A stretch of DNA of 45,244 bases, from the NCBI GenBank assembly GCA_900088475.1, contig FLMG01004167.1, positions 1-45,244 on the forward strand. The letters run 5' to 3'. The notes under the pieces are model-generated. The model saw nothing but the letters and a program-made list of their open reading frames with translations, was not told the DNA's origin and did not search any database. Positions 1-45,244 of the stretch are shown one piece after another. Origin of the DNA: Hyphochytrium catenoides. Taxonomy: Eukaryota; Sar; Hyphochytriomycetes; Hyphochytriales; Hyphochytriaceae. The translations under genes were made by a program, and so were the position numbers. Numbering within the stretch: position 1 is the stretch's first letter; each line of letters begins with the position of its first letter.

Positions 1-324
1 TCCAGAACCCTTCCTTATGCAGCAGTCCATGCCGGCTATCAAGGTCGTTTGTCTGAGAAAGCGAAGCTCAAGAAGTATGAGGTTCCTTGTAAGGCTGTAG
101 GGCTGCAGTTTATTCCGCTAGTTTGGGAGTCGTTTTTTGGGGGAGCTATGCAAGGCGTCGTTGATTGTGTGGGTCACCTGGTGAAGCTTCAATGTGACCG
201 CTCTGCTCTTGATGCTTCTCGGCATCTTGGTCATTGGTCTCGCTTAGCTATGGGCTTACGCCTTCATACGCGAATATCTTTAGCCATTCAGGAAGAAAAT
301 GCACTTCAATCGCATTCCTCCTGA
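1..324 (+). mobile_element. C-terminal end of a probable non-LTR retrotransposon protein (5' truncated by window edge)
   Basis: The frame is open from base 1 to a stop at 322-324, so the N-terminal part lies outside the window. The peptide includes AKLKKYEVPCKAVGLQFIPL followed by LVWESFFGGA. A lysine-rich stretch, then K-Y, about ten residues, a G-x-x-F-x-P-L step and an aromatic/GG patch resembles the segment after the reverse-transcriptase domain in several families of LINE-like retroelement proteins. It ends with a conserved-looking Arg/His/Leu stretch (LDASRHLGHWSRLAMGLRLH). No reverse-transcriptase catalytic motif is inside the window, so the assignment rests on this tail only. An A-rich stretch at about 591-612 could be a decayed 3' tail. 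It could instead be an unrelated protein C-terminus. Confidence 0.45.
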
Positions 325-517
325 ACAGCTGGACCCTTCTCTTGCTTGTCTCGTGACAGCTGAGCTCAAAGGTGATGACGTGGTTGCTAGTGGTTCAACC
401 CCTCTTCCTCCTTCTTCTCCGCTTATCATTACTGAGGAAATCAACTATGATTCTTCCTTTACTGATGATGAGCCGGCAGCAGATCGAGCTGAGGTGGAAG
501 AGCCTATGGCTTCTTAG
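299..517 (+). CDS. Short acidic reading frame overlapping the retroelement tail (possible frameshifted C-terminus)
   Basis: A 72-codon frame starts at an ATG at 299 inside the end of the previous reading frame and runs to a stop at 517. It begins MHFNRIPPEQLDPSLACLV and becomes Ser/Pro-rich and acidic. Because it overlaps the retroelement tail by 26 bases in a different frame, it may be that protein's natural end displaced by a frameshift. It may also be a second overlapping frame of the element. I recognise no domain. Confidence 0.3.
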   Translation: MHFNRIPPEQLDPSLACLVTAELKGDDVVASGSTPLPPSSPLIITEEINYDSSFTDDEPAADRAEVEEPMAS

Positions 518-3116
518 CTTTTCTTCTCTTTCTCTTCTTCTTCTTCACTTTCTTCTTCTAGATTACTTTGCTAAGTAGTGATAAACCTTCAAAAAATGAA
601 AAGAAAAAAAAGTAGATGGAGAAAAAGAAGGCAATGAAGAAAGAGAAGTGAAGAGACAACAACGCCGGGCTTCCTCAAACTTTTGAACTCCCCAACTCCT
701 TTGTTCGTTGTTTGGTGGAGTCCATCCTTGTTCAAAGGGGTTCAAGTTGTTGAAGAAGGAAAAAGGGTTTTATGGAATGCTCGGAACGGAAGTGCTAGTA
801 GGTTACCGCTGGGCTTGCTGCTGGCTCTGTCGTCCGTCCCTATTCCCTTCTTTCGGAAGGAAGAAGATACCATTTTACTTCCTCTTGGTTGAGCAACTAA
901 CAATAATCCACGCAAAAACGCTTCTTCTTAGGAGGAAGTGCTGCTCATAGCTTGGCTGCTCATCCCTTTTTCCTTTCTATTTTTCTCATCATCCTTGCAG
1001 CTTGACCACATGCATTCATCATAGAAAATATTCTTATTCTTCTCTATGGTGGTTGTGAGGTGAGCTGCTTTTCAATCTTAAGAATACAAGGAAGGTTGGC
1101 AAGAACGAAGTCCGACGGAGAAAGACGTAAGGAACAATTTGTTCTCAAGAATAAGAGGTTAAGAAAGGGGTAGACTCCTCTATTTCCTCCCGTCGTTCCT
1201 TATGGATACTAACTCCTTAGCAACGAGCCCATTTATCCTCCCAACAGGGAAGAGTTGTTGCCTGCTTCACTGCCACCTGCTGTCCCTCCACCACCGCCGT
1301 TGCTTCCCAAGCTCGCCTTCGTAGATCTAGCCATCACCTCTGGATCCGAGTGCCTTAGGAGCAGGGAGACACAAGACAACAGTCGCAATCGCTAACAAGA
1401 TAGAGATGCTACAGAGGGCAATCTTCCATCGGGCCACTTTTCCTCCTACTGTTCCTGTTGCTGGCCCTTGCATTTGTCCCCTGCTGCAACCTTTTGAAGC
1501 ACGACCCGACCGACGGCAGGCAAAGGAGGCGAGTCTTAGAATGTCCTTGCCCGCCTCTGTGTATACTGGTGTTGTAGCAATTAGTGATAAGATTTCGCTG
1601 GGAAAGACAGACCGCCTTCCCTGACCAGGGTAGGTGGGACCTTGAAAGTTGACAAATGTACAATGGAAGAAGGTAAGTAGCCTACGACGAGGAATAGCAT
1701 ATGTCGCCAGTTGACGCAAGGATGACAGGACGGCGAGGACGGGAGAGCGCTTGGCATTGGGTCATACTAACATTGGCAACTCTTTTCTGTCAACCAATTA
1801 GCTTTTGCATTCATACTTCTCTGGGATGGTGCTTACTCTAAGCGTGAATCATAACATGAATCTACTACAGGGTTGCTTTAAGTGGACGTACAGCGACTAA
1901 ACGGAGGAAAGAGGATCTGTTGTTCGACGTAACACCATGCTTTATTATTGGTGCTCGATAAAGCGGTGCATCTTCGGTTTTCCTCTCAGTGGATCTGGTG
2001 GCCGTCTCTCAAGAGCATCCGAAGTAGTACCTACTGAAGGAGGTCTACCAACCTCCGTTCTTCTGCTATCCCTATGATCTTGGCTGAATCATCATGGAGG
2101 GATAACCATTGTTAAAGCTAGTAGCAGCAGTAGAGCATGTTGTTGCATTTGATGTCAGAGCGGTCAATGGCTCAATCTCCCATGATGAGGGCAGTTACAC
2201 GCCTAGTCTTCTCATCACCATCACTTCAAACATGGACGGAATGGCTCGGCCCTATTGTGCATGATGGGAACTGATCATGCCATCATAAATCGTCACGCAC
2301 CAGCTGGTCTACTACCAGGGGTTCTTGGTATGATGACGACAGTAGTAGGGTGCTAGGAAGAGGGACGAAGACGCGAACCTAAGGTCTCTTTTTGGCTGCT
2401 GCTTCTCTCCACCATCCTCAAGTCTGCCACCTTTGTACAGGCAACAACAAGTAATTCCCTGTCGGCATCTTCTTCTCTCCAGGTCGTCCTGCGCAGCTCT
2501 TCCACTCCTCCGCCCCTTCCAATCAAATGTCCTCAACTCGTTACGTCTCTTTATTACCAGGAACTCGCAGGCGAAAAGTCGTCCCACAGAAGAATGCTGC
2601 CGCCAACCCTTTCCAATGATTTAGTTATGCTGCGGCAGAATTTTCAAAGATTTTCTTGCCTGAAACGGCCACCACTGCCCAGCAAGGGAGAAACGACCTT
2701 GTGGCTGTCCTCTGATTGGCTTAGAAGTTAGAACGACTGCAGGAACCAGTCTCATTGGCTAACTAACCCTATTAACCCTGCACAGACGGGGAAGTTTACT
2801 GCATCGAAACATAATCAAAGTGAAAGTTGCAAGACAAGTAAAACTACAAAGCACAAACAGATACTTGGAGTTGAGGATCCACCAAGAAGTCCGTTCCACT
2901 TACTACCGAGCGACGATCAGCGCCTCCTCCACAGAGCGAGTGGTAGACCTCGAAGGTCCACTGCTCTGGATATTATTTGTGCTGCTGCCTACGCGGCGGC
3001 GGTGAGAGCGGGAGGTTGGGCTTGTGCTGTGGTCAAATTGAAGCTGAATATTAGAGACTTCATCGCCGCCACCATTATTGACTCTCTACTTTGGCAAAGC
3101 AATAATGTCCTCACCT
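518..3116. other. Long stretch with no supported gene, between retroelement tail and Fanzor gene
   Basis: About 2.6 kb. Open frames on both strands (for example around 1327-1719 and 2312-2624) are short, overlap each other on opposite strands and show no recognisable motif. The part near 591-612 is A-rich. The right end (about 2700-3116) lies just downstream of the Fanzor stop codon, where Fanzor and TnpB loci commonly encode their guide RNA. I cannot define an RNA boundary from sequence alone. Confidence 0.5.
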
Positions 3117-4697
3117 TCATCTTGTTGTAGGGCGGCTGCCGTCGCTTCTTCCCCTTCTTCTTCCCGTCTCTACCGCCCTTGCTGTTCCCGTTAAGGACCT
3201 GCTGGCCTCCGCTGCCGCCGCCGCCTTTTGAAGACAGGGGACCGCCCGCTGTGGTGAACGGGCAATGAAAAGAATATTCTTTGCCGCATTCACATCAAGT
3301 GACAGCAGATGCCTGCCGGAGGCCTTGCACGCGGTGGACCGACACCGACCGGCGAAGTCCTCGGACTGACTGCCAAGCGGTGACCATCATCGTCTATGAG
3401 CAAATGAGGGAAGAACGGCAGATGTTAGAATAGTGTCTGTGCAGTTATTGTTTACACTGCTCACCTCCCTTTCGACGCCTCTGTCAATCCTTGGCTAAAT
3501 TCCTCCTCCTCTCTGCTGTCGCATCGACCCCGCGACCCCTTGAGACATCCTCCTCCTCACGAGGAATGAGGTGGTCTCCTCATGGCAAGCACTGCACACG
3601 AGAGAGGTTCGGTTCTCGTTGACCATTACTACCACCTCGTAGTAGTGCTTTCGGGCGTTCCCAAGAAGGTACTTCACAGGCACGCTTTGCTCTCCCCGGC
3701 CTGTCGCCCTGACATTGGCGTTGCCATAGGCCAGAACAGGTCGGCGGAGGCGCTCTCCGGTGCCCCCGGGATCGAAGCACAGAGAAGCCAAGAACCTATC
3801 CACTGTGCGCCGCTTGTTGATGTAAACATCGAACTTTGCTCTGGCCACACGGCGCTTCCCGGCGTGAGACGTTATGGCTTCCCACTTCACGCGAACGACG
3901 CGGAGATGATCGACAAACTCCTGAAGATTAGCGGCTGCATTGTTGAACAGCATGAGGGTTGGGTTCCAAATCATATTGTAGAAGACAAAGGTGCACACCA
4001 AGATGACAAACAGACAAGACAAAATGGAGATTCTCATGGTGGTGCTAGGGGCCTTTCAAACTTAAATAGATCAGTGGTTCCACATGTTGTTGTTGATGAT
4101 AGAGATTAGCGATGAGTACAAGATGAATGGTAGAACAATGAAGTGAAGAAGAGGTACCAAAGCTAAAAAAAAAAAGAAGAAAAGTTAGCTGGAGATGCTC
4201 TACCGTTAGCCTTGCGCTGAGAGCGCGCTTGGATGGCCGAAAGATATTCTTCCGAAGAGGCATCCCATTCAGCCATCTTCTCCCTGCTCAGATTACGGTG
4301 ACTCTCCTGAAGGTATTGTCCTCGGGACATATTGTACACATGCCCCTCGTCATCAATTCCACATAACATGTTTGTCCTCCCAGTATCGACACCAATTACC
4401 CGAGGATGTTCAACTGGATAGCGGAGGAGAAAAGGGGAAAGTTTAGGATCATTTAGAAAGTAAAAAGGACGGTCATCAAGTTGACCCGATGACAAACGAC
4501 TTACCAGGGGATAGGTTTTTATGCGGGGTCCGCTGCCCCCATTGGCGCTGTCCTCTCGCAGTCGCTGGAGTTGTGGCTCTACGGCCTGTCACAACATAGT
4601 GGAAGCTACCTGTGACGCCATCCGTCTCAAGGAGTTCTTGAGGTGGAATGTCAAAAAGAGGAGAAGAAGTCAAACGGTGGCTGAGGTCAAGGATCAC
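3117..4697 (-). CDS. Fanzor-type (eukaryotic TnpB-like) RNA-guided nuclease, RuvC and zinc-ribbon core
   Basis: Fanzors are eukaryotic relatives of IS200/605 TnpB and Cas12 that cut DNA guided by an RNA from the transposon end. In minus-strand order I see a strand with LLETDGVTGSFHYV, the segment that normally precedes RuvC-I. A 91-nt intron (4504 to 4414) follows, then RuvC-I as VIGVDTGRTNM with its Asp and SRGQYLQESH after it. The next exon, probably entered at 3934 with matching phase, has LQEFVDHLRV and KRRVARAKFDVYINKRRT, as in the helical part between RuvC-I and RuvC-II. RuvC-II is the Glu of NENRTS, joined directly to the first zinc pair (CSAC). The second half reads CRSTAC, then LDVNAAKNI with the RuvC-III Asp. 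The stop is at 3117-3119. The zinc-ribbon halves lie in different frames: an intron with donor near 3560 and acceptor near 3357 would join them, or the copy carries a frameshift. Exon ends other than those stated are uncertain. Confidence 0.85.
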
Positions 4698-4741
4698 CTT
4701 CAGGTGGAGTCGATAAGTAATAGAATATTACCATGGTGGCA

Positions 4742-4856
4742 GTGATAGCCTATAGTAACCATGGTGGAAATATTGAGGACACCTCACCCAGCCGATCTTG
4801 CTTCAGATCAAAAACGATCTTCCAATACTTCCACCATGGTTACTATAGGCTATCAC
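4742..4856. repeat. Inverted repeat, 34-nt arms, 47-nt spacer
   Basis: The left arm (4742-4775, starting GTGATAGCCTATAGTAACCA) is the reverse complement of 4823-4856 with one mismatch. Part of the arm (the CCATGGTGG block) also recurs just left at about 4731-4739. It lies immediately upstream of the exon carrying the Fanzor TDGV segment, so it is probably in an intron or at the edge of an exon of that gene. Confidence 0.9.
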
Positions 4857-5104
4857 GGCACTTTCCCCATTTCTGTTGAAACCAGGGGTTTAAGGCAGGC
4901 GGGAAAGGCGAAGGGAGAAGGGCGGCGAGCAGGAGAGAGAACACAGCAAATGCCGCGCAAAAGTCAGCTAGGTAGGTTAGTGACTGAGCAGACATTCCAA
5001 CTGGCTGTCGAAAGGGAACTACTGCGATCAAAGAGGTACCACTGTTCCGTACCTCAGGACTCAACGGTCTCTGGTACACTATCCCGAGGCGGAGGCGGCC
5101 ATAC

Positions 5105-5401
5105 AGGAAGAGAGCAAATAGGAGGGAGCGGAATCGCCGGCAGCATGGTGGAGGCAATGAAGATGGAAACTTGCGTACTCCAACTAGGACAGCCAGTGGT
5201 CGGAACCTCGCTAAGCGCTTCTCCATAGCGCCTCTGCCCTCCTTTGGGAGGCATAACGTGTTTGTGGACAGTAGAGGCAATGGAGAAGCGCTTAGCGAGG
5301 TTCCGACCGTTGGCTGTCCTAGTTGGAGTACGCAAGTTTCCATCTTCATTGCCTCCGCCATGCTGCCGGCGATTCCGCTCCCTCCTATTTGCTCTCTTCC
5401 T
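5105..5401. repeat. Long near-perfect inverted repeat, 122-nt arms, 53-nt spacer
   Basis: Arms 5105-5226 and 5280-5401 are reverse complements with about three mismatches (one near the CATGGYGGAGGC block and two in the CAGCCARYGGTCGG block). Because of this the same peptide frame can be read on both strands. The structure is typical of a foldback or MITE-like insertion. Transcribed, it would make a long hairpin. It sits between the possible Arg-rich upstream exon and the Fanzor core. Confidence 0.95.
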
Positions 5402-5479
5402 AGAAACTCAGAAGACGGTATACAAAGAAGAATGCCAGCGATCTCAATCAAGAGGGAAGTGTTAACCCACCTTTCTCTG

Positions 5480-5680
5480 AGATCTTGCGCGGTGCGCTGA
5501 GGACGAGGTGCTATGACAGGCCGGGGTGCAGAGCGCCCCTGCTGCCTTCTCCTCGCACGCCTCGCGCGCCTTTCACTTTTCCTGCGTCTTCCCCTTTGGT
5601 CGCGAGGTCGACGTTCTCTGGGTCGAGGAGGAGGAAGGTGGCCTTGCGGACCTCCCTGCTTGCACCCACCCGTCTAGATA
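5480..5680 (-). CDS. Arg-rich reading frame, possible upstream exon of the Fanzor gene
   Basis: On the minus strand a frame open from about 5680 to 5492 reads as a strongly basic stretch, including RRPRDQRGRRRKSERRARRA, then an Ala/Pro/Arg part ending QRTAQDLRER. A donor-like G-GTGGGT follows. There is no ATG in it, so it would have to be internal or begin elsewhere. Fanzors usually carry basic nuclear-localisation sequence near the N-terminus, which would fit, but basic low-complexity frames also arise by chance in this G/C-rich stretch. Confidence 0.25.
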
Positions 5681-5799
5681 CGGGGAGATTACGAATTGAT
5701 ATCTCCGTAGTACCTGGACAAAGTGATTGGGGTGTTTTCTAATAATCTTCTATGTTATCGGCTCCACCTGCGAAGTACACTCAACGTGGGATCTCAGCA

Positions 5800-6830
5800 T
5801 AGAAGTGGACATAAAGCATACTTGCGGAGGAAGTGCTATTGAAAAAAAACAGCAGAGGAGTCTTTAATCCTTTGGTCCAAGCTGATTTACAAGAAGGAGC
5901 ACACAACAAAGGCGAAGCGAGACGAGAACAAGGCTTTCAGGATCAGAGAAAGAGAAAAACCAGAGTCGACGAAGGAGAGCTGAACGTAGAGATAAGTGCC
6001 TCATCAAAGAGATCTTACCCTCCCCCTATCATTCGTGTAAGCACAGAGTCCCTCTCCTGTCTGATGTACACTTGCACATCACCTGGGAAGACATCTAGAG
6101 GTTGAGTATTCTCCTCCTCTACGCCACGCCCTCGTCATCGTCGGTCTGTCAAGTTGCCGTAGCAGAGGAGTTGGTAGGACAGAACAACAGTCAGTTTCAT
6201 CTACAAGCCCCAAATCCACTGTTGATTAGATACCTCCTCCGCGTCAGCGTCTTTTGCTACTTTGTCGGGCTAGTTATTCAGTTGCCTTCTGACCGCCAGA
6301 AGTGCCCGCTTACTCAGTCCATGATGCTGAAGGGACACGCGCAGGTAGTCCAGCTGACGCTGGAAAAAAGGCTCCTAGTCGTTCGTGGTGGTCGTAATAC
6401 GTAGTTCAAAAGCATTAGAAACCTTTCGAACATAAACTGATTCACCAAGTTTGACAGAGAAGGGGGATCATCAACAGCCAAGATCCACATCAATAGCGGG
6501 CCACCCATTATAGGCAAAGCACCGGAGGATGCCAATTCTTATTATGAGACTGAGTACCAAAGTCTATGAAGGATGAAATCGTAGCGTCATCCTCCACCTT
6601 CAACCAAAAATAAAGGTAGGGGTAACAAGGTCACAATGAACAGTAATAGCAGACATACCGCTAGATGGTTCATGAAGTTGGTTTGGAGCTGTAACCCAAC
6701 TTGAGCGATAGAGTTAATGCCACCGAGCCTTCTTCCAAATTTCTGGAGAAGGCGGTGGGAGACCCCGCGGTCCGCACGAAGGGCATTCTTAAGAAGGATT
6801 GCAGGAATGGGCGGGCAATATTAGACTATG
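5800..6830 (-). CDS. Probable 5' exons of the Fanzor gene (N-terminal half)
   Basis: Several minus-strand segments have good splice signals and protein-like sequence. A segment ending at 6659 reads INSIAQVGLQLQTNFMNHLA and is followed by a strong donor (GTATGT). A short segment at about 6313-6358 (RQLDYLRVSLQHHGL) sits between a TTTTTTCCAG acceptor and a GTAAGC donor. A segment from about 6095 to 6019 reads VFPGDVQVYIRQERDSVLTR and ends at a GTAAGA donor. The pattern resembles the helical N-terminal half of Fanzors (TN..NHL, then YI..ER), and it lies upstream on the same strand. I could not join all phases into one frame, so the link is an inference. Confidence 0.35.
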
Positions 6831-6902
6831 AGAGTAGCTGAAAGACACGGTAAATGGTAGAGACTGAGCGATGCCACAAATCAGTACTTTCCGGTAGAAC
6901 GC

Positions 6903-7395
6903 TCAAGACAAGAGTACAGTTACCACGAATGTGGTGAGCTCCGCACTGAGCTCCATTCGCCTACCCCTCCCAGCATAAGCCCCCTGGGGATCTTCAGCCT
7001 CCTCACCGCAAATAAGGACCAGATGTAGGAAAGTGTTGGCCTTCGACAGATTGGCCAGCGGGTTCCCATTTTGGAGGACCCAGAGCAAATAGAGGTTTAA
7101 CGCTTCCCCCACCCCCTGCTCTATAGGCGTTGGAGACCGCAGTAACGCGAGCCTCCAGCTCATTTTTGAAGCCCGTCCGCAGGACATTCCGATCAGGCTC
7201 GGGCAGAGCCAAATAGTTTTGCCTGGGAATAGAGACGCCTCTAGGCCGCGCTCTATGACTTGCTCCTTCTGGCAGAGTGAATGAAGTGCCCCCTGGTGTC
7301 ACTACATGACACAGAGTTTCGTAACATAAGCACGTAGCGATAGTTAGCTTGTCCCTCTGTTCTTTCATGCTTTTGTCATATAAGCCCTCCTCCAC
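6903..7395 (-). other. Unassigned minus-strand reading frames upstream of the Fanzor exons
   Basis: A 130-codon frame covers 7395 to 7003 (includes GVSIPRQNYLALPEPDRNVL), and a 61-codon frame lies just upstream (7583-7398). The composition of the first looks protein-like, but I recognise no family. It overlaps another open frame on the same strand. It could be a further 5' exon of the Fanzor transcript or noise. Confidence 0.2.
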
Positions 7396-7645
7396 GGTTA
7401 CATACCAGACAGATCGCCATCTAATCCAGCTGTAGTGGCTGTCTGTCGGGCATTGAGTATGTCTATGTGGTCATGAAGACGCTGTCGGCTTCCTGACGTT
7501 CTATGTTGCCTCCTCTGCGATGCCTCCTCCACCCCATGCGCGTCGAAGATCAATGGACCATAAGATAGGGTATCTTGGCACATCCACTACGACACTATCA
7601 AGAACTAGTAACAGCGAAAGCAGCAGAGAAGCGGTAGAAAGAGCT

Positions 7646-7716
7646 CGAAAAAGACAAGGAACAAATCAGACAAGACAAGGAACAAAACAACTCTGATTTG
7701 TTCCTTGTCTTTTTCG
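7646..7716. repeat. Perfect 25-bp inverted repeat with 21-nt loop
   Basis: Bases 7646-7670 (CGAAAAAGACAAGGAACAAA and five more) are exactly complementary to 7692-7716. The loop itself repeats part of the arm (GACAAGGAACAAA), so a slipped alternative pairing is possible. It lies in a gene-poor stretch between the Fanzor locus and the M16 protease gene. Confidence 0.95.
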
Positions 7717-8512
7717 GGAGAATTGTAAAATGATCTGTCTGGTGCCCATGGTTCTCCCTCCGGTTGTTGGGCTCGTGTCTAATCCTGACGCTCCCGAGAC
7801 TCTTATATCCCGCTTTCAATTCCGCTGATGGGGGTGGCCTTTCTTTCCATTTTCGACCTTCATACGAGATTGTGGTGGTCGCCTTCGCTTTTATTTTCGC
7901 TCCCAAATGATATGGTGGTCGTATACATTATTTCCAATTTCGTTGGCTTCCATTTTCGTCTCTCTTCGAGCTGCCCTGGCGGAATTGGAAACGCGAGCAC
8001 AACAGAGTAGAGTTAACCAGGGAATTTAGACAGACCGGGATCCAGATGCAGGTCTTGTTTCCAAGGAAATCCTTTTACAGAAAGGATGCAGAGAGACTAC
8101 GAAGGTGTTAGGCGTCTTCCATGGAAAGAACAAATGCCCTTCAGAACAACGTGCCGGTGTTCAAGCGTTAAAGAACATTCAGAATCAGGGAAGCTTAATC
8201 GTGTATGAGTTACAGTTAATTTCTAATCCTTGATCCCAAAATCCCACAAATCTTTCCAGTCCACCGTTGCCGTTAGCGGTTAGTACAACCTGGGTCATAG
8301 AGTGTCATGATGTGTGAAGTGCATCTGCTGGAGGTTGCAAAAGGAGGAAGTGTGTCGCTAGAGTTCCGCTAGGATGACAGCACAAGCGCCGGGGCCCAAG
8401 CCGGAGATTCACCAAGGAGAAGCTTAGTTGTTTGCCGTCGGCTCTTCTCTCTACCCTGCTCTCTTAAGAGTTGTGAAGCTCGGTCTCCTCTTTCTTGCTC
8501 GGCGGTGTGGGA
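7717..8512. other. Intergenic region 5' of the M16 protease gene
   Basis: No supported gene. A short block (TTCCATTTTCG) occurs twice at about 7846-7960 along with repeated GGTGGTCG, suggesting a small decayed tandem duplication. The promoter of the downstream protease gene should lie here, but I see no clear TATA element. Confidence 0.4.
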
Positions 8513-11500
8513 ATGCGCCTGAGTTCAGTGCAATACGACAAAAGTGTCTTGATTATTCTTATTATCGCTTTCCTCCTGCTGATATTGTCTGAGCAGAGGT
8601 CGAAGGCCTTAGGAGATATGACGGGATCTACGGACCTTGCCAAGGAGGGCGAAGTGCTAGATCAACAGCTCTGCCCTTCTGATTCCTCGTATAAGCTTTC
8701 AGAAGGCATCGAGATCTCTGCGCAGGATGAAAGAGGATATCGAACTCTCTCCCTTCCAAATGACCTCCAGGTAATGCCAGCTCTTTACGGGCTACGCCCC
8801 CAGGGATCAGCAGCGTCTCGGCGGCAATATCTTCGTATTGTTTTCGCCAGTTCTCGCTTTCCTCTCCATTTAATCTCGTTGTTCTTCCTTCATTACTGCA
8901 TGCACCAGGTCCTTCTCATTTCTGATCCTGAGACGGACAAGGCATCTGCAGCTCTCGATGTCGGGGTAGGAAGCCTGTGTGACCCTGCGGAGGTGCCAGG
9001 ATTAGCCCATTTTTTAGAGCACATGCTCTTCCTAGGGACCGAGAAGTATCCAGAAGAAAACAGCTACGGCCAGTTCATCAGTGCCCATGGAGGACGATCG
9101 AACGCTTACACGGCTCTCGAGAACACCAATTACTACTTTGACATCACCCCGTAAGTGGTCAGCAGGCTAAGGTTATCTACCTGCTGGGTTCGTTCTCAAT
9201 CTCAATATCTTGCTGTTAATGTCTCTCACTCATAGCCTCAATCTCTTTCCACCTAAAATCCGTAGTTGTCTTCTCTCCTCGCCTTTGTGGTATCTGTCCC
9301 CTGCGCTAGACGTGGTCTTCCTTCGTAAGCCAGTCAGCCACCCTAATAACCTGCGTTGCGCCTCTAACGATTCGTCTTGGTAGGCCATTCCTTCATGAGG
9401 CACTGGACCGGTTCTCCCAGTTCTTCACAGCCCCTCTCTTCACGGCATCAGCCACGGAGAGGGAAATGAATGCTGTGGATGCGGAGCACTCTAAGAATCT
9501 GCAGAACGACCAATGGAGGATGATGCAGGTAGGCCGTGCTGTTGCTTGGTTGCGTCCTGACAATCATGTGTCTTCGAGCAGTATACGAGCTTAAACTCGC
9601 TGCAATTTAACTGGCAATCTCCTTTACAAAGCCTCTGTTTAAACGACATCCTCACTCTTGCATCCGTACTTTTGAAGACTAGCTCAGCTTTCTGTATATT
9701 TACTCTCCGCTACTAATGGTTTATCTGTCTGCCGTCTCCTCTAGCTCTACCGAAGCCTTGCCAGAGAAGATCATCCCCTTAACCGCTTTGCAACGGGTAA
9801 CCTCCAAACATTAAGTGAAACTCCAAAGAAGCAGGGGGTGGATGTTAGAGAATCTCTGCTGCGGTTCCATCGCACATACTACTCCGCCAACATAATGAAA
9901 CTCGCCGTGATCGGGAGAGAGTCCCTAGACACGCTGGAGGGCTGGGTGAGGGAGCTATTCTCTTCGGTAAAGAACTTCAATGTGAGCAGGCCCATCTTTC
10001 CGGGGAACCCTTTCTCGGCACCGCAGCTAAAGAAGGAGACTCTTCTGGAGCCGGTAAAGGACCTGAGAATGTTGGAGGTGATTTGGCCTCTGCAGCCATT
10101 ACAGAAGCGGTACCTGGAGAAGGCTAGTCATTATGTCTCTCATTTGATGGGACATGAGGGTCCTGGGTCTATCTTGGCTCTCTTGCGCAATAAGAACTGG
10201 GCAAATGAACTGTCTGCTGGTGTCAATAAGGAGCAGAGTGACTTCACAGTGTTTGCCATCTCCATTGAGGTGAGAAGGGCCCTTTCGCTTATCTTTAGTG
10301 GTTATCGCTATCATTTACCCTCGCCAGGGCTCCTGATGGCTCGGCTCAAATAAGTCGCCCTTTACGACAGTAGCCTGAAACTTTTCCCAGCTCTCTCTCA
10401 CTGTTCCTTTCTCATGCCATATCCTATACTCTCGCACTCCCTCAGCTCATCAGATGCCATAACTCATACTCACTCTTTCTCCCTCGCTTGCATCAGTATT
10501 CTTACTATACCCTTCGAATATTTCTTTCTCCATTCTAACACTGGTGTTGTTAGCTCACGACGGAGGGTCTGGATCATGTGGATGAGATTGTGCATACCGT
10601 CTATGAGTACGTTGGGCTACTTAGGCGCTTCGGTCCTCTTCAGTGGGTCTATCAAGAAAGTGCTAATGTGGCAGCGATGAACTTTAGATTCAAGGTAATG
10701 ACGCTTTGAGGAAGAGGAAGATTTAAAGTTCAACCTATCCTTCACCTGCTGTAACACTATTATATCTGGTCATGGGTCTTACCTTTCTCCTGTTTTGAAT
10801 TGTTTGGCCTTCCACCTGACTATCTGCCCGCCACACGCCATAGAGTAAAGAGGAGCCGTATAACTACGCCACCCATCTCGCCAGCAACATGCAGCTCTAT
10901 CCTTCACGGCACATCGTGAGCGGTCCTCGTCTGCTACGAAAGTTTGATCCCAGCCTCATCCAGGACGTCCTAAATCGCCTTCACCCGGATAACATGCGCC
11001 TGCTGGTGGTCTCTAAGAGCTACTCCACTGTTTGCACGTCAACCGAAGAGTGGTATGGGACCCGATACCTTGATAAAGCTATTGCTTCTACCCGTCTAGA
11101 CAGATGGAAGGGAGCTTTGGAAGGCCCAGAGAGCAACTTGCAATTGCCCGCACCGAATGAGTTCATTGCTACAGACTTCAGCCTTAGATTTCCTACTCTG
11201 GAGCCGCAGAAAAGAGCTACCGTCGCGCTGGAGAGCCCGAAATTGGTCAAGGAGGATAGCTTCGGCAAGGTCTGGTATAAGGTAAGGGACTGCCACAAAG
11301 AAGGGAGCTAATGGGTTGTACCATCAAGGTGCAATTGAAAGCTGGTAGAGGTGTTTGCTCCAAGTAGCTGTCAGACTAAGGACCTCCGCTCAGAGAAGAC
11401 AGGCAAATGTTAGGAGCGCAGGGGAGTTTTGATGTCAGGATTTGGTGGCACAAACAGGCTGGGCAAGTTTTAGAGAGAAGCGAGTCCCGAAGCTTCCATA

Positions 11501-13412
11501 GTCGAGTTTCTGACATGCACTCACGTTTCTCGGTCTTTGCAGTACGATGGTGTCTTCCAGAAACCTAAGCTCAACGTTTTGATGACGCTGATCTCTCCAG
11601 CGACCTACTTTTCACCCGCTGATGCAGCCTTGACCGACGTCTTTATCCGCTGCATCAATGATAAGCTTAGTGACTTCGCATATTATGCTGAGGTTGCCTC
11701 TTTAAAATACAGGCTGAGTCAGACGATAGGCACCATCGATCTCTATGTGATGGGCTACAACCATAAGCTGCCAGTGCTATTGAAAAGGATATTGGAGGTT
11801 ATAAAGACTGGACAAATATCAGAGGAGCTCTTTCAGAGAATGAAAGACAAGGCAAAGCGGTCGTATAGGAACTTCAAGCAGGAGCAACCCTATCAACATG
11901 CCATTTATCACACTACGTACATGTTGGAACAAGTAAGATCTTCAGACCTACCTCGCTGTTGCTCTATTTATTCCAGCATTTCTTTCTCTTTGGTTGCCAG
12001 TACATCCGTGCACCGTAACACAAAAGCAGACGCGGCCCCTCCTTCCCTTCTCTCATGTGCCCAGCATCAGTCCGTCGTCCTAACCGGCGTCATTTGACCT
12101 TCCTTTTGTTGGTAGCTTCGATGGCACCACGACGACAAGCTCATCGCTTTAGAAGAGCTCAGCCTCGCAGACTTGGAGGCGCTACGGAAGCGAGTGTTTT
12201 CTCAGCTTTACACAGAGTTTCTGCTGCATGGAAACGTAGAAAAAGAGGCAGCGCTGTCCATTGTGGACGAGAGTAGACAAGTGCTTGGCTACCGCCCACT
12301 TTCTAAGGCGCAGCGGGAACAGGCAAGAGTAGTGCGTCTGAACTCCGGTACAAAGTACCTCTATAGTTCCAGTCCTCTCAATCCTGAGGATCCTAACTCA
12401 GCCATCGAGGTTCTCTTTCAGGTTAGTGCTTATAACAGATGTGGGGAGAGGAGGTGTCATGCATGCGATATAGGAGACTGTTAGGCGCGAGAGAGAACGA
12501 AGGCGTAACAGCATGCACGCCAAATGAATCAGCATGAGGTCCATGAAGGGGCGCGGCGCATAGAGGAAGAGTGCAAGAGAGAAATAAGATTCATTGGGGA
12601 AAGATATCTGACATTTTTAGAAAAGACGTACAAGAGGGCCACTGCTAACCTCTTCTCTTGTGTTTGCTTCCTCTCTTTTTGCTCTTCTGAAGGTTGGGCC
12701 TGAGAACTTACGGCAGTCGAGTCTCGTCAGCCTGCTCGCTCACCTTCTAAAGGAGCCCTTCTATGACAAGCTTCGGACCAAGGAACAGCTGGGCTACCTC
12801 GTCTTCTCTTCGTCGTACTTTTTGCATGGCATCGACTATTTACGCTTCATTATACAGAGCGACAAGTATGATGCTTCCTATCTGGACGAGCGCATTGAGC
12901 TCTTCCTCCTTGCTTTCAGGGACATCTTGATGGAGATGTCAGAGGAAGAGTTTGAGAAGAACAGAGACGCTGTCATCGCGAAGAAGCTGGAGAAAGATAA
13001 GAACCTCTGGCAGGAGAGCGTGCGATACTGGAATGAGATCACGACCCATAGCTATGTCTTTGACAGAACAAGGAGGGAAGGACACTTTTTGAAGACAGTG
13101 AGGAAGGGAGAGATCCTTTCACTATTCGAGGCCTTCCTGGTTCCATCCTCTCCCACTGTGGCAAAGCTTTCGAGTCTCATTTCCACAGCCCTGCAGCAGA
13201 GGGTTGCTGCTCCTTTAGTCAAAAGCAGTGGAGAGGCATGTGCATTGGCGCTGGGGCTAGAGCTAGCGAACGGAGGGAGAGATGGGCACTGCAGCAATGG
13301 CACAAGATCGTCTGGCCTGGAGGTTCAAGTGATACGGGACATGGATGATTTCAAGAGGAGCATGCCCCTCTTCCCTGTCCTGTCAGCACCTGCAACCAGC
13401 AGTAGACTGTAA
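8513..13412 (+). CDS. Insulin-degrading-enzyme-like M16A zinc metalloprotease (insulysin family)
   Basis: Nine exons join with consistent phase: 8513-8770, 8909-9150, 9384-9528, 9745-10269, 10554-10694, 10844-11281, 11543-11932, 12116-12421 and 12693-13412. They give 1054 residues, close to the usual ~1000 for insulysin. The inverted zinc motif HFLEH (HxxEH) is present, with the downstream third ligand Glu in [10 protein letters not shown]. Other insulysin landmarks are [35 protein letters not shown] and, in the last exon, [13 protein letters not shown]. The start is the first ATG of the frame. It is followed by a hydrophobic stretch ([16 protein letters not shown]) that looks like a signal anchor or signal peptide, which cytosolic human IDE lacks apart from its mitochondrial form. 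The Cys that human IDE has inside the zinc motif is Leu here. The enzyme should cut short peptides inside a closed chamber. It is convergent with the next gene. Confidence 0.95.
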
Positions 13413-13653
13413 ATGGGCGCTGATAATAATCCCCATAATCAAAGCACTGAGCGCTTCATTGTTTTTAGCCATCAAATCTAGCATGTCTCTTTCAAGCAAA
13501 ACGTCCCTACACGAAACGACATAACAGGGTGAGAGCCGAAGGTGCCTTTCAGGCGGTCAGCAGGCTGAGAACAGGTCTCATGATTGAAAGGCTCCTTATA
13601 ACCACATCATTGCAAGAGAAAATATATCTTAAGAGATTGAGGGCAGAAATATA

Positions 13654-13825
13654 GTCAACGGACTCCTCTGTAGGGAGATGAACCATAGAAGAGAGTCTTC
13701 TTAAAAGGTCAACGAACTTCTCTGCAGGGAGGTGAGGGAAAGCGGAGAGCCAGAGTCTCATTACAAAGTCAACGGACTTCTCTGCAGGAAGGTGAACGAA
13801 AGAAGAGAGCCAGTGGCAGAGTCGC
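13654..13825. repeat. Three imperfect tandem repeats, ~54-60 bp
   Basis: The unit starting GTCAACGGACTYCTCTGYAG begins at 13654, 13708 and 13768, and each copy continues into an AGAGAGYCWG-like part. It fills the short gap between the 3' ends of the convergent protease and Tat-SF1-like genes, so it is probably untranslated tail or spacer. Confidence 0.85.
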
Positions 13826-13852
13826 TTTTCTTTATGTTACAGTCTTGACTCC

Positions 13853-15570
13853 TTATGACACTAGGGCAAAGAAGTTTTCTAGCTTAGCGTCATCGTCTTC
13901 TGGTTCCTCCAACTGGGTCTGATCGTACTCTGCCAAGAGCTGTCTCCCTCCAAAGAAGCGCTTGTTCATAACCTGCAGGCATCGGGCACTCGCAACCAAT
14001 GAATCAAACTGGATGGCTACACGGCCGTCTAAGAAGCATTCCACCTGCGAAACAATGGCAAGACGCTATGAGGAATCTAAAAAAGAAAGGAAGGAAGAAG
14101 ATAGGAGAAGTGAACAGGGAAAGAGAGGGTGAGAGTCTACAGACGAAACAGATGGGAGTAAGAGTCATTAGAGGAGAGCAGTGCTGAGGTTAAGACTGCA
14201 TAAAGGAGAAGTCATCATACGCCTAGCACTGTTCCTAGCCTTTGGCACTCCTCCTTCATATCTTCTTCCAGATCCGTCAAAAATTTTGGATCTCCAGCAG
14301 CTTCTTTTGGAGTAAATACATTATGAAGAACCACTGTCTTGCTCATTCGCCCGTCAAAGTCCTTCTTTTTTTCCTCCTCGACATCGTTCTTCTCCATAGC
14401 CTTTGTCTCCTCTGCTTCAGACTCCGTTCTCTCCGGAGCTGTCTCTGTTTTTTCTGGACTCCGACTATAAAGCATCAGAGTTGTCCGCAGTCGTGCTTCT
14501 TCTGGCGTTTCGTTGGCTCTCCGAGGACCGTAAGAGGAAGATTTCGGATTTGAATCTATTTGAATGTGGCCCTTCTCTTTGGGATTGGCCGCCGGCGTCT
14601 TAAACTCTGCCACGCTTGCCCTAGATGAATGCGACGATAGAGGAATGAGGGCAGCAAGCCAAGTGCCATCAGTCATCAGGTCCGTATCAGAGCTCATGCG
14701 GTGGCTGTCCTCCTTGTCGCTCAAGTTTCCCACAGGATCAGGGCAGGACTCGTACCTTATTTTCACCCCAGGAACTAGCTCATAGTCCGTCAGCTTTTGG
14801 GATTAAAGAGAGCAGGCGGTAGGTTGAGCAAGATGAAAGAAGAGGAGCTCTCAAACAAGGAGAGATGGAAATAGAGAGAGATTGACCTGCTTCAAGGCCT
14901 GGAGCATCGAAGCTGCCGAAGTGAATGTCACTACAGCGTCGCCCTACATAGAGCGCAGTGGCCGCGAGCGTTAGCTGAGTTGAAGAAACATAGGTCGTAA
15001 ACAGAGCAAAGGCCCTGGTAGAAGAGGTGGTCGATAGAGCAGAGAGCACAACAAGCGTGAGAAGGGATGAAAGAGTTCTGACCTTGAACTGGCCTTGGTC
15101 ATCTTTATAGAACTTAATCCGCTTTACTTTGCCAATCCGAGAAACATAGCTCTCTAAGCGAACCAGCAGAATAGCGATGGGAGGGTACACATAGGCGTTA
15201 AGCCCAAGCAGCAGAAACTAGGATGAGAAAATGAAGAGCAAAAAAGTGGTATGGAAAAGACCCAAAGGGGACTGTCCACCATTCTACAAAGAGACATGCC
15301 GATACAACGCCAGCGAGCGCATTCAAGGAAGTTTCCCGGGCAGGACGAGGTGACGCTTAGTCACAGCAATGAGAGACCACGTTCGGAGGTTTGACTCATT
15401 CCTATCTCACCCAGCTGTTTTCGCGCTAGCGCGGAGGAGAGTCCTTCTACATATACACTGGTGTTGATTTGCCCGGGATCTTGCCTCTGCCGCTTAGCTG
15501 CATCACCAACCACCTCCCCTCCTACTTCCTTTCCAATGTCTGCCTGTCGTCTCTTCGCATTGCCGGCCAA
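13853..15570 (-). CDS. Tat-SF1/Cus2-like U2 snRNP splicing factor with two RNA-recognition motifs
   Basis: Five exons on the minus strand (15570-15411, 15153-15083, 14943-14887, 14793-14221, 14044-13853) join in phase to 350 residues. The N-terminus is basic. RRM1 starts at NTSVYVEGL and has the second RNP-like strand in GDAVVTFTSA, after KIKFYKDD-type sequence (KRIKFYKDDQGQFK). A charged Glu/Lys linker follows. The C-terminal RRM starts MSKTVVLHNVF and ends NKRFFGGRQLLAEY. The Arg-x-Phe in that loop is the signature of a U2AF-homology motif, which in Tat-SF1 binds SF3B1. Human HTATSF1 has a long acidic tail that is absent here, so this is closer to yeast Cus2 in size. Expected role: helping U2 snRNP assembly in the nucleus, sensible in such an intron-rich genome. 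Confidence 0.9.
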
Positions 15571-15750
15571 TGATTCTTCATGCTGTCAGGATACCAAGGG
15601 TACGAGGTTACATATACGACATAAAGCGTGATGTCAGTACGGAGAAAATAGGTAATTCAGAGATCGTGCATCTCTCGTACCGTGGACCCGCTGCCCATCT
15701 CCATCCTGAGGTCAAAGCAATGAAGAGACGTAAGGAAGACACCGATGAGA

Positions 15751-16234
15751 TTATATAAAGCTTTCAAGGTGAACCGCTTCTTGCTTTAGTAGATACGCAT
15801 TATCATAGCTCTTAAGGGCCAGGGATAAAAGCTGCAATTTCGGTTGACAATCTAAGAAGAGCGGACTGGAAGCGAAAGAGGAGCCCGAGCAGAAGATAGA
15901 CAAGGCATGGCAGGCTATAGCCCATACTAGCAACCAATGGCATTCCGAACCACTAACAACACCGTACCGACGCAGAAACTCCTCATTCTTCTTCCTGGCT
16001 CTCTCAATGCGGAGGCGCTCCGCCTCTAAAGCGGCCTGCGTGCAAGGACAGAGGTGGTTTCGAACGTGAGCAACAGGTAATATATAAAACGCAAGGGTGA
16101 AGCAGAAAAGTAGGTAATGGAGTTAAAGATTAAGTAGCCTATAACAGCCACACAAGCGCGAGAAGAGTCTGTCCGGAAGGAGACCGACGAATCGCAAGAA
16201 AGAATGCGATCATCACCTGCACCGGGTTCTGCAT
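15751..16234 (-). CDS. Small protein of unknown function (two exons)
   Basis: An ATG at 16234 opens an 18-nt first exon (MQNPVQ) with a GTGATG donor. An acceptor at 16036 leads in phase to AALEAERLRIERARKKNEEF, a charged helical stretch followed by LRRYGVV, and then a more hydrophobic tail ending at a stop at 15751. The predicted length is 100 residues. The first half looks like a short coiled coil. It ends 180 nt upstream of the Tat-SF1-like gene on the same strand. The second half could be a read-through intron, since a GTATGG donor-like site follows. I recognise no family. Confidence 0.4.
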
Positions 16235-17232
16235 TGTATTCTCTGCTTTACTTTGCCCACCTGGCACTTCCTATACCCTCCCACGTCCAATAGACACAGG
16301 CGCAGCTTCACTGTGAAGCCTGTAAGGTGCCTAATCAGAGCTCAGCTGCTGTCCTGGACCGATCAGAGGCTGCTGAGGAGTCATGGAGACTGATCATTGG
16401 GATGATTGATCGAGAAAGACAGATCTTCCCCATCATTCGGGTGTGTTGAGAGCTCAATGAACTTTCCAGACTCCTCTTCTCATAATCATGGACGAGGGCT
16501 AGCAAGACAGACAGGCCCACGAGATATGAGGCTCATAACAGTCGAATAGTGGGTTTGGGCCGAGAATGAACCAGTCAGAGTGTAGGAGAGATCGTCCCTA
16601 ACCAATATTTAGTTATCACTGAAGGGTTATCACTATGACAGGGTAAAAACCAGAATGTTGACTGGTCAAATGGCCGCTAACGGCCATCCATAACGGGCCT
16701 TGATCAAAGAGCAGTGTTGCCAGTGCAGGGCAATGAGTTTGACTTCCTCCTTGTGGGACCCACACTCACGGCATCAGCCATCATCATCAACCCCAGCGCT
16801 CTCTCGCAGCCGGGCAGGCAAGGGTTGCGCTGGGCTGTGCTTCCTATCAGACCCACGTCTTGGCTATTGTCACTGTACCTATAGCGCTGCTGGGAGCGTG
16901 CTGTCTCCAGAGCACCGAGCAGCAATCACCTGGACGTTCAGCCAGGTTAGAGGGCAGAGTAGAGTCTGGGGTTTCTCGTCCCCTGTGCAACGGCGCAAGG
17001 CCAACCTGGAAGATTCGGGGTGGGAGACAGCGCAAGAGAGTTAACATTAGTCCACCGACCGATGGAAACCTCGATGTGATGTGACACCTCGCCTCCAATT
17101 TCTTATAGATCTAGACACGCAAGGGAAAGGCCCTCATTGTCGTGCAGGAAGGGTCCCAGGCGGACAGCTGAACTTTTGGCGTCCCTGCTGGTGACGCAGA
17201 GTGCAAGGGTACTGGGTGATATCTTTGCTATA
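16235..17232. other. Intergenic region upstream of the potassium-channel gene
   Basis: About 1 kb. Overlapping open frames occur on both strands at 16700-17098 without recognisable motifs. I treat this as the divergent upstream region of the small minus-strand gene and the channel gene. The channel frame is itself open upstream of its first ATG, back to about 17137. Confidence 0.4.
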
Positions 17233-20200
17233 ATGATTCACCTCGACAATGGAAGCCTTGGAAGTCCTCGGCAGAGGTTAGGAGGGAAGAGAGAGAAAGA
17301 AGAAGATAGGAGAGCATTGATATCTGGTCCAGAGCCAAGCCGCATTGAAGAAATTGTGGTACGGCCTCCTTCCATGGGCCCAAGCTCTAGGGATGGTGTC
17401 GGAGAAGAAGGGCGAGCGTTTAGAGCTTCATCCATGGAAGCTATGCCTGAAAACATTGACCTTGCACAAAAGGAGAAGGAAGAGAAGCCTGACGTTCATC
17501 TAGAAAAGTTCCAGGACGTCAACATGAATCCAGAGAGGTTGCAAGAGGATGGGAGTTTCGATGAACTGGACTTGGAAGAGGCAGCAACGGACCTACCGCC
17601 TGAGGAAGACGTAAGGCTCTTGTCTCTCTCTCAGCTCGTGTTGAATGTCTCTTTCCTCTCTCCTAGTTAGGTACCACTCTCTTTCACCTCGAACCTATAT
17701 CAAGAGGAGCTTAACCTGTTGCTTCCATACATGTCACAGGAAGACGAGATGCGCGAAGTGCCAAGGAGGATAGATTGCTCATGGCTTTTGTCATGGGGTA
17801 AGCAACTCCTCTAGTACTTCTCTCTGCTTTCTATCCCCGGCTTCTGATTCCTCATCCTTCCTATTATGCTGCATGCGCACCTCTCTCATCCTCCATACGC
17901 ATCGCCGAACAGCCATCGCCTTCGCTCAGTTCTGTCAGCGGCAACTCGTATGCTCGCGACCCAAGTTTCTTCAAATGGTGCGAGAGCTTGATGCCATTCC
18001 GGAAGATGAGTACAGTGGCGCTAGAAAAGGTTGTCTGAGGTGAGGCTCTTCATCCCGGCTACCTTCTTTCAGCACTATCAACACGATTATTATCTTCTTT
18101 TGTCCTTGACATTTGCTGATTGCTGAACATCCGTGATGTCTCTACTAGTGTTCTCGCTATTTGATCTTCTGCAGTGTCTTTAGGTTCTGGGATGCTTACC
18201 CTACTCTCCTCATCTTTGACTCTCCTCACTCGAACTGCTTGGGACGGATATAATTGCGGATTGACGTGGCTAGGGTGTACGCCGTGGTGTTTGAGAGCAG
18301 TACCATCGCAGGACAAATCTTCGATATCACATTTATTATCCTTATCATTGCCAGCGTACTCACTGGTGAGTTGACGCTCTCTTCGTCATCTGCCTCTTCT
18401 CGGCGTCCAGCAGTGGTGGTCAGCCCTAGTGTCTCGGAGTGATTGGGTCTCGGTTTGGCGTGCGTATCCTCAGCTCACGTCCATGGATGATCTCTCAGCA
18501 TTCTTTCCTTCGTCAGCGAGCCCCATACTTTTGCCAGTGCCACATCTGACTCCACCGTCGTGGATTTTCTCTTTAAGTGGTTTTAGATAGCGTAGAGAGT
18601 GTCAGAGAAACTACGGGAGATACATTCTTGGCCTTGGAGGCGCTATTTACCACTCTATTCTCCATTGAGTACATGGTGCGGCTCTTGTGCATCAAGAATC
18701 CACTGGAATATTTCCTCAGCTATCTGGGCATCATTGACCTACTGGCCGTCGGGCCGTCGTATCTCGGTAAGCTCTCCTTTGGGTTAACTCTTTCGTTTGC
18801 CTGTGTGCTCGCAGCTATGTCTCCCGGTCTCGCTTGTCCTTGCGTTCCGGATATTCATAGAGGTTTGCTTGCATACGGGGGTAGTAGTTCGCGTGACGGT
18901 CTGTTCTAATTCGTTCACCTGTACTGAATGTGTGGTTCTTATCATTTGACCATGCTTCCGCTCTGAGTAGCATTTTTTTCTCTTTTTCTGCTCTCGGTCA
19001 ATCTATTCAGATCTGGCTGTACTAATCAATCGATCTTGCGTCTTGCTGTCCTCTTTCCTGACAGCACTTGGTAGGTGATTAATATTTGCAAGAGTTCAGA
19101 CTGCCGTCAATGCATATCCTACACTTCCGGAAGAGCACCTGCCAGCCGTCGCGGGCCCCCATACGTTCACTAGCTCTAGTCCTCCCCGAAGTTCGTCCAT
19201 CTAACTTTTTTCCGGCTTTTTCTTTGTCCTTTGGTTCTTGTGTAGTCGGATTTTGGCCGAATGCAAAGTATTCCATGGTTATCCGTGTCGTCCGTGTCCT
19301 CAGAGTCTTCCGGGTGCTAAAGCTTGTGAATTATGTAAATGAGTTCTCAAGTATGATAGGTGAGTCGCATTGCGAGGAGGTGGGAGTTCCGACGTACAAG
19401 TCACTGACAAAGCCTTGGATGCTTTCTTGCAGCTTGGCATTCTTTGTTATCTCTTGTTTGGTATGCTACCTTCTAACATCAGAAGAGCTGAGCCTCCCTG
19501 ACTCTTGACTGTATTGCGTCTCTTACTCTCCGTAGCTCACCTTAAAGCCAACCAGAAGCGAGTGTTTATCTTCCTCTTCTGGATCTGCTGCATCAATTGT
19601 ATCATCGGATGCCTTATGTACATCATTGAGGGTGAGATGCAAAGATCACATGGCGGTCCGCATGTCCTCTCTGTAAAAAGTTTCGCGTTGCAACCTCTCT
19701 CACAAGTCACACTTAATACAAGCCTCGCTCTGGCCAAAATTTGTCAATCCTCACATGATCACTTCCCTTTCTACTACTTCCCATTCAGACGGACGTCATG
19801 GCTTCTCAAGCATACCTGAGAGCGTTTACTGGGCTGTTGTGGTACGTGGAAACTTTTGGCAATGGCTGGGCTCTAATCTGCCTCGCAGTGTCCGGCAGCT
19901 TCGTTCCCTGCCCTAGGGCACATGATTGGTTTGGTTCTTTTGGCTGATGAACGGGTCTATGTCCTTATGTCCACCTCTATTATCGGTTTGTTAGACCATC
20001 ACGACAGTGGGGTACGGTGACATTGCCCCGAAGACGAGTTTGGGCCAGTTCATCGCGTCCCTTGTGATGCTGTTTGGCTACGGCATTATCGCCTGCCCGT
20101 TTGTCCTCTACGGGACAGATAAGCACGATTATTATAACAAGAACCCGTTGAAGAAATGTGCACAGTGTCGAAGAGCTGGGCACCAGTCTGACGCCAGGTA

Positions 20201-20704
20201 AGCTCTTTTATTATAAGGGAATGTCTGGTGGTGCAACCTCTGCTTTCCTTCTTCCCTAGGCTCTCTAGTTCATTTATGTCACCTGCTAAGTCTCCTTCCG
20301 TCTCCTATGTTTCGCCGCCGCGCTCTTATTCCTTCATCTTTGTGACATTCTGATAAGGCCGTCATGGCTCCCAAACTTGTCCGTTCTTACAGCCCGATTA
20401 GTCATCTTGGTCCTCATCATATTTTGCTTCTGCCTTCTCTCCCCGCTGCCATCATCCATGCGCTGACTTTTCCCTTGTGTCTCTCAAAATGCCCAGGTTT
20501 TGCCGCCTTTGTGGCTTTCCCTTGGAGGACGTCAATGGTAAGCCGATCCAAAACGTGGACCATTATGAAAAGGCAGCTCAATATACACCCAAGACCGAAG
20601 ACTACCGGTCCCCTCGAGCAGGATCTCGCTTAAAGCTTGCAACACCTAGACCGAAAGGGATCTACGTCCTTCCTGAGACTTTAACGTACACAGAGAGAAA
20701 GTGA
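17233..20704 (+). CDS. Voltage-gated (six-transmembrane) potassium channel with C-terminal Cys motif
   Basis: The first ATG is at 17233. An acidic cytoplasmic N-terminal exon (17233-17610) is followed by two less certain exons (about 17740-17795 and 17930-18039). The membrane exons are clear. S1 is at 18274-18365 (FDITFIILIIASVL). S2 and S3 are at 18578-18766 (LFSIEYMVRLL; LSYLGIIDLLAV). S4 is at 19246-19359 (IRVVRVLRVFRVLK, a positive residue at every third position). S5 is at 19536-19631. The pore helix is at 19789-19841 (IPESVYWAVV), and the selectivity filter TVGYGD with S6 is at 19995-20197. The S6 exon ends in CAQCRRAGHQSDAR and the last exon (20497-20704) begins FCRLCGFPL, giving a CxxC-CxxC zinc-binding-like pair just behind the gate, which is unusual for this family. 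A short exon at about 18813-18865 between S3 and S4 is not resolved. Role: depolarisation-activated K+ flux across a membrane. Confidence 0.9.
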
Positions 20705-21276
20705 CTGGCCCTTCCGCCTATGCCTACTCTCTATAACTTTTCAGAAGAACATAGTCTGGCCCTGTTTGCTTTTGGATCTTCGGCTTCGAGGCCTTGAAGA
20801 GCCCTGACCGTCGACCTTTGTATCATATGTCGCACCTGACATGTTATGCTACTCTTTTCTCATTTATTCTAAGACTCTCTCTCTCTCTCTCTCTGCGGCT
20901 CAGATTAGCCTATCGTCTCTGTCTGTATCAGGCACTATGCCAACCTGAATATATTTATATCACATCCGTTAGCGTCAGAGGAGAAGTCTACGGTTTCGCA
21001 TAAACTATGTTAAATATATCTACCTCAAGTGGTATGCACTGTCCTGTACAGTTGAAGAGAACAGCTCTGCCTCTCAATCGCCATACGCTGCTGTTCTGCC
21101 GAACATCTACCCCTGAGAAGTGCTGATACTGCCAGGTTCTCTCAAGATAGGTACAAAGAGCTCTCACCTCTCTTTCACAGCGAGAAAAAGTGAAATGAAC
21201 GCGATAGGAGCGATGCCTGCCTGCTCTGTTGCGCTGCAACGAACGACAAGAGCTCCTAAATGTCCCTACTCTGCTC
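20705..21276. other. Spacer between convergent channel and RAMA-PHD genes
   Basis: No supported gene. It contains a (TC)n tract at about 20874-20894. An 83-codon minus-strand frame at 20988-21239 shows no motif and lies beyond the stop codon of the RAMA-PHD gene, so it is most likely 3' untranslated sequence. Confidence 0.5.
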
Positions 21277-24200
21277 TTATTGTGAAGATGATGCCACTAG
21301 ACCAACGTCGCTCGCTTTACTTCCGCCGTCTAAATGCCCGTCTTCAGATTTCTCCTGTGCAGGCTCACTATCTGTGTGGGCATGCTCACTTGGACTCACT
21401 TTCCCATTGGTCGCTTGCACAGCTTCCCCTGTACCACCTTGGCTAATCTCCTGGGTCTGTTCTTCCTCCGTTGAATGTGCTTGTGTCGCCTCTGCTGCCT
21501 GGTCTGACTTTTCCTTTTCTTCTGACTGCATATCTTTGATTGTCTTTCTCCTCTTGAGCTGCAGACTGTTTCTTAATTGTGCTTCTCCTCCCTCTTCTTT
21601 CCGTATCTCTTGATCCAGAAGCTCGATGGCGGTAACAGTGCTATCAATCGTTGGGCCGAGCGTCTCCGACTCTGAGAGCTTCAGCTCTTCCAAAAAGTCA
21701 GTGATGATGGAGAGTGTGCTCACAAGCTTGTTCCGCTCTTCTCGTAGGGAGAAAAGTTTCTCTAAAAAGAACTTCTCATACCTAAATATTGTTAAAAAGA
21801 AGCAGGAGGTCCGGATAAGAGCAGAAAGAGAGGGGATGACAATATAAGACAAACAGTGACAGGATGTCAGCTTGATCAGCATATGCTATGTAAGACACGA
21901 GAAATGGTGGGCTGACGTGAGGGATACTGCAAGACTACTACCGTTGAGGCCATATAAAGTCGAAGAACAGGCAAGACAAAGATAGGGAGATCAGTTTCGA
22001 ATAGCATGTCTGTAGTGAGCCGAAGACTCTTCTAGAGGTACACTCCTCACCGTGCGACCAGCTGTGAGGGAACTGTACGCTCTCTATCTCCCTCCATGGA
22101 TGTAGAAGGCGGATAGGGGTGGGAGGTTGATGTAACTGGCATCTTCCTCTTCCCTAGGACCGATCTCAGATCTAAACTGGCTTTGGATCTAACAGTCTCA
22201 AGCTTTTGAGAAAAGTGGCAATACAGTTGCCGAAAGTGCTGGGCCTTCGACGTAATAGCTACCAATTTCATCTGTTCCAGGGTAAACGAGAATGGCCTGA
22301 GAGACAAGAGCGTATGCCCCATGACAGGAACGGGAGGAGAAAAACCTTAATCGTCTCTTCAAAGTGCAGCAGATGTGCAGCCGGAGCTTGGGTGAGAAAA
22401 TGTTCTAACTCTGGAAGCACTTTATCTATGAAATACGCCTCGTAGAGCCTCTACAGATGCAAGTGAAGAGAGGAGAAAAGGGTATATACAGGGCGTGTTG
22501 GGTCAGTCAGCAGACTAGCAGTAGAGATCAGCGAGCGAGCTTGGGACGGCCAGATGTGAGAGAGAGAGCAATGAAGGCAAAGAAGAGCACCTTGAAAGGC
22601 CATGTAAGCGACAGATTGAACCAAGAGATATCAACGGAGGCTCTTGGCTCTGCTACTCCATGTTTTTTTTCTCTATAAACGTTTTCAACTTACCCTCTTT
22701 CGCCTGACCAGCTGGTTCAGCTGCACTTCTTGTCTACTTTTCTTGGCGTATGTCTCCTCCATTGCGGTCGTTTTCACGTTCATTGCTTCCCGGAGACCGT
22801 CATACTCGGCATTGTAGGCATCATACTCTTTTTCCAGTTCTTGGGCTCTCCTTTCCATCTCACTGCGGCGACAATCCAAAGTAACAGTCATTGCAAATAC
22901 CATTTAGCACCGCTTTGCTATAAAAGGCGCCCGAGGTCACTCAGGCCAAGCAGCATAGTGGGTACGAAGAAGCATAAAAAAGAGTTCAAATATACTTCTG
23001 CAACGTAAGAGGCCACTGCCATTGTAATGGTAATGTGAAAGACATTAGGGACGGTTTCAAGGATCACCGTCTCGGACGCCGTTAACAATGTTTGATGTTA
23101 AGAACAGTCGCATAACGAGGAGAGCCGTCCTGCCCTAACGGCACGTAACACCACGTTCATTGATTGTATAGCAAGAGCCGAAGGGCAAACAAGTTGCCTG
23201 GACGGCAAAGGTTAGAGTAAAGGAGAGTACCTCAGCGCTTTATCTAGCTGTGGAGCTATTTGGTCCATAATGTACTCGCCTTCCAGCAGCATCACCTCTC
23301 GGCCATGGGTTAGATCCAGCGATAAGAGGAGACGCACCAGAGGCATCACTGGCAGAGGAGAGTGGGCACAGAGAGAAAGAGTGTGAGAGAGAAAGAGAGA
23401 ACACAAAGGGATGGCGAGCACAATTGGAACGGTAAGCAAGCCAGAAGCAGCGGGAGTCGCCGTTAGTCCATCTTAGAACGAAGTTCTACTCCTTTGTCTA
23501 CTTACTCTCTTCCGAAGGTGGCTTCACGAGATGAGGAACATTGTCGCCTTCCCTTACTCCTTTGAGCTAACAAATGCGAGATTTGTCAGAATCACGAGAG
23601 CCGAGAGATTATAAAGGAAAGCATACGGTGCATGCACGGAACCAACCATTTCTTCAGCATTGGCGGGGCCGGAGAGAGCTTTGGACGTTGTAAGCTTGTA
23701 CAACGCGGATCCCAAATCTCCGCTGGCCCATTTCTGTAGCAATTGTGTGGAGACAGAGGTCAGGGAGACAGAGGTCAGGTTCTTGCCACCTTCCCGAGTC
23801 CCGTCAAGAGGCCCACATGTTTCTCTCTTTGGCTCTCTAGTCTGCCTCTATGTGTTCCCGCCCCGCAAAAAACCTATTCCTGGCAGGAGGCGGCCGCTCT
23901 CAGCTTAGCCCTCTTCCTGTCTAGCTGGCTATTTTCGATCTCACCGGCTGGTTAACTTCCTTTGAGAGTCTTTCAATGAGACAGGACACTTGCTCCTTTA
24001 GCGAGGGAGAACTGGGCGTATCCTGTAGGTGCCCAGCCTGGACTCCCTCAGTCTGGGGTACTTCTGAATCGGAGAGACAGCGGGGGACCGAATCCTCGAA
24101 GTCTGTCCGAACTTCGTTCTCCTTCTGGGAGCCATTCTCTTCCTTCTCAGTTTCAGTGGCTGATCTTTTAGAAGCAGCTGGTTCAGGATTTTGTCCCTTT

Positions 24201-26699
24201 TCTAGATTTTCAGACTCTCTATCTTTGCCCAAAAGCTGTGTCCCTCCATTGGCTTCTTCCTTACTCTCTTCTCTTTCTTCCCTCTCAAAGATCATGGGGG
24301 TGTCGTCATCGTTCTCGTCCTTTTCCTCATCACCACTCAGAGTCACGGGCGCGTTTGCTGCTCCTGGAGACTCTTCAGATTCTTTGACTTGTGTGGGAGA
24401 AAGGGCGGAGGACCCCGATAGTGAAGGAAAGACTTGTTCAGGATCTGATACGGCACAGAGCTCTCTTATGCTCACCAGCCAGGTGAGCACTGCATCAAAC
24501 TACATTGCATTGAGATCACAAAGGAGAAAGTTACATTCGGAGGGAAGAGCCGGAGAGGTGAAAGGAGAATGGTAGATGAGGTTACGCAATGAAGCACACC
24601 GTGTCATCAGGGCTTGGCCGAGTATAGAAGCTTACCTGTCTCTGCAAGCAGATGCTGCAAGTATGAAGTCTGGATGAGTCATCCTGATAGTTGATAAGGC
24701 CAGTTCAGGCGAAAGTTGAGGTGACACACAGCCCGAGGAAAGGGAGAAGGACGAGACAGAGGGTGGCGAACAGAGTAAAGAAGAGGAGGAAAAGGGGGAG
24801 ACCGGGAAAGGAGGTGAGAGAAGACGGAGTAGCAGAGAAGAAGGACTAGAGTAACAGTACAAGGAGTGGGAGTAGGTAAATCCAGAATGGAGGAGAAGAG
24901 TCTAGCAAGGGAGGAGAGATTGAAGCATACGGTCTCCAGCTCTTGCTCTAGGCAATGGCTGTGGAAAGAGCGTCCGCATCTGGCACATGGACGTAAAGGT
25001 TTTTCTCGGTTATCTTCACCACGGCACAAGCAGCAGGACTGGGAAGAGAGATAGTTTGCTTGTTAGTATGCTGCCCTCTCCCACTTTCGCGGCCGACGCG
25101 TAGTCCATGTCAACCCTCAAGCACGACCCGTCTCCCAGCTTCTCACCACTTGGAACGTCTTCTGCCGGACAGAGCTAGCTGAAGGAACTCGTTCCTCTTC
25201 CTTCTCTTCGAGGCTCCTGGGCTCAATCTTGCCAGCATCTCCGTCCTCACTCTCAGGAGCCTTTGAGCTATGTTAAGGGAAGAGACTGATGTTGGCGATA
25301 CAGCAAGGAGGAAGATAAACAACATGCGCGCTGCCGCTATTCTCTTCCTTCCCCGTTCATTCTCCTCTGAACTTTGTCTTCACATAACGGCAAGACCTTT
25401 GCAGCAAGGTGCCATGCTCTAAGGTCCACTTCTTTGAAGGCATGGCAACCTCATATACAGGCCTTCCAGTCACTCGTCTTGCCTGACCCGCGTGCTCAAG
25501 CTCCCTCACACACATTCTCACACTTCTCTTATAATGTCTCCCTGTTGTTACTGTCCATCGCGTAGAAATTTTAATTTGAGGTCTAAGATGCAAGTCCAAT
25601 CAAGCTCCTTGTCGTCCTCCTGCCCAAAGCCCGGTCTATTCGTCTGTCAACAATCACCATACCTAGGAGCAGGGCTAGCGGATATCCGTCTGTCCGTAGC
25701 TTCTTCTCTCCTCGCCCGCTGCGGAGGATGGAAGTTCGTGGACCCTTTTCCGGTTTTGTGGAGACGCAAAGATGAGATAAACGGGAGGGAGAAGCATGAC
25801 GGGGAAAGGAAAGACGGTAATTAGTGGTAAGGAGAGCGCTGCGACTGGAGAGAGAGAGACAAAGAGAGCGAGAGGGAGAGAGAGAGGGAGGGAGGGAGAG
25901 AGAGAGAGAGGGAGATAGAGAAGAGGGAGCGAGGGAGCGAGCGAGCGAGCGAGAGGAAATGTGAAACTATTGCTTAGCAGCGGTCTCTTTCTCACTCACT
26001 TCCAGACGTTAAGCGTGAATAATCGTCTCTCAGCTCCTTCAAAGATCGGCCGGACTCTGTGGCTATGACGCTGTTCCATCCCTTGTCTTGCTTCAGAGCT
26101 AATCATCGGCCAGTGAAAAATGGCATGTCAAACGCAGCGGTACAGGTAGGAAAGAGACGAAGAAAAAAAAGTTGTCTCTTTCTTGTTGACATCTATCTTA
26201 TGCTTTCCCTTTATCTCCTTGTCTCTCCTGTTGTCTTACATCCTTGTACTTCGAACCTCTATTGGCAGCTATCTCTAAAGGTCTTTCCTATCCTCTCTCT
26301 CTCTCTCTCTCTTGCTCCCGTTGTCTCTTCCTCTTCCCTTACCAGGGTTGATGCTCTGTTTCATATACAGCGCCAAGGCCGACGGGTTAGTGAAGCTGAC
26401 GCCTTCATAGGAAATGTCGCCCTCGGGGCTGAGGTCAGCGAGGAGGCGGCTTCCATAGTAATCCACAAACAAGGCGCCTTTGCCTGGTAGGAACAGAGAA
26501 AGAGAGGACAAAGAGAAAGGAAGGCAGAAACAGACAGAGCCAGAGAGAAAGGAAACAATCGGGAAAGCAGATCGACAGGCGGCGGGGATAGCAAATGCGT
26601 GAGATGAATGAACTCTGTATATTTACCACGAAGTAGTGGAGAGCTATTGAAGAGTTAGAGCAAGCTACAGGCCACAAGGAGAGAAGCGGTGTGTGCGGA

Positions 26700-26739
<40 letters not shown>

Positions 26740-26937
26740 AGAGGCGAACCAAGAGAGAAAGAGACCCAGACTCATGAAGAAGGCTGTGACAGAGTGATTA
26801 CGAAGGCTGTAGACCGCACCATGCTGTAGCAACCCTGAGTTCATCAGCGAGCATAGGACCCTGGTAGTTCGATTATTACGAGGAGGCCGGCCTGGCCCGG
26901 GCTGGCCTCCGGCTTCCTCATCCGCATCTCGCCCCAT
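21277..26937 (-). CDS. RAMA-domain plus PHD-finger chromatin protein
   Basis: The gene starts at ATG 26937. Exons 26937-26772, 26483-26343 and 26098-26000 join in phase into a RAMA domain (restriction enzyme adenine methylase-associated): LMNSGLLQHGAVYSL, then DLSPEGDISYEGVSFTNPSA, then DKGWNSVIATESGRSLKEL. These are the hydrophobic, D-G-x-I-x-Y-x-G, F-x-x-P-S and G-W steps of that family. A PHD finger follows, with CCLCRGED at about 25030, CARCGRSFHSHCLEQ, and the last pair CSICLQRQ in the next exon (about 24650). After it come an acidic Ser/Glu-rich exon (24490-23945), short exons around 23740-23220, a coiled coil (about 22885-22690, starting SEMERRAQELEKEYDAYNAE), helical segments to 22050, and a low-complexity Glu/Gln tail ending at a stop at 21277-21279. 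RAMA is proposed to bind modified DNA and PHD fingers bind histone tails, so this is probably a nuclear reader. Middle exon joins are approximate. Confidence 0.8.
23748..23777. repeat. Two-copy 15-bp tandem repeat
   Basis: GGAGACAGAGGTCAG occurs twice in direct succession inside an intron of the RAMA-PHD gene. It is minor and probably a slippage product. Confidence 0.7.
25842..25960. repeat. GA-rich microsatellite, ending in GAGC repeats
   Basis: A purine-only tract of GAGA/GGGAG units with a (GAGC)n run near 25930-25955, inside an intron of the minus-strand RAMA-PHD gene. On the coding strand it is a long pyrimidine tract. Confidence 0.9.
26700..26740. repeat. (GA)n microsatellite in first intron of the RAMA-PHD gene
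   Basis: A run of about 16 GA dinucleotides. It lies in the intron between the first two RAMA exons and forms a CT-rich tract upstream of the 3' splice site on the coding strand. Confidence 0.9.
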
Positions 26938-27041
26938 CCTGGGCCACGGAGCGGACCTATGCCCTTATCTCAGTGTATTATTGGATTGTTATGGAAGAGA
27001 ATAATAGCCAGAAAGGAGGACAAGCAAAGACCAGAATAAAA

Positions 27042-27072
27042 TGAGAGAGAGAGAGAGTACGCTTCTGCGATG

Positions 27073-27114
<42 letters not shown>

Positions 27115-27130
27115 AAGAGAGACAAAGAGA
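27042..27130. repeat. (GA)n microsatellite upstream of the RAMA-PHD gene
   Basis: Two GA runs, with GACAAAGA units at the right end, about 105-190 bp upstream of the RAMA-PHD start codon. The spacer from 26938 to 27688 shows no supported gene apart from this tract. It separates the 3' end of the HA-repeat gene from the 5' end of the RAMA-PHD gene. Confidence 0.85.
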
Positions 27131-27688
27131 GACGCCAGGCTAAAAGAGAAAAAGCCAACGCTGACAGCATCAGAATCTGTCACCAACTATGGACGACTAA
27201 CGGCTAGGATTGGCGCGGCCGGCTCTTTATAAGAATCCATCAATCAATCTTTATCATCAGCATTCAGTTCTCTCTTCCTGCTCAGTCTGTCTCTGGGCCT
27301 CTAATGCTTACTTTTTGTCTCCTGCAGGGAGCTTCATGGAGCAGTTCATGTCTGATTCTGGCTATAGAGCAAGAGGTACAGTGGATTGGGCTGCTGTAGC
27401 CTGCTTGGACAATGTGTCTTCAGTCCCTTAACAATAAAGGAATACGCTGTAGCATTGGCTTGACAAATTTCAAAGTAAGCCAGCGCTTTCTTCTAGCTGT
27501 TGACCCATAGGGTTGCCTGCCGGACTCTCAAGTCGCCGGCAGAGTGGCCGTAGCTGATCCCTAACTGCTGGTGCTTCTCCATATCCTGGCGTAGAGAAGT
27601 GGTGGTGTGCCAATGTCAGTCGTCTCCCTGGTACTCGTTGCCTCCTCATCTACAATCACGCGGACCTTTTCCATATCTCTTCGCCTCC

Positions 27689-30600
27689 CTACTCTTGGTC
27701 CAGCTCTTCTTCTTCTTCCTTCATCTCCTGAACTAAGTGGCGTCTCATTCTCAAAGCCAGTAAGCCAAGCTTCGTGCCGTGAAGATCATCATCAAAGCAC
27801 TCAGCCTCCGGAACAACATAAAGCATCGGGATCGACGCATCCCCGTGTTTCTCAAAGTACTGCGCCAAGCTTCTAGCAAGGGTAGTCCTATCAGCCTCTC
27901 CCTCCTTCCGCCGCGAAGGGAGAAAGTTGATTGCTTTGCCAAGCTCCAGACCGTGCAAATATTCGGGAAAAGACAAAGGTGGTTCGTCTACATCTTGCCT
28001 CTCGGGGCACCCTTTGCCTTCTTCTGCTTGGCCTTCGGGAGAAGTAGAGGTGATGACATAACCTTCTGGAATGGAATAGTGACCATAAATACGGCCATAG
28101 ATAGAAAGGGCGTGTGCCACCTAACGAGACAGGTAAGGACAGAGGCGAAGCCACAGGGAGAGCGTCAGTGCCTTGCCGGTAGGGGCACACCAAAGCCCCC
28201 GCAAGCCGCACTGATAAGGACATGCCAAAATGGAGATAGGAGCCAAAGACAAGGCCGGCCTAACACAATGCTTGCATTGTTCTATAAAAAAAGATGTATA
28301 AAGCGAGGTAACTAATGGACAAGGACCGGAGAGAGTATGAATGAGGGTAGATAGACCGACCAAGGATGGACACTTACTTGGAACATCCTGAACCTCGCTG
28401 CACTATTCAACGAGGTCTGCACTCCCCATTGAAAGCCTAGCTCCACCAGCCGCTGCCTCTGCTCAGGCTGCAGAAGGAAAGAGTTGCGCTGCCGAACGCG
28501 TGTCACGGTTGTTCCCAGCTTGTACCCCCACAAGGTCTCGGGGTACTGCTCGGACTTTGGAGGAATCACGAACTGAGATGGGACATGTATGTGGCCTAAG
28601 GAGAATAGCAGACGGGCAGAGGGGTTAAAGTAGGTAGATCTCACAAGGATGAGGGAAGGGACACAACCCTAGAGCAACGGTGATGGCGAATCTAGTGGTC
28701 GACCAAGAATCCTCTCTTGCTGCTTTCTAGGGCTCGATGCTCGACCCTCTGCCATGAGATTTTTGGAATACCCAGTGTCTTAACAAATCCTTCCGCAATC
28801 ATCTATCTCCCTTCCTTACCGTGCAGTGCCTTGAACTNNNNNNNNNNNNNNNNNNNNNNNNNNNNNNNNNNNNNNNNNNNNNNNNNNNNNNNAGCCCATC
28901 TTCTCGAGCTCTTCCTTTTCCTGATCCTTGATCTTTCTCTTGCCCATTCTAATGACCAGCATTATCCGGCCTAGGGCCAGGCCGTGAAGCTTAGGTTCCC
29001 AATCTTCTGAATAAGGCACTTCGAAGGTATAATGGACATCGGTATGCCCATAGAGTTCCTTCGTAGACAGAGCAAAGAGGGATGAGGAGGAGCAGTAACA
29101 AGATGCACTATAGTGGGAAGCTTTCAAAGAAAAGATAAGGCCCCATCTACTCAGGTCGGCGAAGGATCAACAAACTACAAAGGAACGCAAAGGGCCCAGT
29201 TAACAACCATACGATCACCAGGCCGAGGCCTTTGGCAGAGGAGAACTGAAAGAAAGTTACCTTAAACGTCCTCACTGCCTCTAGCAGCGTCGCCATGCTC
29301 TCGCGATGTCTGCTTCGGAAAACCCATTCATAGCCTATCGTTGCCGAGAAGGCTTGGTCACCGGCGACCCTATCTAAGAGAGTGCGGCGATAGCTCTTGG
29401 ACTGTAAGAGTTTGCCAAATGGAAATCCAGCAAGATGGCGAGGCCAAGAAAGGGATGAAGATGATTGAGAAGTCGTGGTAGACATTGGGAGAGAGGATGG
29501 AGCATCAGAGAAATCGGCGAAGGATGAGGACGGGGCAGGGGTGGTCGGAACCACGAAAGTGTGCGGGACTCTTGTATGGCCATATCGCTGTTTGAAGTGA
29601 TGTAAAAGGAGCTTGGCATCTTCAACGGAGATGGTCTCCAATGATGATGCGCCTTCTCTCCAACCTTCCGCTTCATTGCCTTTCTTTGTGTGCTGCCAAC
29701 GAAAGCCAAGTCGCGCTAACTTGGTGAAGGTGTCAGAGCTCTTGTCAAGGTATGCAAAGTCTTCTCTCATTTGGTGAAGCCGTTCGCCTAAATCAAGCCC
29801 GTGATAGCGATGGTCGGGCCAAATCGAGGGATCAGATGGGACAGCGAACTTTCGCTCAACCTATAAGAAGAGTAGATCAGTAAGGGAGATCATTTGAGGA
29901 AGAACTTCCAGAACGACGAAGAAAGAATAGGTGTTATCATAGAGATAACCATGGAGGTAGACGACAGAAGCATGTGGGGATGACCAACAGTAGCAACGTC
30001 AGCATGAAAGAGCCTGATAGACGGGCGGGAAGAGGAGCCGACAGCGATGCAACAGGTCAACTTCATGGAAAGGTTGTGCTAGCAAATCGATGAGAAGTGA
30101 CTCGGATAGAGCTTTGGATGGTGGGGATCGGATCGGCTGACCTAATGAATTATTAGGCTGGTCGGTCGGAGAACAAGAAGCATTCACGCAAAGCAATCAT
30201 CTCTACTAAGAAAGGGACGCTATAAAGGTTGAAAGTACCTCAATGTGCCCATACTTGCTTTTGTACTGCTCGAGAGCCCCCAAGATGGTCTCTATGGGCC
30301 TCAAAGGCTTCTGATCCCACACGAATCCGACCGCTTCTAGCTCTTGCCGACGAGCAGGAGAAAGACGACCTTTTCGTTCTCTCAAAGAGCGAGCCATGTT
30401 TCCTAGCGGGAGACCCCAGTGCTGCTGGGGCCATCGGCCTAGTGAGGACGCTTAGTTCCATTCATCAGGAGGTTCTACCACAGGAGATCCTAATAAAGGT
30501 AGAGCTATACTAAGAAGACTAGAGGTAAAAAAGAGAGCGAATGGTAAAGCCAAACCAGGCCTCTTACGGTCGCGGAAGGAGGGAAGTAAGACTCCTCCGC

Positions 30601-32524
30601 AAGTTCATGGCTTACCTTCATCCCCATCTTTAGGTACCATGAAGGAGCGCGGAACCGCGCAGTGTCCATATTTCGCTTTGTAGACCTTAAGGGCGTCAAT
30701 AAACGTATCTATGATGGGCTGATCTCGACGCCTCCAATTCAAGCCGACATTCTCCAGTTCTTGTTGACGGTCTGGCCGATCCTTTACATATCGTTGGTGG
30801 TAGCTAATAGGACACAAAGATGTAAGCACTTAAGCAAGCAACAAAGGCCCTCGCGCCAGCTACCATCGTCAGCATAGGTTGAGCATAGGTTGAGCATGAG
30901 TTCGTGATGGTTGATGCTTTCCTCCCATGTCCATGGCTGAGGATACCATCCTGGTTGCCTCTTGTCGCCTATTCGTTTGTTCACTTTTGTTTGTTTTTGT
31001 CGTCCCTTCCACGCCCCTATTTCTAGCCATCAAGTCACAAGGCCAAGCGCAACTGTCGGTGCACCCTGGCGCACCATTCCTACCATTTCTCCCTAGGTGT
31101 ACTTCTTTCCTCCACTTACCGAACGTCGTGAATTATCTCTCCCAAACGATACCCATGAAGCTCCACCGGCCAGTCTTCTGCCCCTTCACTCCCTGCCAAT
31201 GGGACGACAAATCGCCGAGGAACAACAGTCTTTCCGTGAATCCTAACGTAGGTGGTAAATGCCTCTACCAGCCTCTGGAATCGCTTATCCTATACGGAAG
31301 AGGACGATAAGCATGGGGATGGGGTTGAGAATATCCTTTCGAAGGATAGTCCTGAAGGAGATGAGCGATAATCAAGAGCTCAAGCCGGATTAGGAGAAAG
31401 AAGAAGGATGGGCGTTCTTACATAGGAGCGTGATTCGCACTCTAGCCCAACAGCTTCTAATAGCTTTCTGCGCTCAGGCATGCCCCTAATATAGAGTCCA
31501 TGTTCCCTATAAATAGGCGTACTCCTTAGCGACGTTTGTTTTCAGGATGCTCCAGGTTGTGCATCTTGGGCCTGTGGACTCTCTCGTTGACACCTTCTCT
31601 CTATAGTTCGCTCCTCTTACTCTGTCTCTTTCGCGACACTCTTTCTACCGCACAGTCCGGTCGCTATCAACTGCATTCCTTGCTGTAGGCGCTCTTTCTC
31701 AATAGGTCATCGCTCCTTCTTGATCAATGCCGACGTCTAAGCCTAGCTGCCCTCTCCTTGAATCTCAGATCGTTTCGTACCGGACTTTGGTTATGATCGG
31801 CCCAAGGCGATAGCCATGGAATTCTTCTGGCCACTGGCTTGCTCCTTCCTCAGCAGCCGACGGCACAGTAAAGCGTACAGGAACCTGGATGTTGCCATAA
31901 ACCTTTCTATATAGAGAGAGGGCCTGAAGTAGCGTATGAAAAGGCTTGTCCTGACTCGTGCACGAAGAGACAGTTAAAAGACTTGTTGGAGAGAAGGTCC
32001 GTCTTCGAAGGGAAGGGGAGGTTAATCAAACAGAAGCGAGAGTACCCATCGTCGGCAACAGAAGACAAGGCAGTTTGGTGTAGAACCGATGACGCGTTTC
32101 GCAAAGATGCTGAAGACGTTAACCAAAGACGGGAGCATCCCCTGAGCAAATTTCAGGCCTAATTGGTGCCGTCTTGCACTGTGAAGGTCAGGTGGCTTAC
32201 ATCGCTGTTCGTTTCACTGCAGTTTGTCTGCTTCGCAGCCTCCTTTACTCCATCTGACTGCTGATTCAGTTCAGTCACCGCTTGTGCTTCCTGGTAACCT
32301 CGCGTGGAAGTGCTGGCGGAAGCAGCCAACGGTCTGAAAAGGGCCTGAGCAGAGTCATTTTGGGCTACGAGGAGGCCAAACGGGAGCGGCTTTCTGTTGG
32401 AAGCCACATGCCTTCCTCTCAAAAGCACAGAGTAGCAGTTCGCGCCACCAGCGCGTCTTAAGGCACGTACAGGCAGCATTGATGCGAGGGCTCGGTGGCT
32501 CCCTAGCTCCGGCCCGAGCCCCAC
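27689..32524 (-). CDS. Large protein of eight to nine helicase-associated (HA)-like repeats, presequence-like N-terminus
   Basis: The start at ATG 32524 opens an Arg/Ala-rich stretch (ASMLPVRALRRAGGANCYSV) that resembles a mitochondrial or plastid transit peptide. The rest is a chain of repeats of the form YK..YGH..VP..F.VP, then WP..LHG..LG..V..IR, then R...L...GF.W, similar to HA repeats. Examples in gene order: VYGNIQVPVRFTVP (about 31900), WPVELHGYRLGEIIHDVR (about 31170), YKAKYGHCAVPRSFMVP (about 30650), YKSKYGHIE (about 30250), RYGHTRVPHTFVVP (about 29550), YGHTDVHYTFEVP (about 29030), GHIHVPSQFVIP (about 28580), YGHYSIPEGYVI (about 28080) and HGDASIPMLYVVP (about 27840). The last repeat is incomplete and ends in an acidic tail with a stop at 27689. 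The join after the first exon is unclear. A 55-N gap removes part of one repeat. In bacteria this domain accompanies helicases; no helicase motor is present here. Function unknown. Confidence 0.7.
28838..28892. other. Assembly gap (55 N)
   Basis: A run of 55 undetermined bases directly after the segment IKDQEKEELEKMG of the minus-strand HA-repeat gene. It removes the expected GF.W end of one repeat and a splice site. Confidence 1.
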
Positions 32525-33342
32525 CTTCTCCGCTTATCCATCTGAAAGATAAAGCCCAACGATTCCCTTGCCCAAGCTGGGGTCCTCGTCAAGCTGTGCC
32601 CATTTCACCAGCCACAATCAGCACGCTTTTCATCTGACGCCGATGGGTAGCGCTGGACGAACAAGGAGAGGCGCACTTAGCAGAGCAATGAGGCACAGAG
32701 GCTCCTTAATGAGGTATAAGACTTGTTATAGAGATCTGTCAGCGGCGGTCACGGTCAGTCGGTCAGCGGGCAGAACCGATGGATGAAGACCAGGAAGCCA
32801 ACAACCAATCTTCAGATGGTGCTGGTCACTTCCTCGCTCCTCAGAGTGCCTGACTACAATAAGAACTAAGAACCACTGCCCGCTGTATGCAAAAATGAAA
32901 ATACGACAAAATAAAGCTTGACTAGTTCCTCTCTTTTTTTGCATTAATATCTTGAGACTAATTTACTCTCTTATGTTACCAAATCTTGACTTACATCTAA
33001 TCATAATAGAGCATTTTAGGACGGTTTGATTGTTATTGGTACAAAGTTAGGTCTGTCCAGGCGCTGGTTGGACGTTGACGGTAAGAATTACTTAGCCAAA
33101 AGACTTTTTTGAGGAAGAAAGAAGTGCAGGCTGGGCAGTCGAGTCATCGCCGCCAAGGCAGCAGTCTCATCTCTGTTGTGAGAGAAGCCAGGGGGCCGAC
33201 CTCCACTGAGCTCTGCCCAATGCTAAGCTGGCGGTCCATTTGAGGCTCTGTGGCTTGGATGAGAGAGGCTGACGACAGCTAAACGGGTTGCTAGCGGGGG
33301 TCCGGAGGGCAGTGATTTGACCCTGGTAGAGAACCAAAGACG
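32525..33342. promoter_or_regulatory. Divergent promoter region between the two HA-repeat genes
   Basis: An 818-bp spacer between two head-to-head start codons (32524 minus, 33343 plus). The part around 32930-33060 is A/T-richer. No open frame here has a recognisable motif. Both genes encode the same repeat family, so shared control from this interval is plausible. This is an inference from layout only. Confidence 0.4.
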
Positions 33343-36060
33343 ATGCAATTGCTCCATGGACGTCTCTTCACAGCCCTAAGGCGACAATGTATGCCGGCTT
33401 CATCGACCTCAGGAGCTGATGTAGCCATTCGTTGTCTGAGAGTTGGGCCCAGCTTCATCTCCGCCAAGGTCCCGCCCTCTGTATCAGGTATCTGCACAAG
33501 ACGATTGAGTAAAAGCGCTGACTCAGTTGGAGCTGATGGGGAGGGAAGGCAAGAATCTTATGGCGCAACAAAGTGCACGCCTTTGGAGCTTGCATCGACC
33601 TATCCTCAGTCGTTCCTGTCTCAGCTCGCGCGGCGAAGACTGGGTGCTAACCGCCATGAAATGTTTGAAGCTGTGATGGTCTCTGCCATCCAGATCTACT
33701 ACCAAGTATATGGCACCAGTGTTATCCCACCCGATTTTGTCGTTCCAGGGCCTGGCGAGTCTCTGAAGGTATCTAAAATTAGACTGGTGTCAATCAATGG
33801 AAAACGGCTTGCACTGACTTATGCCTTTTTACCTCCTCTTGACAACCCTCTCCGGCTTCTTTCCCTATGACAAGGGTGGAGATGAGTCTCGAAACCCGTG
33901 GCCGGCCAATTTTGCTCAGCTGGAGCTTGGACGGCTCATTCCTCGCTTCCGTGTCCTTGTCAAGAAAGGCGTGTTATCACCCTCGTCGATGTCTACCTTA
34001 GAGGAGCTTAAGTTTTATCGCCCAAGACCGGAGCTTAAGGTCCGCGAGCCCACTCCATTTCCTTTCTCTTGTTTAGAGTTCTCCTCTAGATGCTGTTCTT
34101 CCTCTCTGAACGTACTCGATCACACAGAGTTGTTATGCGACTTCAAGGACGCATGGCTATGCTCCTTCAAGTACTCCGTCCTGCGTATTGGTTCTGCTAT
34201 GCCATTTGCTCGGTCAATGTGACTTGATATGACTTCAGTGTTGAGATCGCTGCTGCTTTCCTTTTGCATCAGCCGGAGACTGTTCTGGCTGGCCTTAAGA
34301 AGTACAAGGAGATTCATGGACATGTCGCCGTGCCCTCGCACTTCGTCGTGCCTGACACCGCAGTATGGCCGGAGGAATTGCATGGTACAGTAAGGTTTGC
34401 TTCGTCTTCTACTTTCACGGTTTACCATTTATCTGAGGCTTCATGACACTACCCTGCGACCCTGCTTCGCCTGAACAAGGATGTCCACTTCGGTTCAAGA
34501 CTCATTGCTTTTCGACCAAGCTTAACTCTGACTCTCTCCGTGCGCACTCCCCACTTCTTCCTGTACGTCACTCCTATGTCGATCTCTGTCCCTGAACTCT
34601 GCGCTCTTATACTGACCCCATGGCCACAATAGGGTTCAAGCTCGGGAATGTCATTGATACCATTCGATACAAGGGCCTCCTTCTTGCTCGACACCCAGAG
34701 TTACGATCCGAACTGACTAGACTCGGATTTGTTTGGCGAAAGAAAGATGAAGGCTTTGAGCGGATAATGGAAGGACTCAAGGTGTACGAAGAGCTGCATG
34801 GCCATCTCGTGGTGCCCTCGTGTAAGAAGTAGACAGAGTTTAGAAGCCAGAGCTGGAGCTTTTCCTGTCTTTCTAGTGTTCCACCTCTGACAGTAGTATT
34901 GAAGGTTTTTCTGCACCTCAGTCCGTCATTATCTCTATCTTTTCTCCGCGGTTTCTGGTTGTTTACAGGCTTCTCTCTTTCTAGTTAGCCTCCACAATGT
35001 CTCTCAGACTTTCTCATTGCCTTTCCTCTAGCGTTCGTAATCCCTGAGAGCCCTGACTGGCCAGCCCATCTGCATGGCATGAGCTTGGGTACTGGCGTTC
35101 TGGTCATCCGGCAAGGATTCTTTTTGCAGAACCGTCCTGACCGAGTCGAGGCCTTGAATGCTCTGGGCTTTGTCTGGAAGGTCCAGGACTACGTAAATAA
35201 CAGGCTCATCGTAGCACTGGAGACCTATAAGAAGATATACGGAAAAATCTCGTCGATGAAGACGGACTTCATTATCCCCGACACCGAGGCTTGGCCTCCG
35301 CAGACGAGGGGCTACTTTTTGGCCCGTCGGATAAACAAGATAAGGGAGTTGGGGAGAGACGGTGTGCCTGCAGGACTGAGGGATGCGCTTGAAGCGATAG
35401 GCTTTGAATGGTGTCCAGGCACTGAACGAAGGTAAGACCAAGGAGGAAAAAAGAACAATCAGTGTAGCCGACAGCCACAGCGGGGGCGAGAACTAACCAG
35501 GTCTTAACCTTCGTTTATTGATCTCTTCTCCTTCTTGTCGCGGTAGGTGGCAGGAGCTCCTGATGGCACTTACTCATTTCAAAAAGATCCACGGCCATGT
35601 TAAAATCAAGCCGACGTTCGTTGTGCCCAAGGACGACAGCCGTTGGCCTTCATCGCTCCATGGCAGGAAGCTCGGGAGGCAACTAGAGAACGTCCTCCGT
35701 ACCAACAACTTCTTACGGGGAGAGAAGAGGGAAGAGCGAGAGGCGGCGCTAGAGAAGCTGGGCCTCCTTCCTGACATAGAGGCAGAACTGTTCAAGAGGC
35801 TCCACAGCGCTCTTCACCATTACAAGAAGCTGAACGGCCATCTGAAGATTCCTTTCAAGTTCACTGTTCCTATAAAGGAACCCTGGCCAACTAGCACTCA
35901 TCGCCTCCCTTTAGGGACCATCGCGTTACAGATGAAGAAAGGCCGGCTCTTCGCGACAGATAAGGAGAGACGGGCGGCTCTAGGCGCATTTGGGGAGATT
36001 GAAGTGATAGATCTGCCGGTGAAGAAGACGAAGACGGATAGGAGGAGGAAAGTGGAATGA
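33343..36060 (+). CDS. Protein of six helicase-associated (HA)-like repeats, presequence-like N-terminus
   Basis: Six exons join in phase (33343-33768, 33875-34039, 34273-34384, 34633-34821, 35032-35431, 35547-36060) to 601 residues. The N-terminus MQLLHGRLFTALRRQ is hydrophobic and Arg-rich, like an organelle-targeting peptide. Repeats follow: VYGTSVIPPDFVVP; IHGHVAVPSHFVVP with WPEELHGFKLGNVIDTIR; LHGHLVVPS with WPAHLHGMSLGTGVLVIR and LGFVWK; IYGKISSMKTDFIIP with a GYFLARRINKIR step and IGFEW; IHGHVKIKPTFVVP with WPSSLHGRKLGRQLENVLR; and LNGHLKIPFKFTVP. The C-terminus is Lys/Arg-rich (VKKTKTDRRRKVE). It contains no helicase motor and no catalytic motif that I recognise. It is a divergent neighbour and probable paralogue of the minus-strand repeat gene. 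A nucleic-acid-binding scaffold is a guess from the domain's usual company. Confidence 0.85.
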
Positions 36061-36280
36061 AGTTGAAGAGACGTTCCTTGCTTTGAGTGAACCCATTCCA
36101 GCCATCTTTGTCGCCCTCTCGGCGCTCAAGTTCTCTGCCCTCTTGTCTCAAATCTTTATGGATTAAGGGACAGATTCAGTGAAAGCTCTGGATCATTGCC
36201 CAGCTGCGGAATAATTGCCCTCCGGACGTCAAGACTAAGGCCGAGCAGCAGAAAATCGTGGCAGTTGCTGCCCGGAGACC

Positions 36281-36890
36281 TCATGGTAGTCTCGCCTTAC
36301 TATGAGTCCCAACTGCTTTCTCCGTTTCTCCCGTAGGCAGTTTGCCTCGTGCCAAAGTCCGAGGCGTTAGACTGACTCGTAGAGCATCGGCGGCGATCTG
36401 ATGGCGCTTCTGGCTATGCCTTCGAGCTCTATAGCCTGACCCTTGATGCTGCCTGGGCGGCGCTGCTTGCACCTCAGAAAGAGGAAGAGTAACGCAGAAC
36501 AAGAAAATATCAGCTTCAACCTGCAATCGTCGTAACGTTAGAATGATATCTCTGTTAGATATATTTAGAGACTGTGTCCTATCAACGCCACACACTGTAC
36601 TACTAATAACCCAAATGGGCATCCTAAGATATTCGTACCTGGGCTTTTGAAGATCTTTGACCTGATGTGGGCTTTTTTGCCAAAGGTTGCCGATGATGAA
36701 GGCTCAGCGCTAAGGACAGAGAACAAAAGGTTAAGGACAACGGCGCAGGCAGAAGTCTGCCATGCCTCTGATCAGAAGCATTCGTCTCTAGTCCAGGGAA
36801 GACCAGTGTCCATGAGGCCTTGATAGCGTCACATGCGCGGTGATGGTGGAGGGCAAGACTACGCCCGATAAAAGAGTAAGCTGGCTGCAA
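36281..36890 (-). CDS. Possible small basic protein, divergent from the AIF-like gene
   Basis: An ATG at 36890 opens MQPAYSFIGRSLALHHHRAC, a presequence-like start, and the frame reaches AKKPTSGQRSSKAQ before a GTACGA donor. A CTTTCTGAG acceptor-like site near 36480 would continue with a basic stretch (GYRARRHSQKRHQIAADALR) to a stop at 36281. Its length and basic character would suit an organellar ribosomal or nucleic-acid-binding protein, but I do not recognise a family, and an internal intron in the first part is possible. It starts only 50 bp from the AIF-like gene, which would imply a shared bidirectional promoter. Confidence 0.3.
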
Positions 36891-36940
36891 CGTGTCTATT
36901 CTGGGCAGTTAGATAAGATCCTCTGCGGACCATACTTCCG

Positions 36941-39900
36941 ATGAGTTCCTCTGTCTCCTCCCTCGCTTCTTGTCTGCTGAGGAAACAGCTCTATCGTTAC
37001 CAGAAAGCTGTCAGTACCACTGCTCGAGACAATTGCCAGAGAAGGTCATTTGTCTCTTTTTTTCGCCATGTGAGGTGCCTCAATATTTGTTGCTGTCCGG
37101 TCGGCAATCTTCTAACTTTCACCCTAAAGAGCGCCAATGGAGCTACAATGGGGCAGAGGTGCCAGACGTCTTCATGGGCATTGCTCTTGGGAGGGATGGT
37201 AGGCGTCTAAGTTTCTGGATCTCGCTTCTCTCTCCTTACAAGCGCTCTCATGTTCTGTCCCTTCTGTGACATAACGCCTAGACTTCCTTCATTCTCTGTC
37301 AAGTGCTCTCCCTAAACTTGTCTGACCTTCTCTTACTCCCACCGTCTTACTTTGCCGCCTGACCCTTATAATAGGCCAGTAGCGTAGGGTTAGCTCTTGC
37401 CGCCGCTACGAACTGCGAGGTTGAGGAACGGAGGGGAAATGGACCATCGATTGAAGCGGGTAGTCTATGACTTCTCCTTCGCTCTGTTTCTGTCTCTCTT
37501 TCTCTTTTCTTTCTCTCTTTGTTCCCTTTTAGGTATTGTTCTTGCTGTGTGACCTTCAACTCTCTCACCACCTCCCGACAACATACTGCCGTGAGATCAA
37601 TCATTGTCGTCCGCTTCCTCTCTCGTACATCTCAACTGTCGATATCACTTCTCCCTTGACCTTTATCTGGGCCGATTCGGTCTAATGTCTTTACTTCGAG
37701 CGTGTCATTCAAGTTGTCACATCCCTAATCCTCATCCGGTTGGGCGTCTCTGATTATCTTCAGGTCGTTTACCTGAGGTCTTGGATTATCTGGTCATTGG
37801 CGCCGGGAAAGCCGGAGAGGAATCTGCTAGAACTCTTTGCAAATTTGCTGGCGAGGGACGAACAGTCGGACTCTTGGGAAGCGCCGAGAAGGTAAGCTGA
37901 TTTCTCTGGAGCGCGAACTAATGGTTGTGGGGTCCTTTCCTCGAACTCTAGCTCGCTTCCGTAATTCCTCTCGCTACCACTCTCTGGGATACCCTCTGCT
38001 CTGCCCTCAGTAGTTCCAATTAGGGCGGAGATGTTATGGGTTATGACGAATTCTGGAGATGGTAGCTTGTCTTCCTCTTATTCGGTTGCGCAGCAGTATA
38101 ACTCTACCTTGCCTTCAACTCTACCTTACAGGATCTGAAGAATGAAAGGCTTGTAAGGTATGGAGCACTATCTGTTGAAAACTCTCCTTACGTGCAAAGC
38201 ATGTGCAACTAGCTAGACTTTGATAAGAATCAAGTCCATCTCAGGCTTCTCACTGATATTCTTATGTATATCGCTGTATTACTGCCCTCTAAAGGCTGGC
38301 TAGCCGCGCCGTAGGGATAGACATTTACAATCGTTCCGTAACGACAAGCACGGGCGAAACAATTCTGTGGAAGAAACTGGTGCGACTCATGGAACGAAGG
38401 ATGAGTGAGAAGATAGTATTTAATATGCAGATCACTATGGGTTAGACAGACAGAGAGAGGAACCGGGGGAGAGGTGGCGAGGTGGACGAGGGGTCGACAC
38501 CATAGCCACCTATTATGTAGGCGACTGCGGACCAGACAACCACGAGAGAGAGGCTGAGACTGCGATGGACAAATATGCGCTCAAATTTCCCCTCCGCTCA
38601 GACGCCTTGCCCACAAAGCCTTAACAGCTATCGTTGTTTCATTCCTATTTGCTCTGATGAATTGATGGCAGATTTTGGCGGTAGGAAGTGGAAAGCGTCT
38701 TCTGCATGGGGTTCATAATGACGCGACGGACGACGTGACGGTTCTCCATTCTCAGGAGGATCTCATCGGGATACCCAAGCTCATCCACAAGGTCATGAGT
38801 AGAGGACCGCACCCGCGAGAGGGATTGGAGAACTAACCTTCAACCTTCCTTTGCTGATGTTCTGTAGAAAGGCAGTGTTCTGATCATTGGAGGCGGCTTC
38901 TTGGCTTTAGAAGCCTTGTCTAGGGTAGTGGAAAGCGGACCGACAGACATGGCCATATCGCAGGTATGTTTCCAATAATGGTGCGCCTAATAGTGGATAG
39001 ACATAGAAGCCGGTCGATCGAGCGAAGTCGCCCACTCATTGTATGTATGTCATGGCTCTTGTGGGCTCACCTCTTGGTCTCCAGTCCCCCTGATGACTCA
39101 TTGGCTGTACTCCAATAAACAGATGTTCGCTGAGTGGTCTGTCCTCCAAAAGTATCTTCCACGGTACTTGACAGAAGCTCTTATGGTAGAAGCCAGAGAG
39201 AGAGGAGTTAAACTTCAGGAACGATGCATCGCCTTTGAAGTCTCACCAAGTGTGGACAGCGGGAAGGTGAGGCTTTGTGGTGCCCCGTTCTCTGCCTAAG
39301 CCTTTCCTCCTTTGCCGCTCTCTCTTGCCCTGAGGTGCATACTAACCCTCTGTCTATAGCTTCAAGTAAGATTTGAGGATGACAAAAGGAAAGAAGAGCG
39401 CAGATTAGAAGCAGAGCTTGTCATCTTTGCCCCTACTCGATCAGGAGGATCTCCTCCACTCAGCCATGCCTCCGGACTTGCGGTAAGAGTGGATCATGAC
39501 CTTCGCCTTTCGCAAGGGTAGAGCTAGGGTTCCGAGGAAATGGCCCAAAGTAATAGATTAGAGGCAGAAGCTATCAAGTTAAGGACGAAACCAATAAGCA
39601 CTTGAGAAAGGAGCGAGGGGCGGCGGAACAGCCAATAAGAAAGAGGGTGCGCAGCCGTGCGTGTGGATCGCAAGCTGAGAAGTCGGGAGACAGGCTAACT
39701 CAATGGCCCTCAGGTTGACCCTATGAACGAAGGCTTTCTGGCAGACGAATACCTTAGAGCGATTGGTACCGCCGATGTCTTCCTAGCCGGAGGATGCGTT
39801 AGCTTTCCGGAAGGGAGCCATGGTCAAATGCGTATACAAAGTGCCGATCATGCCACGGTAAGGAGTATTCCTTGTTTGGACTTTGCCGGTATTTCTGGTC

Positions 39901-41208
39901 CCAACTTGCAACCTAGGCGACTCTCCTGTCGATATGTAGATTCCGCGAAAGAACCAGCCCTCTAGTTGACCTTTGAGATTGCTGTTGATAGGCTCGTGAA
40001 AGAGCGCGCAGCTTCTGAAACTGAAGTCTGCTTCTGCCTTGCTCTAACGGTCCAGCTAAGCGGCACCATAGCCGCACAAAACGCAGTCCTGTCGACGGAC
40101 AACAAGCCGATGCATCAATACTCCTTCTACCCCTCGGCCTCCTATGATATTTTGGGATATCGGATGCAGGCAATTGGCACAGTTGACAGCAGGTGCCGAA
40201 CAATCGCCTACTGGTTTACAGGCAAGAAAGAAGTCAAGAATGAGGTAGGGCACGTCCTTCTGTTTCTTGCGGGGTTCCTCGGTCCGACGCGGATGAAATG
40301 TGGTTCATTTTAACGAAGATCCATCCTCAAAAATGACGTTTTTGGCCCAAACATGCCTTCTTTCCTTTTCCGAATCAGGGAAACCCTCCGTTTCTAATCC
40401 ACTGGGGACATTGTCCAACCCTCTTCTGTGCCTATTCAATAGCAGGAAGGACGTCCAGGGCTTCAGAGAGGCATCATTTTCTATTTTTCGGTTGAGGGGG
40501 CTGTTATTGGAGTACTCCTTTGCGACAAGCAGACGGCAGTCCAGTTGAGCGCTTTGGCTTCTCAGGTGCTGTCCAGTGATCCAAAATTCTTCCTGGTTTG
40601 TCGTCTGGGCCAGTATATATAGACGGCACAGCCAAAACAGAGAACAGGAGGCAACGTGGGAGGTGGATTGAAGGTCCGACAGCGAAGTTCAGAGGCTTGA
40701 TGCCCAATTCCCATGCTGACCTCTATTTCGACAATCTCAGGCCAAAGCCATAGTTGAGGCAAAGCTGAAAGTAGACCTGAAAAGTATCGGCCCACCGCGT
40801 AAGGAAGGCTTGATCCAGAGTTGTAATCTCTTGCATTTACTAGGTTCAGAAGGTCCTGCTTGTCTCTGCAGCTTCCTCATCCTCGTGTGATCCACCGCTT
40901 TCTGCATCATCCATTGCAACTCTTTCTCATTCTTGCCTCTTCCCTTATATACGGTGGTGCTTAGTCTCCGACAGCTATTTCCTTGATCCAGCCTTTAGTA
41001 TCTATTTTTGTTCGGACTCATATGTTCTCTAGATGACCATACCTACGCAGATACTATAGCTCCTGAGGAGCTTATTGAGTTCTGCGCTAAGGAAGCCGCT
41101 ACCTTTGGAGAAGTGTTAAAGTGGGATACTATAAAGGTCACAGCTCCCCATCGTCGCAGTCATCTAAGCGGCAGGGCTCGAGGAGTGTCCCAAAAACCTG
41201 AGCTTTGA
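36941..41208 (+). CDS. Apoptosis-inducing-factor (AIF)-like mitochondrial flavoprotein oxidoreductase
   Basis: The first exon (36941-37069) gives an Arg/Ser-rich mitochondrial-type presequence (SCLLRKQLYRYQKAVSTTAR). Exons 37375-37459 and 37764-37891 join in phase to an Ala-rich segment and the FAD-binding Rossmann motif YLVIGAGKAGEESARTL. Later exons carry ILAVGSGKRLLHG (about 38671), the NAD-binding motif VLIIGGGFLALEAL (about 38880), FAEWSVLQKYLPRYL (about 39125), LVIFAPTRSGG (about 39418), VFLAGGCVSFPEGSHGQ (about 39775), MHQYSFYPSASYDILGYR (about 40110) and a C-terminal region AVIGVLLCDKQTA (about 40504). The order matches AIF, including its own C-terminal domain. The second FAD motif normally reads G-D, but here it is G-G. 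A probable last exon at about 41031 (DDHTYADTIAPEELIEF) ends at 41208. The 37.9-38.4 kb exons are unresolved. Expected role: NADH-linked redox in the intermembrane space or organelle. Confidence 0.8.
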
Positions 41209-42399
41209 AGTAGGAATGTCTCAACAACCCTCTCCCTTGTCTCAGCGTTCCGCCCTGGATCACGTCGTCTCGGATGCGGTGTTTAAACCGTTGCAATCCT
41301 TCTATGTCTGCATCGCACACCTTCGTCCTCATTGATTGTTTGCTTGTTGTTGGGACCATGTACATCTTGCGGCAAGGCGCATGTGTGGTCTGTGCCTGCA
41401 GTATCTCCTTTTGTGGTCCTTGCGTGTCGTTTCGGCTATTAAAATGCTGCTTAGTACCGACCTTCAGAGCTTCTCTTTATAAACGTTTATAAAACTTCTT
41501 GAAAACCTCTGGGAAGCTCTGCGAAACGTGGATTGTTCCCAAGGTCCCACTTCTACACAATGCAGTCGCCTCGCGACGGGGTGTGTTTGCTCACCGAGGC
41601 GTGGAGTCATGATGACCAAAGGCCTCTGCTGATGGCGCCACAGGTCACTCCTCATCGCCCGCAAGGAGTGGCCTCCTTGTAGCTCAGAGGATGAGTAGAC
41701 ACACTCTAATAACGCAAGTACTAGGAGAGACTCACAGACAGCTCCAACGTATAATAATCAGGACCCCAATCCGGCCATAATATTAACAAGCCTCATGGCT
41801 AGCGGTTAGCGACTCTATCACCAAACAAAATGATCGTTAGCGGCTATCTGTCCCTGTTAATTGGTCTTACTGCCGTTCACCAAAAAGTTGTTCAGTCAGA
41901 GAAGGGATTCTGATCGGCCGAGTGCAGCGGCAACGCGGCAACTCATTTCTCATCTCACGCGTCGGGGCGAGGCAGAGCCACATTGAGGGGAAGAGGACGA
42001 GAGAGATGACCAAGGCACTAGCAGGAGGAACATACGATGAGAACCGCGAAGACGAGAAGGGGCCAAGAAGAGAGTAGAGATATTGGCTAGGACCTAGAAC
42101 GGACAAGGAAGAGCAGGTGGCATAGTAAAAACCTAGCTGTCGGGATGGTACCTGACTACCGTCTAATTCCGCTGTTCAGCTGAGAGGCTCCTATTCTTAC
42201 CCCTGGACAGATTGAACAGTCGCGGGAGCAAGAGTCACGATTCCTTGCATTAGGGCTTAGACGTTAGACCAAGGAGCGACGTACAGACCAAGGAGCGAAA
42301 CGTGACAGGCAAAGACGTCAGCCACCAAGGTTCCAGAAACGTGATGATACAACCCAGCAGACGAGGTAGTAACTTCCGGGAAGAGGAAGATACCTAGAA
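41209..42399. other. Intergenic region before the F-box/LRR gene
   Basis: About 1.2 kb with only short overlapping frames on both strands and no recognisable motif. The stretch TAGCTCAGAGGATGAGTAG at about 41680 resembles a tRNA D-arm, but no T-arm follows. The promoter of the F-box gene presumably lies at the right end. Confidence 0.5.
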
Positions 42400-45244
42400 A
42401 TGGTCCAAACGGTAGCTGTAGGTCCCGCAGCGGGCCAAGGAGCTGCGACACCTCTGGACCAGAAGCTCCCTGGGGATTGTTTGCAGTCTATCCTCTTCGA
42501 CTTTCTCTCGCCCAGAGAGCGAATTAAGGTCTCCGGAGCTTCAAGAACGTGGTGGAGAGCCACCTTTACACCGTCAGTGGGGCAAAAGGAGAGCAGAGTC
42601 GACAAGGAGGAGATTGAAGACAGAGGGAGTAGGGCTGTGTCTGACTCTTATGGCACTCTCTGGAGCACTCTTGACTTGAAGGAGTGCGGGGCAACAGTTA
42701 CTGACAGCGTCATAGAGAAGCTGGTCACAAAGCATGGATTTGGAGCCGAAAAGGTACGGCGTTGGTTGAACTCTCTCTAACCTTCTGAGACTCTCTCTCT
42801 CTCACACACACCGTGCCTCTCTCCTTTATGGTCTCTCTTCCATTTCCTACCTTCCCTCTATCGTACCGTCCTCTTCCCTCCGTGATCCCCATCTTCCAAT
42901 CATGTGGGCACTTCCTTACCTGTTCGTGACCCTTTGTCCTTTGAACTTGCGACGACTCTTCCGCTTACTTTGACTCACTTCTTGCCCTGCGCCTACTCAG
43001 ATTTCTCTTTCTGGGCCGGGCATCACTGACAAGAGCTTGGAAGCCATAGTGTCTCGTCACCATGGGACGCTGCGATCGCTCACCCTTCATTCGTGCTCTT
43101 CTGTGACGGACTCCGCCTCCATTCTGCTGCTGGCGGACCGCTGCAGCAAATTGGAGGAACTCGTGCTTCGGCACCTCCTCGAGCCATCAGAATTGCCAAG
43201 GTCTTTAACTGGTGAGAAGAGATACGGATACAGAGAGAAAACTTTCATCATCTTCAATTCCTCCTTTGCAGCCTCCTTCAACCTTCTTCCTACTGGTGTG
43301 TCAAAGAACCAGACTAACCATGCCTATAGTTATCTCTCTTTCGTCTCTTTCTCTTAACGCCTCTATCTTTGAAATGAGTTCCTCCATACCTTTCTTGGTA
43401 TCTCTCTGCTTTCTGATCACGTTTGCTTGCACTTGCCCCCAGTAGCCGTTCTTCTCCATGAGTCACGTGGCGCTCGCTTGTAACTTACCTCTGCATTGCT
43501 CAAACTGTACCAGGGCTGCTTAGCGTAGGCCCATCGCATAGCTTGGTGTCTGACGCTTCAGTGAAAGCTTTGATGTCCGGGTGCCCAAAGCTTAGAAGAG
43601 TGGACTTCTATGGGAACATGATCATCACCGATGCTGCAGTCCAGGTAATCCCTTACGTAAAAGGCCACTGCCCACATTTTTTTACCTAGTTCTCCCTCTC
43701 CCTTTCTCTCTCTCTCTTCTTCTCGGGCCTCTCTGGCCTTTTTCTATGTTCTCTCTTTCGCTTACTTTCTGCTTATTTCCATCCAAGAACTTATGTCCAC
43801 TTTCTTATTTACTTCCCTTTCCCAAACCCTACTAACTCTAAATCTTACTCCTTAGTCGATCGCAAGGCAAAAAGGGGTAGAAAGGATTGGGGTGGGCATT
43901 CCTTTATTCTTCACTGCGTACGAGCTCCGTTATTAAAGTATGGGAAGCTTAGTTCACTCATCTGTCCTGGCGCTCTTTCTCTTCTCAGGTTCATGCAGTG
44001 CCGAATAACAGACGCTTCCATCACCGAGATAACATGCAACGCGTTCTCTTCTTTAACTTCCCTCAGCCTCACCGGCTGCTACCGTCTGTCGGAGGAGTCT
44101 CTGTGTCATCTTTCTCTCTGCAATAAGCTGCAGGAACTCGACCTATCGGGTATGTCACGTCCTGTCCTTCCAATGTCAGCTTACCAGCGGTCTCTGAGGA
44201 TCTATTTATTGTGTCTCCTAAACTGGATTGTTGCGCCATGCCAGGGGTCATGAACGTTAACGACTCCGTCTTAAGTTCTCTTTGCAAAGAACTGGATCTA
44301 AGGTCATTAGACATTTCTTCGTGCTCGAAGGTAAAGGCAGTGGGGTATCCTGCTTACTTCCAGATCTGGCTATTAGCTATGTTTCTCTTTTGGCAATTTC
44401 CGTCATATGGTACTACTTCTTCGTTTTGTTCACTATCTTGCTGGTCATCTGTGTGTTGCTTGATCTCAATATCACCACTCGACGCTGCAATAGGTCACAA
44501 ACTTTGGCATTGGAAGCGTGGCCTCAGGGTGTCCAAACTTGATGGAACTCTCTTTATTCAGCTGTAACATCAACGCAAAGGCCGTGAGCAGCCTGGCGCG
44601 GTGAGTCTCTTTTCAGTGCATGGCTGAACAAAGTTCTTCAGCCTTCTCGCTCTCTATATTTCCCGTACCCGTACCAGTTAATGAGGTGTCTCTAACAGTT
44701 GGTTTACTTTCAGGAGTTGTCACAAGCTCCAGCGCTTAAATATCTGCAGCACCAAGATAACGTTTTCCTCCGTCTCTAGCCTTCTCTCTCTTCCCGCTTT
44801 ACGCACAGTTAATCTACGTTGCTGCCCCGCGCTAGCCCCAGGCACGGTGGAAACGTATAAGGGGAAGCTCCGGATAGCCGGCAGGGTGGTGACGGTCTTG
44901 GGGCAGGAAACCATCGACGATGAAGGTAGCTGGCCACGTCTTTGGTGTCTCCTTCTAGGTTGCTAAGAATTCCTGCCTTCTCGGCGTTACTTTGGATTGC
45001 TGCTACCTTTCAGCAGCGTGTACCACGCTTTCCCCCCTGTCTTCTGTACCCATGCTTCTGTCAGTTATTTTTGATCGCCCACTCCCCTTCTCTCCCGTCA
45101 GTGGTTAACTCTTTCGCTCTGTCTTTTGGTTCATGTTACCGCCGGCAGCTTATCTACTCTGCAACGATACGTAAAAAGTCTTATTTTCTCTCTTTCCTTC
45201 TTGTCTTTAGAGTTCACAGACCGCTGGAGCTCGAAACTACCTCC
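42400..45244 (+). CDS. F-box/leucine-rich-repeat protein (3' end beyond window)
   Basis: Exons join in phase: 42400-42753, 43001-43211, 43514-43644, 43999-44149, 44245-44330, 44494-44600, 44714-44925 and 45211-45244 (open at the edge). Exon 1 has an F-box-like helix pair, LPGDCLQSILFDFLSPRERI followed by KVSGASRTWW. From ITDKSLEAIV onward there are Cys-containing leucine-rich repeats of the AMN1/FBXL type: LRSLTLHSCSSVTDSA, LRRVDFYGNMIITDAAV, LTSLSLTGCYRLSEESL, LQELDLSG, LRSLDISSCSKVTNFGI, LMELSLFSCNINAKAV and LQRLNICSTKITF. Such proteins are substrate receptors of SCF (Skp1-cullin-F-box) ubiquitin ligases. A near-tandem acceptor (positions 43988 and 43998) at exon 4 keeps the frame only when the second AG is used. 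Substrate unknown. Confidence 0.85.

Follow-up and report, generated by a model that had tools for sequence, protein, structure and literature searches.

The window analysed here, 45,244 nt of a Hyphochytrium catenoides contig, carries on its minus strand the C-terminal half of a Fanzor-like gene, for which we propose four exons. The first, with the motif TDGV, lies at 4505..4727, an open frame that joins in frame and aligns to P0001 and P0002 (its 5' limit is approximate, and our 335-aa model begins at 4679). It is followed by a 91-nt intron (4414..4504, GTAAGT..CTATCCAG), by an exon with the RuvC-I Asp codon at 4387-4385 in a DTG (4204..4413, in-frame join and alignment), and by a 269-nt intron (3935..4203, GTAGAG..AATGCAG) whose junction fits P0001 SSLDDFLNYCRV. 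The third exon (3561..3934), matched by P0001 in tblastn at E 2e-16, contains the RuvC-II Glu codon (3617-3615) and the first zinc pair, CSAC; the last (3117..3393), recognised by its open frame and by comparison with a sister fragment on contig C221, contains an RGL block, the second zinc pair CRSTAC, the RuvC-III Asp codon at 3296-3294 (LD) and a stop at 3119-3117. Between these two, splice-site comparison suggests an intron of 167 nt as the likeliest form (3394..3560, GTGAGG..TTTGCTCATAG), with alternative ends at 3370, 3366 or 3360. When the DNA was aligned in a frame-aware way to a profile built from three relatives, with introns and frameshifts allowed, the first two introns (4504-4414 and 4203-3935) were recovered unprompted and the third was put elsewhere, at 3528-3370; the score was 292.7, while the opposite strand reached 70.7 and the three shuffles 37.3, 50.0 and 46.5. 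The phase-consistent 91-nt intron that an earlier note on this DNA had proposed between TDGV and RuvC-I is thus borne out by an in-phase join at 4504-4414, and the motifs lie inside the span of 3117-4697 that it gave for the gene, although the gene itself reaches well beyond it. A spliced M16 (insulinase-type) peptidase gene (8477-13412, plus strand; PF00675, PF05193, PF16187) adjoins the element, and helicase-associated HA domains are matched in open reading frames at 35497-36060 (plus strand, 39.3 bits, above the cut-off) and 29147-29860 (minus strand, 19.4 bits, below it).

All the motifs that had been reported are present on the minus strand and in the right order: TDGV (4625-4614), VDTGRTNM (4390-4367), NENRTS (3620-3603) with CSAC (3596-3585) directly after it, CRSTAC (3344-3327) and LDVNAAKNI (3299-3273). 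Their spacing fits a Fanzor, as had also been claimed, with 169 residues from the Asp to TS and 6 between the Glu and the first zinc Cys (NENRTSLVC, in which the alternative Glu is present). Could such a set have come about by chance, or stem from a zinc-ribbon protein that has nothing to do with Fanzors? The Pfam TNB domain (PF07282) scores 25.6 bits against the 335-aa part, just under its cut-off of 26.3, no exon taken singly gave a Pfam match above cut-off, and in the PDB the window protein by itself matched no chain. On the other hand, when 5.8 billion proteins were searched with the joined 335-aa reading, P0001, a protein of 541 aa, was matched at E=5e-28, being 35% identical across 81% of the model and the sole protein at E<=0.1 among 3537 candidates for this part; a PDB search with the family profile matched, at E<=1, only the three Fanzor1 chains, with GtFz1 as the best solved relative (5.9e-42), and the fold matches of that family are likewise specific to Fanzor1. 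As these matches contradict an unrelated protein or a chance arrangement, we regard the odds of either as vanishingly small. The profile search of the spliced protein that had been suggested therefore left TNB just short of its cut-off but did find a Fanzor1-family relative, and the first identification as a Fanzor can be sharpened: judged from its sequence, the gene is, with strong support, a genuine relative of Fanzor1, a eukaryotic RNA-guided DNA cutter, the more exact class resting for the window on the P0001 match and the family profile.

Two diagnostic residues have nevertheless changed. Within RuvC-I, Fanzor1 proteins have almost only DPG, according to the relevant passage of PMC10711439, and DPG occurs in 16/16 relatives, whereas the window carries DTG; at RuvC-III the window has LD where 13 of the 15 relatives reaching that column have RD. 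The Fanzor1 motif as given in the section of PMC3627910 that describes it, D-X(125,275)-[TS][TS]XX-C4-X(5,50)-RD, is matched by D-X(169)-TS-LV-C4 and in its spacing, but LD stands in place of the final RD, and the second half of the C4 comes into frame only under a less likely splicing. Among the relatives, several of P0003-P0009 and P0016 are without the zinc ribbon's first CxxC, with QIHH after the Glu for example, and P0016 has RN at RuvC-III, as in GtFz1.

The third intron is decisive for how these motifs are read. If GT..AG introns of 91, 269 and 195 nt are removed, the four exons can be read from one into the next with no stop, and six other GT..AG pairs preserve one frame for this intron; the frame-preserving acceptors, judged by eye, are without a pyrimidine tract. 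The pair judged best by eye, donor GTGAGG (3560) with acceptor TTTGCTCATAG (exon from 3393), gives TMMVTAWQSVRGLRR in the frame ...VRGLRR, which fits the RGL..C block of the family and is out of frame with CRSTAC. The sister fragment, C221:25665-25799, matched at E 0.007 in the genome search and at 1e-6 within the locus; it reads RGLRRCWSTVCRKFLKHHLVSRDVNAARNIL in a single frame, with SRD where the window has SLD. In the DNA alignment the window differs from it by 4 extra bases (3348..3351, minus strand), a tandem duplication absent from C221 that sits between RGLRR and the zinc pair and shifts the frame before the latter. Because of this duplication the RuvC-III Asp, whilst present in the DNA, is probably out of frame with RuvC-I and RuvC-II, and the window motifs probably do not all share one reading frame. 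The earlier claim of all three RuvC catalytic residues is consequently true of the DNA, but the frame set by the best-judged splice sites does not bear it out. It could be argued that an intact, working Fanzor1 lies here all the same, its breaks being assembly errors or spliced around, for instance through the acceptor at 3366 and further N-terminal exons; in-frame solutions for the C-terminal half do exist, with D, E and D all there. LD and DTG, however, are substitutions beyond the reach of splicing, and the N-terminal half makes matters worse.

There, a genome DNA search with 5700-8450 found one further copy, C427:10005-12011, at 85-94% in pieces; the stretch of the window that it shares, 6255..8008 (minus strand), is 85-90% alike in its pieces. 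An N-terminal exon with AYRAG / NLYLLWVLQNG (7012..7186, minus strand, limits approximate) is matched in the window by P0002 at E 0.16; its counterpart in C427 keeps one frame over 49 aa (P0002, E 0.06), while the window carries 4 extra G at 7107..7110 that change the frame. At 6270..6272 (minus strand) the window has TAG for the TGG (Trp) of C427, in a putative N-lobe exon of weak status (P0007, E 15). C427 is damaged as well: one more of its putative exons carries a 1-nt indel, and the C-terminal Fanzor half was not found in the 18 kb of it that were read. With exon limits set by ourselves, the two copies differ at 27/357 exonic and 72/920 other sites, and in one exon 6 codons have changed the amino acid against 5 silent ones; exonic and other sites thus appear to diverge alike, with no sign of strong selection, though a sample this small is also compatible with mild constraint. 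Perhaps, then, a shortened protein with the RuvC and zinc parts is expressed and kept for some other purpose, since the 335 C-terminal codons are open under an alternative acceptor and it is the N-terminal half that is damaged? This seems quite unlikely to us, for it requires the less likely acceptor, and the arginine of RD and the proline of DPG are lost.

The gene may also have been rearranged. The N-lobe block of the relatives, which in P0011 reads AKRFDVVPICSVRRHYISID, has a likeness in the segment LAKRFSIAPLPSFGRHNVFVDSR (AKRFSIAPLPSFGRHNVFVD) at 5207..5275, on the plus strand and hence opposite to the gene (P0011 E 0.18, with P0002 at E 12 and P0012 at E 35 in the same place, and P0001 at E 2e-5 once the Arg-rich neighbour was unmasked). 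With moderate support, one N-lobe exon appears to be inverted within a 297-bp palindrome (5105..5401; 125-nt arms, 97% complementary, 47-nt spacer). A working gene would need this opposite-strand exon, the TAG and both 4-nt insertions all to be errors or avoidable, and we accordingly give an intact Fanzor1 only a small chance. A second palindrome lies at 4739..4859 (37-nt arms, 95%, 47-nt spacer) and a third hairpin at 7646..7716 (25-nt arms, 100%, 21-nt spacer), the 47-nt spacer being common to two of the three. By the criterion of arms >=22 nt and a gap <=300, hairpins occur at these three places only, all within 4739-7716, with none in the rest of the 45 kb and none in 8/8 sampled 5-kb stretches.

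Elsewhere in the assembly, C427 has two hairpins in 18 kb, one of them within the Fanzor copy, with a hairpin-type inverted duplication at C427:10637-10861; on C53 the RuvC-II exon is inversely duplicated (L004 1486-1730); and none were found around C146, C585 and C221. Hairpins at 3 of 6 Fanzor fragments make a candidate for enrichment among the sampled loci, and, if enriched, they would give a clue to the decay of such elements. Hairpins at other loci too (L016, L019, L021/L026, L052), together with a 528-bp palindrome at a piggyBac-transposase remnant (C1030, L065 922-1449), argue against a special role at Fanzor fragments. It is tempting to imagine that the Fanzor1 copies of this genome were scarred by their own RNA-guided cutting at element sites, the breaks then being repaired by fold-back synthesis, short fill-in and capture of telomere repeats, which would account for the hairpins, for the two 4-nt insertions of the window and for a (TTAGGG)3 at the deletion junction of C427. 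We consider this highly improbable: a palindrome larger still lies at the piggyBac-transposase remnant, hairpins stand at a few other loci, the ordinary decay of transposons would fit too, and none of the scars is shown to match a guide. In the Fanzor literature, searched also with piggyBac, pseudogene, TTAA and inverted duplication and with subscription journals mostly outside the search, the pattern is not named among the matches listed.

The 42.5-Mb assembly holds at least six Fanzor fragments (the window, C427, C146, C585, C53 and C221), and no intact copy was detected among the best-scoring candidates; since the searches score only these and ignore introns, fragment counts are lower bounds. 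Searched as DNA against the genome, 4700-5700 found only itself and 500-4700 no additional Fanzor copy. A probable 3' end of the element is TTAACCCTGCACAGACGGGG (2772..2791, plus strand), common to C638 and C427 with differing outer flanks, which allows the end to be placed at about 2772-2776. It is exact on C638, followed by 46 nt at 91%, has 1 mismatch on C427, and has a fourth match on C1027 with 2 mismatches in apparent coding sequence. This TTAA-CCC end is seen in three places, and the copy is probably the remnant of a DNA transposon with TTAA-CCCTGCACAGACGGGG as the mark of its 3' end. A piggyBac-type transposon would be expected to have TTAA beside both ends, inverted ends and a piggyBac transposase; a matching inverted end or 5' end was not found in the window, and the window copy showed no transposase. 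At about 12011-12048 of C427, TTAGGG repeats join the element end to the truncated Fanzor, as if telomere repeats had been captured at a break. Matches to a piggyBac-type transposase (PF13843), with stops in some pieces, occur at C996:57832-58851 and C1030:50247-50501, and the stretches fetched beside them hold no close copy of the TTAA-CCC end. The RNA fold of the element 3' end is indistinguishable from that of shuffles (z 0.21 and -1.16).

Taken together, we read the locus, with a probability of roughly 0.86, as a Fanzor1 gene copy with introns that has decayed and lies within a DNA-transposon remnant. The data themselves show the homology, two of the introns, the palindromes, the ways in which the sister copies differ, and a divergence that is alike at exonic and other sites, whereas splicing, loss of function, transposon class, guide RNA and target motif are deduced. 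By analogy with the solved Fanzor1 relatives, the intact protein would be guided by an RNA whose transcription runs across the element's 3' end, which it would bind, and would cut through a RuvC domain with Asp, Glu and Asp; by analogy with GtFz1 and from the element end, it would recognise DNA beside a short motif, perhaps TTAA. The window copy most likely makes no such enzyme, because RuvC-III and the second zinc pair are out of frame with RuvC-I and RuvC-II under the likeliest splicing, because the N-terminal half has a frameshift, a probable stop and an inverted part, and because two diagnostic residues are changed. Measured against sister copies, two 4-nt insertions and a TAG interrupt the spliced frame, a result that depends on the choice of splice sites and on the accuracy of the assembly; frameshifts, stop and flipped exon point most likely to a decayed gene and not to a working nuclease. 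Where the earlier note had left a choice between an intact programmable nuclease and a recently decayed one, these breaks favour the latter over the former. Several observations tell against decay: 335 C-terminal codons can be joined stop-free by GT..AG introns, as one would seldom see in an old pseudogene; a single assembly is the source of the frame breaks; each match to the opposite-strand and N-terminal exons is weak by itself (E 0.06 to 35); the divergence comparison is small, at 357 exonic sites; and the homology itself has against it the TNB score and the PDB search with the window protein alone.

What does such a relic teach us? Fanzors are used for genome editing, and Fanzor1 gains here a branch made up of the window gene with P0001 and P0002, although in the genome carrying it only broken copies were detected. 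A caution follows as well: three catalytic motifs in the right order are possible in a dead copy, whose frame breaks become visible only through sister copies.

Among known systems, the elements of Bao and Jurka (2013), who in the text on Fanzor1 describe it as a passenger of DNA transposons, along with a viral group that has inverted repeats of 13 bp and duplications of 4 bp, TTAN (PMC3627910), differ from ours in that here one end is placed and the copy shows no transposase. The Fanzor1 enzymes of Spizellomyces and Parasitella (8gkh, 9cf0) are distant, at 16-18% in structure alignment, and are active, which the window copy is most likely not. For Guillardia theta GtFz1 (9cer, 9ces, 9cet) the target motif is given as TTAA in the corresponding passages of PMC10432273 and PMC11423790, one sentence of the latter interchanging the motifs that belong to GtFz1 and SpuFz1; the TTAA at the end of our element fits this, and the target here may perhaps have been the same. 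GtFz1 is active with Asn as its third catalytic residue, as PMC11423790 states where it treats that residue, whereas the window has an Asp, out of frame under the likeliest splicing. Closest of all are P0001 and P0002 (813 aa), the best matches to the window gene, which share with it the order of TDGV, RuvC-I, RuvC-II, zinc and RuvC-III and the mark of the branch, an Arg-rich stretch before the LPKTWNLAP block; unlike the window, with its DTG, LD and frame breaks, both are uninterrupted as listed and retain DPG and RD.
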